Part shown: positions 1-49,177 of the stretch, in pieces
Layout of the letters: each line of letters starts with the position of its first letter
How positions within the stretch are numbered: the first letter of the stretch is position 1
NCBI RefSeq assembly: GCF_000239295.1
Contig: NZ_JH417680.1
Location: forward strand, 1 to 49,177
Length of the DNA: 49,177 nucleotides
Source: Flavonifractor plautii ATCC 29863
GTDB lineage: Bacteria > Bacillota > Clostridia > Oscillospirales > Oscillospiraceae
Direction: 5' to 3'
Position numbers and translations under genes: made by a program
Notes under the pieces: model-generated
Database searches by the model: none
What the model was told of the DNA's origin: nothing
Seen by the model: only the letters and a program-made list of their open reading frames with translations

Positions 1-27
1 GCGGCGCAGCGCGCCGCGGCCCGTCAG

Positions 28-906
28 TCAGGCTCTCGGGTGGGCTTTGTTGTAGACATCCTTCAGCTTCTGGTTGACCAGCTGGGCATAGATCTGGGTG
101 GACGAAATGTCCGCGTGTCCCAGCATCTCCTGGATGGAGTGGAGATCCGCGCCGTTTTCCAGCAGATGGGCGGCAAAGGAGTGGCGCAGGGTGTGCGGGG
201 TGATTTCTGTCTGAATTCCGGCCTTCTCCTGATAGTGCTTGATGATCTTCCAAAAGCCCTGGCGGCTCATGCGCTCCCCGCTCATATTCACGAACAGGGC
301 GCGTTCCTGCGGGTGCTCCAGCATCTGGGGCCGCACGTGCTCTATGTAGTCCTGAAGCGCCCGGACAGCCGCCGGGTAGAGGGGGATCATCCGCTCCTTT
401 CCCCGGCCGGAACAGCGGATAAAGCCGGCGGACAGGTTGACATTTTCCAGATCCAGACCAATCAGTTCAGAGACACGGATACCCGTGGCATAAAGCAGCT
501 CCAGCATGGCCCGATCGCGGCAGCCCTTGGCATCCGAGGCATCCGGCTGCTCCAGAAAGAGTTCCACCTCCTTGGAGGTAAGGATGTGGGGCAGCTTCCG
601 CTCTACCTTCGCCGGGGCCAGCCCCCTGGCCGGATTGACGGACACCCTGCCCTCCGCGATCAGATAGCTGTAGAAAGACTTCAGAGAGGCCAGCGACCGG
701 GTTACCGTGGCCGCCGACTTACCCTTGGCCGACAAAAATCTCGTATAAGACTCCACATCCTTCTGTGCGGCCTGCTCCGGCGGAACCCCCTCCCCTTCCA
801 GCCAGTGGAGATACTGGGTCACATCCCGCAGATAGGAGCTCAACGTGTTGGCGGAGGCCCGCTTTTCCTCTGTCAAATAGTGCGCATAACCTGATTGATA
901 ATCCAT
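28..906 (-). CDS. xerD: Tyrosine site-specific recombinase XerD
   Basis: Predicted chromosome-dimer resolvase that acts with a XerC partner at dif, cutting and rejoining DNA through a tyrosine. The 292-residue length fits XerD. The N-terminal SAM-like core-binding domain covers roughly residues 1-85. The catalytic domain shows the ATGIRVSEL arginine (about 145), HTLRHS (about 240), LGHADISS (about 265) and the nucleophile in IYAQL (about 275). The reading frame stays open far upstream, but the start MDYQSGYAHYL at 906 is chosen because family homology begins there and the upstream part overlaps spoIIM out of frame. It follows spoIIM by 26 nt and probably shares its promoter; spoIIM also lies just upstream of xerD (ripX) in Bacillus. 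Nothing suggests a mobile-element integrase. Confidence 0.95.
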   Translation of the reverse strand: MDYQSGYAHYLTEEKRASANTLSSYLRDVTQYLHWLEGEGVPPEQAAQKDVESYTRFLSAKGKSAATVTRSLASLKSFYSYLIAEGRVSVNPARGLAPAKVERKLPHILTSKEVELFLEQPDASDAKGCRDRAMLELLYATGIRVSELIGLDLENVNLSAGFIRCSGRGKERMIPLYPAAVRALQDYIEHVRPQMLEHPQERALFVNMSGERMSRQGFWKIIKHYQEKAGIQTEITPHTLRHSFAAHLLENGADLHSIQEMLGHADISSTQIYAQLVNQKLKDVYNKAHPRA

Positions 907-932
907 CCGTCCAACACCTTCTCGCAGTATCT

Positions 933-1562
933 CTATAGGCTCAGGAACGTCCCCGCCAGGCTGGATACCAGGCCGGGCACTACAAAGCAGTCCAGCAGCA
1001 GACTCACACACAGCGCGACGGCACAGGCGCCGCAGCGGAAAAAATAGAGTTTCCCATAGGGCGGAGGGGTTTTCCCATCCCCCCAGACCCGTCCGGCCAG
1101 CACCCGGGCGGCCAGGAGGCCCTGCACCCCAAGCACAAACAGCACCGGCACCGAAAGCGCACCGCTCACCCCAAAGACCAAGAGGGCCAGCAGACAGCCC
1201 GCGCCGCCGAACAGGCGCACAAATGAGGCAATCGAAAAGGCCAGCAGGAATCCCCGCACCGCAAACAGCAGGGGCAGCCCCAGAAGTCCCAGCGCGGTGA
1301 AGCCCAGCAGCAGCGCCAGCAGCGGCCAGCGCACGGTGTCCCACACCAGTGAGGCCAGCGCAGGCGCTGTAATCTCCCCCGCCTGAGCGGCGCGAAGAAA
1401 TCCCTCCACGTAGGCGGCCAGGCTCTCCTGACCCCCGCCTCCGATATGGGATGCCAGCAGGCATCCTACCAGCCCGCCCAACAAAAAGCAGGCCGCAGTT
1501 ACCGCCAGCACCGGAATAAGCCCATCCCCTGAAATTCTCCACGCTTCCGCCGCCCTGCGCAT
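933..1562 (-). CDS. spoIIM: Stage II sporulation protein M (SpoIIM)
   Basis: Predicted integral membrane protein of 209 residues. In Bacillus, SpoIIM forms a complex with SpoIID and SpoIIP that degrades septal peptidoglycan so the mother cell can engulf the forespore. About five hydrophobic segments are visible, starting with one near residues 15-38, and the family's loop-rich middle is present. The start at 1562 (MRRAAEAW) is preferred over the ATG 24 nt upstream because a GGAGG lies 8 nt before it. The Bacillus neighbourhood spoIIM - fur - xerD supports the call. A spoIID-like gene lies elsewhere in this window. Sequence identity is modest, so the call rests on length, topology and context. 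Confidence 0.8.
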   Translation of the reverse strand: MRRAAEAWRISGDGLIPVLAVTAACFLLGGLVGCLLASHIGGGGQESLAAYVEGFLRAAQAGEITAPALASLVWDTVRWPLLALLLGFTALGLLGLPLLFAVRGFLLAFSIASFVRLFGGAGCLLALLVFGVSGALSVPVLFVLGVQGLLAARVLAGRVWGDGKTPPPYGKLYFFRCGACAVALCVSLLLDCFVVPGLVSSLAGTFLSL

Positions 1563-1633
1563 CGCCCTCACCTCCCATGGGAGCATATGCGGACAGGGCC
1601 TCGATTAGACGCGTGCCAACGGTTTACATGCTA

Positions 1634-1662
1634 ACTATAGCTTACCAGGCCGTCTTGTGCAA
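1634..1662 (-). promoter_or_regulatory. Candidate sigma-A promoter for spoIIM-xerD
   Basis: Reading the minus strand, a TATAGT -10 (1634-1639) lies 17 nt after a weak TTGCAC -35 (1657-1662), about 70 nt upstream of the spoIIM start. The -10 matches consensus at five of six positions, the -35 at only three. Confidence 0.4.
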
Positions 1663-1711
1663 GGACGGAAAAGAAAAAACTTCATTTTTGTATATTATGC
1701 CAAGTTGTTAT

Positions 1712-1731
1712 GTTTACTTAATTATGTAAAC
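1712..1731. promoter_or_regulatory. Dyad GTTTAC-N8-GTAAAC, operator-like
   Basis: Perfect inverted repeat with 6-bp arms (1712-1717 and 1726-1731) around an A/T-rich 8-bp centre. It lies in the 300-bp spacer between spoIIM and scfB, upstream of the candidate spoIIM promoter and just downstream of the scfB terminator. The layout resembles a repressor operator. No regulator can be named. Confidence 0.4.
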
Positions 1732-1743
1732 TGTGTATACAAA

Positions 1744-1777
1744 AAGAGGAGCGCCACACTTTGTGGCGCTCCTCTTT
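1744..1777 (-). terminator. Intrinsic terminator ending the SCIFF operon
   Basis: A 13-bp perfect stem (GAGGAGCGCCACA with its complement) and a short loop. On the minus strand it is followed by a run of five T. It lies about 100 nt past the scfB stop. The rest of 1587-1880 holds the candidate spoIIM promoter and one dyad, with no credible gene. Confidence 0.85.
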
Positions 1778-1880
1778 ACTAAAATTATAGTCACTGTTTT
1801 TGCCGACATCCGGCTCAATTCATCACTTTTTGTCTGTTTGTAGCGGAGATTACGATTTGTATAATTACGATCTGTATATG

Positions 1881-3242
1881 TCACTCCGCCATTCCGGCCG
1901 CGATCGCCCGCAGAGCGATGGCACACTCCAGCCGCTTTCGCTCCAACTCACAGCCCACACGGTGGGGCTTTTTTATGTCGCCATTGACAAGCAGGTTGGA
2001 CGCGCTACACCCACCCGAGCAGTAGAACCGTGCCCAGCAATCCCTGCACTCCTCGCGGGTGTAGATGTTCAGTCCGGCAAAGCGGCCCGACAGCTCCTGA
2101 TCGAAGGTGCCATCATAAAGGCTGCCCAGCTTGTAGTCCTCGTTGCCTACAAACTGGTGGCAGGGGTAAATGTCCCCCTCCGGGGTGATAGCCACATACT
2201 CGCAGCCCGCCCCGCAGCCCCGCAGGCGCTTGATCACGCAGGGGCCTTGGGCCAGATCCACATTGAAGTGGAAGAAGTTGGTTTCCGGGTGGTCCCTGAG
2301 ATACTCCGCCAGGCGCTCGTACTCCGCCTTCAAGGCGGGCAGATTCGCCTCCTGGAGGGCGTAGGGGTCGTCCTCCTTCCCCACCACCGGCTCCACCGAG
2401 ATATTCCGTCCGATGGAAGCCAACGCCTTCACGTCCTCGGCAAAGTCCTGGTGGAATCGTGTAAAGGTGCCCCGGAGGTAGTAGTCCTTCGTCCCACGGC
2501 CCTCAATGAGCTTCTGGAACTTGGGCACAATCACGTCATAGCTGCCCTTGCCGTTGACCGTGGGCCGGAGGTCATCGTTGACCTCCTTTCGCCCGTCGAT
2601 GGAGAGAACTGCGTTGGACATCTCACGGTTGATGTACTCGATGTTCTCATCATCGAGGAGCACACCATTAGTTGTAATTGTAAAGCGGAAGCACTTGTTG
2701 TGCTCCTCCTCAATGGAACGGGCGTACTCCACCGTCTTCTTTACGGTATCCATGGCCATCAGCGGCTCGCCGCCGAAGAAGTCCACCTCGATGTTACGGC
2801 GGTGGCCCGACTTGGCGATGACGAAGTCGATGGCCCGTTTGGCGGTCTCGAAGTCCATGGTCATGCGGTGGCCGGTGCCGAAATCGCCGGTGGAGGCAAA
2901 GCAATACTTACACCGCAGGTTGCAGTCGTGGGAGACATGGAGGCACAGGGCCTTCACCAGGGCCTGCTGCTGCATGGAGGCAGCCTTCTCCCGGTCAATG
3001 TAGTCGTCCTCCTCAAAAAGCAGCCCCTCGGCCGCCAGACCGCGCAGCTCCTGCCAGGCCTCCTCCAGGGCGGCTGGGTCGTACTGGGGCAGCCTGGCGC
3101 AAAGCTCCGCCGGGCAGTGCTCTCCCATGGGGGGCTGCACCTGCTCCAGAAGGTGGTAGGTGAGCTCGTCCAGCACGTGGACGGCGCCGCTGTTGACATC
3201 CACGGCGATATTCACGCCAAGGCATTGAAAGGTATGTACCAT
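1881..3242 (-). CDS. scfB: SCIFF thioether-forming radical SAM maturase
   Basis: A 453-residue radical SAM protein with a SPASM domain, predicted to install thioether bonds from Cys of the SCIFF precursor to other residues (ranthipeptide chemistry, as in CteB and Tte1186). The N-terminal ~90 residues look like a RiPP recognition element. CNLRCKYC (Cys107, 111, 114) binds the SAM-cleaving [4Fe-4S] cluster. A Cys-rich C-terminal region (GCGAGCEY, IYPCHQF, CRDCWARFYCSGGC) ligates the auxiliary clusters. The ATG follows AGGAA by about 9 nt. Its substrate gene scfA lies 75 nt upstream, separated by a terminator hairpin. The pair is widely conserved in Clostridia, so the family is firm; the biological role of the mature peptide is not settled. 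Confidence 0.95.
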   Translation of the reverse strand: MVHTFQCLGVNIAVDVNSGAVHVLDELTYHLLEQVQPPMGEHCPAELCARLPQYDPAALEEAWQELRGLAAEGLLFEEDDYIDREKAASMQQQALVKALCLHVSHDCNLRCKYCFASTGDFGTGHRMTMDFETAKRAIDFVIAKSGHRRNIEVDFFGGEPLMAMDTVKKTVEYARSIEEEHNKCFRFTITTNGVLLDDENIEYINREMSNAVLSIDGRKEVNDDLRPTVNGKGSYDVIVPKFQKLIEGRGTKDYYLRGTFTRFHQDFAEDVKALASIGRNISVEPVVGKEDDPYALQEANLPALKAEYERLAEYLRDHPETNFFHFNVDLAQGPCVIKRLRGCGAGCEYVAITPEGDIYPCHQFVGNEDYKLGSLYDGTFDQELSGRFAGLNIYTREECRDCWARFYCSGGCSASNLLVNGDIKKPHRVGCELERKRLECAIALRAIAAGMAE

Positions 3243-3275
3243 ATTTGTTCGTTCCTCACTTTATTACGGCATACA

Positions 3276-3301
3276 AAAAGGGTGGGATGCCCCACCCTTT
3301 T
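3276..3301 (-). terminator. Intercistronic terminator between scfA and scfB
   Basis: An 11-bp stem (AAAAGGGTGGG paired with its complement, loop of four), followed on the minus strand by a T run. It lies between the peptide stop (3318) and the maturase start (3242). It should stop most transcripts after scfA and let a minority read through to scfB, giving more substrate than enzyme. No separate scfB promoter is visible. Confidence 0.85.
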
Positions 3302-3317
3302 CGAGCCAAGTTCGTTT

Positions 3318-3458
3318 TTACTGGTTCTCGCACTTCTGGTTGGCAACGGTGCAAGAGGTCTTACAGGCGGACTGGCAGGAGGTCTGGCACTCGCCGCAGC
3401 CGCCGTGGGCGGCGCTCTTCTTCAGAGTCGCGCCGTTGAGCGTCTTCACATGCTTCAT
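3318..3458 (-). CDS. scfA: SCIFF precursor peptide (six cysteines in forty-five residues)
   Basis: A 46-residue peptide: a leader beginning MKHVKTLNGATLKKS, then a core with exactly six Cys (CGEC, TSC, SAC, TSC and QKC) within the last 26 residues, ending in ENQ. This matches the SCIFF family (TIGR03973), whose Cys residues are linked to neighbouring residues by ScfB. The upstream in-frame extension is rejected because GGGAGGG lies about 7 nt before the ATG at 3458 and family members begin with this MKH(V/I)KTLN leader. The gene has its own strong promoter and is followed by a terminator before the maturase. No dedicated exporter or leader peptidase is adjacent. Confidence 0.96.
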   Translation of the reverse strand: MKHVKTLNGATLKKSAAHGGCGECQTSCQSACKTSCTVANQKCENQ

Positions 3459-3492
3459 TCTGGTTTCCCTCCCATAACGATGGTTTGGAGCG

Positions 3493-3521
3493 ATTATAAC
3501 ACATTCTCCGCCCGATTTCAA
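3493..3521 (-). promoter_or_regulatory. Strong sigma-A promoter for scfA
   Basis: On the minus strand TTGAAA (3516-3521), a 17-nt spacer and a perfect TATAAT (3493-3498). Its -35 touches the stop codon of the upstream TIGR04086 gene. The scfA ATG lies 35 nt past the -10. It should give the peptide a transcript independent of the yajC promoter. Confidence 0.75.
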
Positions 3522-3950
3522 TTATTTTCTGCGTTTTTTCCGGGCAGGCTTCTTCTTACCCCCGCCGCCCAGGATTCCGGCGGCAGCTCCGCCGCACAGG
3601 GAGCCGCACAGCAGGCCGATGCCCCCCGCCTCCAGAGAGACCGTTTCGAAGCAGAGCGCCCCGATGGTAAGCAGCAGCAGGAAGAGCACTCCGCCGGTGG
3701 TAAGGCCAACGATCAGCGCCCGGCTCCCACAGCGCCGCACTGCCAGCAGGCCGCCCGCAAAGGCCCCCAGCACACATCCCACGATGGTGAGCTGATACAT
3801 CAGCTCCTCCCCTGCCAGTCCGCCGGAAATGGCCGCCGACGCCACCAGCAGAAAGACAAAGCAAACCGCCAGCGCGGCCACGCCCCCCAGCACCAGCCCC
3901 ATTCCGCAGCGGATCAGCTTTGCGCTCTGCTCCTCCTCCTTTTTTTTCAT
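3522..3950 (-). CDS. TIGR04086-type small membrane protein
   Basis: A 142-residue membrane protein with four predicted helices (roughly residues 20-40, 50-72, 82-102 and 112-130), a lysine-rich N-terminus and a very basic C-terminal tail (GGGGKKKPARKKRRK). It resembles the TIGR04086 family, which is commonly found beside yajC and SCIFF genes; its function is unknown. The start at 3950 (MKKKEEEQ) is chosen over the ATG seven codons upstream because GGGAGGGTG precedes it. That Shine-Dalgarno lies in the 3' arm of a terminator-like hairpin, so expression is probably restrained. A role in SCIFF export or membrane anchoring is possible but is inference from position only. Confidence 0.75.
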   Translation of the reverse strand: MKKKEEEQSAKLIRCGMGLVLGGVAALAVCFVFLLVASAAISGGLAGEELMYQLTIVGCVLGAFAGGLLAVRRCGSRALIVGLTTGGVLFLLLLTIGALCFETVSLEAGGIGLLCGSLCGGAAAGILGGGGKKKPARKKRRK

Positions 3951-4003
3951 AAAAACACCCTCCCTTGGCATGGATTCCTACTGAAACCTATGCAGGGAGG
4001 GCG
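3951..4003 (-). terminator. Terminator-like hairpin burying the Shine-Dalgarno of the TIGR04086 gene
   Basis: Minus-strand RNA can form a 10-bp stem (CGCCCTCCCT with AGGGAGGGTG, one G-U pair) extended by a GCAT/ATGC inner stem, loop about 18 nt, followed by five U and then immediately the AUG. The 3' arm is the Shine-Dalgarno. It could terminate yajC transcripts, block translation of the next gene, or do both. Confidence 0.75.
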
Positions 4004-4010
4004 TTCACTA

Positions 4011-4376
4011 TTACCTCTTGTCCTTGGAATCCTTGGTGTCCGCAGGAGCGTTCTCCGTGGACTGGGTGCCCTTGGTGGAGATGGCCCACTTGGTGAACTC
4101 CATACGCACACGGTCGGCGCTGGTCTCGATGATGATGGTATCCTCCTTCACCTGGCAGATGGTGCCTACCACGCCGCCGATGGTGGTGATCTCATCGCCC
4201 ACCGCCAGCTCAGAGCGCATCTTGGCCGCCGCCTTTTTCTTCTTGTTCTCCGGCCGGATGAGCAAGAAATAGAAGACCGCGATCAGGATCACGAACGGCA
4301 GAAGCATGCTCAATAAGCTTGCACTACCATTCGTCCCTGAATTTGTCAGCAGAACGCCAGCAGTCTGTGTCAGCAA
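4011..4376 (-). CDS. yajC: Preprotein translocase accessory subunit YajC
   Basis: Small single-pass membrane protein that associates with SecDF-YidC at the translocon. A hydrophobic helix (SLLSMLLPFVILIAVFYFLL) is followed by the family's RPENKKKK stretch and a soluble domain with MRSELAVGDEITTIGGVVG. The C-terminus is charged and low in complexity. A TTG start at 4376 is preferred because a GGAGGGGG block lies 6-9 nt before it. An in-frame ATG exists at 4397, but it sits about 24 nt from the predicted transcript start with no Shine-Dalgarno. It heads the operon that runs to scfB. Family call firm, start codon less so. Confidence 0.9.
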   Translation of the reverse strand: MLTQTAGVLLTNSGTNGSASLLSMLLPFVILIAVFYFLLIRPENKKKKAAAKMRSELAVGDEITTIGGVVGTICQVKEDTIIIETSADRVRMEFTKWAISTKGTQSTENAPADTKDSKDKR

Positions 4377-4401
4377 AATAATCCCCCTCCGATTCATACT
4401 T

Positions 4402-4417
4402 TGACGTTAAAACGTCA
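4402..4417. promoter_or_regulatory. Inverted repeat at the yajC transcription start
   Basis: 7-bp arms TGACGTT and AACGTCA separated by AA. With the yajC promoter placed at 4428-4456, this dyad covers roughly +4 to +19 of the transcript. It could be a repressor operator or a 5' mRNA hairpin. Confidence 0.5.
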
Positions 4418-4427
4418 CCAATAGGAC

Positions 4428-4456
4428 ATTATAAAGCGAAAAGCAGATTTTGACAA
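4428..4456 (-). promoter_or_regulatory. Sigma-A promoter for the yajC-SCIFF operon
   Basis: On the minus strand TTGTCA (4451-4456), a 17-nt spacer and a perfect TATAAT (4428-4433). It lies in the gap between tgt and yajC, so the SCIFF operon is uncoupled from tgt. Confidence 0.8.
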
Positions 4457-4483
4457 GCCCTTTTCGCCTCATTCACAGAAACT

Positions 4484-5614
4484 TCACAGCCGCCCGGCCA
4501 ATTTCTCGGAATACTCCGCCCGGAATGCCGCGAATTGGCCCGCGTCCAGTGCCTGGCGGATACGTTCGGCCAGTTTGTTGTAGAAATAGAGGTTGTGAAG
4601 CACCGCCAGACGCATGGCCAGCATCTCCTCCGCTGCAAAGAGGTGGCGCAGATAGGCCCGGGAGAAGGAGCGGCACACCGGGCAGTCGCAGTCCGGGTCG
4701 ATGGGCCGCTCGTCCAGCTTGTACTTCTCATTGCGGATATTCAGCGCCCCCGACCAGGTGAAGAGCTTGGCGTGGCGGGCATTGCGGGCGGGCATCACGC
4801 AGTCGAAGAAGTCCACGCCCCGGGCCACACCCTCGATAATGTTGGAGGGGGTACCCACCCCCATGAGGTAGCGGGGCTTGTCCGCCGGCATATAGGGCTC
4901 CACCGCGTCGATGATGTCATACATCACCTGGGTGGGCTCCCCCACCGCCAGGCCGCCGATGGCGTAGCCCTCGCAGTCAATCTTGGCGGTTTCCTTCATG
5001 TGCCAGATGCGCAGCTCCGGGAAAGTGGCGCCCTGATTGATGCCGAAGAGCATCTGGCGGGGATTCACCGTATCAGGCAGGGCGTTGAGCCGGTCGTGCT
5101 CCGCCTTGCACCGGGCCAGCCAGCGCAGGGTGCGCTCGCAGGAGGCTTTGGCATACTCATAGGTCGCCGGGTTTTCCACGCACTCGTCGAAGGCCATGGC
5201 GATATCAGAGCCCAGGTTGGACTGAATCTGCATGGACTCCTCCGGCCCCATAAAGATGCGGCGCCCGTCGATGTGGGAGGCGAAGGTGACCCCCTCCTCC
5301 TTGATCTTGCGCAGGCCCGACAGGGAGAACACCTGGAACCCGCCCGAGTCGGTCAGGATCGGGCCGTCCCACCGCATGAACCTGTGCAGGCCGCCCATCT
5401 GCCGCACCACTTGGTCGCCGGGGCGCAGGTGAAGGTGGTAGGTGTTGGACAGCTCTACCTGACAGCCGATCTCCTTCAGATCGTGGGCCGACACCGCACC
5501 CTTGATGGCCCCCTGGGTGCCCACGTTCATGAACACCGGCGTCTGCACCGTGCCGTGGGCGCAGGTAAAGACACCCCGGCGGGCCTTTCCCTCTGTTTTC
5601 AGGACTTCAAACAC
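4484..5614 (-). CDS. tgt: Queuine/preQ1 tRNA-ribosyltransferase
   Basis: Predicted tRNA-guanine transglycosylase: exchanges G34 in GUN anticodons for preQ1 (bacterial form), the step before QueA. At 376 residues it is full length. The TIM-barrel shows the substrate-pocket motif DSGGFQVFSLSGL and the nucleophile region DFFDCVMPARNARHAKLF. The zinc site CDCPVC with downstream Cys/His is near residue 305. The start is GTG, with GGAG about 7 nt upstream. In many genomes tgt sits beside queA or yajC; here it is beside yajC, while queA is 6 kb away. It has its own promoter. Confidence 0.97.
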   Translation of the reverse strand: MFEVLKTEGKARRGVFTCAHGTVQTPVFMNVGTQGAIKGAVSAHDLKEIGCQVELSNTYHLHLRPGDQVVRQMGGLHRFMRWDGPILTDSGGFQVFSLSGLRKIKEEGVTFASHIDGRRIFMGPEESMQIQSNLGSDIAMAFDECVENPATYEYAKASCERTLRWLARCKAEHDRLNALPDTVNPRQMLFGINQGATFPELRIWHMKETAKIDCEGYAIGGLAVGEPTQVMYDIIDAVEPYMPADKPRYLMGVGTPSNIIEGVARGVDFFDCVMPARNARHAKLFTWSGALNIRNEKYKLDERPIDPDCDCPVCRSFSRAYLRHLFAAEEMLAMRLAVLHNLYFYNKLAERIRQALDAGQFAAFRAEYSEKLAGRL

Positions 5615-5646
5615 GTCAAAACTCCTTTGTCAAAAACTTACCTTCC

Positions 5647-5675
5647 ATAATACCAGAAGGACTGAGCTTTGACAA
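5647..5675 (-). promoter_or_regulatory. Sigma-A promoter for tgt
   Basis: On the minus strand TTGTCA (5670-5675), 17-nt spacer, TATTAT (5647-5652), about 33 nt before the GTG start of tgt. Confidence 0.75.
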
Positions 5676-5684
5676 GAGTATCCC

Positions 5685-6995
5685 TCATGCCCCCGCCTCA
5701 ACGCCGTCTATGGTCTGCTGGACAATGGACTCCATCATATCGCCGGTGAGAGCTCCCGGCACATAGCCGAACACATTCCCATCCGCGCCGATCATGAAGG
5801 TGGTGGGAAAGGCGGAAATGCCGTAGGAGTAGAATACCTCTCCTGTAACGTCCATCACCACCGGGAAGGTGTAGCCGCCGTCCTCCAGGAACTGCTCCAC
5901 CTCCGGCTGAGTAACATCCTGATTATAGGGGTACTCCTCCGACTTTGGATTGGCCACGCCCAGAACGATCACATCTCCCTCGTTGTTCCCGTATTTCTCG
6001 TAGAGCGCCTGCACCTCCGGCATCTCGCGCTTGCAGGGACCGCACCAGGTCGCCCAGAAGTTGAGAAACACCGTCTTGCCCTCATAGTCGGAGAGGGTAT
6101 GCTCCTCCCCGTACTGGTCCACCAGGGTGAAATCCGGCGCGGGAATCACCGGCCGCCCGCTGGCCGCCGGGCTCTCCTCCGGTCCGGCGGGCACGCTCCC
6201 CTCTGGTGTGGGGTCCGGAGTTCCGCTTGTCTGAGCCTGGGGCGTTTCGGCCGCTCCGCTGCCCGCCGCGCTGGACAGGTAACTGGTAATGCCGTTCATG
6301 AAGCCAGTCAGTGTCATGATGCCCATAAGCACCAGCAGGACCGCGCCCACCTTCACAGTGTAGCGTACCACCCTCTGGTGGCGCTTGAAAAAGCCCAGCA
6401 CCGCCCCGGTAAACAGTCCCACGGCCAGGAAGGGGATCACAAAGCCGAGGGTGTATACCGCAATCAGCAGGAAGCCGCGGGCGGCGCTGCCCGCCGAAGA
6501 GGCCATCAGCAAAACGCTGCCCAGCGTGGGGCCCACGCAGGGCGTCCACGCAAAGCTGAAGGTAAAGCCAAGCACCAGGGCCACCAGCGGGTTCATAGCC
6601 CACCGGTCCAGCCGGAAGGGCAGCCGGTGCTCCCGCTCCAGGGCGCCCGAGCGCCCGAACACGCCGAATTGGTACAGGCCAAACAGGATCATAATGATGC
6701 CGCTGATGCGGGCAAACCAGGTCTGGTTGCTGCGGAAAAAGCTTCCCAGTGCTGTAAAGCCGAACCCCAGCAGGAAAAAGGTAAAGCTGATGCCCACCAC
6801 AAAGAACAGGGTGTTGACCAGTACCCTTCCCCTGGGATAGCGGATATTGCCGTCGCTGTCCACGTCCCTGGCGCCTCCCGCCAGATAGCTGACGTAGAGG
6901 GGCACAAGGGGCAGCACACAGGGAGAGAAAAAGCTCAGCAGCCCCTGTAAAAACACCGTAAGTACCGGCACGCTCGTCTCCAGTGAAAGACCCAT
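5685..6995 (-). CDS. CcdA-type thiol transporter fused to a TlpA/ResA-like thioredoxin
   Basis: A fusion of about 436 residues. Residues 1-235 form a CcdA/DsbD-beta membrane domain of six or seven helices with the paired cysteine motifs FSPCVLPLVP and WTPCVGP, which pass electrons from cytoplasmic thioredoxin outward. A Pro/Gly/Thr-rich linker follows. Residues ~290-436 form an extracytoplasmic thioredoxin fold with WCGPC and the cis-proline region AFPTTF. It probably keeps surface or secreted cysteines reduced. It ends the trxA-trxB-rrf2 operon, which fits the electron path NADPH - TrxB - TrxA - CcdA - TlpA. The ATG at 6995 is preferred; the ATG at 7001 overlaps the AAAGGAG Shine-Dalgarno and the preceding stop. 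Confidence 0.9.
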   Translation of the reverse strand: MGLSLETSVPVLTVFLQGLLSFFSPCVLPLVPLYVSYLAGGARDVDSDGNIRYPRGRVLVNTLFFVVGISFTFFLLGFGFTALGSFFRSNQTWFARISGIIMILFGLYQFGVFGRSGALEREHRLPFRLDRWAMNPLVALVLGFTFSFAWTPCVGPTLGSVLLMASSAGSAARGFLLIAVYTLGFVIPFLAVGLFTGAVLGFFKRHQRVVRYTVKVGAVLLVLMGIMTLTGFMNGITSYLSSAAGSGAAETPQAQTSGTPDPTPEGSVPAGPEESPAASGRPVIPAPDFTLVDQYGEEHTLSDYEGKTVFLNFWATWCGPCKREMPEVQALYEKYGNNEGDVIVLGVANPKSEEYPYNQDVTQPEVEQFLEDGGYTFPVVMDVTGEVFYSYGISAFPTTFMIGADGNVFGYVPGALTGDMMESIVQQTIDGVEAGA

Positions 6996-6997
6996 AT

Positions 6998-7420
6998 TCA
7001 TCTCCTTTGTTTCAAATAAAGTCTGCTGTCCAGCTCAGCCAGGCTGATCTCCGAAAGCCTGCTCCGGCAGCCCTGGTCCAGCTCCTCCAGCAGACCGTCC
7101 ATGACCTCCGACATACCCGATGCCTCCAGGCAGGGCTGATCCACGCCCCCGCCGCGCCAGTTGGTCGACACGAACCGCACCTCCAGCGCCCGGGCTACCT
7201 GATCTAATGTAAGGGCGGCGGGATCGCCCACAAAGCGGTAGCCACCCTCATTCCCCTCCTTGGTTTCCACCAGTCCGGCCCGCTTCAGCCCCGCCATGAT
7301 CTTCCGCACGCGGGCCGGATTGGTACAGATACTGCGGGCCAGCTCCTCACTGGAGAGCTGCTCCTGCCGCCGGTTCAGGCAGATCAGGGCGTGGACCGCC
7401 ACACAAAACGCACTATTCAT
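6998..7420 (-). CDS. Rrf2-family transcriptional regulator
   Basis: A 140-residue winged-helix protein of the Rrf2/IscR/NsrR/CymR group. The HTH is near residues 20-60 (SSEELARSICTNPARVRKI), followed by the family wing GLVETKEGNEGGYRF. Five cysteines are present (6, 14, 32, about 97 and about 117). They are not in the exact three-Cys cluster spacing of IscR, so cluster binding or thiol sensing is only possible. It overlaps trxB by ATGA and also abuts the ccdA/tlpA fusion, so it probably senses thiol or redox state and controls this operon. The dyad over the trxA promoter is its most likely target (inference). Confidence 0.9.
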   Translation of the reverse strand: MNSAFCVAVHALICLNRRQEQLSSEELARSICTNPARVRKIMAGLKRAGLVETKEGNEGGYRFVGDPAALTLDQVARALEVRFVSTNWRGGGVDQPCLEASGMSEVMDGLLEELDQGCRSRLSEISLAELDSRLYLKQRR

Positions 7421-8361
7421 GACAGGTTTTTATCCTTTACAGCATCCTCCAACAGGAACTCCTCCGCATAGTGGGCCGCCACGGCCCCGTCTGCCACTGC
7501 GGTGACGATCTGGCGCACCGCCTTAGTGCGGGCATCGCCCACCGCAAAGACGCCGGGCACGCTGGTGCGGGTGGTTTCATCCGCCACGATATAGCCCGAG
7601 GGGTCCAGCTCCACCTGGCCGGCAAACAGGGCCGTATCCGGCACCCGGCCGATGGCCACAAACAGGCCGTCGCAGAACAGCTCCCGCCGTGCGCCGGTGC
7701 GAAGATCCTCCACCTCAACACCTGTCAGGCGTTTCTCCTTGCGCAGAGCGGTAATGCGGCTGTTCCAAAGGATCTCAACGCCGTTTTCCCTCAGCGCGTC
7801 CCGATAGACCGCCGAGGCCCTCAGCTCGTCTCTCCGGTGGACCAGATAGACCTTTTTACAAAGCTTGGCCAGATAGAGCGCGTCGCCCACAGCGGTGTTT
7901 CCGCCTCCGTTGACCACTACCGTCTTGCCGCGGTAGAGCATGCCGTCGCAGGCGGCGCAGTACGCCACCCCGCGCCCGCGGAGCGCCTGCTCGTCCGGCA
8001 GGCCCAGCTCCCGCGGGAACGCCCCCGTGGCCAGGATCACCGCCTCGGCCTCAAAGCTGCCCTCGGTACTCTCGATCCGCTTGGGCCGGCCCGCCAGCTC
8101 CACCGAGCGCACCTCGCCGTATACCGTGGACACGCCGAACCGCCAGGCCTGGCGCTCCATCCGCTCTCCCAGCTCGAAGCCGTCAATGCCCTCCTCAAAG
8201 CCGGGATAATTGTCAATCCGGTCCGTGGTCGCCATCTGGCCTCCGGCGGAGAGCTTTTCCAGCACCGCCACCGAGCGCCCGCTCCGGGCACAGTACAGGG
8301 CCGCCGTATAGCCGCCGGGTCCGCCGCCGATCACAATCACGTCATAGTGCTTTACACCCAT
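7417..8361 (-). CDS. trxB: Thioredoxin-disulfide reductase
   Basis: A 314-residue flavoprotein predicted to reduce thioredoxin with a pyridine nucleotide. Visible motifs are the FAD-binding GGGPGG near residue 12, the redox pair CAACDG near 135, GGGNTAVGDALYLA followed by VHRRDELRAS for nucleotide binding, and the C-terminal FAD motif GVFAVGDAR. The usual second motif GGGDSAVEEA reads GGGNTAVGDA, a modest departure. The start at 8361 (MGVKHYD) has GGAGG 8 nt upstream; the longer open frame upstream is trxA out of frame. It lies 17 nt after trxA and overlaps the Rrf2 gene. Confidence 0.95.
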   Translation of the reverse strand: MGVKHYDVIVIGGGPGGYTAALYCARSGRSVAVLEKLSAGGQMATTDRIDNYPGFEEGIDGFELGERMERQAWRFGVSTVYGEVRSVELAGRPKRIESTEGSFEAEAVILATGAFPRELGLPDEQALRGRGVAYCAACDGMLYRGKTVVVNGGGNTAVGDALYLAKLCKKVYLVHRRDELRASAVYRDALRENGVEILWNSRITALRKEKRLTGVEVEDLRTGARRELFCDGLFVAIGRVPDTALFAGQVELDPSGYIVADETTRTSVPGVFAVGDARTKAVRQIVTAVADGAVAAHYAEEFLLEDAVKDKNLS

Positions 8362-8378
8362 CCGGCGCACCTCCTCTC

Positions 8379-8693
8379 TTACAGTCCGGCCCACTCTACA
8401 ATCTGCGCCTTTGAGCCGGGGGCGATCAGCGGCTCTCCCGCCTGTCCATTCCGAAATACCAGCAGCGTGGGGATGGTCTCCACCCCAAACCGCTCTGCCA
8501 GCTCCGGCTGCTCGTCCACATTCACCTTGCCGACCACCATCTGCTCCCCATACTGTCCAGCCACCTGGTCCACCGCAGGGGCAATACGCCGGCAATAGGT
8601 GCACCAGGGCGCCCAGAAGTCCACCAGAACCGGCTTCTCCGCCCTCAGCACCTGCTCCTCAAAATTTTCTTTCGTGATGACGATCGCTTCCAT
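8379..8693 (-). CDS. trxA: Thioredoxin with a WCTYC active site
   Basis: A 104-residue thioredoxin fold with the catalytic motif WCTYC instead of the canonical WCGPC, and the cis-proline ETIPTLLVF. It is the first gene of a redox operon with its own reductase and the CcdA/TlpA fusion, and probably passes electrons between them. The changed dipeptide between the cysteines should shift redox potential or partner choice; such TrxA variants are known in clostridia. The ATG at 8693 (MEAIVITKENF) is chosen because AAAGGA lies 8 nt upstream. The ATG three codons earlier sits directly on that Shine-Dalgarno. Confidence 0.93.
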   Translation of the reverse strand: MEAIVITKENFEEQVLRAEKPVLVDFWAPWCTYCRRIAPAVDQVAGQYGEQMVVGKVNVDEQPELAERFGVETIPTLLVFRNGQAGEPLIAPGSKAQIVEWAGL

Positions 8694-8787
8694 TACATTC
8701 ATCCTTTCTGTTTGCCCTTTTCTTTTCTACTGGAGATAGGGTTCCAAGCCTTTGCGGCTTCCACTCATACTTATTTGTAATTTTTTT

Positions 8788-8809
8788 AGTTACAGTTTGT
8801 ACTGTAACT
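8788..8809. promoter_or_regulatory. Perfect 9-bp dyad over the trxA -10, candidate Rrf2 operator
   Basis: Arms AGTTACAGT (8788-8796) and ACTGTAACT (8801-8809) separated by TTGT. The right arm overlaps the trxA -10 (8807-8812) and the dyad spans the expected transcription start, a classic repressor position. The operon encodes an Rrf2 regulator, the natural candidate. Confidence 0.7.
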
Positions 8810-8835
8810 TTAGCAGATACAGAATGATCTGTCAA
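8807..8835 (-). promoter_or_regulatory. Sigma-A promoter for the trxA-trxB-rrf2-ccdA/tlpA operon
   Basis: On the minus strand a perfect TTGACA (8830-8835), a 17-nt spacer and TAAAGT (8807-8812). The transcript has a leader of about 105 nt before trxA. Confidence 0.8.
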
Positions 8836-8928
8836 GCGAATTCTCCCTGCCTTAACAAATTCTTTATCTAAATCCGTCAATCCTTACTCCATTTCAATCC
8901 ACTCCATACTACAATAGGGATCATTCAG

Positions 8929-8942
8929 AAAGGAGCTCCTTT
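8929..8942 (+). promoter_or_regulatory. Shine-Dalgarno inside a 14-bp perfect palindrome
   Basis: AAAGGAGCTCCTTT contains the ribosome-binding site of the downstream ABC ATPase (GTG at 8946). As RNA it can fold into a 5-bp hairpin with loop AGCU that covers the site. It could limit translation or be a DNA-binding site. Confidence 0.5.
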
Positions 8943-8945
8943 GCT

Positions 8946-10100
8946 GTGATTGAATTGAAAAATCTCTACAAGTCATACCGCGGAAAATCGGTACTGATGA
9001 ACATCAGTCTGACCATCCAGGACAACGAGTTTTTTGTCCTGATCGGTTCCAGCGGATGCGGGAAAACGACCCTGTTGAAAACGCTCAACAAGCTCAACCC
9101 CATTGACAAAGGCGAGATTCTCATCAATGGCACCCCCATCAACCGGATCAAGGTGACCCAGCTTCCCCGCCTGATGGGCTATGTCGTCCAGGAGGGCGGC
9201 CTGTTCCCCCATATGACGGTGGAGGACAACATCGCTCTGGCCATGCGTGTGGCCGGGTACCCCAAGGAAAAAATCTACGACCGGATCACCGAGCTGCTGG
9301 AGCTGGTCAACCTGGAGCCGGACCAATACCGCAGCCAGTACCCCTCCCAGCTCTCCGGAGGCCAGCGGCAGCGCATCGGCGTAGCCCGCGCCTTTGCCGC
9401 CGACCCGGAGATCATCCTCATGGATGAGCCCTTCTCCGCCCTGGACCCCATGACCCGCGCCGAGCTCCAGGACGAGGTGCACCGGCTCCAGCTCCGGTTC
9501 CACAAGACCATTGTTTTCGTCACTCACGACATGGATGAGGCCGTCAAGCTGGCCGACCGCATCTGCATCCTGCAAAACGGCCATGTGGTCCAGTGCGACA
9601 AGCCGGAGAACATCCTCAAGCATCCCGCCAACGAGTACATCAACTCCTTCATCGGCAAGAACCGCCTGTGGGAGAACCCCTCCTTTATCCGGGCCGAGGA
9701 CATCATGCGCCCCCGCCCCATCACCATCTCTCAGAGCCGCACAGTGGTGCAGGCGGTACAGCTCATGCGGCACTATAACATCGACAGCCTGCTGGTCACC
9801 GGCGACGACAATAAGTTTGCCGGTATGGTGTGGCTCCAGGATCTGATCGGCATCGACCAATACAGCTCCCCGGTCTCCTCGTTCCTCTCTGACGATTATC
9901 TGTCCGTCCGGGTGGACGACAGCCTGAGCACTGTACTGGAAAAGGTAGCGGACTATGGCGAGAAGGACTTCGGCATCCTGCCCGTCCTGGATGCGGAGGG
10001 AGCCATTCGCGGTTTCCTGAACCGGAGCAGCCTCCTCTCCACCCTGAGCCGCCGTTTCATCGACGAGCCGGTTGAGCGCGACGAACAGGAGGGTGCGTAA
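8946..10100 (+). CDS. Glycine betaine/carnitine/choline ABC importer ATPase with CBS domains (OpuCA-like)
   Basis: A 384-residue ATPase for a compatible-solute importer. The ABC domain (1-235) shows Walker A GSSGCGKTT, signature LSGGQRQR, Walker B ILMDEPFSALD and the H-loop THDMDEA. Two CBS domains follow (about 250-365; AEDIMRPRPITIS and VRVDDSLSTVLEKV), which in OpuA-type systems sense ionic strength or nucleotides. Start is GTG with AAAGGAG 10 nt upstream, inside a palindrome. The permease-binding protein gene follows after 2 nt. It is transcribed divergently from the redox operon; I could not find a convincing promoter of its own. Confidence 0.95.
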   Translation: MIELKNLYKSYRGKSVLMNISLTIQDNEFFVLIGSSGCGKTTLLKTLNKLNPIDKGEILINGTPINRIKVTQLPRLMGYVVQEGGLFPHMTVEDNIALAMRVAGYPKEKIYDRITELLELVNLEPDQYRSQYPSQLSGGQRQRIGVARAFAADPEIILMDEPFSALDPMTRAELQDEVHRLQLRFHKTIVFVTHDMDEAVKLADRICILQNGHVVQCDKPENILKHPANEYINSFIGKNRLWENPSFIRAEDIMRPRPITISQSRTVVQAVQLMRHYNIDSLLVTGDDNKFAGMVWLQDLIGIDQYSSPVSSFLSDDYLSVRVDDSLSTVLEKVADYGEKDFGILPVLDAEGAIRGFLNRSSLLSTLSRRFIDEPVERDEQEGA

Positions 10101-10102
10101 TT

Positions 10103-11689
10103 ATGGGCATTTCATTCTCTCTGTCCTCCTTCTGGGAGCTCCTGGTCTCCCGCTGGCCCGAACTGGTCACCGAGCTTTTCCGCCACATCAACATGACCAC
10201 ACTGGCCCTGCTCATCTCCCTGGCCATCGGTGTGCCGCTGGGCATCCTTATCACCCGCAACCAGACAGCAGCCAAAATCGTCATTGGCATCGCCAACGTC
10301 ATGCAATCCATCCCCTCCATCGCCCTGCTGTCCCTGGCCGTCTGCTTTCTGGGCATCGGCACGGTGCCCGCCATCCTGATGGTCTTTGTGTATGCCTTCC
10401 TCCCCATTCTGAAGAATACCTATACCGGCATCATGAGCGTGGACCCCAAGAACCTGGAGGTAGCCCGGGGCATGGGCTTGACGCGCACGCGCTGCCTGTT
10501 TCTGGTGGAGCTGCCCATCGCCGCCCCCTTCATCATGGCCGGTATCCGCATCGCCGCCGTGGCCTCTGTGGGCACTATGACCATCGCCGCCTTTGCCGGC
10601 GCCAAGGGTCTGGGCTGGTTTATCAATCTGGGCCTCAACTCCCTGAATGTGGAGATGATCCTGCTGGGCGCCGTCCCGGTCTCCCTGCTGGCGCTGCTCT
10701 TTGATTTCATCTTCGCCAAGCTGGAGCAGGCGATCACCAGTGAGGGCCTGCTTCCCAACGAGCAGATCCAGAATCTGCCCAAGAAGGTCATCCGCCGCCG
10801 GCAGGTGATCGCCGTGGGCGTGTGTATCGCCCTGGTGGTGGTCGCCATTGGCGGAAACCTGGTCAACAAGAAGTCTGACAAGCACCTGACCGTCGGCGCC
10901 TCCAACTTCACCGAGGTCTACATCGTTGGCAACATCTACAAGGAGCTCATCGAGGCCAAGACCGACATCCAGGTGGACACCACCTTCGGCCTGGCCAGCA
11001 CCTCCCTGGAGATGACCGCCATGGAGAACAGCGACATCGACATGGTGGTGGACTACTCCGGACAGGTGTACCTCTCTGTCCTGGGACTGCCTCTGAACAC
11101 CAACACCGACGAAGTCTATGAGATCCTGTCGGAGAAAATGCGGGACGACTACAACATCTCCGTCTCCGCCCCCCTGGGTTACAACAACACTTATGCCATG
11201 AGCGTCCGGCCGGAGATCGCCGAGCAGTATCAGCTCGAAACCCTCACCGATCTGATGGCCGTAGCACCCGAACTCCGTCTGGGCTGTACCGCCGACTTCA
11301 CCCAGCGGGAGGATGCCCTTCCCCGCCTGGAGTCCACCTTCCATACCAAGTTCGGCGAGGTCAACGCTTTGGACGTGGCGGTGCGCTATACCGCCATCGA
11401 CAGCGGCCAGGTGGATGTTATCGACGCCTTCGCCACCGACGCCCTCCTCTCCAAGTTTGACCTGGTTCAGCTGGAGGATGACGCCAGCTTCTTCCCGCCC
11501 TACTACGCGGTCAACTTTATCCGTCAGGAGTGTCTGGACGAGTACCCCGAGCTGAAGGAGGTGCTCGCCCTGCTGGACGGTCGCATCTCCAATGAGGCAA
11601 TGGCCGCCATGAACGCCGAGGTAGACCTCGAGGGCAGAAACGCCGCCGATGTCGCCCATGACTTTCTGGTGGAAGAGGGCCTTATCTGA
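10103..11689 (+). CDS. Betaine/choline-type ABC permease fused to its substrate-binding domain
   Basis: A 528-residue fusion. Residues 1-215 are an OpuCB/ProW-type permease with about six helices and the EAA-like loop EVARGMGLTRTRCLFLVELP. After a basic linker, one further helix (about 233-253) leads into an OpuCC/ProX-type binding domain (about 260-528; LTVGASNFTEVYIVGNIY and IDMVVDYSGQ). A dimer would display two tethered binding domains, as in OpuA/BusAB and OpuF. With the upstream ATPase it forms a complete two-gene importer for quaternary-ammonium osmolytes. The precise substrate cannot be read from sequence. AGGAGGG lies 9 nt before the ATG, and a strong terminator follows. Confidence 0.94.
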   Translation: MGISFSLSSFWELLVSRWPELVTELFRHINMTTLALLISLAIGVPLGILITRNQTAAKIVIGIANVMQSIPSIALLSLAVCFLGIGTVPAILMVFVYAFLPILKNTYTGIMSVDPKNLEVARGMGLTRTRCLFLVELPIAAPFIMAGIRIAAVASVGTMTIAAFAGAKGLGWFINLGLNSLNVEMILLGAVPVSLLALLFDFIFAKLEQAITSEGLLPNEQIQNLPKKVIRRRQVIAVGVCIALVVVAIGGNLVNKKSDKHLTVGASNFTEVYIVGNIYKELIEAKTDIQVDTTFGLASTSLEMTAMENSDIDMVVDYSGQVYLSVLGLPLNTNTDEVYEILSEKMRDDYNISVSAPLGYNNTYAMSVRPEIAEQYQLETLTDLMAVAPELRLGCTADFTQREDALPRLESTFHTKFGEVNALDVAVRYTAIDSGQVDVIDAFATDALLSKFDLVQLEDDASFFPPYYAVNFIRQECLDEYPELKEVLALLDGRISNEAMAAMNAEVDLEGRNAADVAHDFLVEEGLI

Positions 11690-11696
11690 CCCATAC

Positions 11697-11745
11697 AAAA
11701 ACCGGGGTTCCCACAACTTGTGGGAACCCCGGTTTCTCTTTTTCG
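11697..11745. terminator. Bidirectional terminator between the Opu-type operon and queA
   Basis: An arm starting AAACCGGGGTTCCCACAA pairs perfectly with its complement around a very short loop. The plus strand continues with CTCTTTTT and the minus strand with TTTTTG. It serves both convergent operons. Confidence 0.88.
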
Positions 11746-11752
11746 TTCTGAC

Positions 11753-12778
11753 TCAGCCGATGAACATCGCATCTCCAAAGGAGAAAAACCGATAGCGCTG
11801 CTCCACCGCCTCCTTATAGGCGGCCAGGACATGCTCCCGCCCTGCCAGGGCGGAAACCAGCATGATAAGCGTGGATTCGGGCAGGTGAAAATTGGTGATA
11901 AGACAGTCCAGCGCCTTGAAGCGGTAGCCGGGATAGATGAAGATATTCGTCCACCCCGCGCACTCCTTCAACGTGCCGTCCTCCGCCGCCCAGCTCTCGA
12001 TGGTGCGGCAAGAGGTGGTACCCACACAGATGACCCGCCCCCCTTCCCGCTTGGTACGGTTGATGGTCTCGGCGGTCTCGGCGGAGATCATGCAGTATTC
12101 GCTGTGCATCTCGTGGTCGGTGATCTCCTCCTCCTTCACCGGACGGAAGGTGCCCAGGCCCACATGGAGCGTCACATAGCAGACCTTTACCCCCATTTCC
12201 TGCACCTGCTCCAGCAGGGCACGGGTAAAGTGGAGTCCGGCGGTGGGTGCCGCGGCGGAGCCCACCGCCCGGGAGTACACCGTCTGGTAGCGCTCGGGGT
12301 CGTTCAGCTCCGCCTTGATGTAGGGCGGCAGGGGCATCTTGCCCAGCCGCTCCAGGGTCTCCAGGAAGATCCCCTCATACTCGAAGCGGACCAGCCGGTT
12401 GCCCCCCTCGCATACCTCCACCACCTCGGCCTTGAGGGAGCCGTCCCCGAAGGACAGCCGCGTCCCCGGCTTCAGCTTGCGGCCGGGGCGCACCAGGCAC
12501 TCCCACACCTTGTCCCCCCGGTCGATGAGCAGCAGCACCTCCACCGCACCGCCGGTGGGCTCCCGATGGCCCAGTAGCCGGGCGGGCAGCACCCGCGAGT
12601 CGTTGAGCACCAGGCAGTCCCCCGGGCGCAGGAGGGTAGGCAGATCAAAAAAATGCATGTGCCGGGTGGCTCCGGTCTCCTTGTCCAGCACCAGCAGTCG
12701 GGAGGCGTCCCGCCGCTCCAGCGGGGTCTGAGCAATCAGCTCCTCCGGCAGATAAAAATCAAAATCAGCGGTTTTTAT
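11753..12778 (-). CDS. queA: S-adenosylmethionine:tRNA ribosyltransferase-isomerase, with an ATA at the start position
   Basis: Converts preQ1-tRNA to epoxyqueuosine-tRNA using the ribosyl part of SAM, after Tgt. Conserved blocks are [34 protein letters not shown] and [17 protein letters not shown]. The first in-frame GTG (12691) would delete the conserved N-terminus. Going upstream, the frame reads [19 protein letters not shown], exactly the family's beginning, and the codon at position 1 is ATA (12776-12778). A GAGGTG lies 8 nt before it, and the ATA overlaps the spoIID-like stop as ATAA. From there the protein is 341 residues, the normal length. No in-frame ATG, GTG or TTG lies just upstream. 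Either AUA initiation is used or the base is a sequence error. Confidence 0.93.
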
Positions 12779-14460
12779 GGCTTGCGCACCTCGATTCCAG
12801 TATAGTAAAAGGTCAGAATATCCTTGTAAGTATCACCCTGCTGGGCCATGGAATAGGCACCCCACTGGCTCATGCCCACTCCGTGCCCCCAGCCGGATCC
12901 AGTGATGGTAAAGACGCCGGAGCTGCCGGCCGACGCGGAGGGCTTCACCTGAGAGATGACGCCGTCCCCGCCGATGGCATAGACCTGCCCCTCAGTCAGT
13001 GTGCTCATTGCCCCACTCCCATCCACGGCATAGGCTCCGTTCAGTGTACTGAGGGAACCGGTACCATTGACCGCGTAGCCTCCTCCGCTGCCGCCCGATA
13101 TGGTGTAGTGTTGGGAACGCAGCCCCAGGAAGGTGCGGCACGCCTCCCGCGTCTTGCTCCAGCTCCGGCCGTTGGCATCGGTGAAGGTGATCTCGATGGC
13201 ATTTCCGGTGGGACTGGTCTTGGTCACCCGGAAATCCACGATGGTGCTGTTTCCATAGCCTTTGCTCTGGAGCAGCTCGGTCAGCTCCTGGGCGGTATAG
13301 GTCACCGTCCAGTTGTAGTTAGAGATACGGTCCACGACGGAGGCCTCATAGGGGTCAATCTTCCCGATGAGATAGGGGTAATCCCTCCCCCACACGTTGA
13401 CGGCGCTCTCGCTGGCTCCGCCGTTGTGGGAGGAGTAAACCGCCTGGTCCGCCACCCGCCCATTGTACCACAGATACACCCCGCTGGTCTCCTCCACCGC
13501 CCGGCGGCTGTTGTCGCTGGCGGTAGCGATACCCACGTAGGCCTGACAGTCAGTGGTGTTGCACAGGTCGAAGCCCTGGCTCTGGTGCTTGCCCGCCTGG
13601 AGCTTTCCATAGGCGTAGCTGCGGGCGCAAACCGTCTGGGCTTTCAATGCCTCCAGGGGCCATGAGGGGCTCATCTCCTGGACGATGACGCCCTGGAGAT
13701 AGTCGTCCATGGAAAGCACATTGACCACCGTGATGTCCCCGCCGTTCCGGCGGTATTCAAACGCCCCGAAATAGGAATAGCCCCGGAAGTAGGTTTCCGC
13801 CTTCACCGTGTCGTCCCGGCCGGGCTTAACCGCCAGATACAGGCCGGAGGTGCTGTCAAACTGAAAGAGGACCGTATTGGTGCCCGTCTTTACCACAGAG
13901 ATCCCCGCTCCCGAGGTGCCCGCCACCGTGGCCCCGGTCAGGCCGAGGGAGGCCTGGGCCGCCTGGGCGGAGGTACTGTCCAGGAAGGAGCCCACCCGCA
14001 CATAGTAGGTGCCGTCGATCCAGGCCGGGAAGCCATCGCTGTACTGTGCTGCGGCGGCCGATGCCTCCTCAAAGGTGGCGTAGGTCTGGGGGAGCTGGAG
14101 ATGGTAACACCCCACGGCGATGTCGGAGGTCTTGCTGTCGTAATAGCCGGAGCCACTCCAGTCCACATTCGACCCGTAGTACACATTCTGGGTTTTCACC
14201 ATGGAGACCGTCGTCTCGCTGGTGTAGCCCAGGAGCTGGAAGGTCAGATCGCCATCAAAGTAGCCGAAGCGGTAGCCGCTGCCCACGTCGTTGGCTAGGT
14301 TGGCCCCCGACAGGGCGTTTCCGCCGTAGAACAGGCCCACCCGGACCATCGGGTTGGCCTCCGCCGAGGCCGCACCAGCCGGAGCAAGCCCACTTATCAA
14401 TAAAATTGCAAGACAGGCAGTTACAAGCCGCAAAATATTTCCTTTTACCCTCTGCTTCAT
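12775..14460 (-). CDS. SpoIID/LytB-domain lytic transglycosylase-like protein with a SPOR-like segment
   Basis: A 561-residue secreted protein. A signal peptide covers roughly residues 1-33 (hydrophobic [19 protein letters not shown]). A SPOR-like repeat follows ([19 protein letters not shown], near 150). The SpoIID domain spans about 220-420 with [18 protein letters not shown], whose Glu matches the catalytic residue of SpoIID lytic transglycosylases, then ARSYAY and [12 protein letters not shown]. The C-terminus carries [15 protein letters not shown], typical of the family. It probably cuts peptidoglycan strands during sporulation or wall remodelling. It is longer than classical SpoIID (about 340), so a paralog is possible. 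Start at 14460 was chosen by signal-peptide position; the Shine-Dalgarno is weak. It overlaps queA by 4 nt. Confidence 0.9.
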
Positions 14461-14485
14461 CGAATCACTTTTCAACTCTCTTTCA

Positions 14486-14515
14486 TTGACACATGGGCTC
14501 CATCTGTGGTACAAT
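14486..14515 (+). promoter_or_regulatory. Strong sigma-A promoter for the asd leader
   Basis: Perfect TTGACA (14486-14491), 18-nt spacer, TACAAT (14510-14515). It lies just upstream of the spoIID-like start on the opposite strand and fires into the structured leader. Confidence 0.75.
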
Positions 14516-14526
14516 CTTTGAAAACT

Positions 14527-14674
14527 AATCAGTATCAGATGCAGGATAGGAGCCGTGGCGGTTTCAAAAATGACAGGGAGCGCCCTGCACCTAAGTTGGA
14601 CTGCGCCGTAGCGGCATCGTCTTTGACATTATAGTACAAAATCAGCGGACATGTAAACTGCTGATTTTCTTTTT
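14527..14674 (+). ncRNA. Structured leader with terminator upstream of asd, riboswitch-like, class unknown
   Basis: Plus-strand RNA from the 14486-14515 promoter can form: an outer stem GATGC/GCATC (14538-14542 with 14614-14618); a 7-bp hairpin GGAGCCG/CGGTTTC (14549-14565); CAGGG/CCCTG (14574-14587); a bulged hairpin at 14588-14604; and an intrinsic terminator AAAATCAGC/GCTGATTTT (14638-14668) followed by CTTTTT. AATCAG at 14527-14532 can pair with CTGATT in the terminator's 3' arm, a possible antiterminator. It precedes the diaminopimelate genes. It does not match the lysine riboswitch or a T-box as far as I can see. The minus strand also carries a promoter here, so the opposite orientation is not excluded. 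Confidence 0.55.
14628..14657 (-). promoter_or_regulatory. Sigma-A promoter for the spoIID-like gene and queA
   Basis: On the minus strand TTTACA (14652-14657), 18-nt spacer, perfect TATAAT (14628-14633). The -35 lies in the loop of the plus-strand terminator. The minus transcript would carry the antisense of the asd leader as a 160-nt 5' UTR. Confidence 0.7.
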
Positions 14675-14753
14675 ATATGAAAGTCCTCATTTTCCCAGTC
14701 TCAAACAAGCTGGATCTGGAATAGGATATTATGGAACGACGGAGGTATTGGTT

Positions 14754-15839
14754 ATGGAAAAGTACAGAGTTGGCGTCATCGGCGGCACCGGCATGGTCGG
14801 TCAGCGCTTCGTTACCCTTCTGGAGAACCACCCCTGGTTTCAGTTGACCGCCATCGCGGCCAGCAGCCGCTCTGCGGGCAAGACCTACGAGGAGGCCATT
14901 GGTGGCCGCTGGGCCCTGGATGTCCCCATGCCCGGGGAGGCCAAGGACATGGTGGTGCTCAACGCGGAAACAGACATCGACCGGATTGCCGCCCAGGTGG
15001 ACTTCGTATTCTCCGCGGTGGACATGAAGAAGGAGGAAATTCAGGCCCTGGAGGAGGCTTATGCCCGCCGCGGGTGCCCCGTGGTCTCCAATAACTCCGC
15101 CCACCGCTGGACGCCCGACGTGCCCATGGTGGTGCCGGAGATCAATCCCGAGCACCTCCGGGTCATCGAAGCCCAGCGCAGGCGTCTGGGAACGGAGCGC
15201 GGCTTTATCGCCGTCAAGTCCAACTGTTCCCTGCAAAGCTATGTCCCCGCCCTCCATCCCCTGCGCGCCTTCGGCCTGGAGCAGGTGCTGGTCTGCACCT
15301 ATCAGGCCATCTCCGGTGCGGGCAAGACCTTCGAAACCTGGCCGGAGATGGTGGACAACGTGATACCCTACATCGGTGGTGAGGAGGAAAAGAGCGAGCA
15401 GGAGCCCCTGAAGCTGTGGGGCCGGGTGGAGGACGGCGTTATCGTCAATGCCGCAGGCCCGTCCATCACCGCCCAGTGTCTCCGCGTTCCCGCCTCCAAC
15501 GGCCACATGGCAGCCGTTTTCGCCCGGTTCCGGAACAAGCCCTCTCTGGACGAAATCAAAGCCGCCTGGGCGGGCTTCCAGGGCCGTGCCCAGGAGCTGG
15601 CCCTGCCCTCTGCCCCCAAGCAGTTCCTGCACTACTTTGAGGAGCCTGACCGCCCCCAGACCCGGCTGGACCGGATGACCGAGGGCGGCATGGCCGTGTG
15701 CATCGGCCGGCTGCGTCCCGACACCCAGTACGACTACAAGTTCGTCTGTCTGTCCCACAACACCCTCCGCGGCGCGGCCGGCGGTGCGGTTCTCCTTGCT
15801 GAGCTTCTCTGCGCGGAGGGGTATATCCAAAGGAGGTAA
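14754..15839 (+). CDS. asd: Aspartate-semialdehyde dehydrogenase
   Basis: Reduces aspartyl phosphate to aspartate semialdehyde with NADPH, the shared step to lysine/diaminopimelate, threonine and methionine. At 361 residues, motifs are the nucleotide loop VGVIGGTGMVGQRF at the N-terminus, the catalytic cysteine in KSNCSLQ (about 160) and the substrate region YQAISGAGKTFETWPEM. It resembles the archaeal/fungal-type branch more than the E. coli type (inference from motif wording). The ATG at 14754 has GGAGG 8 nt upstream; the in-frame TTG two codons earlier is less likely. It heads asd-dapA-dapB, behind a structured leader. Confidence 0.96.
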   Translation: MEKYRVGVIGGTGMVGQRFVTLLENHPWFQLTAIAASSRSAGKTYEEAIGGRWALDVPMPGEAKDMVVLNAETDIDRIAAQVDFVFSAVDMKKEEIQALEEAYARRGCPVVSNNSAHRWTPDVPMVVPEINPEHLRVIEAQRRRLGTERGFIAVKSNCSLQSYVPALHPLRAFGLEQVLVCTYQAISGAGKTFETWPEMVDNVIPYIGGEEEKSEQEPLKLWGRVEDGVIVNAAGPSITAQCLRVPASNGHMAAVFARFRNKPSLDEIKAAWAGFQGRAQELALPSAPKQFLHYFEEPDRPQTRLDRMTEGGMAVCIGRLRPDTQYDYKFVCLSHNTLRGAAGGAVLLAELLCAEGYIQRR

Positions 15840-15849
15840 ACCCCATCTT

Positions 15850-16740
15850 ATGCGAGAGCCTGTTTTCACCGGAGCCTGTACCGCCATTGTCACCCCCTTT
15901 GACCAGAGCGGCGCCATTGATTACGGCTGCTTCGGCCACCTGATCGACCAGCAGCTCGACCACGGCGTGGATGCCATCTGCGTCTGCGGAACCACCGGCG
16001 AGAGCGCCACCCTCTCTATCCGGGAGCACATCGCCGCCGTGGCCTTCTGCGTCAAGCGGGTTAACCACCGGGTGAAGGTCATTGCCGGCGCGGGGAGCAA
16101 CGACACCTCCGCTGCCCTCTACCTCTCCCAGCACGCCCAGGACTCCGGCGCGGACGCCCTGCTGCTCGTCACCCCCTACTACAACAAAGCGTCCCAGACC
16201 GGCCTCATTCAGCACTACACCTACATAGCCGACCGGGTGGAGCTGCCCATCCTTCTCTACAATGTCCCCTCCCGCACCGGCGTATCCTTTACCGCCGAGA
16301 CCTACCAGCTTCTCTCGCAGCACCCCAACATCAACGGGGTCAAGGAGGCCAGCGGAAACTTCTCCCTGCTCTCCCACACCCGCGCCCTCTGCGGCGATGA
16401 CTTCCACATCTGGTCGGGCAACGACGATCAGGTGGTGCCCATGATGAGTCTGGGGGCCAAGGGGGTCGTCTCCGTGGCGGCCAATCTCGTCCCTGAGGTG
16501 ATGGTTCAGATGAGCCACCTCTGCCTGGAGGGCCGGTTCCGGGAGGCCGCTGCGCTCCAGATCGAGTACACCGACCTCATTGACGCCCTCTTTCTGGAGG
16601 TCAACCCCATCCCCATCAAGACCGCCCTGAATCTGGCCGGCTATGAGGTGGGTTCCCTGCGCCTCCCCCTTTGCGCCATGTCCGACGGGCACCTGGAGAC
16701 CCTGCGCCGCGCCATGGAGAGCGCTCACCTGCTCCAATAG
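15850..16740 (+). CDS. dapA: 4-hydroxy-tetrahydrodipicolinate synthase
   Basis: Condenses pyruvate with aspartate semialdehyde in the diaminopimelate pathway. A 296-residue TIM barrel with CGTTGESATL (catalytic Thr pair), VTPYYNKASQTG, LYNVPSRTG (catalytic Tyr) and the Schiff-base lysine in GVKEASGNF (about 162). The start at 15850 (MREPVFTGACTAIVTPF) matches the family N-terminus; AAAGGAGG lies 13 nt upstream, overlapping the asd stop. It lies between asd and dapB in one transcription unit. Confidence 0.97.
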   Translation: MREPVFTGACTAIVTPFDQSGAIDYGCFGHLIDQQLDHGVDAICVCGTTGESATLSIREHIAAVAFCVKRVNHRVKVIAGAGSNDTSAALYLSQHAQDSGADALLLVTPYYNKASQTGLIQHYTYIADRVELPILLYNVPSRTGVSFTAETYQLLSQHPNINGVKEASGNFSLLSHTRALCGDDFHIWSGNDDQVVPMMSLGAKGVVSVAANLVPEVMVQMSHLCLEGRFREAAALQIEYTDLIDALFLEVNPIPIKTALNLAGYEVGSLRLPLCAMSDGHLETLRRAMESAHLLQ

Positions 16741-16761
16741 CGCAGAGAAAGGATGTGAACT

Positions 16762-17529
16762 ATGGTTCAACTGCTCCTCTCCGGCTGTAACGGCCGGATG
16801 GGCCATGCGGTAGAGGCTATCTGTGCCGCTGAACCGGAGCTGGAGCTGACCGCCGGCTTTGATCTGCTGGGCGCGGATATCCGCGATTTCCCGGTATACG
16901 CCTCCCCCGCCGAATTTCAGGGAGAAGCCGACGTTGTGGTGGACTTCTCCAGTCCCTCGGCCCTTCCCGCTCTGCTGAGCTTCGGCCTGGAACACAGGAT
17001 GCCCCTTGTGCTGGCCACCACCGGCTATGACCAGGGACAACTGGAGGAGATACAGCAGGCTGCCCGTTCCATCCCTATCTTTCGCTCCGCCAACCTGTCC
17101 CTTGGCGTAAACATCCTCGTCGAGTTGGTACGCCGGACCGCAGCGGTGCTGGGCGGGAGCTGTGACATCGAAATCGTGGAGCGGCACCACAACAAGAAGA
17201 TGGATGCCCCCAGTGGGACGGCCCTCATGCTGGCAGAGGCCGCGGCGGACGCCCTCCCTTGCCAACCGGAGCTGGTCTGCGGCCGGCAGGGTATCCGGCG
17301 GAGCCGGGAGCGCTGTGAAATCGGCATCTCCTCGGTGCGGGGCGGTGGAATTGTGGGCGACCATGAGGTGCTCTTTGCCGGGCGGGATGAGCTCATTGAG
17401 CTGCGGCACTCCGCCCTGAGCCGCGAGGTGTTTGCCTCCGGAGCGGTTCAGGCCGCCCGGTTTCTGGCTGCCGGGCAGTCCCCCGGTCTATACTCCATGG
17501 CGGACTTGGTGACCTATTTGGGCCTCTAA
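16762..17529 (+). CDS. dapB: 4-hydroxy-tetrahydrodipicolinate reductase
   Basis: Reduces the DapA product with NAD(P)H towards tetrahydrodipicolinate. A 255-residue protein with N-terminal Rossmann motif SGCNGRMGHAV, DFSSPSAL, LATTGY, SANLSLGVN, the catalytic ERHHNKKMDAPSGTA (about 140-155) and the C-terminal SVRGGGIVGDHEV. AAAGGATG precedes the ATG. Last gene of asd-dapA-dapB; a hairpin terminator follows. Confidence 0.97.
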   Translation: MVQLLLSGCNGRMGHAVEAICAAEPELELTAGFDLLGADIRDFPVYASPAEFQGEADVVVDFSSPSALPALLSFGLEHRMPLVLATTGYDQGQLEEIQQAARSIPIFRSANLSLGVNILVELVRRTAAVLGGSCDIEIVERHHNKKMDAPSGTALMLAEAAADALPCQPELVCGRQGIRRSRERCEIGISSVRGGGIVGDHEVLFAGRDELIELRHSALSREVFASGAVQAARFLAAGQSPGLYSMADLVTYLGL

Positions 17530-17568
17530 AAGGGAGGTGCGAAGCTTCGCTTCGCACCTCCCTTCACT
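17530..17568. terminator. Terminator between dapB and the PerM-type permease
   Basis: A 13-bp perfect stem, GGGAGGTGCGAAG with its complement, loop CTTCG. The minus strand continues with TTTTAG; the plus strand has only a pyrimidine-rich tail. It best serves the minus-strand gene, and possibly both. Confidence 0.75.
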
Positions 17569-17586
17569 ACTCTACTCGTTCAGTTT

Positions 17587-18756
17587 TTAAGGAGCGCCGT
17601 CCAGAGGCCTCCCGTTTCCGTCCAGGCGCTTGAGTGCCAAGCGTTTGTTGACCCAGTCCCGCACCAGTGCATACAGCACGGCAAAGGTGGGCACACCCAG
17701 TACCATACCCGGGAACCCAAACAGGCCGCCGCACACCACAATGGAAACCAGCACCCAGATGGCTGACAGGCCCGTGCTGTCGCCCAAGATCTTGGGGCCG
17801 AGGATGTTGCCGTCAAACTGCTGAAGGCCGATGACCAAGGCAAAGAACCGCAGGGCCGCCCAAGGGTCGACGATCACCAGAATCATCAGACAGGGGATGG
17901 CGCCGATGATCGGTCCAAAAAAGGGGATAATGTTGGTGACGCCCACCACGACGCTGACCAGCATGGGATATGGGATGCGGAAAATCAAGCAAAGGATAAA
18001 GCAGAGCACACCGATGATGGCCGAGTCGATCAGCTTGCCATTGATAAAGCCTACAAATACCCGGTTGGCATGTCCGCATACCCCGAGAAGCCAGTCCGCC
18101 CGCCGCCTGGGCAGAATGGCGTAGAGCATCTTCTTGATCTGCGGAACCAGCCGCCCCTTCCCTGCCAGCATGTAAACCGAGGAGATCAGTGCGGTAATGC
18201 CCGAGATCACCCCACTGCCGATGGCGTAGCCAAAGTTCAGCAGATCCGGCAGAGCCTTGGAGAGATAGGCGGCAATATTGGTCATCAGGTCCTGATAAGA
18301 GCCAATAGCCTCATTCAGGGCCTCCGCCTCCAGTCCAAACTGCTCGGAGAGGGTCTGCACCAGGCTGTTCAGGCTGGTCAGATAGGTCTGCATGTTGGTG
18401 GCCAGATCTACCACGCTTTGCGCCACCTGCGGTATGATCAGGTTGAGCAGGACCACAACGATCGCCAGGGCGATCAGATAGACCGTCAGAATCGCCAGCC
18501 CATGCCGGTGCTTCTGCTTTTGGTAGAGCTTTCGCTCAAAAAAGCACATGGGCGTATTGAGCAGATAGGCGATAGCAAAACCTGCAATAAAGGGCGTCAG
18601 CACACCCATAAATGTGCGCACCCGGACCGCGATAACATCGAAATTGGTCAATCCCACATAAAACAGGATAGCGGCCAACAGGACGATCAGGAGAGATAAC
18701 GATCCCCGATCCAGAATATACCATTTCTTTTCCCCTTGCTTGTCCTTATCCTCCAT
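17587..18756 (-). CDS. AI-2E/PerM-family transporter
   Basis: A 389-residue polytopic membrane protein of the AI-2E family (PF01594), with about seven helices. Family features are the early PFIAGFAIAYLLNTP, the amphipathic central region (about 110-190) and the late GVTNIIPFFGPIIGAIP and GPKILGDSTGLSAIWVL. Members export diverse small molecules or ions and the substrate cannot be inferred; quorum-signal export is not implied. AGGGG lies about 8 nt before the ATG. A single-gene unit with its own candidate promoter. Confidence 0.92.
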   Translation of the reverse strand: MEDKDKQGEKKWYILDRGSLSLLIVLLAAILFYVGLTNFDVIAVRVRTFMGVLTPFIAGFAIAYLLNTPMCFFERKLYQKQKHRHGLAILTVYLIALAIVVVLLNLIIPQVAQSVVDLATNMQTYLTSLNSLVQTLSEQFGLEAEALNEAIGSYQDLMTNIAAYLSKALPDLLNFGYAIGSGVISGITALISSVYMLAGKGRLVPQIKKMLYAILPRRRADWLLGVCGHANRVFVGFINGKLIDSAIIGVLCFILCLIFRIPYPMLVSVVVGVTNIIPFFGPIIGAIPCLMILVIVDPWAALRFFALVIGLQQFDGNILGPKILGDSTGLSAIWVLVSIVVCGGLFGFPGMVLGVPTFAVLYALVRDWVNKRLALKRLDGNGRPLDGAP

Positions 18757-18796
18757 GCCGCAATCCCCTTCCGTATTGGCTATCCTGTTAAGATTG

Positions 18797-18825
18797 TATC
18801 ATGATCCAATCACTTCCGCAACCGA
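18797..18825 (-). promoter_or_regulatory. Candidate promoter for the PerM-type gene
   Basis: On the minus strand a TACAAT -10 near 18797-18802, preceded by a 17-nt spacer and a weak TTGCGG -35 near 18820-18825. It starts just after the tyrS terminator hairpin. Confidence 0.5.
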
Positions 18826-18866
18826 AAAAGGGCGCCGGAGGGGAATTATCCTCCGGCGCCTTTTTT
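18824..18866. terminator. Terminator after tyrS
   Basis: An 11-bp GC-rich stem (GGCGCCGGAGG with its complement, 8-nt loop) with T runs on both sides, directly after the tyrS stop. It separates tyrS from the downstream permease gene. Confidence 0.88.
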
Positions 18867-20095
18867 CATTCACCGAGCACCGCACGGTGGAAGACCTTTT
18901 TTCCCTTTTTGAGCATTATACCCTCGCCGGAGAGCTGTTCGGCGGTCACGGCTGCGGCCACATCGGTGACCTTCTGACCGTCCAACTCCACCCCTCCCTG
19001 CTCCACCAGGCGGCGAGCCTCCTTCTTGGAGGGCACCAGGCCGCACTTGAGCATCAGCTCCAGCACCCCGATCGCCCCGTCAGTCAGATCGCCGGTGTCC
19101 AGGGTGGTGGTGGGCACGTTGGACTTGTCGCCTCCCTGGGCGAACAGGGCCTTGGCCGCGTCCTGGGCCTTCTGCGCCTCCTCCTCGCCGTGAACCAGCT
19201 TGGTCAGCTCAAAGGCCAGGATCTCCTTGGCTTGGTTGAGCTGGGCGCCCTCCCACTTGTCCATCTCGTCGATCTGCTCAATGGGAAGGAAGGTGAGCAT
19301 ACGCAGGCACTTGAGCACATCGCTGTCGCCCACGTTGCGCCAGTACTGGTAGAACTCATAGGGACTGGTCTTGTTGGGATCCAGCCACACCGCGCCCTTG
19401 GCGGTCTTGCCCATCTTCTTCCCCTCGGAGTTGAGCAGCAGGGTAATGGTCATGGCGTGGGCATCCTTGCCCAGCTTGCGGCGGATGAGCTCGGTGCCGC
19501 CCAGCATATTGGACCACTGGTCATCACCGCCGAACTGCATGTTGCATCCGTAGTGCTGGAACAGGTGGTAGAAATCGTAGGACTGCATGATCATGTAGTT
19601 GAACTCCAGAAAGCTCAGCCCCTTCTCCATGCGCTGCTTATAACACTCGGCCCGCAGCATGTTGTTCACGCTGAAGCAGGCGCCCACCTCGCGGAGCAGC
19701 TCCACATAGTTCAGGTCCATCAGCCAGTCGGCGTTGTTCACCATCTGGGCCTTGCCGTCACCGAACTCGATAAAACGCTCCATCTGCTTCTTAAAGCAGG
19801 CGCAGTTGTGCTGTATGGTCTCCACCGTCATCATGGAGCGCATGTCGGTGCGGCCGGAGGGGTCACCCACCATACCGGTACCGCCTCCGATGAGGGCGAT
19901 GGGCCGGTTGCCCGCCATCTGGAGCCGCTTCATCAGGCAAAGGGCCATGAAGTGGCCCACGTGGAGGGAATCGGCGGTGGGATCGAATCCGATATAGAAC
20001 ACTGCCTTACCCTCGTTGATCATCTTGGAGATCTCTTCCTCATTGGTTACCTGGGCAATGAGGCCACGGGCCTTCAGTTCTTCGTAACAGGTCAT
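18866..20095 (-). CDS. tyrS: Tyrosyl-tRNA synthetase
   Basis: Charges tRNA-Tyr. At 409 residues it shows the class I signature as SLHVGHF (about 44), [13 protein letters not shown], the tyrosine pocket region GGDDQWSN and the KMSKS-like loop GKKMGKT (about 230) followed by GAVWLD. A C-terminal S4-type RNA-binding domain is present ([19 protein letters not shown]). GGAG lies 9 nt before the ATG. Expression is controlled by the T-box leader upstream. Confidence 0.98.
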
Positions 20096-20178
20096 AGTTT
20101 CATTCTCCTTTTCTTTCGTCCATAGGGACGCCCCTACAGTAATTGCTAATTAGTATGGCTGCACTTTGTGTTTTAAAA

Positions 20179-20456
20179 TAAAAAACGCCCCCTGTCCTCA
20201 CGGACAGAGGGCGTTGTCAAACGCGGTACCACCTCTGGTTCACCATCCCCTCACGGAGACAGCCTCATGGAGTGCCAACACACTCCGGCGCGGTAACGGG
20301 CGCACCCGACACAGCCCTACTGCGCGCCTTCACGCGGTTCGGGCGGCTGCTCCAGGGTGTATTTCCCGGCCTGTCCCCTCCCCCTCACACCAAGCCGGGG
20401 GCTCTCTGGGCGGGACATAAGACGGTACTTCTCCCTGTCATCGCAGTCTCATATTG
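20179..20456 (-). promoter_or_regulatory. T-box leader (tyrosine) upstream of tyrS
   Basis: The conserved T-box antiterminator AGGTGGTACCGCG is at 20222-20234 on the minus strand. It is followed by a terminator stem (20184-20215) with a U run. Upstream, an AGUA-like box and a candidate UAC tyrosine specifier (20359-20361, in GAAATACACC) fit stem I. Uncharged tRNA-Tyr should stabilise the antiterminator and raise tyrS expression. Confidence 0.92.
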
Positions 20457-20462
20457 AGTTGG

Positions 20463-20491
20463 ATTATAGTACGGGGCAGCCAGTTTGTCAA
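20463..20491 (-). promoter_or_regulatory. Consensus sigma-A promoter of the tyrS T-box
   Basis: On the minus strand a perfect TTGACA (20486-20491), 17-nt spacer and perfect TATAAT (20463-20468), ending about 7 nt before the leader start. Confidence 0.9.
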
Positions 20492-20516
20492 GGGAAAGAT
20501 TTAACTCAACAAAAGA

Positions 20517-22220
20517 TTACTTTTGTTGGGTTAAAGCCCGCTTGAACCGTTCCGCACTGTCCAGCAGTTCCCCCGCCGCCGCCAGTGTCGCGCCGGTGAT
20601 GCGCTCACCAGAGGTCAGCCGGGCCAGCTCCTCCATGCGCCGCTCCCGGCTCAGGCGCTCTACTTCTGTGAAGGTTCTCCCCTTGCGCTCCCCCTTCTCC
20701 ACAGAGAAATGGACGTCCGCCATGGCCGCAAGCTGGGGCAAGTGAGTGACGCAGAGCACCTGCTTGGTGCGGGCCACGCCCGCCAACTTCTCCGCCACCT
20801 TCTGGGCTGCCCGGCCGGACACACCGGTGTCCACCTCGTCAAAAACCAGTGCGCCCACCTGATCATTCTCCGCCAGCACATTCTTGAGGGCCAGCATGAT
20901 GCGGGCCAGCTCACCGCCGGAGGCGATCTTCTGGATGGGCTTCAGATCCTCCCCTACATTGGCGGACATAAGGAACTGCACCTCGTCCAGTCCGGTTTCG
21001 TCCATGGCGTACTCCCCCGCTTTGGGCCGGAACTCCACCTGGAACCGCACTTTCGGCATGTCCAGTTGGGCCAATTCCGTTTGAATACGCTCCTCCAGCG
21101 CCTTGGCCGCTTCACGGCGCGCCCGGCTCAGCGCCTCACCCCGCCGCCGGACCTCCTCCATCGCTTTGCTCAGATCCCTTTCCAACCGGGCAATGGTATC
21201 GCTGGAGAACTGAATCTCGTCCAGCTCCTTTCTGCACCGCTCCAAGTAGTCCAGCATCTCCTCCACGGAGTCCCCGTACTTCTTTTTCAGCCGGTAGATC
21301 ACATCCAGACGACTCTCCAGCTCGTCCAGCTCACCGGGTTCAAAGTCGAAACCATCCCGTAAATCCCGCACCTGCTCGGCCAGATCATCGGCCGAGCAGC
21401 GCAGCTCCGTCAGCCTGTCCACCAGCTCCGCCACCTGCCCGCTCAGCCGGACCGCCGCGTGGAGTGAACTCTCTGCCGCGCCGATCAGGCCGGCGGCCCC
21501 CTCACGCTCCTCATCGCCTGAGAGGGCCAAATGGGCGCCCTCCACCGCCTCAATCAGCTTGCCCGCATTGCGCAGCAAATTGCGGCGCTCGGTGAGGACC
21601 TCCTCCTCCCCGGCCTTCAGTCCGGCCCGCTCCAGCTCGGTGATCTGGAATTCCAGGCCGTCGATGCGCCGGGCCTTCTCCGCCTCGTCCATCTGGAGAG
21701 CCGCAATCTCCCGGCGCAGGACGGCAAAGCGGCCAAAGGCCGCCCGGTATTCTTCCTGCAGCGCTCCCGTTTCTCCGAATCCATCCAGATACTCCAGGTG
21801 GCACCGCTCATCCAGGAGTTGCTGGCCGTCGTGCTGCCCGTGGATATTGAGGAGCTGCCGGCCCAGTTGCCGTAGCTGAGCTACGGTAATCAGCCGTCCG
21901 TTCAGGCGGCACACATTCTTGCCGTCCGGCTGGATCTCCCGCTGGATCAGCAGATTTCCATCCTCGTCCGGCCCTCCGCCGTTCTCCTGGAACCAGGCCA
22001 GCGGAGGCAGGCCGGTAAAGACGGCATTGACGAGGGCGGATCTGGCCCCTGTCCGAATCAGATCCCGGCTGGTCCGCTCTCCGATGATGGCGCCGATGGC
22101 ATCCACTACAATGGACTTGCCGGCTCCCGTTTCCCCCGTCAGAGCGTTGAATCCCTTGTCGAACTGAATGTCCGCCGATTCGATAACTGCGATATTCTCA
22201 ATGTGCAACAGTGAGAGCAT
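20517..22220 (-). CDS. recN: DNA repair ATPase RecN
   Basis: SMC-like protein acting early in double-strand-break repair. It has 567 residues with Walker A GETGAGKS (about 35), a long coiled-coil middle (about 150-370) and the C-terminal SGGELARIMLALK signature followed by VFDEVDTGVSG (Walker B). The start at 22220 (MLSLLHIENIAVIES) is chosen over the GTG three codons upstream because family homology begins there; the Shine-Dalgarno (GGGGTGG) is mediocre. It ends the long operon after argR, as in Bacillus. No clear terminator was seen; tyrS lies behind its own promoter. Confidence 0.96.
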   Translation of the reverse strand: MLSLLHIENIAVIESADIQFDKGFNALTGETGAGKSIVVDAIGAIIGERTSRDLIRTGARSALVNAVFTGLPPLAWFQENGGGPDEDGNLLIQREIQPDGKNVCRLNGRLITVAQLRQLGRQLLNIHGQHDGQQLLDERCHLEYLDGFGETGALQEEYRAAFGRFAVLRREIAALQMDEAEKARRIDGLEFQITELERAGLKAGEEEVLTERRNLLRNAGKLIEAVEGAHLALSGDEEREGAAGLIGAAESSLHAAVRLSGQVAELVDRLTELRCSADDLAEQVRDLRDGFDFEPGELDELESRLDVIYRLKKKYGDSVEEMLDYLERCRKELDEIQFSSDTIARLERDLSKAMEEVRRRGEALSRARREAAKALEERIQTELAQLDMPKVRFQVEFRPKAGEYAMDETGLDEVQFLMSANVGEDLKPIQKIASGGELARIMLALKNVLAENDQVGALVFDEVDTGVSGRAAQKVAEKLAGVARTKQVLCVTHLPQLAAMADVHFSVEKGERKGRTFTEVERLSRERRMEELARLTSGERITGATLAAAGELLDSAERFKRALTQQK

Positions 22221-22244
22221 GCCGACCACCCCGCCGTTTCCGCT

Positions 22245-22697
22245 TTATTTCAGCATTGTGTGGATCTCGTTGCAGAACTCCTGCGCGTCCTCGTTGGTGC
22301 GCATGACCAGCATCGCGGTATCGTCCCCCGCAAGACTGCCCACCAGTCCTGTGATCTCCATGCCGTCAATGGCTGCGCAGGCCGCCGATGCCACTCCCGG
22401 CATGGTCTTGAGCACAATGATGTTCTGGGCCAGATCAAAGGAGATGACCCCCTCCTTGAAAATCGTGCGCAGCCGGCTGGCGACATTCAGCGACGCCTTG
22501 CGCTCTGACACCGCGTAGCGGTAGGTCCCGTAGCCGGTAAGCTCCTTGATCAGATGCAGCTCTTTGATGTCCCGGGAAATGGTCGCCTGGGTAGATTGGA
22601 GTCCGCGGGCCCTCAGCTCCGCCAGAAGCTGATCCTGTGTATCAATATCCTGTTCCTCAATAATGCGCAAAATCTCCTGCTGACGTTTTCCCTTCAC
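22245..22697 (-). CDS. argR: Arginine repressor ArgR/AhrC
   Basis: Arginine-dependent hexameric regulator of arginine metabolism. 150 residues: a winged HTH in the first ~70 (STQATISRDIKELHL) and a C-terminal arginine-binding/oligomerisation domain with VVLKTMPGVASAACAAID and GSLAGDDTAMLV. GTG start with GGGAGG 9 nt upstream, overlapping the nadK stop by 4 nt. No arginine genes lie in the window; position before recN is standard for Firmicutes. Confidence 0.96.
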   Translation of the reverse strand: MKGKRQQEILRIIEEQDIDTQDQLLAELRARGLQSTQATISRDIKELHLIKELTGYGTYRYAVSERKASLNVASRLRTIFKEGVISFDLAQNIIVLKTMPGVASAACAAIDGMEITGLVGSLAGDDTAMLVMRTNEDAQEFCNEIHTMLK

Positions 22698-23563
22698 GCC
22701 TTGGCACCTCCCAGTTTCTGACTTAGTATATCATAAAAGCTCCGCCCTGTCACCCGTACCAGACGGGTCTTGGAGCTGGACATCTTCAGCTCCACCACAT
22801 CGCCGCTGCCCAGACGAAACGCCTTGCCGCCATCTACCGACAAATAGGCAGTCTTGCGTGACTGCTTCCCCATTTTAATGGACACCGTACGCTCCCGTCC
22901 CAAGACGATGGACCGGGCGGAGAGGGCATGGGGACAGATGGGCGTCACAATCATATTCTCCGCCGTAGGCTCCACGATGGGGCCGCCCGCCGACATGGAA
23001 TAGGCTGTAGAGCCGGTGGGCGTACTCACAATCACGCCGTCAGCCGAAAAATTGGCGATCATCACCTTGTCGCCATATACCTCCAGATCCACGACCCGGG
23101 CCACAGCCCCTTTCGTGAGGGCTGCGTCGTTCAGGGCGATGTCATTGAACAGCACCTTTCCATCCCGGCGGACCGCTACATCCAACATCATACGGGATTC
23201 GATCGTGTACTTCCCGGCCGCCAGCTTGGACAGCATGGACAGCTCGCTCTGCTCCAGCTCAGCCATAAAACCCACGCTACCCAGATTGACCCCCAGTATA
23301 GGCACCTTGTGGGCGTTGGCGTCCTTGGCCGCGTGGAGGATGGTTCCGTCTCCTCCGAAGCAAACCAGCATGTCCGCGTTTTTCAGCTCCTCCTGGGTGT
23401 CCTTAAACTGGATATGCTTTGGGAATTCCAGATTGCTGCCCTCCAGGAGGAAGGGCAGACACATGGCGGTCTCCACCCCCACGTTCCGCAGAATCTTTTC
23501 CGCGGCCTGGGCCGCCCGCAGGCCCCGGTCCCGGTATGGGTTTGGGCTCAATACCACTTTCAT
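22694..23563 (-). CDS. nadK: NAD kinase
   Basis: Phosphorylates NAD to NADP. 289 residues, with the GGDGT motif in LVCFGGDGTILHAAK (about 60), NLGSVGFMAEL and the C-terminal-half block STPTGSTAYSMSAGGPIV. The start at 23563 (MKVVLSPNPYRDRG) has GGAGGG 9 nt upstream and overlaps the tlyA stop as ATGA. It lies between tlyA and argR. Confidence 0.96.
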   Translation of the reverse strand: MKVVLSPNPYRDRGLRAAQAAEKILRNVGVETAMCLPFLLEGSNLEFPKHIQFKDTQEELKNADMLVCFGGDGTILHAAKDANAHKVPILGVNLGSVGFMAELEQSELSMLSKLAAGKYTIESRMMLDVAVRRDGKVLFNDIALNDAALTKGAVARVVDLEVYGDKVMIANFSADGVIVSTPTGSTAYSMSAGGPIVEPTAENMIVTPICPHALSARSIVLGRERTVSIKMGKQSRKTAYLSVDGGKAFRLGSGDVVELKMSSSKTRLVRVTGRSFYDILSQKLGGAKA

Positions 23564-24378
23564 TGTCCGGTTCCCTCCAATGCCCCGTGCGATGCCTCGA
23601 CCAGAGCTGAAAGGTCGCCGTTCCAGGGCTCGCCCGCCCCGACACACAGGTGTCCCAAATATTCGATGTTGCCCTCCGGTCCCCGAATAGGCGAAAAGGT
23701 CATTTCCTTTACAGTAAAGTCCGCCTCATGAGCGTTCTGCAAAAACTGCCGCAGCACCTCCAGATGGACAGCGGGATCCCGCACAACCCCCTTCTTGCCC
23801 ACCTTCTCACGGCCCGCCTCAAACTGGGGCTTCACCAGACAGACTACCTGTCCGTCCGGCTTTAGGATACCCCGTAGGGCGGGTAAAATCAGCTTTAAGG
23901 AGATAAAGGACACATCCACTGTACCGAAGTCCAGCAGCTCTGGAATCTGCTCCGCCGTCAAATAGCGCACGTTGGTCCGCTCCATGCACACCACCCTGGG
24001 ATCACTGCGCAGGCTCCAGGCCAACTGTCCATAGCCCACATCCACTGCATACACCTTTTCCGCCCCATTTTGGAGCATACAGTCGGTAAAGCCGCCGGTG
24101 GACGCCCCGGCATCAATGGCATGTACTCCCTTTAAGCGGATGCCGGAAAAAGTCTTGAGGGCTTTCTCCAGCTTCAGCCCGCCCCGGCTCACATAGGCCA
24201 AAGCCTGTCCACGCACCTCAATCGGGACGTTCTCCTCAACCTGCGTCCCGGCCTTGTCCACCTTTTGTTCCCTGACATAGACTTGACCGCTCATGATCAC
24301 CGCCTGGGCCCGCTGCCGGCTTTCAGCCAGACCTCGTTCCACCAGCAGGACATCCAGCCGCTTTTTTACATTAGCCAT
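23560..24378 (-). CDS. tlyA: TlyA-family rRNA methyltransferase / S4-domain protein
   Basis: 272 residues: an N-terminal S4 RNA-binding domain (KKRLDVLLVERGLAESRQ) and an FtsJ-like Rossmann methyltransferase domain with the SAM motif DAGASTGGFTDCML (about 90) and later VDVSFISLKLILP and VKPQFEAGREKVGKKG. Family members 2'-O-methylate 16S and/or 23S rRNA and some have been linked to haemolysis; only the rRNA role is suggested here. The start at 24378 has GGAGG 9 nt upstream. Overlaps dxs by 8 nt and nadK by 4. Confidence 0.95.
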   Translation of the reverse strand: MANVKKRLDVLLVERGLAESRQRAQAVIMSGQVYVREQKVDKAGTQVEENVPIEVRGQALAYVSRGGLKLEKALKTFSGIRLKGVHAIDAGASTGGFTDCMLQNGAEKVYAVDVGYGQLAWSLRSDPRVVCMERTNVRYLTAEQIPELLDFGTVDVSFISLKLILPALRGILKPDGQVVCLVKPQFEAGREKVGKKGVVRDPAVHLEVLRQFLQNAHEADFTVKEMTFSPIRGPEGNIEYLGHLCVGAGEPWNGDLSALVEASHGALEGTGQ

Positions 24379-26227
24379 GACGGCAGACCTCCAATGCTCT
24401 GTGATATAGGCTCGCCCCGTCCAAACCGCACAGCCTTTGAAGCTGGGGCACCGTTCCATGGGTAACAAAGGCGTGTCCGGTATTCACCAAGGCCAGCCCT
24501 CGCACCTGGATGCCAGCGTCAAACAGGCCTGCGGCGATGCGCTGCCCCACACCGCCCGCCGCCGCGCTGTCCTCCGCAACCAGAAGCCGTCCTGTCTTTT
24601 GAACAGAGGCAGTCAGCCGCTCCAGCGGAATCGGTGTAATGGTATTTAACTTCACAACCTCTGCCTGGATGCCATTCCGTGCCAGACGGTCAGCGCAGTC
24701 TAGAAGCTGGTTAAGCATCATACCATAGCCCGCCAGGGTAATGTCCGCTCCCGTCCGCAATAGGGTGGCTGGCTCCACCGGGACGCTGCCCTGGTAGGCG
24801 CCCTCCCCTCCCCTGGAGTAACGGACTGCCACTGGACCCTCCACGTCATAGATGGCATAGCGCAGCATCTCCCGCAGCTCCTGAAAACTGCTGGGGCAAA
24901 GCACCGTCATGCCGGGGATGGTGTCGAGAAAGGCTGGATCAAAGACGCCGTGGTGGGTCTCGCCGTCCTCCCCCACCAGCCCGGCCCGGTCCACCGCCAA
25001 CACCACATGGAGCTGCTGAAGCGCCACGTCGTGGAGCAGCATATCGTAGCTGCGCTGGAGGAAGGAGGAGTACACTGCAAAGACCGGGCGCATCCCCTGC
25101 TTGGCCATGCCCGCTGCCATGGCCACCGCATGGCCCTCGGCAATGCCCACGTCAAAAAAGCGCGCCGGAAACTGACGGGCAAAGCGGTTCAAGCCGGTTC
25201 CCCCCTGCATGGCGGCCGTAATGGCACAGAGCTTGCCGTCTTGCTCTGCCAAGGAACAGAGGGTCTCTCCAAACACGGCGGAAAAGCTCTCCCCTGAACC
25301 ATGCACCAGCTCCCCTGTCTCTACACAGAAGCGGCCAACACCGTGAAACTGATCCGGATTGCGCTCCGCTGGTGTATAGCCTTTCCCCTTCACAGTTCTT
25401 ACATGGAGCAAAACAGGGCCGTTCAGCTCCTTCGCATAGCTCAAAAGCTGCGTCAGATACTTGACATCATGCCCATCCACTGGTCCCAGGTAGGTAAAGC
25501 CCATATCCTCAAACAGGCTGCACGGCAACAGACTGTCCTTGATGGCCGTTTTGATCTTGTGGGTTGCATGGTAGATGTGACCGCCCAGCGGCAATACGCT
25601 CATGACCTTACGGTAGCCCTTTTTAAAGCGCAGGTACTGGGGCTTCAGCCGCTGGCGCGCCAAATGCTCCGCCACGCCGCCCACGCTCTTTGTGATCGAC
25701 ATGCCGTTGTCGTTGAGAATGACGATGAGCGGTTCCCCGCTGTCCCCCGCATCGGACAGGCCCTCATAGGCGAGCCCGCCGGACAAGGCGCCGTCGCCGA
25801 TCAACGCCAGAACATGATAGTCCGCATGTTGTAATGTTCTTGCCCTTGCCATTCCAATGGCCACCGATACTGAGTTAGAGGCGTGTCCCGCGACAAAGGC
25901 GTCGCTTTCACTCTCCACCGGTTTGGGGAAGCCAGCAATTCCGCCGAAGGTACGCAGCGTTTCCATCGCCTGATTGCGGCCGGTGAGAATTTTGTGGGCG
26001 TAGCACTGGTGTCCCACATCGAACACCAAACGGTCCCGTCCGGTGTCGAACACCCGGTGGATGGCGACAATCAACTCCACCGCTCCCAGGCTGGAGGCCA
26101 GGTGGCCGCCGGTGCGGGAAACCGTGTCGATCAGGCGCGCCCGCAGCAGCCGGCACAGCTCCACAGCCTCACCGTCACTCAGTTCTCCCAGTTGATTCGG
26201 TACGTGATTCAAATCAAAATTCAGAAT
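24371..26227 (-). CDS. dxs: 1-deoxy-D-xylulose-5-phosphate synthase, start codon probably ATT (or CTG)
   Basis: Thiamine-diphosphate enzyme joining pyruvate and glyceraldehyde 3-phosphate, first step of the MEP isoprenoid pathway; it lies in one operon with ispA. Motifs are DVGHQCYAHKILTGR, the ThDP site GDGALSGGLAYEGL and downstream LNDNGMSI, GPVDGHD, and transketolase-like DVGIAEGHAVAMAAGMA. The first in-frame conventional start (TTG, 26212) lies 22 nt from the Shine-Dalgarno. GGAGG at 26235-26239 sits 7 nt before ATT (26225-26227) and 10 nt before CTG (26222-26224), both in frame and encoding LNFDLNHVPNQL, which fits the family N-terminus. From ATT the protein has 618 residues. Confidence 0.94.
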   Translation of the reverse strand: MLNFDLNHVPNQLGELSDGEAVELCRLLRARLIDTVSRTGGHLASSLGAVELIVAIHRVFDTGRDRLVFDVGHQCYAHKILTGRNQAMETLRTFGGIAGFPKPVESESDAFVAGHASNSVSVAIGMARARTLQHADYHVLALIGDGALSGGLAYEGLSDAGDSGEPLIVILNDNGMSITKSVGGVAEHLARQRLKPQYLRFKKGYRKVMSVLPLGGHIYHATHKIKTAIKDSLLPCSLFEDMGFTYLGPVDGHDVKYLTQLLSYAKELNGPVLLHVRTVKGKGYTPAERNPDQFHGVGRFCVETGELVHGSGESFSAVFGETLCSLAEQDGKLCAITAAMQGGTGLNRFARQFPARFFDVGIAEGHAVAMAAGMAKQGMRPVFAVYSSFLQRSYDMLLHDVALQQLHVVLAVDRAGLVGEDGETHHGVFDPAFLDTIPGMTVLCPSSFQELREMLRYAIYDVEGPVAVRYSRGGEGAYQGSVPVEPATLLRTGADITLAGYGMMLNQLLDCADRLARNGIQAEVVKLNTITPIPLERLTASVQKTGRLLVAEDSAAAGGVGQRIAAGLFDAGIQVRGLALVNTGHAFVTHGTVPQLQRLCGLDGASLYHRALEVCRHG

Positions 26228-26266
26228 GGTTCCACCTCCCGGCCCACAGAGGCCCGGAATTCAAAA

Positions 26267-26728
26267 TTACGTCCACAGCCAAGCGCCCAGCAATCCTACA
26301 CTGATACCCAATAGGCCGCCCATCAGCACCTGGAACGGCGTGTGCCCCAGGAACTCCTTGAGCTCCTTACCGAAAATGGCGGGCTTCATCTCAGTCCAGT
26401 GTTCCATGATATAGTTCAGGATCTTGGCCTGCTCCCCCGCCGCCTTGCGGACATTGGCCGCGTCGTACATCACCACAATGGCGACCACGGCAGAAATGGT
26501 GAATACGGGCGACGCCCAGCCGTACATATAGCCCATGGCCGCCGCGCAGGCGCAAACAAAGGCAGAGTGGGAGCTTGGCATTCCCCCGCTGGAGAGAATA
26601 TGGCGCCAGTCCAGCTTTCCCTGGGAAATCAGCGTGATGACAAACTTGAGCACCTGGGCGATCGCCCAGGCCAGGATGGACAGGTTTAAAATCAGATTTC
26701 CGGTCAGAAAATCTACGACATTGCTCAT
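26267..26728 (-). CDS. Divergent PAP2-family membrane protein (YuiD-like)
   Basis: 153 residues with about four membrane helices and the divergent PAP2 (DUF212) motifs SSGGMPSSHSAFV and VVMYDAANVRKAAGEQA. The family resembles lipid phosphatases. Its place between ispA and dxs suggests action on a prenyl diphosphate, but this is inference and the enzymatic activity of the family is not established. AGAGG lies 6 nt before the ATG. Confidence 0.9.
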   Translation of the reverse strand: MSNVVDFLTGNLILNLSILAWAIAQVLKFVITLISQGKLDWRHILSSGGMPSSHSAFVCACAAAMGYMYGWASPVFTISAVVAIVVMYDAANVRKAAGEQAKILNYIMEHWTEMKPAIFGKELKEFLGHTPFQVLMGGLLGISVGLLGAWLWT

Positions 26729-26738
26729 ATAAGTCCTC

Positions 26739-27620
26739 TCATTTCTCGCGGCCGGCCAGCGACTGCGCCAGACCGCGGAGGCTCTCCGCCTCCGAACCGA
26801 AGGGCGCCAGGGCCTCCACCGCCCGGTCGGTCAACTCCGCCACCAGGATACGGCAGTCCGCCAGACCTTTGAGCGCCACAAAGGTGGTCTTGTCGCTCCT
26901 GACGTCTGAACCGATGGGCTTGCCCAAGGTGGCCTCATCACCCACTACGTCCAGGATATCGTCCTGAATCTGGAAGGCCAGCCCCAGGCAGTCGGCATAG
27001 CGGCACAGGGCCTCCCGCTGTTCCTCCGCTCCGCCGGCCACGGCGCAGCCCATCTCCACAGCCGCTCTGATCAGCGCACCGGTCTTGAGGCGCTGAAGCT
27101 CCTCCACCTCGGTCAGGCCAAGGGCGCGGCCCTCGCCGGCCATATCCAGCACCTGTCCGCCCACCATGCCGCGGCCGCCGGCGGCCCGGGCCAGGATGCC
27201 CGCCGCCGCCAATACACGCTCCGGCGGAAGCTTCTGTCCCGGGGCCAGCATGGTCTCAAAGGCCGCCGTCAGAAGGCCATCGCCGGCCAAAACCGCGTTG
27301 GCTTCTCCAAACACCTTGTGGTTGGTAGGGCGGCCCCGCCGCAGATCGTCATCGTCCATGCAGGGCAGGTCGTCGTGGATCAGGGAGTAGGTGTGAACCA
27401 TCTCAATCGCCCCGGCAAAGGGCAGGGCATCCTCCACCGCTCCGCCGCACAGGCGGCAGGCCTCCAGCAACAGCACGGGCCGGAGGCGCTTTCCGCCGGC
27501 CAGAAGGCTGTAGCGCATGGCGTCATACAGGTTCCCACGGGGCGCACAGTCCTGGAAACAGGCGTGCAGCCAGTCCTCGATCCGGGCCCGGTGCTCCTCC
27601 AGACGTTCCAGCTCCGCCAT
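26739..27620 (-). CDS. ispA: Polyprenyl (farnesyl) diphosphate synthase
   Basis: Chain-elongating prenyltransferase making farnesyl (possibly geranylgeranyl) diphosphate. 293 residues with GGKRLRP, the first Asp-rich motif HDDLPCMDDDDLRRGRPT (about 83-100) and the second FQIQDDILDVVGD (about 218). The residues before the first motif fit FPP-type enzymes; exact chain length is not certain. GGAGGG lies 6 nt before the ATG and xseB ends 2 nt upstream. Confidence 0.96.
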   Translation of the reverse strand: MAELERLEEHRARIEDWLHACFQDCAPRGNLYDAMRYSLLAGGKRLRPVLLLEACRLCGGAVEDALPFAGAIEMVHTYSLIHDDLPCMDDDDLRRGRPTNHKVFGEANAVLAGDGLLTAAFETMLAPGQKLPPERVLAAAGILARAAGGRGMVGGQVLDMAGEGRALGLTEVEELQRLKTGALIRAAVEMGCAVAGGAEEQREALCRYADCLGLAFQIQDDILDVVGDEATLGKPIGSDVRSDKTTFVALKGLADCRILVAELTDRAVEALAPFGSEAESLRGLAQSLAGREK

Positions 27621-27622
27621 GA

Positions 27623-27856
27623 CTATCCCTCCCCCTCAAACGGCTCCTCCTTCGGGTTTCCATCCGGCCCGGCTAGGAGCTTGGAGACCTTCTGCTCCGC
27701 CTTGTCCAACTGTGTGGTGCATTTCTTCATCAGTCTGGTCCCTTCTTCAAAGAGGGCCAGCGCATCCTCCAGAGGAGCGTCACCCTGTTCCAACTGTTTT
27801 ACAATCTCCTCCAGCCGCGCCATGGCCTGTTCAAAGGTCACTTTCTTTTCCGCCAT
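27623..27856 (-). CDS. xseB: Exonuclease VII small subunit
   Basis: 77 residues, a helical hairpin: TFEQAMARLEEIVKQLEQGDAPLEDALALFEEG is the family signature region, followed by a charged tail. It forms exonuclease VII with XseA, degrading single-stranded DNA from both ends. It lies 16 nt after xseA; AAAGGA precedes the ATG. Confidence 0.95.
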   Translation of the reverse strand: MAEKKVTFEQAMARLEEIVKQLEQGDAPLEDALALFEEGTRLMKKCTTQLDKAEQKVSKLLAGPDGNPKEEPFEGEG

Positions 27857-27872
27857 CTATTTCGTCCTTTCC

Positions 27873-29078
27873 CTATCCGGCAGGTTCAATCACTTTACAG
27901 GAAACCTTGCCATCCGCCATGCGCAGGCGCAACGTCTCGCCCGGCATGGCCTCCTTCGCGGAGCGAAGTACCGCCCCGTCTGACCGCTGGGGAATGGCAT
28001 AGCCCCGGCCCAGTACCTTGAGGGGACTCAGGGCGTCCAGCGCCGCCGCCAATCGGGCAAAGCGCTCCCGCTCCCGGCCCATGGCCCCGGTCAGTCCGTG
28101 GGCCAGCCGGTCCCGCTGGTAGTCCAGCAGCATCCGCCGGTCATTGATATAATTCATGGGGTCCTGTAGCGCCCGGCAGCGCCCGGCCTGCTCCAGTTCA
28201 CGGCAGGCCCGCTCCAGTCGGCGGCCCATTGCCCCGGTCAAGCGACCTTCCATCTGCTCCAGCCAGCCATAGCACTCGTTCTGATCCGGCACCGCCAGCT
28301 CCGCGGCGTTGGAGGGGGTGGCCGCCCGGAGATCCGCCACAAAATCCGCAATGGTCACGTCGGGCTCATGGCCCACGGCGGAGATGACCGGAATCTCAGA
28401 GGTGTAGATGGTACGGGCCACGTCCTCGTCGTTGAAGGCCCAGAGATCCTCCATGGAGCCGCCGCCCCGTCCGGTAATCAGCAGGTCGGCCACCCTATGC
28501 CGGTTGGCCCAGGCGATGGCCGCGCAAAGCTCCCCAGGGGCCTCCGCCCCCTGTACCCGCACCGGCAGCACCAGCACCTCCGCCAGCGGCCAGCGGGCCC
28601 CCAGTATGCGGAGCATATCCCGCACCGCCGCCCCCGCTGGGGAGGTAATGAGGGCGATTTTTCGGGGATAGCGCGGGATGGGCTTCTTGTGGGCCGGGTC
28701 GAACAGCCCCTCTTGGTAGAGCTTCTGCTTGAGTTGTTCAAAGGCCACATGGAGGTCCCCCACGCCGTCGGGTGTCAGCTCACTACAGTAGAGCTGATAC
28801 TGCCCGTCCCTTGGAAAGACCGTTACCCGGCCAAAGGCCACCACCTTCATGCCGTTTTCCGGACGGAACCGCAGGCCCATGGCCTCCCGCCGGAACATGA
28901 CACAGCGGATGGCCCCCTCCGCGTCCTTCAGGGAGAAGTAGTGGTGTCCGGAGGGATAGGCCTTGTAGTTGGAGAGCTCTCCCCGCACAAAAAGGCCGGC
29001 CAGAGCACCGTCGCGGTCCAGCAGGCCTTTGATATATTGGTTGACCTGGGTTACGCTGTAAATTGGGGCGTTCTTCAT
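27873..29078 (-). CDS. xseA: Exonuclease VII large subunit
   Basis: 401 residues. An N-terminal OB fold (about 1-100; IYSVTQVNQYIKGLL, FVRGELSNYKAYPSGHHYFSL) precedes the catalytic domain with ALITSPAGAAVRD, ITGRGGGSMEDLWAFNDE and AVGHEPDVTIADFVADLRA, followed by a coiled-coil region that binds XseB and the C-terminal GRGYAI. The start at 29078 has GGAGG 7 nt upstream and overlaps the preceding gene by ATGA. Confidence 0.96.
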   Translation of the reverse strand: MKNAPIYSVTQVNQYIKGLLDRDGALAGLFVRGELSNYKAYPSGHHYFSLKDAEGAIRCVMFRREAMGLRFRPENGMKVVAFGRVTVFPRDGQYQLYCSELTPDGVGDLHVAFEQLKQKLYQEGLFDPAHKKPIPRYPRKIALITSPAGAAVRDMLRILGARWPLAEVLVLPVRVQGAEAPGELCAAIAWANRHRVADLLITGRGGGSMEDLWAFNDEDVARTIYTSEIPVISAVGHEPDVTIADFVADLRAATPSNAAELAVPDQNECYGWLEQMEGRLTGAMGRRLERACRELEQAGRCRALQDPMNYINDRRMLLDYQRDRLAHGLTGAMGRERERFARLAAALDALSPLKVLGRGYAIPQRSDGAVLRSAKEAMPGETLRLRMADGKVSCKVIEPAG

Positions 29079-30004
29079 GCCTCGGCCTCCTGTCTCAGAC
29101 TGCGCCAAGCCAGAATGGCCGCCCCCATGGCGTTGTCGGTGGAGTACTGGGGCGCGGCAAAGGCTGCGTCGCTCATAACAGTACGCAGCAGGCGGTTGGA
29201 GGCCACGCCGCCGGAGCACAGCACCGGCAGGCCGGGCCAGCGTTTCCGGGCCGCGTCGGTGGCCCGACGTACTGCCGACGCCACCGTCTCCAGGGTAAAG
29301 CGGGCGATCTCCGCCGGCGGCTTTCCCTGCTCTGCCAGCGCCTTTACCTTATTTTCCATCCCGGACAGGGAGAATGTCAGGTCGTTCAGCTTTACAGGAA
29401 ATCCCCGTATCAAGTCGCTCTCCGACGCCAGGACGTCCAGCGCCTTTCCCGCCGGGAAGGGCAGGCCCAGGAGCACACCGGTGCGGTCGATGAGCTGTCC
29501 GGCGGAGATGTCGCTGGTGCCGCCCACACATTGCGCCCTGACATTGCCCCCGTCCGGCTCCACATAGAGCAGCTCTGTGGTGCCGCCGGACAGGTGCCAA
29601 GCCAGCATGGGCCGGTCCAGCAGCTCCAGCCGTCCCGCTGACCAGGCGGCGGCGGCGATGTGGCCCTGCTGGTGGGACACGGCGTAAAACGGCACGCCCA
29701 ACGCATCCGCCAGCGTCTGCCCCTGCCCCTCTCCCGCCAGAAAGCAGGGCATATAGGAGCCCTCCACCGCCCTCGGCCGGGTACTGGCCCCCACGGCGGA
29801 CAGGCCGGTCAGCCAGCCTTCCGCCCGCAGCTCGGCAAAGCGCCCAGGCAGGTGTTTGATGTGCTGGAACAGCGCGTCGCTCTGCCGCAGACCCAGCTCG
29901 CCGGGGCGCACCTCCAGCAGCCGGCCGGCGTTATAGCCGCCGCTGCCGTCAAATACCGCTGCCGAGGTGGTGTAGTTGCTTGTGTCGATGCCCAGTGCGC
30001 GCAT
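29075..30004 (-). CDS. TsaD/Kae1-like paralog of the ASKHA fold
   Basis: 309 residues, related to TsaD (formerly annotated O-sialoglycoprotein endopeptidase). It shows the ATPase-fold start MRALGIDTSNYTTSAAVF, a metal-site-like HQQGHIAAA (TsaD has HxxGH), LSGGTTELL, and SGGVASNRLLR near the C-terminus. True TsaD is usually about 335-345 residues and sits with tsaB/E, absent here. A shorter TsaD-like gene between nusB and xseA recurs in Clostridia, so this is probably a paralog rather than the t6A enzyme. Its role is unknown. GAGG lies 6 nt before the ATG. Confidence 0.8.
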   Translation of the reverse strand: MRALGIDTSNYTTSAAVFDGSGGYNAGRLLEVRPGELGLRQSDALFQHIKHLPGRFAELRAEGWLTGLSAVGASTRPRAVEGSYMPCFLAGEGQGQTLADALGVPFYAVSHQQGHIAAAAWSAGRLELLDRPMLAWHLSGGTTELLYVEPDGGNVRAQCVGGTSDISAGQLIDRTGVLLGLPFPAGKALDVLASESDLIRGFPVKLNDLTFSLSGMENKVKALAEQGKPPAEIARFTLETVASAVRRATDAARKRWPGLPVLCSGGVASNRLLRTVMSDAAFAAPQYSTDNAMGAAILAWRSLRQEAEA

Positions 30005-30005
30005 A

Positions 30006-30503
30006 TTACGCCTCGTCCTGCGGCCGCTCCGCCGCTGGCTTGAGGCCCACCGGCTCCGGCGGGCACTCGTTGCGGACGAAGGAGCCCAGGATGCCGTTGA
30101 CAAAGGACACGACCTCCGGCTCCTCATAGTGCTTGGTCATCTCCACCGCCTCATTGATGGCGGCGGCGTTGGGGATATCCTGCATATACAGGATCTCATA
30201 CATGGCCACCCGCATGATCGCGATGGCCACCCGGTTCAGACGGGAGTATTTCCAGCCGATGGCATACTTCGAGATGTATTCATCCAGCTCGGGGCTGTGT
30301 TCATACACGCCCTTCACCAGCTTGGAGATATACTCCCGCTGCTTCTCATTGGGGAACTCCGCATAGAGCGGCTCCTCCTCCCCAATCTGCTCAAAGGTCT
30401 TGCGGTTCAGCGCCTCCGCCAGCAGTTCCTCTGCCGTCTGGTTGGTAAAGCCCAGCTCAAAGGCAAAGTGGACGGCAATCTCTCGGGCAGCAGTTCTGGT
30501 CAT
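30006..30503 (-). CDS. nusB: Transcription antitermination factor NusB
   Basis: 165 residues, an all-helical RNA-binding protein that with S10 binds boxA of rRNA leaders. The N-terminus TRTAAREIAVHFAFELGF and the C-terminal block IPNAAAINEAVEMTKHY plus FVNGILGSF are characteristic. An acidic/proline C-terminal tail of about 20 residues extends past the family core. GGAGG lies 7 nt before the ATG. It heads the operon running to recN. Confidence 0.96.
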   Translation of the reverse strand: MTRTAAREIAVHFAFELGFTNQTAEELLAEALNRKTFEQIGEEEPLYAEFPNEKQREYISKLVKGVYEHSPELDEYISKYAIGWKYSRLNRVAIAIMRVAMYEILYMQDIPNAAAINEAVEMTKHYEEPEVVSFVNGILGSFVRNECPPEPVGLKPAAERPQDEA

Positions 30504-30556
30504 TCCGGTTCCTCCATGGCGGGATAATCCCGCGGCTTTTTGTCATAGATGATTGT

Positions 30557-30562
30557 ATTATA
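30557..30562 (-). promoter_or_regulatory. Candidate -10 of the nusB-recN operon
   Basis: A perfect TATAAT on the minus strand, about 54 nt before the nusB ATG. The expected -35 is pyrimidine-rich and weak, so only the -10 is claimed. Confidence 0.5.
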
Positions 30563-30661
30563 CAACAACCATGCATAAAAAGAAAAGAGCAAATTCCACG
30601 CAACGTCAAAAAGCCCAGGGCACGCCCTCCGCACCCCGGGTTTTCCAGGAAAAACATACAC

Positions 30662-30690
30662 AGACGCGTGCCGGAACCCGGCACGCGTCT
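30662..30690 (-). terminator. Terminator after asp23
   Basis: A 13-bp perfect stem AGACGCGTGCCGG with its complement, loop AAC. On the minus strand it is followed after about eight bases by TTTTT. It separates asp23 from the nusB operon. The rest of 30504-30703 has only the nusB -10 and a small GCGGGA/TCCCGC hairpin. Confidence 0.75.
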
Positions 30691-30703
30691 GGTGCTTCTC
30701 CCT

Positions 30704-31093
30704 TTACTGGGCCTTCTTTCCATCCCGGTCGAAGGCAACGCCCAGCACATGGACGTTGACACACTCCACCGTCAGGCCGCTGGTGTTCTCGATGGCACTG
30801 TATACTGCGTTTTGGACCTCCTTCGCCACATCAATAATGGTATAGCCATACTTGATGAGTAAAGAGACATCCACGCGGATGCTCTCCTCCTCCACTGCGA
30901 TATGGATGCCCTTGGACAGGTTCTTCTTTCCGCCCAGCAGTTCGGCGATGTCACTGCCCAGATTGGCGGCGAGGCTTCCAACCCCCTCCACCTCCATGGC
31001 AGCGGCAGCGGCGATCACCGCCAGAACCTCCTCAGAAATATGGATGTTCCCAAGCTCGTCAGGGCGGGAGACATATTCCTTTCCATCCGCCAT
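30704..31093 (-). CDS. Asp23/Gls24-family envelope stress protein
   Basis: 129 residues matching the Asp23 (DUF322) family: GNIHISEEVLAVIAAAAAMEVEGV at the start and an AVYSAIENTSGLTVECVNVHVLGV-like C-terminus. Homologues are abundant, membrane-associated through partners such as AmaP, and tied to cell-wall stress or fatty-acid metabolism. Its position upstream of nusB is usual in Firmicutes. The start at 31093 (MADGKEYVS) has AAGGAG 10 nt upstream; a longer in-frame extension has no Shine-Dalgarno. Confidence 0.93.
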   Translation of the reverse strand: MADGKEYVSRPDELGNIHISEEVLAVIAAAAAMEVEGVGSLAANLGSDIAELLGGKKNLSKGIHIAVEEESIRVDVSLLIKYGYTIIDVAKEVQNAVYSAIENTSGLTVECVNVHVLGVAFDRDGKKAQ

Positions 31094-31190
31094 TCCGGTC
31101 ACGCTCCTTTTCTCTACTCGGTCGTTTTCATTGTACCACAAAATAGAGAAATTACAACTGGTTTTTCTCCGCGCGCTCCAGAACCACCTA

Positions 31191-31772
31191 TCACTCGGCC
31201 TCGATAATCTTCACCTGGCTGGCCTCCATCCCGGTCTCGTCGGTGACAATTTCAGTGATTTTTGCCACGTCCGCATCGGTGAGGCCGCCCTCCCGGGCCG
31301 ATACCACCACGCTGACGCTCTCATCGCCGATAAAGGCCACGCAGTCGGTGTAGCCCTTGGCCGTCACCAGGTTCTCAATCTGCGCCTCGGAGACGGTATA
31401 ACTGGCCAGGGTCTGGATTGCCTCGCCGTTGGCCTCCTTCATGGTCTCATCGGCGCTCTCATTGGCGATGGAATCCTGGAGGATCGCCAGGGCGCTGTCC
31501 CGCGCCTGCTGCCGGTTCAGACGGGCCGAGTCGAAATAGCTCCCGCCGCCGGTGGTCCCTGCCTCGGGCGAGGCGGAGGATGCCGGGTCGGGGCTCGCTG
31601 CCGTTCCTCCCACCAGCGGGTCGCTGGTCTGGCCGTTCACCAGGGCCGCCTCACCCAGTGTCTTGCCCGCATCCGCCGTCTCTCCACTCTGATACGACCA
31701 GTTCAGATAGACGGCCACACAGACAAAGAGCACGATCGCGGCCACCACGGCATTTCGTTTCCACACTTTCAT
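31191..31772 (-). CDS. spoIIIAH: Stage III sporulation protein AH
   Basis: 193 residues: a short cytoplasmic N-terminus, one membrane helix (NAVVAAIVLFVCVAVYLNW), a low-complexity Ser/Pro/Gly linker, and a C-terminal ring-building domain related to YscJ/FliF. In Bacillus SpoIIIAH forms the mother-cell ring of the feeding tube and binds SpoIIQ. Start at 31772 (MKVWKRN) has GAGG 8 nt upstream. Last gene of the spoIIIA operon, 10 nt after spoIIIAG. Confidence 0.92.
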   Translation of the reverse strand: MKVWKRNAVVAAIVLFVCVAVYLNWSYQSGETADAGKTLGEAALVNGQTSDPLVGGTAASPDPASSASPEAGTTGGGSYFDSARLNRQQARDSALAILQDSIANESADETMKEANGEAIQTLASYTVSEAQIENLVTAKGYTDCVAFIGDESVSVVVSAREGGLTDADVAKITEIVTDETGMEASQVKIIEAE

Positions 31773-31782
31773 CTTTGCTTCC

Positions 31783-32316
31783 TCACTTTCCTTTACAAAC
31801 TGATATCTTGTCCGCGCCAAGTCCCGTTAACGCGGAAACCGCCTCCACCAGACGAAGCTGGACCGTCGGCTCTCCGCCTCCCGAGCATACCACAAGAGCC
31901 CCCTGGAATTGGGGCGAAAGCTGCTGTAAAGTCACCGTTCCCTCTACGCCGGAGCCGGCTGAAATCACTACATTGGTTACCTCCGCCTCCGTCCTCCCCT
32001 CATCCACTGTGCTCTGGGAGTCCTGGGCCAGAATCCGGCGCGGGCCGCTCTGTAGGGTCAGCACCACCCGCACCTCCCCAACGCCGTCGATCTGGGCCAA
32101 GGCCTGTTCCAGCTTCCGCTCCAGCTCCTCCACCTGGAAAGGGTCGGAACCGGATTCCTGACTGCTTTCAACCGCCCCGCCGCCGCGCTTCTCCCCGCCG
32201 AAGGAAGGCAGCAGCAAAAGCACCACTCCGGCCAGAATCACCACAAGTACAAATTTGTACCGGTCAAACAGGCTGCGCAGCTTGCTGCCCCATACCCCGA
32301 AGCCCTCTGTTTTCAT
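31783..32316 (-). CDS. spoIIIAG: Stage III sporulation protein AG
   Basis: 177 residues: an N-terminal membrane helix (FVLVVILAGVVLLLLPSF) and a ring-building domain (ELERKLEQALAQIDGVGEVRVVLTL; VQLRLVEAVSALTGLGADKISV). Bacillus SpoIIIAG assembles a large channel ring across the forespore envelope. ATGA overlap with spoIIIAF. Confidence 0.93.
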   Translation of the reverse strand: MKTEGFGVWGSKLRSLFDRYKFVLVVILAGVVLLLLPSFGGEKRGGGAVESSQESGSDPFQVEELERKLEQALAQIDGVGEVRVVLTLQSGPRRILAQDSQSTVDEGRTEAEVTNVVISAGSGVEGTVTLQQLSPQFQGALVVCSGGGEPTVQLRLVEAVSALTGLGADKISVCKGK

Positions 32317-32804
32317 CCCTCGTCCCCGCTTTCGTACCGCTGCCGCTCCGCCGGGATGGCGAAGTCTTCCTCAATGGTCCGCTCCAGCGCCTCCTGCTGC
32401 TCTGCCGTCAGGCTGCCCATGACGGTAACCGACTGTGGAATAGGCCACTCTTCCTCCCCGTCCGCCTCCACCGTAACTTGGCAGTCGATGCCCAGGGCGG
32501 CCGCCTTGTCCTGAATATATGCGCCGGACTGTTCTTCTATGATGTCCTTCATCAAGATTTCGTTCTCCTCCTCCAGATCCGCGCTGTATGCGCTCAGCTC
32601 CAGCTTGTACTCCGTCAGTGCCCGGGTCAGCGCCGTGGTATCCAGCTTTAGCAGGGGGTTCAGGATAGCCGCCAGCAGCACCAGCCCCCCGGTCAGGCGG
32701 GCAATGCGCCTGATACTCCCCGCCGGAATCAGGCTCTCGGCCAGAGCCACGAGCATAGCCGCACAGGTGATCCCAACCAGCCAATGTCGAATCAGTTCCA
32801 GCAT
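32313..32804 (-). CDS. spoIIIAF: Stage III sporulation protein AF
   Basis: 163 residues with two N-terminal membrane helices (about 5-22 and 36-50, GGLVLLAAILNPLLKLD) and a soluble C-terminal domain. Part of the SpoIIIA secretion-like complex; its exact role is unknown. Lies 5 nt after spoIIIAE with GGTGAGG upstream of the ATG. Confidence 0.92.
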   Translation of the reverse strand: MLELIRHWLVGITCAAMLVALAESLIPAGSIRRIARLTGGLVLLAAILNPLLKLDTTALTRALTEYKLELSAYSADLEEENEILMKDIIEEQSGAYIQDKAAALGIDCQVTVEADGEEEWPIPQSVTVMGSLTAEQQEALERTIEEDFAIPAERQRYESGDEG

Positions 32805-32809
32805 GGCCT

Positions 32810-33913
32810 CTACCTCACCACCGCCGTAATGGCGGAAACCATGGAGATGAGCAGCAGCAGGGCGCTGGCTCCGGTCATCCCAAGTACCAGCCCGAAGGCG
32901 CCGCCGATCTGGTCAATGAGCCCCGCCACCCGGCCGCTGGAAACGGTAGCGCTGAGGGCGGAGGTCACTTTATACGTCAGGTAGTGGATACCGAGCTGGA
33001 GGAAGGGCGCCACGCACATGCACAGCACCGCAAGCATGCCGAACACCCCCACCGCGTTTTTCAGTATTCCGGCCCCGGCCAATACGGTTTCCGCCGCGTC
33101 GGACAGGATACCGCCCACCACCGGAACCAGGCTGGACATGGTAAATTTGGCCGCCTTGACGGTTACCGCGTCGGTAGAGCCCGCAATCACACCGCTGACG
33201 GTCAGATAACCCACAAAAACCAGCAGGACCACGGTTAGTACACTGGTCACCACCCACTTCAGGGTGCCTGCGATGCGCTTGAGCCCCTCGTTTCCCACCG
33301 CCGCATAGGCCACACAGGCGGCTATGTAGGTATAGACCAGGGGCAGCAGCAGGCGGTTGATGAGGGTAATCAGCATGTCGGAAAAGAGCATGGTGGCCAG
33401 TTGGCGGGCCACTGCCCCACTGGGAGAGCCTGCGGCGGCGGCCGCCGCCGTAATCGTGGGCAGGAGTATCTTTGAAAAGGTCTCCATCTGTTCCAGCGCC
33501 TCCCGTCCCATTCCGATGAGGGAGTTGGCGTCCGCCACCGCCACCGCAGTGATGGCCAGTGCGCCCACAATGGCCACTACATCGGTGGTCTGACTCACCC
33601 CCATGCCGCCATACAGCCCCTCGGCCAGGCCGCACAGCAGCACCACCGTCAGCAGCAGCACACCGCTGCGCACAGCCTTGCGCACCACACCAGAGATCTG
33701 TCCGCTGCCGGTATCCAGAATGGTTTGGAGCCCTTCATCCAGACTGATGCCCGCCTCCAGCGCTCCGTCGGGCAGATAGCCCCCCGCCGCGTCCTGGAGC
33801 GCATCCAGATCCAGCGCCTCCGACTGGGCGGCCAGCACATCGCTGGCCGAGGCCGCCCCCATGCCCGACAGCAGAAGCAGAACCGCCAGGCACATCAGTA
33901 TTCTTCGTCTCAT
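32810..33913 (-). CDS. spoIIIAE: Stage III sporulation protein AE
   Basis: 367 residues: a signal-like N-terminus (MCLAVLLLLSGMGAASASDV) and about seven to eight further membrane segments. Typical family blocks are MEQ-type helices followed by LLLPLVYTYIAACVAYAA and VVGGILSDAAETVLAGAG. It is the large membrane component of the SpoIIIA complex. GAAGGGG lies 6 nt before the ATG. Confidence 0.93.
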   Translation of the reverse strand: MRRRILMCLAVLLLLSGMGAASASDVLAAQSEALDLDALQDAAGGYLPDGALEAGISLDEGLQTILDTGSGQISGVVRKAVRSGVLLLTVVLLCGLAEGLYGGMGVSQTTDVVAIVGALAITAVAVADANSLIGMGREALEQMETFSKILLPTITAAAAAAGSPSGAVARQLATMLFSDMLITLINRLLLPLVYTYIAACVAYAAVGNEGLKRIAGTLKWVVTSVLTVVLLVFVGYLTVSGVIAGSTDAVTVKAAKFTMSSLVPVVGGILSDAAETVLAGAGILKNAVGVFGMLAVLCMCVAPFLQLGIHYLTYKVTSALSATVSSGRVAGLIDQIGGAFGLVLGMTGASALLLLISMVSAITAVVR

Positions 33914-33931
33914 TCGTATCCCCTTCGTCTT

Positions 33932-34318
33932 TTACAGCAGTCCCGTCACAGTGTCCAGCACCGCCCGCAGCAGCGGAAGGGCCACGCACAGGGCCACGGC
34001 GGCCCCCGCGGTCTCCACGAAGGCCGCGATGCCGCTCTCCTTCGCGTCCCGGCACACCTCGGCGGAAATGTGGGTCAGGATTGCAATACCCACGGTCTTG
34101 AGCACCGGAGCCAGCACCGCCGGCGACAGGCCGGCGGCCTCGCCCAGCTCGTCCATCAGGGCGCGCACGCTCTCCACCGCCCCCAGGGCCATGGTCAGAA
34201 CCAGCGCTCCGGCGGCCAGAGAGAGAACCAGCCCCACCTCCTGCGCCCGCTGCTTCACCACCACGGCGCACACAGCGGCGGCTACGGCGGCGGCGGCAAT
34301 CTTCAGAATATCCTCCAT
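33932..34318 (-). CDS. spoIIIAD: Stage III sporulation protein AD
   Basis: 128 residues, almost entirely membrane-embedded with about four helices, related to SpoIIIAC (KIAAAAVAAAVCAVVVKQ; LSLAAGALVLTMAL). It starts 3 nt after the spoIIIAC stop with no obvious Shine-Dalgarno, so translation is probably coupled. Confidence 0.9.
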   Translation of the reverse strand: MEDILKIAAAAVAAAVCAVVVKQRAQEVGLVLSLAAGALVLTMALGAVESVRALMDELGEAAGLSPAVLAPVLKTVGIAILTHISAEVCRDAKESGIAAFVETAGAAVALCVALPLLRAVLDTVTGLL

Positions 34319-34321
34319 GGT

Positions 34322-34516
34322 TCACAGCCCGAACAGGTTTTTAACCAGTTCAAACAGGCCGCTGATCTGCTGCACCACCATCATTAGCACCACTACCAGC
34401 CCGGCCAGGGTGGTCATGGTGGCCTGTTCATCCCGCCCCGAGCGGGAGAGCACCTGATTGAGCACCGAGACCAGAATCCCAATGGCCGCAATCTTGAAAA
34501 TCAAATCCACATCCAT
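34322..34516 (-). CDS. spoIIIAC: Stage III sporulation protein AC
   Basis: 64 residues with two membrane helices (LIFKIAAIGILVSVLNQVL; LAGLVVVLMMVVQQISGLF), the usual size for the family. The frame runs open upstream inside spoIIIAB, but the ATG at 34516 has GGGAG 8 nt before it and MDVDLIFKIA is the family start. Confidence 0.93.
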   Translation of the reverse strand: MDVDLIFKIAAIGILVSVLNQVLSRSGRDEQATMTTLAGLVVVLMMVVQQISGLFELVKNLFGL

Positions 34517-34529
34517 ATCGCACGCTCCC

Positions 34530-35042
34530 TCACAGCAGCAGGATAACCAGGAATGCCCCGGCCGTGATACCGAGCACCTGGTACATCCTCCCTTGTTTTT
34601 CCCGGGCCTCCCGGGCCTGCTCCAGCGCCCGGGACAGCTCCGCACGGGTGTGGGCGAGGGCCTCCCGCTGCCCGTCCCCGTCATAGCGGCCCAGCACCTC
34701 CCCCAGCTCCTCCAGGGCCAGCCGCCCCGGGCCGTCCAGCCCCAGGGGCACCTGCTCCAGGGCCTCCCGCCACAGCTCCGCCATGGACCGCTCTCCCAGC
34801 TCGTCCAGCAGGGTCCGGCAGCGGGCAAACAGCGTGCACACCGGCGGAGGGCTCTCCGCCGCGGCGCGCTCCAGCAGCTCCGGCATGGGCGTCAGGCGGA
34901 AGGCAATCTCCCGCTCCATCCCCTCCAGTGCCCCCAGCAGAGCCCGAAGCACCGCCACCCGGCGGGAGAGCTGGGCGGCGGCGGAGCAGCCCAGCGCCCC
35001 CGCCCCGCCGGCCAGCAGCAGCGCCCCGATCAGCTTCAGCAT
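34530..35042 (-). CDS. spoIIIAB: Stage III sporulation protein AB
   Basis: 170 residues: N-terminal membrane helix (LIGALLLAGGAGALGCSAAA), a helical soluble domain related to type II/IV secretion F-proteins (ALEGMEREIAFRLTPMPELL), and a C-terminal helix (ITAGAFLVILLL). The start at 35042 overlaps the end of spoIIIAA and uses AGGTGG about 7 nt upstream. Confidence 0.92.
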   Translation of the reverse strand: MLKLIGALLLAGGAGALGCSAAAQLSRRVAVLRALLGALEGMEREIAFRLTPMPELLERAAAESPPPVCTLFARCRTLLDELGERSMAELWREALEQVPLGLDGPGRLALEELGEVLGRYDGDGQREALAHTRAELSRALEQAREAREKQGRMYQVLGITAGAFLVILLL

Positions 35043-35953
35043 AGCTCCACCACCTGGTAGCGCCGTTCCCTCCCCGCCCGCTCGATGATCACCAGCCGCC
35101 GGAACAGCCCCTCGTCCAGCAGGCGGCGGTACAGGGGACGGGCCTTCAGCTCCTCCAGACTCCCCGCATGGGCGGTGCACAGCAGCGACACGCCGCAGTT
35201 GGCCGCCATCTCCAGCGCCGCAGCGTCCTCCGGCGCGGTGATCTCATCCGCCGCCAGCACTTGGGGGTTCATTCCCCGCAGGAGCATCAGCAGTGCCGGT
35301 CCCTTGGGGCAGCCGTCCAGCACGTCGGTCTGCCGCCCGATGGAGAACTGCGGCTCCCCCTGATACATGGCGGCCAGCTCGCCCCGCTCGTCCGCTACCC
35401 CCACACGGAGGGCGGGGCCGCCCTCCCCGTCGGAGACGGCACGGATCAGATCCCGCAGCAGGGTGGTCTTTCCGCCTCCCGGCGGCGAGAGGAGCAGTGT
35501 GCTCTGGAGCACGCCCCCACTCCACAGCCTGTCCAGGACCGCCGCGGAGAGCCCCGGCACCTCCCGGGCCACCCGGATGGCCAGCGAGGAGAGCTGCCGC
35601 AGATTTCGCACCTCCCCATCCCGCACCACGCCGCTTCCACAGATGCCGATGCGGTGCCCGCCGCGTACGGTAAAAAAGCCGTTGCGCACCCGTTCCAGCG
35701 CCGTATGGGCGGAGGCCTGAGTGGCAATCTCCAGCACCAGGCTCAGATCCATGGAACGCACCGGCGCCTCCGCACCAGGAACCGTCCGCTCACCCTCCGG
35801 GCAGACCAGAGTCAGTGGACGCCCCGCCCGCAGGCGGAGCTCCTCCGCCCGGGCCTGGCTTGTCCCATCCAGCCGTTCCACCGGCCGCCTGAGATGGGGC
35901 GGCAGCAGAGCCGCCGCCTGGCGGAACCGGACTGCATTTCGTTCTTCCGACAT
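35036..35953 (-). CDS. spoIIIAA: Stage III sporulation protein AA, ATPase
   Basis: 305-residue cytoplasmic ATPase of the VirB11/GspE type that energises the SpoIIIA channel. Walker A is SPPGGGKTTLLRDL (about 150-160), followed by VADERGELAAMYQG and the Walker B-like VLAADEITAPEDAAALEMAANCG. Start at 35953 (MSEERNAVR) has AAGGA 9 nt upstream. First gene of the eight-gene operon; mother-cell sigma-E control is expected and a matching promoter is visible. Confidence 0.95.
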   Translation of the reverse strand: MSEERNAVRFRQAAALLPPHLRRPVERLDGTSQARAEELRLRAGRPLTLVCPEGERTVPGAEAPVRSMDLSLVLEIATQASAHTALERVRNGFFTVRGGHRIGICGSGVVRDGEVRNLRQLSSLAIRVAREVPGLSAAVLDRLWSGGVLQSTLLLSPPGGGKTTLLRDLIRAVSDGEGGPALRVGVADERGELAAMYQGEPQFSIGRQTDVLDGCPKGPALLMLLRGMNPQVLAADEITAPEDAAALEMAANCGVSLLCTAHAGSLEELKARPLYRRLLDEGLFRRLVIIERAGRERRYQVVELC

Positions 35954-35983
35954 ACCCTCACGTCCTTCTTTTGTACTTGGCAC

Positions 35984-36012
35984 ATCCTATGAACGCCTGT
36001 CCCCGTTTATGC
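35984..36012 (-). promoter_or_regulatory. Sigma-E-like promoter for spoIIIA
   Basis: On the minus strand GCATAAA (36006-36012), 14-nt spacer and CATAGGAT (35984-35991), close to the Bacillus sigma-E pattern (ATA-type -35 and CATACAnT). It lies about 30 nt before spoIIIAA. Matches established regulation in Bacillus; the assignment here is by eye. Confidence 0.55.
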
Positions 36013-36133
36013 CCCTTCTATTTATATTCACTATTCCTATCTATTTTGTATATTTTCCATAGATTGGCGGTCATAATTTTGTCGGAATCACCGCTTGCAC
36101 AGTTCTCCCCGGATATGGTACCCTATGGACGAA

Positions 36134-36154
36134 TTAGGTTTGTTATTGCTAACC
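36134..36154. promoter_or_regulatory. DtxR/IdeR-like half-sites upstream of the siderophore operon
   Basis: TTAGGTT (36134-36140) and GCTAACC (36148-36154) face each other, resembling the two halves of an iron-repressor box but spaced wider than the classic 19-mer. The flanking 36013-36240 stretch holds no gene I can support. Confidence 0.3.
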
Positions 36155-36246
36155 ACTTTACTGAGTCCCGAGCGACGTGCAATGTGATGCGGCATGTAAG
36201 TCCAGTTTGCTCACAAGGTGCGCTGTCTTTTTTTGCCCAAAAGTTA

Positions 36247-36264
36247 GTTATAGCTAATTATAAC
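36247..36264. promoter_or_regulatory. Dyad GTTATA-N6-TATAAC before the siderophore operon
   Basis: 6-bp arms (36247-36252, 36259-36264) with an overlapping TTAG-N6-CTAA dyad at 36244-36257. It covers a possible -10 (AATTAT, 17 nt after TTGCCC near 36233-36238) and ends about 6 nt before the Shine-Dalgarno. A metal-responsive operator is plausible. Confidence 0.45.
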
Positions 36265-36283
36265 CTTGAGAGGAGGACCTCCC

Positions 36284-37327
36284 ATCAAACGACATCTTTC
36301 CACCCTGCTCTTGGCACTGGCCCTTCTGGTGCTGTCGATCTGGTCACTGTTTCTCGGCGTGATCGATATAAACCTGTCCGGGCTGCTGTCGGGAGAGCTC
36401 GAACAACTGGAGATTTTTCTGATCTCGCGTCTGCCCCGCCTGCTGGCGATCCTGTGTACCGGGGTCGGCATAAGCGTGGCCGGTCTGATCATGCAGCAGC
36501 TCTGCATGAACAAATTCGTCTCTCCCACCACCGGAGCCACCATCTCCTCGGCCCAGTTCGGCATTCTTCTGGCCCTCCTGTTCCTGCCGAACTCCACTCT
36601 GTGGGGACGGGCGCTTTTCTCCTTCGTCTTTGCCGTTCTGGGTACCTGGACCTTTGTCTGGTTCATTCAGCGCATCCAGTTCAAGGACGTGGTCATGGTT
36701 CCCCTGGTGGGCATCATGTTCGGCAATGTCATCGGCGGCCTCACCAACTATCTGGCCTACCAGTATGAGATGACTCAGGCCCTGTCCACCTGGACCGTGG
36801 GCCACTTCTCCATGGTGCTCCGCGGCCGGTATGAGCTGGTCTACCTGATCGTACCGCTGGTCACCCTGGCCTTTCTGTTTGCCAACCACTTCAATATTGT
36901 CGGTATGGGGAAGGACTTCTCCAAGAACCTGGGCGTGCCCTACAACTTGGTGCTGTTCCTCGGGCTGACCATCGCCGCGATGATCACCGCCAGCGTGGTT
37001 GTGGTCGTGGGCTCCATCTCCTACATCGGCCTGATCGTCCCCAATGTGGTGGCCATGTTCAAGGGGGACAAGATCCGCGGCACGCTGATGGACACGGCCC
37101 TGTTCGGCGCCGTCTTCGTGCTGGGGTGCGACATGATCGGCCGGGTGGTCATCGCCCCTTACGAGCTCCCCATCGAGCTGATTGTGGGCATACTGGGCAG
37201 CCTTATCTTCGTGGTGCTGCTGCTCTACCGGCTCCGCCACGGCCGCAAGGCGATCCGTCTCACGGGAGGCGGCGCCGGCTGCGGCTGCGCCTCGGCGGCC
37301 CATCTGGATGGAGGTGACGCCGCATGA
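36284..37327 (+). CDS. Siderophore ABC permease 1 (FecCD/YclN-like), probable ATC start
   Basis: 347 residues, BtuCD/FecCD-type permease with eight or more helices; motifs include RLPRLLAILCTGVGISVAGLIMQ, GSISYIGLIVPNVVAMFKG and a GXXE-like cytoplasmic loop. Gene order permease-permease-ATPase-binding protein equals yclNOPQ (petrobactin) in Bacillus. The first conventional in-frame start upstream is a TTG at 36266, but it has no Shine-Dalgarno and the GGAGG (36272-36276) lies inside its reading frame. That GGAGG sits exactly 7 nt before ATC AAA CGA (36284), where homology starts. GGAG/CTCC can pair around the Shine-Dalgarno. The end overlaps permease 2 by ATGA. Confidence 0.92.
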   Translation: MKRHLSTLLLALALLVLSIWSLFLGVIDINLSGLLSGELEQLEIFLISRLPRLLAILCTGVGISVAGLIMQQLCMNKFVSPTTGATISSAQFGILLALLFLPNSTLWGRALFSFVFAVLGTWTFVWFIQRIQFKDVVMVPLVGIMFGNVIGGLTNYLAYQYEMTQALSTWTVGHFSMVLRGRYELVYLIVPLVTLAFLFANHFNIVGMGKDFSKNLGVPYNLVLFLGLTIAAMITASVVVVVGSISYIGLIVPNVVAMFKGDKIRGTLMDTALFGAVFVLGCDMIGRVVIAPYELPIELIVGILGSLIFVVLLLYRLRHGRKAIRLTGGGAGCGCASAAHLDGGDAA

Positions 37328-38322
37328 ACCGGACAAGCACGGCCCTTCCCTCCGCCTCCTATCAGGCGAACGTCCGCAAGGTGACTCTGCTGGCCCTGCT
37401 GGTTCTGCTGGCCGCGGTGTGCTACATGGTTGTGGCGGTCAACTTCGGCAGCCAGCAGTTGATGCTCTACTCCATGAAAATCCGCACCCCCAAGCTGGTA
37501 GTCATGCTCATCACCGCCTTTGCCATCGGCGGCGCCTCCATCGTGTTCCAATCCATCATCAACAATACCATCGTCACCCCCTGCCTGCTGGGTATGAACT
37601 CCCTCTACACCCTGATTCACATGGCGGTGGTCTTTTTCGCCGGCTCGGGCAGCCTTCTGGCCCGCAGCGCGAACCTGTCCTTCGCGGCGGATGTGATCCT
37701 GATGGGCATTGTGGCCACCATTATCTACAGCTATCTCTTTCAAAAAACGAACCACAATGTACTCTATGTCCTGCTCATCGGCACCGTGCTCTCCTCCTTT
37801 TTCTCCAGCATCCAGACCACGCTGACCCGGGTGATGGACCCCAATGAGTACGACAGCCTGCTCTCCACCCTGGTGGCGGACTTTGAAAACATCAACTCCG
37901 AGATCATCGTCTTCGCCCTGGTGCTGCTGGCGGGGCTGATCTTCGTCCTGCGGCGGGATCTGGCCCTGCTGGATGTGCTCACCCTGGGCAAGCACCAGGC
38001 CATCAATCTGGGAGTGGACTACGACCGGAGCATCCGCCGCCTGCTGCTGGGCGTCACCCTGTGCATCGCGGTGGCCACTGCCATGGTGGGCCCCATCTCT
38101 TTCCTCGGCCTGATTATCGCCAACATCGCCCGTCAGCTCTTCAAGAGCTACCGCCACACCTATTTGATTCTGGGCTCCGCCCTGGTGGGCATGGTGGTGC
38201 TGGTGGCGGGACAGCTTGTGGTGGAGCGTATCTACCACTACGCGGTGCCCATCAGCGTGTTCATCACCGTGGGCGGCGGCGTCTACTTTCTCTATCTTCT
38301 TTTGTCCAACAGGAGGGTGTAA
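37324..38322 (+). CDS. Siderophore ABC permease 2 (FecCD/YclO-like)
   Basis: 332 residues, second FecCD-family permease; about nine to ten helices. Blocks include RTPKLVVMLITAFAIGGASIVFQSIINN and VGPISFLGLIIANIARQLF. It should pair with permease 1 as a heterodimer. ATGA overlap upstream and 3 nt to the ATPase gene downstream. Confidence 0.94.
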   Translation: MNRTSTALPSASYQANVRKVTLLALLVLLAAVCYMVVAVNFGSQQLMLYSMKIRTPKLVVMLITAFAIGGASIVFQSIINNTIVTPCLLGMNSLYTLIHMAVVFFAGSGSLLARSANLSFAADVILMGIVATIIYSYLFQKTNHNVLYVLLIGTVLSSFFSSIQTTLTRVMDPNEYDSLLSTLVADFENINSEIIVFALVLLAGLIFVLRRDLALLDVLTLGKHQAINLGVDYDRSIRRLLLGVTLCIAVATAMVGPISFLGLIIANIARQLFKSYRHTYLILGSALVGMVVLVAGQLVVERIYHYAVPISVFITVGGGVYFLYLLLSNRRV

Positions 38323-38325
38323 CCC

Positions 38326-39078
38326 ATGCGTGTCAAGGATCTGACCAAACAGTACGACGGCAAGACGGTGGTGGACTCCGTCAGCTTTGAAATCCCGAAA
38401 GGCAAGGTCATCTCCATGATCGGCCCCAACGGCGCGGGCAAGTCCACGGTGCTCAACATCATCTCCCGCCTGATCGCCCGGGACAGCGGCCTGGTGGACT
38501 TCGACGGCCGGGACATCGGCAAGTGGAAGAGCAAGGAGCTGGCCAAGCGGCTGGCCATCCTCACCCAGAGCAACAACATACAGATGAAGCTCACGGTTCG
38601 GGAGCTGGTGACCTTCGGCCGCTTCCCCTACTCAGGCAGCCATCTGAACGAGGAGGATCAGCGCATCATCGACAAGGCCATCGCCTACATGGAGCTGGAG
38701 CCCTTTCAGGACCGGTTCATTGACGAGCTCTCCGGCGGCCAGCGCCAGCGGGCCTATATCGCCATGGTCATCGCCCAGGACACCGAGTTTATCCTTCTGG
38801 ACGAGCCCACCAACAACCTGGACATCTATCACGCCACCAACATGATGAAAATCGTCCGCCGCCTCTGCGATGAGCTGGGAAAGACGGTGATTCTGGTCCT
38901 CCATAAGATCAACTACGCGGCCTTCTATTCCGACTACATCTGCGCGTTCAAGGACGGAAGGATCGCCAAATTCGGAACCGTAGAGGAGGTGATGACCAAG
39001 GAAACGCTGTCGCAGATCTATCAGGTGGACTTTGAAATCATGGAGATCGAGGGTCGCCCCCTGTCCATCTACTATTGA
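38326..39078 (+). CDS. Siderophore ABC importer ATPase (YclP-like)
   Basis: 250 residues: Walker A GPNGAGKST (about 36), signature LSGGQRQRAYIAMVIAQD, Walker B FILLDEPTNNLD and H-loop VLHKINYA (His present). Energises iron-siderophore uptake by the two adjacent permeases. AGGAGG lies about 10 nt before the ATG. Confidence 0.95.
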   Translation: MRVKDLTKQYDGKTVVDSVSFEIPKGKVISMIGPNGAGKSTVLNIISRLIARDSGLVDFDGRDIGKWKSKELAKRLAILTQSNNIQMKLTVRELVTFGRFPYSGSHLNEEDQRIIDKAIAYMELEPFQDRFIDELSGGQRQRAYIAMVIAQDTEFILLDEPTNNLDIYHATNMMKIVRRLCDELGKTVILVLHKINYAAFYSDYICAFKDGRIAKFGTVEEVMTKETLSQIYQVDFEIMEIEGRPLSIYY

Positions 39079-39128
39079 CCCTGCCGCTCAAACAACCGCG
39101 AACATTCGCTTAGAAATGGAGAACACAC

Positions 39129-40154
39129 ATGAAAAAAGGAATCTCTCTTGCACTCGCCCTGGCCCTCGCACTGGGCCTGACCGCCTGCTCCACCGGTGGA
39201 GACGACACCCGGTCCACCGGCAGCCCCTCCCCCGCCGTGGAGAGCCCTGCGGCCGGCACCGAGGCTCCCTCCGCCCCCGAAACCGTCACCATCACCTCCC
39301 TGAACGCCGACAAGGAGGCCGTGGAGCTGGAGGTCCCCTACGATCCTCAGCGCATCGCCATTCTGGACATGGCCTCCCTGGATATTCTGGATGCCCTGGG
39401 CGTGGCCGGGGGCCGCGTTGTCGGCTCCGCCGACACCTCCCTGGACTACCTCCAGAGCTATGTGACCGATGAGAACGTGGCCAATCTGGGCACCATCAAA
39501 ACCGCCGATCTGGAGGCGGTCATGGCCGCCCAGCCCGATGTGATCTTCATCGGCGGCCGCCTGGCCAAGTCCTACGACGCCCTGAGCGAGATCGCCCCCG
39601 TGGTCTACCTCGCCACCGACAGCGAGCTGGGCGTGGTGGAGAGCGTCCGCCAAAACGCCGCTACCATCGCCTCCATGTTTGGTCTGGAAGACAAGGTGGA
39701 CGAGCTGATGGCCGGCTTTGACGCCCGCATCCAGACCCTGGCCGACTTCGCCGCGGACAAGGCCGCCATTGTGGGCATGTGCACCAGCGGCGGCTTCAAC
39801 GTGCTGGGCAACGACGGCCGCTGCTCCATCATCGGCCGGGAGATCGGCTTTGAGAACATCGGCGTGGATGCTGACATCGATACCTCCACCCACGGCAACG
39901 AGGCCTCCTTCGAGTTCGTTGTGGAGAAGAACCCCGACTACATCTTCGTCATGGACCGGGACGCCGCTATTCAGACCGACGGCGCCCAGCTCGCCCAGGA
40001 AATCATGGAGAACGAGCTGGTCATGGGAACCGATGCCTACAAGAACGGCAATATCGTCTATCTGGCCCACCCCGCCGTATGGTACACCGCCGAGGGCGGC
40101 ATCACCGCTCTGGACATTATGCTCCAGGATCTGGAGAGCAAGCTGCTGGGCTGA
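39129..40154 (+). CDS. Siderophore-binding lipoprotein (YclQ/FatB-like)
   Basis: 341 residues: a lipoprotein signal (MKKGISLALALALALGLTAC, lipobox Cys20), an acidic Ser/Pro linker, then a class III binding fold (about 55-341; PQRIAILDMASLDILDALG, PDVIFIGGRLAKSYDAL, NPDYIFVMDRDAAIQ). Captures a ferric siderophore at the membrane surface for the preceding permeases; petrobactin/catecholate ligand is suggested by family only. No siderophore biosynthesis genes are present, so it may scavenge foreign siderophores. GGAG lies 7 nt before the ATG. Confidence 0.93.
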   Translation: MKKGISLALALALALGLTACSTGGDDTRSTGSPSPAVESPAAGTEAPSAPETVTITSLNADKEAVELEVPYDPQRIAILDMASLDILDALGVAGGRVVGSADTSLDYLQSYVTDENVANLGTIKTADLEAVMAAQPDVIFIGGRLAKSYDALSEIAPVVYLATDSELGVVESVRQNAATIASMFGLEDKVDELMAGFDARIQTLADFAADKAAIVGMCTSGGFNVLGNDGRCSIIGREIGFENIGVDADIDTSTHGNEASFEFVVEKNPDYIFVMDRDAAIQTDGAQLAQEIMENELVMGTDAYKNGNIVYLAHPAVWYTAEGGITALDIMLQDLESKLLG

Positions 40155-40174
40155 GCCCGGCAAACAACAGGAAG

Positions 40175-40205
40175 GGGCGGGATACCCATGGGTATCCCGC
40201 CCTTT
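40175..40205 (+). terminator. Terminator after the siderophore operon
   Basis: A 13-bp perfect stem GGGCGGGATACCC and its complement around AT, followed by TTTCCTCC. Bidirectional potential, but both flanking genes point right. Confidence 0.75.
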
Positions 40206-40235
40206 CCTCCTCTTCCCCTCCCCGCCGCCCCGTGC

Positions 40236-40241
40236 TATAAT
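40236..40241 (+). promoter_or_regulatory. Candidate -10 for the ICMT-like gene
   Basis: A perfect TATAAT 29 nt before the ATG. The -35 region is C/T-rich with no clear match. Confidence 0.45.
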
Positions 40242-40270
40242 GGGTTATCATGACACAGGGAGGACATATC

Positions 40271-40789
40271 ATGGCGGCCGTTCTGCTGATTCCATTTCTA
40301 AGCCTGCGCTTCGGAGTGCTCTCCATGCTGGACAGCAGCGCACTCCGGCGGGCCGCCCACTTCCCCCCGTTCCGCGGGCCCGAAAAGCCTGCCTACTGGC
40401 TCTATCAGCTCTCCAGCGCCGCCCTGCTGCTGGGCCCCTTCTTCGCGTCGGTCCATACTGCGCCCGCCCCCCTCTTCTGGAGCGGAGCGGCCCTCTACGC
40501 ATTCGGCCTGCTCCTTCTCCTGCTCTCCGTCATCGGCTTCGCGGCCCCCTCGGAGAGCGGCGTGCGCCACAAGGGTGTCTACCGCATCTCCCGCAATCCC
40601 ATGTATGTTTCCTATTTTTTCGTCTTTCTAGGCTGCGTCCTCCTCACGCAGTCGCTACCGCTTCTGGCCGCCCTCCTCGTCTTTCAGCTCACCGCCCACA
40701 CCGTCATCCGGGCCGAGGAGCGCTGGTGCCGCCAGACCTTCGGCGCGGCCTACGAGCGCTACTGCGGCTCGGTCAGACGCTACCTATAA
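40271..40789 (+). CDS. ICMT/PEMT-type membrane methyltransferase
   Basis: 172 residues with about four to five helices and the SAM-binding C-terminal region of the isoprenylcysteine/phospholipid methyltransferase families (GVYRISRNPMYVSYFFVFLG; AEERWCRQTFGAAYERYCGSVRRYL). Bacterial members methylate various small or lipid substrates; the target here is unknown. The ATG at 40271 has GGGAGG 7 nt upstream; an ATG seven codons earlier lacks one. A single-gene unit between terminators. Confidence 0.85.
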   Translation: MAAVLLIPFLSLRFGVLSMLDSSALRRAAHFPPFRGPEKPAYWLYQLSSAALLLGPFFASVHTAPAPLFWSGAALYAFGLLLLLLSVIGFAAPSESGVRHKGVYRISRNPMYVSYFFVFLGCVLLTQSLPLLAALLVFQLTAHTVIRAEERWCRQTFGAAYERYCGSVRRYL

Positions 40790-40790
40790 A

Positions 40791-40836
40791 TAACAGAGGC
40801 GGCGGACAGGATGTCCGTCGCCTCTGTTATTTTTTA
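40791..40836. terminator. Bidirectional terminator between the ICMT-like gene and lgt
   Basis: A long stem pairing AACAGAGGCGGCGGACA with TGTCCGTCGCCTCTGTT (one G-T mismatch), followed by TTTTTT on the plus strand. The minus-strand lgt stop (40834) lies at its edge, so lgt may also end here. Confidence 0.85.
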
Positions 40837-41907
40837 TCTGCCCGCTTTTGGCTGGCGTACCTCGCTGAGATCCTCCCGGGCCTTGAGGGAGGCCACCAAC
40901 TCCGCAGCCTCCTCAGCCGGGGTTCCCTTAGGCAGTGCATACTCCTCGGTCTTGGCAAACTCCTGCTCCAGGCTCTTCTTCTGGGCCTTGAGCCACTTCT
41001 CCGCCGCAGGCACTCCAGCCGGATACACCAGCGCCACCCGGCGGGCCCGCCGCTTCATCTGATTCACCCACAGCTTGGCCGGGTCATGGTTGCGGAAGCC
41101 CAGGTTGACCACCAGCAGCACGATGGCGACGGCCGCGGTGACAAATCCGAACAGTTGAGACACCCGGATGGAGGTGCCGAACAGGTACAGGCTGTCGGTG
41201 CGCAGGCCCTCGATAAAGCCCCGGCCCACGCCGTACCAGGCAAAATAGCTCAGGAACATCTGGCCGTCAAACTTCCGCCAGCGCCGTGCAATCTGCACCA
41301 GAAGGGCAAAGCCCAGTAGATTCCACAGAGACTCATAGAGGAAGGTGGGGTGCACCTCCATGTACTGCCGCACTCCGTCCACATAGGCATAGATGCCCAT
41401 GCGCCAGGGCAGCTCTGTGGGGCCGCCGTAGGCTTCAATATTGACAAAGTTGCCCCACCGGCCGATCATCTGGCCGATGAGCATACCGAACACCCCCAGG
41501 TCTGCAAAGGCCAGAAATCGGATCTGCCGCACCTTGCAGAACACCAGCAGGACGACAACCGCCATGATGACGCCGCCGTAGATGGCAAGGCCCCCGTCCC
41601 AGATGCGGACCATGGCTCCAAAGTCCAGGGAACCGTCCTCCCGGCGGTAGAGGTCCAGGTAAAAGAGGATGTAGTACAGCCGCGCCCCTACGATGGACAG
41701 GGGCACGGCAAAAAAGAGCATGTCGATGATGTCGTCCTGCTTGATGCCGAAGCGCTTGGCCGCATGGCAGCAGTACAGGACGGCCAGCAGGAATCCGGCG
41801 GCAATGATGATGCCATACCAGTACACCGGCCAGCTCCCGATGTGGAAGGCCACCCGGTTCAGGTGGAATTCCAGACCCAGGCCGGGAAAGGAGACGGTTC
41901 CCATCAT
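40834..41907 (-). CDS. lgt: Prolipoprotein diacylglyceryl transferase with a long C-terminal tail
   Basis: Transfers diacylglycerol to the lipobox cysteine of lipoproteins, in the membrane. 357 residues: about seven helices with the Lgt signature GQMIGRWGNFVNIEAYGG (about 150) and HPTFLYESLWNLLGF (about 210). The last ~85 residues (from FRNHDPAKLW) form a charged, probably cytoplasmic extension missing from standard Lgt (260-290 residues). Start at 41907 overlaps the upstream peptidase stop as ATGA; an ATG one codon later (41904) has the better Shine-Dalgarno spacing of 7. Confidence 0.95.
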   Translation of the reverse strand: MMGTVSFPGLGLEFHLNRVAFHIGSWPVYWYGIIIAAGFLLAVLYCCHAAKRFGIKQDDIIDMLFFAVPLSIVGARLYYILFYLDLYRREDGSLDFGAMVRIWDGGLAIYGGVIMAVVVLLVFCKVRQIRFLAFADLGVFGMLIGQMIGRWGNFVNIEAYGGPTELPWRMGIYAYVDGVRQYMEVHPTFLYESLWNLLGFALLVQIARRWRKFDGQMFLSYFAWYGVGRGFIEGLRTDSLYLFGTSIRVSQLFGFVTAAVAIVLLVVNLGFRNHDPAKLWVNQMKRRARRVALVYPAGVPAAEKWLKAQKKSLEQEFAKTEEYALPKGTPAEEAAELVASLKAREDLSEVRQPKAGR

Positions 41908-43181
41908 GCCTCCTCCCCCGGCCGGACCACGGCCAGACCGCACCGCTCCGGCGTTACCCAGCGGCGGATGCAGTCCTCCACATCGGCTTTGGAGATACCG
42001 TCGAACACCTCGGGGAAGGTCAGGTACTCCACACCGGCAAAGTGGGCCTGGGCCAGTTCGATGCACACGTTTTCAAAGGAGTTGAGGCCCCGCACCTTGG
42101 CGCCGTACACCCCCTTTTTCAGCCGGCGGAACAGGCCCTCGTCCACACCCTCCTGGGCGATGCGGGCCCCCTCGGCCAGCACGGCGTCCCGCACCGCACG
42201 GGGATCGCAGCTCTCGCCGCCCGCCGCCATCAGGGCACAGCCGGGATAGAGCTCAAAGCCGTAGCCAAAGTTCTTGTTGATGAGGCCCTCGCTGTAGAGC
42301 CTGGCATACAGGGGGCTGGAATTGCCCAGCAGCGCCTCGCAGGCCAGCTCGCCCATGAGCTGGCGGCGCAGGTGCTCCTCCCCGGCGGGGGCGGGCTCGG
42401 CCTTGAAGCCAAGCTGGAAGATGGGGGTGGACACCTCCATGCGCAGCTCCTTTTCCGGCTTGGCCGCCGCGCCGTCCTCCTCCCCGCCGTAATCCCGCTC
42501 AATGTGCCCGCCCGGCTCCTTCGGCAGGATTTCCCGGGCAATGCGCACCACCTCTTCCGGCTCCACGTCCCCCGCCACAGTGAGCACCATGTTGGAGGGG
42601 GTGTAGAACGCCTTGTGGCAGGCGTAGAGGGTGTCGGCGGTGATGTGGGAGATGGACTCCTGGGTGCCGGCGATGGGCACCCGGATGGGGTGGTGATCAA
42701 ACAGGCACTCCATCAGGCCGTAAAACACCTGGTTGTCCGGATCGTCCTCCACCATGCGGATCTCCTGGCCGATGATCCCCTGCTCCTTGTCCACGCTCTC
42801 CTGGGTAAACCAGGGAATGGACACGAAGGAGAGGAGAATTTTCAGGTTGTCGCAGAATTTCTCCGTGCTTTCAAAATAGTAGCCGGTGAGGGCCGAGCTG
42901 GTGAAAGCGTTGGGGGAAGCCCCGTTGGCCGCCAGATCCTGGAGGGCGTTGCCGTCCTCGGTATCGAACATCTTGTGCTCCAGGAAGTGGGCCACCCCCG
43001 CCGGAGTGTCCCGCCACTGGCCATCCAGCCGGAACTTCATATCCATGCCGCCGTAGTTGGTGGCAAAAAAGGCGTAGCTCTTCTGAAACTCGGGCCGCCG
43101 GTCCACATAGATGTGCAGGCCGTTGGGCAGCTCCGCGTGATAGATTTTCTCCCCGATGCGGGGGTATTCTTTGCTTACCAT
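41904..43181 (-). CDS. M16 metallopeptidase with intact HxxEH (YmfH-like)
   Basis: 425 residues of the M16 (pitrilysin) family. The inverted zinc motif HFLEHKMF is at about residue 66, with the downstream Glu region in EQGIIGQEIRM (about 142). Its neighbour is the non-catalytic partner, matching the Bacillus YmfF/YmfH pair. Peptide substrates are unknown. It lies 4 nt downstream of the partner gene and overlaps lgt. Confidence 0.92.
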   Translation of the reverse strand: MVSKEYPRIGEKIYHAELPNGLHIYVDRRPEFQKSYAFFATNYGGMDMKFRLDGQWRDTPAGVAHFLEHKMFDTEDGNALQDLAANGASPNAFTSSALTGYYFESTEKFCDNLKILLSFVSIPWFTQESVDKEQGIIGQEIRMVEDDPDNQVFYGLMECLFDHHPIRVPIAGTQESISHITADTLYACHKAFYTPSNMVLTVAGDVEPEEVVRIAREILPKEPGGHIERDYGGEEDGAAAKPEKELRMEVSTPIFQLGFKAEPAPAGEEHLRRQLMGELACEALLGNSSPLYARLYSEGLINKNFGYGFELYPGCALMAAGGESCDPRAVRDAVLAEGARIAQEGVDEGLFRRLKKGVYGAKVRGLNSFENVCIELAQAHFAGVEYLTFPEVFDGISKADVEDCIRRWVTPERCGLAVVRPGEEA

Positions 43182-43185
43182 GGGC

Positions 43186-44460
43186 TCACTCCTTGCCTTT
43201 CAGGAAATAGACCGTGTCCAGCGTCAGCTTCTGGGCCGCCGCCTGTACCTGCGCCCGGGTGGTGCGCTCCACCCGCTGGGCCAGCTCGTCGGGCGCCTCG
43301 GTGAGGCCGGCGGCCGCCTGACCCAGCCAGTAATCCTCCAGACGGCTCTGGGCGTCCAGGGTGGTCATCAGGGTGCTCACCACCGAGCGGCGGGCCCACT
43401 CCAGCTCGTCGTCTGTAAAGCCGCCGTCCTTGCAGGCCTGAAGCTGGGCAAGGATCTCGTCCTGCGCCTGGCCCACCTTGGAGAACTCCACGCCGGAGGA
43501 GACCAGCATCACGTCCTTGTACTTCATCAGGCCGGAGCTGGCATAGTAGCACAGGGAGAGCCTCTCCCGCACGTTGAGAAAGAGCTTGGAGGTGGTGGTT
43601 CCGCCGTAGACCGCATTGAGCAGCATCAGGGCCGGGTAATCCTCGTCCCAGGCGTCAATGCAGGTGCGGAACCCCATGGCCAGCTTGCCCTGGGTCACGT
43701 CCAGCGCCTCCTCCACCCGGCGGGGCTGGGCGGGAGCGTTCCCCTTTTCGGGGCGCGCGAGGGGCGCGCGCTCCCCTGCGGGCAGGCCGTCCACGATGGC
43801 CTGAACCGCCGCCCGCACCCGCTCCAGGGGGGCGGAACCGCAATAGTAGAACTCTATCGGGGCAGTGCGAAGCACCTGCTGGTAGCAGTCCCACAGCTTT
43901 TGGGGTGTGATGGCCGCCGCGGACGCCTCATCCCCCAACTTGTCCACCCCGAAGGGCTCTCCGGCGCACATCTCCGCCACCACACGCACCTGGGCATACT
44001 GGCGCTTGTCGTTGACCTGGGCGCGGATACGGGTGACCAGGTTCTCCCGCTCTTGGCGGGTATAGTCGGGGCAGAATACCTCGTCCCGGGTGTACGGGCG
44101 GAGCACCAGCTCCCCCAGCAGGGCGGCCGACGGCTCCAGCACGGCGGAACCGTCCAGAGTATAGGCGTCGTCCAAGAAGCTGCCCACAAAGCCCACGCAC
44201 TGGGTCTCCCCCTTTTTGCGCACCGTAGGCTCCAGGGAACCGCCGTACAGCTCGTCCAGAACGGCGGAGAGGGATTCCATATCCGGGTGCTCCGCGGTGC
44301 CCCGGCGGAGCACCATGGGCAGCAGCGCGTGGAGCGCGGCCTGTTCACGGGCCAGGGGCAGCAGGAACTGCATCCCCAGCACGCTGGATTTGAATTTCTG
44401 CGTCTGCACCGCCGTCAGATGGACGCCGGGCAGAAGCTGTGTCCGGGTGACCTCAATCAC
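43186..44460 (-). CDS. M16-family peptidase partner without the zinc motif (YmfF-like)
   Basis: 424 residues with the two-domain M16 fold. Where active members carry HxxEH it reads ALLPMVLRRG, so it is predicted inactive by itself. Likely a heterodimer with the following HxxEH subunit, as for mitochondrial MPP-like and YmfF/YmfH pairs. GTG start at 44460 with AAGGA about 12 nt upstream. First gene of the M16-M16-lgt operon. Confidence 0.88.
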   Translation of the reverse strand: MIEVTRTQLLPGVHLTAVQTQKFKSSVLGMQFLLPLAREQAALHALLPMVLRRGTAEHPDMESLSAVLDELYGGSLEPTVRKKGETQCVGFVGSFLDDAYTLDGSAVLEPSAALLGELVLRPYTRDEVFCPDYTRQERENLVTRIRAQVNDKRQYAQVRVVAEMCAGEPFGVDKLGDEASAAAITPQKLWDCYQQVLRTAPIEFYYCGSAPLERVRAAVQAIVDGLPAGERAPLARPEKGNAPAQPRRVEEALDVTQGKLAMGFRTCIDAWDEDYPALMLLNAVYGGTTTSKLFLNVRERLSLCYYASSGLMKYKDVMLVSSGVEFSKVGQAQDEILAQLQACKDGGFTDDELEWARRSVVSTLMTTLDAQSRLEDYWLGQAAAGLTEAPDELAQRVERTTRAQVQAAAQKLTLDTVYFLKGKE

Positions 44461-44511
44461 AGCTTTACCATTCCTTTCCTTATGGGAACTGCCAAAGTAT
44501 CAACATCGGAT

Positions 44512-44540
44512 ATTATACAACGTTTTGACGGTTTTGACAC
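44512..44540 (-). promoter_or_regulatory. Promoter of the M16-lgt operon
   Basis: On the minus strand GTGTCA (44535-44540), 17-nt spacer, perfect TATAAT (44512-44517), 52 nt before the GTG start. Confidence 0.7.
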
Positions 44541-44574
44541 TAGGAAAACGAAAAAAGATTGGTGCCGCGGCAGC

Positions 44575-44603
44575 TTGCTCCCGCCCCCAACCTCCGGTAA
44601 AAT
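44575..44603 (+). promoter_or_regulatory. Promoter of the formate/nitrite-type channel gene
   Basis: TTGCTC (44575-44580), 17-nt spacer and TAAAAT (44598-44603), 34 nt before the ATG. Confidence 0.55.
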
Positions 44604-44636
44604 GAAATTACCTATATTTTATAAGGAGGCCACACC

Positions 44637-45416
44637 ATGACACGAACCGTTGTGGAACAGATCACGCAGGCCGGAGTGCAGAAGCTCCGCTTCTCCGGCA
44701 CCGCGCCGGGCCGCTACCTGACCCGGGCCGCCCTGGCGGGGGCATTTATCTTTGTGGGCGCCCTGCTCTCCAGCCTCTGCGCCGCCTGGTTCTACGACAC
44801 CAATCTCCCTCTGGCCAAGCTGCTGGGGGCCCTGGCCTTCTCTGCCGCTCTCACCCTCATTGTCCTGCTGGGTGGTGAGCTGTTCACCGGCTGTATCCTG
44901 GTCATGAGCGTATCCCTCTACGACGGCCGGGTCCGCCTGGCCGGAACCCTCCGTGTCTGGGCGCTGGCCTACCTGGGCAATCTCCTGGGCATTCTGGTGC
45001 TCTGCCTGCTGCTGGCCGGCTCCGGCTCCAGCGGGGAGCTGTTGGGGGCCTATCTGGCCCTGATCGTCCCGGGCAAGCTGTCCGCCCCCTGGTATCTGCT
45101 CCTCCTCCGGGGCGTGCTGTGCAATTTTCTGGTGTGCATCGGCGTGTTCGCCGGCTTCCGCCTCCAGAGCGAGACCGCCAAGGCCCTGGTGATCACCCTG
45201 GCCATCACCACCTTCGTCCTCACCGGACTGGAGCACTCCATCGCCAACATGGCCTATTTCGCACTCCATGCCCTGCTGAACGGCGGCGCGGACTGGGCCT
45301 CCATGGGCTGGAACCTGCTGTGGGTCACCTTGGGCAACCTGCTGGGCGGCGCGGTTTTGCTGGGCCTCCCCCTCTGGTACGCCGCAGAGCCGGAAAAGAC
45401 GCAATCTTTCTCTTGA
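44637..45416 (+). CDS. Formate/nitrite transporter (FNT) family channel
   Basis: 259 residues with six membrane helices. FNT motifs are LGGELFTGC (about 80; canonical GAELFTGN, so N is replaced by C and A by G), NFLVCIGVFAGF (about 160) and the central histidine in LEHSIANM (about 200). It should pass small anions such as formate, nitrite, hydrosulfide or lactate, with proton coupling; the substrate is unassigned. GGAGG lies 8 nt before the ATG. A single-gene unit; its stop overlaps the next promoter. Confidence 0.9.
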   Translation: MTRTVVEQITQAGVQKLRFSGTAPGRYLTRAALAGAFIFVGALLSSLCAAWFYDTNLPLAKLLGALAFSAALTLIVLLGGELFTGCILVMSVSLYDGRVRLAGTLRVWALAYLGNLLGILVLCLLLAGSGSSGELLGAYLALIVPGKLSAPWYLLLLRGVLCNFLVCIGVFAGFRLQSETAKALVITLAITTFVLTGLEHSIANMAYFALHALLNGGADWASMGWNLLWVTLGNLLGGAVLLGLPLWYAAEPEKTQSFS

Positions 45417-45441
45417 CAATCCGGCCAATTTATAGTATCAT
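45413..45441 (+). promoter_or_regulatory. Promoter of the ylxM-ffh operon
   Basis: Perfect TTGACA (45413-45418, overlapping the preceding stop codon), 17-nt spacer and TATCAT (45436-45441). Downstream, GTAAAGCT/AGCTTTAC (45452-45471) can form a leader hairpin. Confidence 0.75.
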
Positions 45442-45512
45442 CACTTCTGTTGTAAAGCTCCGCAGCTTTACCACCTTTACAGAAAACCGGCACACGGGAG
45501 GAGGCGGCAGCG

Positions 45513-45881
45513 ATGAAAAACCAGGCATACCGCATGGCCCTGCTCTATGATTTCTACGGCGACATGCTCACCGACCGCCAGAAGGAGTTCTACGACCTCT
45601 ACTACAATGAGGATCTCTCCCTGGCCGAGATCGCGGAGAACTACGGCATCACCCGCCAGGGCGTCCGGGATGTGATCGTCCGCGCCGAGGCCATCCTCAC
45701 CGAGCTGGAGGACAAGACGGGCATCATCCGCCGCTTCCACAGAATGCAGGAGCAGTTCGGCCAGATGGAGACGGCGGTGGACGCCATCGCCCAACGCAAC
45801 GAGGCCCATTGGCAGGACGACGAGCTGGAGTCCCTGTGCGGACAGCTCAAGGGCGTTCTGGCCCAGTTGAAACAGGAGTAA
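45513..45881 (+). CDS. ylxM: YlxM/p13-type SRP-associated HTH protein
   Basis: 122 residues. The first ~70 resemble a sigma-region-4 HTH (LTDRQKEFYDLYYNEDLSLAEIAENYGITRQGVRD). In Firmicutes, YlxM stimulates the Ffh-FtsY SRP GTPases and always sits upstream of ffh; here it is 3 nt away. The C-terminal half is a coiled coil. Confidence 0.95.
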   Translation: MKNQAYRMALLYDFYGDMLTDRQKEFYDLYYNEDLSLAEIAENYGITRQGVRDVIVRAEAILTELEDKTGIIRRFHRMQEQFGQMETAVDAIAQRNEAHWQDDELESLCGQLKGVLAQLKQE

Positions 45882-45884
45882 CCC

Positions 45885-47243
45885 ATGGCATTTGAAGGAC
45901 TGACCGAAAAGCTCTCCGCCGCCTTCAAGAAGCTGCGCGGCAAGGGCCGCCTCTCCGAGGCCGACGTGAAGGAGGCCATGAAGGAGATCCGCATGGCCCT
46001 GCTGGAGGCCGACGTGAACTTCAAGGTGGTCAAGCAGTTTGTGGCCACCGTCACCGAGCGGGCCATCGGCTCCGACGTGCTGGAGAGCCTGACCCCCGCC
46101 CAGATGATTGTCAAAATCGTCAATGAGGAGCTGACCGCCCTGATGGGCGGCGAGAACACCAAGCTGACGATTTCCCCCAAGCCCCCCACGGTGGTGATGC
46201 TGGTCGGCCTCAACGGCGCCGGCAAGACCACCAACGGCGCCAAGCTGGCGGGCTTTATGAAGAAGCAGGGCAAGCGGCCCCTCCTGGTGGCCTGCGACAC
46301 CTTCCGCCCCGCCGCCATCACCCAGTTAGAGGTGGTGGGCCAGCAGGTGGACGTTCCGGTGTTCCAGATGGGCCAGATTGACCCGGTGGACATTGCCAGG
46401 GCGGGCATCGAGCACGCCAAGAAGCACGGCAACGATATTGTGTTCATCGACACCGCCGGCCGACTCCACGTGGACGAGGAGCTGATGGAGCAGCTCAAGG
46501 TGATGAAGGCCGCCATTGACCCCACCGAAATCCTGCTGATTGTGGACGCCATGATCGGCCAGGATGCGGTGAATGCCGCAAAGACCTTCGACGAGGCGCT
46601 GGACATTACCGGCGTCATGCTCACCAAGCTGGACGGCGATGCCCGGGGCGGTGCGGCTCTCTCTATCAAGGCGGTCACCGGCAAGCCCATCAAATTTGTG
46701 GGTGTGGGCGAGAAGCTGGACCAGGTGGAGCTCTTCTACCCCGACCGCATGGCCTCCCGTATTCTGGGCATGGGCGACGTGCTCTCCCTCATCGAGAAGG
46801 CTCAGCAGACCTTTGACGCCAAGAAGGCCGCCGAGCTGGAGCAGAAGCTCCGCAAGAACAAGTTTACCCTGGCTGATTTTTACGATCAGCTGGTTCAGAT
46901 CAAGGGCATGGGTTCCCTGTCCGACATCGCCGGGATGCTCCCCGGCATGAACGCCAAGGCACTGGAAGGGGCCAGCGTGGACGAGAACGCCCTGGCCCGC
47001 ACCGAGGCCATTATCCTGTCCATGACCCCGGCGGAGCGGGAGAACCCCTCCCTGCTGAACAACAGCCGGAAAAAGCGCATCGCCGCCGGCTCCGGCACTC
47101 AGGTCGTGGACATCAACCGCCTGCTCAAGCAGTTCGATATGATGCAGCAGATGACCAAGCAGTTCTCCGGCAAGCAGATGAAGCGCATGGGCAAACTTGG
47201 AAAAATGGGAAAGCTCGGCAAGCTGCCGGGACTCCCCTTCTGA
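45885..47243 (+). CDS. ffh: Signal recognition particle GTPase Ffh
   Basis: 452 residues. N domain (1-90), G domain with [15 protein letters not shown] (about 107), [24 protein letters not shown] and [10 protein letters not shown], then the methionine-rich M domain (about 300-452; [24 protein letters not shown]). It binds signal peptides and 4.5S RNA and targets ribosomes to the membrane. First two genes of the ylxM-ffh-rpsP-khpA group. Confidence 0.98.
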
Positions 47244-47252
47244 CCGGTTGGT

Positions 47253-47272
47253 AAGCGCGCTGCGGCGCGTTT
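47253..47272 (+). promoter_or_regulatory. Small hairpin between ffh and rpsP
   Basis: AAGCGCGC/GCGCGTTT with loop TGCG, followed by only three T. Likely a weak attenuator or mRNA processing site, letting the ribosomal gene be expressed differently from ffh. Confidence 0.4.
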
Positions 47273-47310
47273 CCATAGATGTGCAACAATTACATGGAGG
47301 TGAAGATACA

Positions 47311-47550
47311 ATGGTTAAGATCAGACTGCGCCGGATGGGCGCCAAGAAGGCTCCCTTCTACCGCATCGTGGTGGCGGACTCCCGCTATCCCCGCGACGGC
47401 CGTTTCATCGAGGAGATCGGCACTTACAATCCTCTGACCCAGCCCGCCGAGATCAAGGTGGACGCGGAGCGCGCCCAGGCTTGGATCAAGACTGGCGCCC
47501 AGCCCACTGAGACCGTGAAGGCTCTGCTGAAAAAAGCTGGCGCCATCTAA
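47311..47550 (+). CDS. rpsP: 30S ribosomal protein S16
   Basis: 79 residues: [25 protein letters not shown] is the unmistakable S16 start. GGAGGTGA lies 7 nt before the ATG; the longer open frame upstream is not coding. Followed by khpA with a TAATG overlap. Confidence 0.98.
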
Positions 47551-47567
47551 TGGAGGTCACGGCTGGC

Positions 47568-47798
47568 ATGAAGGAATTGCTGACCTATATCGCCCGGAAC
47601 CTGGTGGATCACCCCGACGCGGTGTCGGTCACCGAGCACAAGGGCGAGAGTGAGACCGTTCTGGAGCTTCGGGTGGCCCCCGAGGACATGGGCAAGGTGA
47701 TCGGCCGCCAGGGCCGCATCGCCAAGGAGATCCGCACGCTGATGCGCTCCGTGGCCCAGCGCCAGGGCACCAAGGTTTCCGTCGAAATCGTCGACTAA
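47568..47798 (+). CDS. khpA: KH-domain RNA-binding protein KhpA
   Basis: 76 residues, single KH domain with the GxxG loop in VIGRQGRIAKEIRTL. KhpA partners with KhpB/Jag in RNA binding and affects cell division and elongation in streptococci. The start at 47568 (MKELLTYIARNLVDHPD) is chosen: it matches the family start and has GGAGG 11 nt upstream; the ATG at 47550 has no Shine-Dalgarno. Confidence 0.93.
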   Translation: MKELLTYIARNLVDHPDAVSVTEHKGESETVLELRVAPEDMGKVIGRQGRIAKEIRTLMRSVAQRQGTKVSVEIVD

Positions 47799-47832
47799 AA
47801 AGCGGCGGGGTAGCGAGCCCCGCCGCTTTTTC
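47799..47832 (+). terminator. Terminator after khpA
   Basis: AAAGCGGCGGGG pairs with CCCCGCCGCTTT around a 7-nt loop, followed by TTTTT. It splits the ffh-rpsP-khpA unit from rimM-trmD, for which no separate promoter is evident; read-through is possible. Confidence 0.85.
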
Positions 47833-47835
47833 AAT

Positions 47836-47866
47836 GTAGGGCGCGGCCTCCTGGACGCGCCGCCTG
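47836..47866. repeat. Copy of a GTAGGG...TGGACG interspersed hairpin element
   Basis: TGTAGGG, then GGCGCG paired with CGCGCC, including TGGACG. A related sequence (TGTAGGGGCGTCCCTATGGACG by description: GTAGGG, CCCTA, TGGACG) lies on the minus strand at about 20115-20138, before tyrS. Similar short elements are common between genes in Oscillospiraceae genomes (from memory, not searched). Confidence 0.4.
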
Positions 47867-47881
47867 CGGGAGGTATTTCAA

Positions 47882-48382
47882 ATGAAAAATCAGTTTCTGG
47901 AGGCCGGACAGATTGTCAACACCCACGGCATTCAGGGGGAGGTCAAAATCGTCCCCTGGTGCGACAGCCCCGAGTTTCTGCTCCAGTTCGATACCCTCTA
48001 TCTGGACGGAGCGCCCGTAAAGGTGCGCGCCGCTCGGGTACACAAGGGCAATGTCCTCGCCGCGCTGGAGGGCGTCGCCGACGTGAACGCCGCCATGGCC
48101 CTCAAGGGCAAGACCGTCTCCATCGACCGTTCCGGCGTGGTGCTGCCTGAGGGGCGGCACTTCATCGCCGATCTGCTCGGCCTGGAGGTTCTGGACGCCG
48201 GCAGCGGAGAGAAGCTGGGGGTTGTGGCCGACGTGCTCACCCCGCCCGCCCACGAGGTCTATGTGGTGAAGGGCGAGCATGAATACATGATCCCCGCCGT
48301 GGACGAGTTCCTGGCGGAGACCAATGTGGAGGGCGGCTATATCAAGGTTCGTCTGATCGAGGGGATGCGCACCGATGTATAG
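47882..48382 (+). CDS. rimM: 16S rRNA processing protein RimM
   Basis: 166 residues: N-terminal RimM fold (FLEAGQIVNTHGIQGEVKIVPW) and a C-terminal PRC barrel (HEVYVVKGEHEYMIPAVDEFL). It aids 30S head maturation with S19. GGGAGG lies 7 nt before the ATG; overlaps trmD by 8 nt. Confidence 0.96.
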   Translation: MKNQFLEAGQIVNTHGIQGEVKIVPWCDSPEFLLQFDTLYLDGAPVKVRAARVHKGNVLAALEGVADVNAAMALKGKTVSIDRSGVVLPEGRHFIADLLGLEVLDAGSGEKLGVVADVLTPPAHEVYVVKGEHEYMIPAVDEFLAETNVEGGYIKVRLIEGMRTDV

Positions 48383-49124
48383 GATCGATATTATGACCCT
48401 CTTTGATCTGACCGTGGGCGATATGATGAACGAGTCCATCCTGGGCCGCGCCCAGGAGCGGGACATCATTCGCATCGAGGCTCACCAGATCCGGGACTAC
48501 ACCCTCAACAAGCAGAAGCAGGTGGACGACTATCCCTACGGCGGCGGCCACGGCGCGGTCATGCAGGCCGACCCCCTATACCAGTGCTGGAAGCACATTG
48601 TAGACACCTTCGGCCCGGGACATACCATCTACATGTCCCCCGCCGGCAAAACCTTCGTGGAGGCCGACGCCCGCCGCCTGCGGGACGATTACGACCACCT
48701 GATTTTGGTGTGCGGCCACTATGAGGGCATCGACGAGCGGTTCATTGAGGAGTGTGTAGACGAGGAGATCTCCATCGGCGACTTTGTGCTCACCGGCGGC
48801 GAGCTGGCCGCCATGGTGGTGGCCGACGCGGTGGCACGGCTGGTACCCGGGGTGCTCTCCGACCCGGAGTGCTTCGAGGAGGAGAGCCACTGGAACGGCC
48901 TGCTGGAGTACCCCCAGTACTCCCGCCCCGAGGAGTGGCACGGCCGGAAGGTTCCCCCCATCCTCCGCTCCGGCGACCACAAAAACATCGCCCGGTGGCG
49001 GCGCAAGCAGTCCATCCTCCGCACCCGTCAGCGCCGCCCGGATCTCTATGCCAAGCTGGATCTGACCTCCAAAGAGGATCAGAAGCTGCTACGGGAGCTG
49101 GAAGAGGAAGCCGCTGAATCGTAA
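48375..49124 (+). CDS. trmD: tRNA (guanine-37-N1)-methyltransferase
   Basis: 249 residues. SPOUT-fold methyltransferase with the trefoil-knot SAM region (DDYPYGGGHGAVMQADPLY; LVCGHYEGIDERF; SIGDFVLTGGELAAMV) and a C-terminal domain with LLEYPQYSRPEEWHG. Methylates G37 of tRNAs and prevents frameshifting. The N-terminus reads MTLFDLTVGDMMNESILG where the family usually has LTLFPEMF, a minor variation. Complete; 53 bases follow with no gene. Confidence 0.96.
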   Translation: MYRIDIMTLFDLTVGDMMNESILGRAQERDIIRIEAHQIRDYTLNKQKQVDDYPYGGGHGAVMQADPLYQCWKHIVDTFGPGHTIYMSPAGKTFVEADARRLRDDYDHLILVCGHYEGIDERFIEECVDEEISIGDFVLTGGELAAMVVADAVARLVPGVLSDPECFEEESHWNGLLEYPQYSRPEEWHGRKVPPILRSGDHKNIARWRRKQSILRTRQRRPDLYAKLDLTSKEDQKLLRELEEEAAES

Positions 49125-49177
49125 CGCAATCATTTGTTTACAGGTTTTGTAGGTTTGTCAAACATATTGGACGGTGA

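Follow-up and report, generated by a model that had tools for sequence, protein, structure and literature searches.

Operons of the asd-dapA-dapB type preceded by a lysine riboswitch have already been described in Clostridiales, according to the accessible part of the report (PMC5584792). A related arrangement is that of ubiGmccBA in Clostridium acetobutylicum, which, in the portion of the source available (PMC7154746), has two facing promoters, S-box antitermination and overlapping transcripts, with the riboswitch controlling an antisense RNA. The available sections of a survey of antisense-acting riboswitches tabulate 8 such cases among 1,974 lysine riboswitches (PMC9943018). A promoter inside the terminator of a lysine riboswitch was the subject of none of the literature matches listed, which came from a search mostly of journals outside subscription.

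The window, i.e. the whole stretch of 49,177 nt analysed here, comes from Flavonifractor plautii ATCC 29863 and includes the asd-dapA-dapB operon and, divergent from it, a spoIID-queA operon. The original prediction was that an unassigned riboswitch-like leader lies between the two promoters. As judged by comparison with related genomes, the leader appears instead to be a degenerate lysine riboswitch, the terminator of which overlaps the opposing queA/spoIID promoter, and we put the probability of this reading at about 0.78. The features of the locus are as follows.

14486..14515, plus strand: promoter of asd, TTGACA-18-TACAAT (promoter scan; same promoter in relatives of the same genus)
14522..14622, plus strand: leader, putative relic of the lysine-riboswitch region (sequence alignment; without convincing covariance-model match)
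14539-14585, plus strand: recognisable 5' leader piece, TGCAGGATAG.GAG..GGCGG.TTTCAAAA
14596-14617, plus strand: weakly recognisable 3' leader piece, GGACTG.CGCCG
14627..14646, plus strand: near-invariant block CATTATAGTACAAAATCAGC (comparison of relatives)
14638..14674, plus strand: intrinsic terminator, with the hairpin at 14638-14668 and the U tract at 14670-14674 (folding against shuffles)
14657-14628, minus strand: promoter of the spoIID-queA operon, TTTACA-18-TATAAT, with its -35 in the terminator loop (promoter scan)
14698..14728, plus strand: candidate second asd promoter, GTCTCAAAC..AATAGGATA, 3' of the terminator (post hoc motif)
14754..15839, plus strand: asd (start picked by comparison with relatives; name from the original prediction and homologues)
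15850..16740, plus strand: dapA (start approximate; name from the original prediction and synteny)
16762..17529, plus strand: dapB (name from the original prediction)
12775..14460, minus strand: spoIID-like gene (Pfam PF08486)
11753..12691, minus strand: queA (Pfam PF02547)

Both promoters, the near-consensus one on the plus strand and the one running through the terminator on the minus strand, are present as sequences, as had been claimed, and the count for the promoter pair in 14000-15200 was 2, as compared with 0.5 +/- 0.7 in shuffles. The claimed terminator is also real: AAAATCAGC...GCTGATTTT, followed by CTTTTT, folds at -12.1 kcal/mol (z -4.6; 1 of 200 shuffles as good). A simple terminator scan with a loop limit of 8 left it unlisted, probably due to its 9-nt loop. 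With promoter, a leader of ~120 nt and terminator all in place, the layout is that of a transcriptional riboswitch, as expected.

The closed multi-hairpin structure proposed for the leader 5' of the terminator was not borne out, as the fold of 14522-14620 gave z -0.79, with 45 of 200 shuffles as good. For 14522-14645 the values were z -1.46 and 18 of 200 dinucleotide shuffles, and with the terminator included they were z -2.21 and 8 of 200. A pairing of AATCAG at the 5' end of the leader with CTGATT in the 3' arm of the terminator had also been suggested; it is possible on paper but absent from the minimum-energy fold, and rivals the adjacent 11-bp hairpin for the 3' arm. The GATGC/GCATC and GGAGCCG/CGGTTTC stems were found in no relative's leader that was read by eye or matched by BLAST.

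A covariance search of 14400-14760 gave no match to RF00168 (lysine riboswitch) or to the T-box at E<=10, in agreement with the misfit to both that had been noted by eye. The only Rfam matches in this region at E<=10 were ncr1175 and PVX_3, both weak and far under their cut-offs, and the sRNA match ncr1175 was rejected at 13.8 bits and E 6.3 against a cut-off of 60. A family-specific model of the lysine riboswitch built here, R1, reached at best 5.4 bits in the window, on the terminator hairpin. By reading, the P1 5' strand GCAGGATAG is present in the leader and the 3' strand CTGTCTGC is absent, and a five-stem aptamer with both P1 strands was not seen. The T-box model (RF00230) likewise had no match in the leader; the sole T-box leader of the window above cut-off (95.1 bits) is at 20204-20450 on the minus strand, upstream of a gene (18866-20095, minus strand) that reads as tyrosyl-tRNA synthetase.

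A functional minimised riboswitch, or a new class, in F. plautii, as the original prediction had it, would agree with the promoter-leader-terminator layout and with a terminator of sufficient stability to work. We consider it very unlikely, since the leader had no match outside its terminator end in 299 other genomes of the family (E<=0.001, two candidates each), leaders of the same genus differ, the leader folds no better than shuffled sequence and no antiterminator partner rises above shuffles. The best duplex available to the block in the window, at -6.6 kcal/mol, was equalled or bettered in 94 of 100 shuffled leaders, and no antiterminator was evident there.

The relatives point to the degenerate lysine riboswitch. 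The 159-nt leader was used as a BLAST query against 300 genomes of the family (E<=0.001, two candidates scored per genome), and matches were obtained in 41 genomes, the window's own included. In the 40 others the match begins at leader position 89 or later and comprises the CATTATAGTACAAAATCAGC block, the hairpin and the T-tract. The 30 loci fetched share their neighbouring genes, a spoIID relative and asd on opposite sides, and in 19 of them Rfam identified a full lysine riboswitch (RF00168) between the plus promoter and the block. Within the genus Flavonifractor, asd was matched in 19 of 20 genomes and RF00168 lies directly upstream of it in 15 of these 19, five of the 15 being also counted among the 19 loci above; the exceptions are the window genome (G000), G300, G308 and G311. 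A further 80 loci of the family were hand-picked among the asd matches listed, which were ordered by similarity to the window, and 16 of them have the riboswitch by model R1, the next match scoring 12.8 bits. Riboswitch status was thus assigned by R1 in the 80 loci and by RF00168 in the genus and in the 30 loci fetched first. Overall, a lysine riboswitch precedes asd in 45 of 123 genomes, a count that is weakened, like every other given here, by the fact that related genomes are not independent. The 123 genomes include 41 chosen by DNA match to the block and 82 chosen by asd (13 from the genus and 69 of the 80); asd itself was found in at least 273 of the 300.

Hence the leader is probably not an unassigned one, given that in many relatives this promoter and this terminator flank a full lysine riboswitch and that the window leader aligns to those of its genus. 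The loci are homologous, their elements occupy corresponding positions, and the promoter and hairpin are conserved. Two other lysine riboswitches, both intact (L031 and L032), are present in the window genome and precede, as named by reading the translations, an ABC-transporter-like substrate-binding (amino-acid) gene and a Kce-like (lysine fermentation) gene.

Alignment of the window leader with 18 leaders from the same genus, 15 of them with the riboswitch, gave a best score of 37.5 as compared with null maxima of 21.3 +/- 2.6 (0 of 300 shuffles as good), part of this signal stemming from the stretch 5' of the aptamer. The alignment covers that stretch together with ~45 nt at the 5' end of the aptamer. 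With the aptamer pieces taken alone, the number of shuffles as good, out of 500, was 4 for the 5' piece, 38 for the 3' piece and 13 for the two joined. Locus and sequence together indicate descent of the window leader from lysine riboswitch leaders, the alignment of the aptamer alone being modest. It counts against decay that the homology is drawn from sequence alignment, given no convincing covariance-model match in the window. The spread of the riboswitch among relatives suggests that the aptamer was lost in the window rather than never complete.

Possible intermediates of decay were recognised by reading, unscored. P1-like ends are kept around a short hairpin in G311 (L051), and a scrambled 5' half of the aptamer is kept in G237 (L026), while in G300 and G308 (L036 and L049) a convincing terminator is gone too. 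L007, L018, L020, L022 and others have, by the same unscored reading, a leader of only 29-81 nt. A tree of asd genes from 26 of the 123 genomes requires 4 changes, 2 of them forced by well-supported branches, and leaves undecided both the number of losses and whether the window shares its loss with G300 and G308. The aptamer-less leaders of G200 and G064 (L023 and L024), which belong to one genus, share CGTTTCCGGCGGATACCTGT 5' of an intact terminator, possibly another regulator or a riboswitch remnant.

The opposing promoter was scored as the best minus-strand TTGACA/TATAAT match no more than 230 nt from asd. The score is at least 9 in 119 of the 123 genomes, namely 44 of the 45 riboswitch loci and 75 of the 78 others (12% of shuffles), and at least 11 in 39 and 72 of these, respectively (2% of shuffles). 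Of the 82 genomes chosen by asd, 79 reach 9 and 73 reach 11. The promoter persists where riboswitch and terminator are absent. Twelve larger loci, 11 of them drawn from the 30 of the 80 without a spoIID match, were inspected; queA adjoins asd in 8, and a spoIID relative still lies between in 4. As the minus promoter persists where queA adjoins asd (at least 11 in 7 of the 8, the exception being G058), it is probably the promoter of the queA operon, often spoIID-queA.

Where both promoters score at least 9, the plus one is upstream and the two face each other in all 44 such riboswitch loci and in 69 of the 72 others (17 of 17 and 56 of 59 without the 41 BLAST-picked genomes), with median gaps of 232 and 56 nt, respectively; the search windows favour this order, yet do not force tight gaps. 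Judged by promoter sequences, the statement that the spoIID-queA mRNA would be antisense to the leader holds, and the arrangement is conserved in the family sample. Facing promoters with overlapping predicted transcripts, a feature of excludon-type systems, appear to be conserved.

The terminators of the genus fold at -14.5 to -15.8 kcal/mol in 15 of 15 riboswitch loci. In the four loci without riboswitch the values are -12.1 (window), -10.0 (G308, a different and doubtful hairpin), -8.5 and none, and the terminator is hence weaker or lost in all four. A loose terminator scan was dropped, 44 of 123 shuffled regions being positive, and replaced by a search for a hairpin that encloses the opposing -35. 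Such a hairpin is present in 44 of the 45 riboswitch loci and 12 of the 78 others, and in 27 of 357 shuffles that preserved the promoter (Fisher p 4e-21, on the untrue assumption that the genomes are independent). With the 41 BLAST-picked genomes set aside, the counts are 17 of 17 riboswitch loci versus 4 of 65 others. Because the minus promoter is kept without the riboswitch and the terminator mostly is not, conservation of the promoter is independent of the riboswitch, whereas that of the terminator largely depends on it.

In an alignment of the terminator stem (28 of 56 rows), 93.8% of the cells are paired and changes on both sides occur at 6 of 8 pairs; none of 500 shuffles paired as highly, a result that gives no probability for related sequences. 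A chance juxtaposition, in which a short upstream transcript happens to end at an unrelated terminator next to an ordinary promoter, would fit the frequency of terminator-like hairpins in the loose scan of shuffled regions, but the -35-enclosing geometry of the riboswitch loci, scarce in shuffles, and the double changes in the stem make it extremely improbable. The 20-nt block was also considered as a repressor operator. This was rejected because the T-tract lies 3' of the hairpin on the asd side and the hairpin accompanies the riboswitch; loci without riboswitch or hairpin keep mainly the promoter boxes, which also weakens it, and covariation by itself would not rule out a palindromic operator. 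A leader-peptide attenuator, suggested by reading frames that stay open across the terminator in L007, L020 and L022, was rejected by eye, as start codons and ribosome sites looked inconsistent and third positions were invariant too.

The terminator is present in 9 aptamer-less genomes from 6 genera, at full strength in G064, G200, G160, G116 and G230. Seven cells of the stem show double changes, 2 in the riboswitch row G115 and 5 in the aptamer-less rows G064, G180 and G050. Since the terminator is kept in aptamer-less genomes and double changes occur there, loss of the aptamer need not mean loss of function, which favours some remaining use in these genomes. The terminator on the promoter might serve without any aptamer, by attenuating asd to a fixed degree and by stalling or ending polymerases either ahead of the queA promoter or on it, so that the two operons are balanced. 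Facing promoters in loci with and without the riboswitch would be in keeping with such a use, as would the retained terminators and double changes. However, none of the four aptamer-less loci in the window's own genus has kept a terminator of full strength, 66 of the 78 aptamer-less loci have no such terminator, and the double-change rows G180 and G050, with one and four of the eight stem pairs unpaired, respectively, pair imperfectly and were aligned by sequence alone. We regard this explanation as unlikely for the window.

Under the preferred reading, a degenerate lysine riboswitch, RNA from the asd promoter of the relatives would contain a lysine aptamer of ~175 nt. With lysine, P1 would close and the hairpin AAATCAGC...GCTGATTT would be freed, giving termination. 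When lysine is lacking, CATTATAGTACAAAATCAG would instead be paired to the 3' strand of P1 (CTGTCTGCTTTTG..ATATGG), and transcription would proceed into asd-dapA-dapB. Intact relatives would thereby work as the usual lysine OFF switch. In riboswitch relatives, the CATTATAGTACAAAATCAGC block is predicted to combine the 3' strand of the antiterminator with the 5' arm of the terminator. Of 44 riboswitch loci, 34 have a best duplex of the block that pairs 4 or more bases of the post-P1 CTG..TTT strand; in the other 10 it lies elsewhere or involves less of that strand. The mean for the block-leader duplex is -13.1 kcal/mol, and no more than 5 of 100 shuffles were as good in just 12 of the 44 loci.

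Read on the other strand, the block supplies the opposing promoter with its -10 and some of its spacer. The terminator is superposed on the queA/spoIID promoter, with the -35 in the loop, the spacer in the 5' arm and the -10 just upstream. In the window lineage, the aptamer would have shrunk to ~85 nt, with loss of the P1 3' strand and a weaker terminator. Lysine control of asd is probably gone in the window, which would leave a weak constitutive attenuator and two facing promoters, both presumably in use and perhaps interfering with each other. It may further be supposed that, family-wide, one short sequence serves as the lysine-dependent terminator/antiterminator of asd and as the queA/spoIID promoter, lysine setting both ('two-headed'), and that this role is kept without the aptamer. 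We hold this to be doubtful. If true, lysine-controlled pausing, termination or read-through atop the promoter would set queA/spoIID transcription.

Between the terminator and asd, GTCTcAaAC is followed by (C/A)ATAgnaTA ~30 nt before the ATG (14698-14728). The pattern [CA]ATA..[AG]TA, chosen post hoc, is present in 15 of 45 riboswitch loci and 20 of 78 others, as compared with 1.4% and 1.2% of shuffles. It resembles CATAnnnTA, which we take to be the -10 of mother-cell sigma factors, and could be a lysine-independent asd-dapA promoter for dipicolinate synthesis in sporulation.

In place of the claimed new riboswitch class stands what appears to be a known class in successive states of decay, spread over one genus and related genomes: full aptamer, aptamer remnant, terminator only and no terminator. 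The loss of a riboswitch and the fate of orphan expression platforms become directly testable in these genomes. That an expression platform and an opposite-strand promoter occupy one sequence also warns against taking conservation of such a leader as RNA structure alone.

The closest known system is the lysine riboswitch (RF00168, L-box), which has the same place before asd, the same promoter and terminator platform, and full members in sister genomes; the window differs in having no recognisable aptamer core, P1 3' strand, antiterminator or convincing model match. With the S-box system of ubiGmccBA, as described in the accessible part of that report, the locus shares two facing promoters, antitermination of the riboswitch type and overlapping transcripts (here predicted), but here the relatives' riboswitch stands ahead of the genes downstream of it and has the opposing promoter within its terminator. 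In excludons and antisense-acting riboswitches (aspocR, Listeria), opposite transcripts likewise overlap around a riboswitch, according to the available portions of PMC9943018 and PMC7154746, whereas the transcripts that would overlap in this locus are the 5' leaders of divergent operons, as predicted from sequence alone. The type of riboswitch is therefore ordinary, and it is the overlap of its terminator with an opposing promoter that is unusual.
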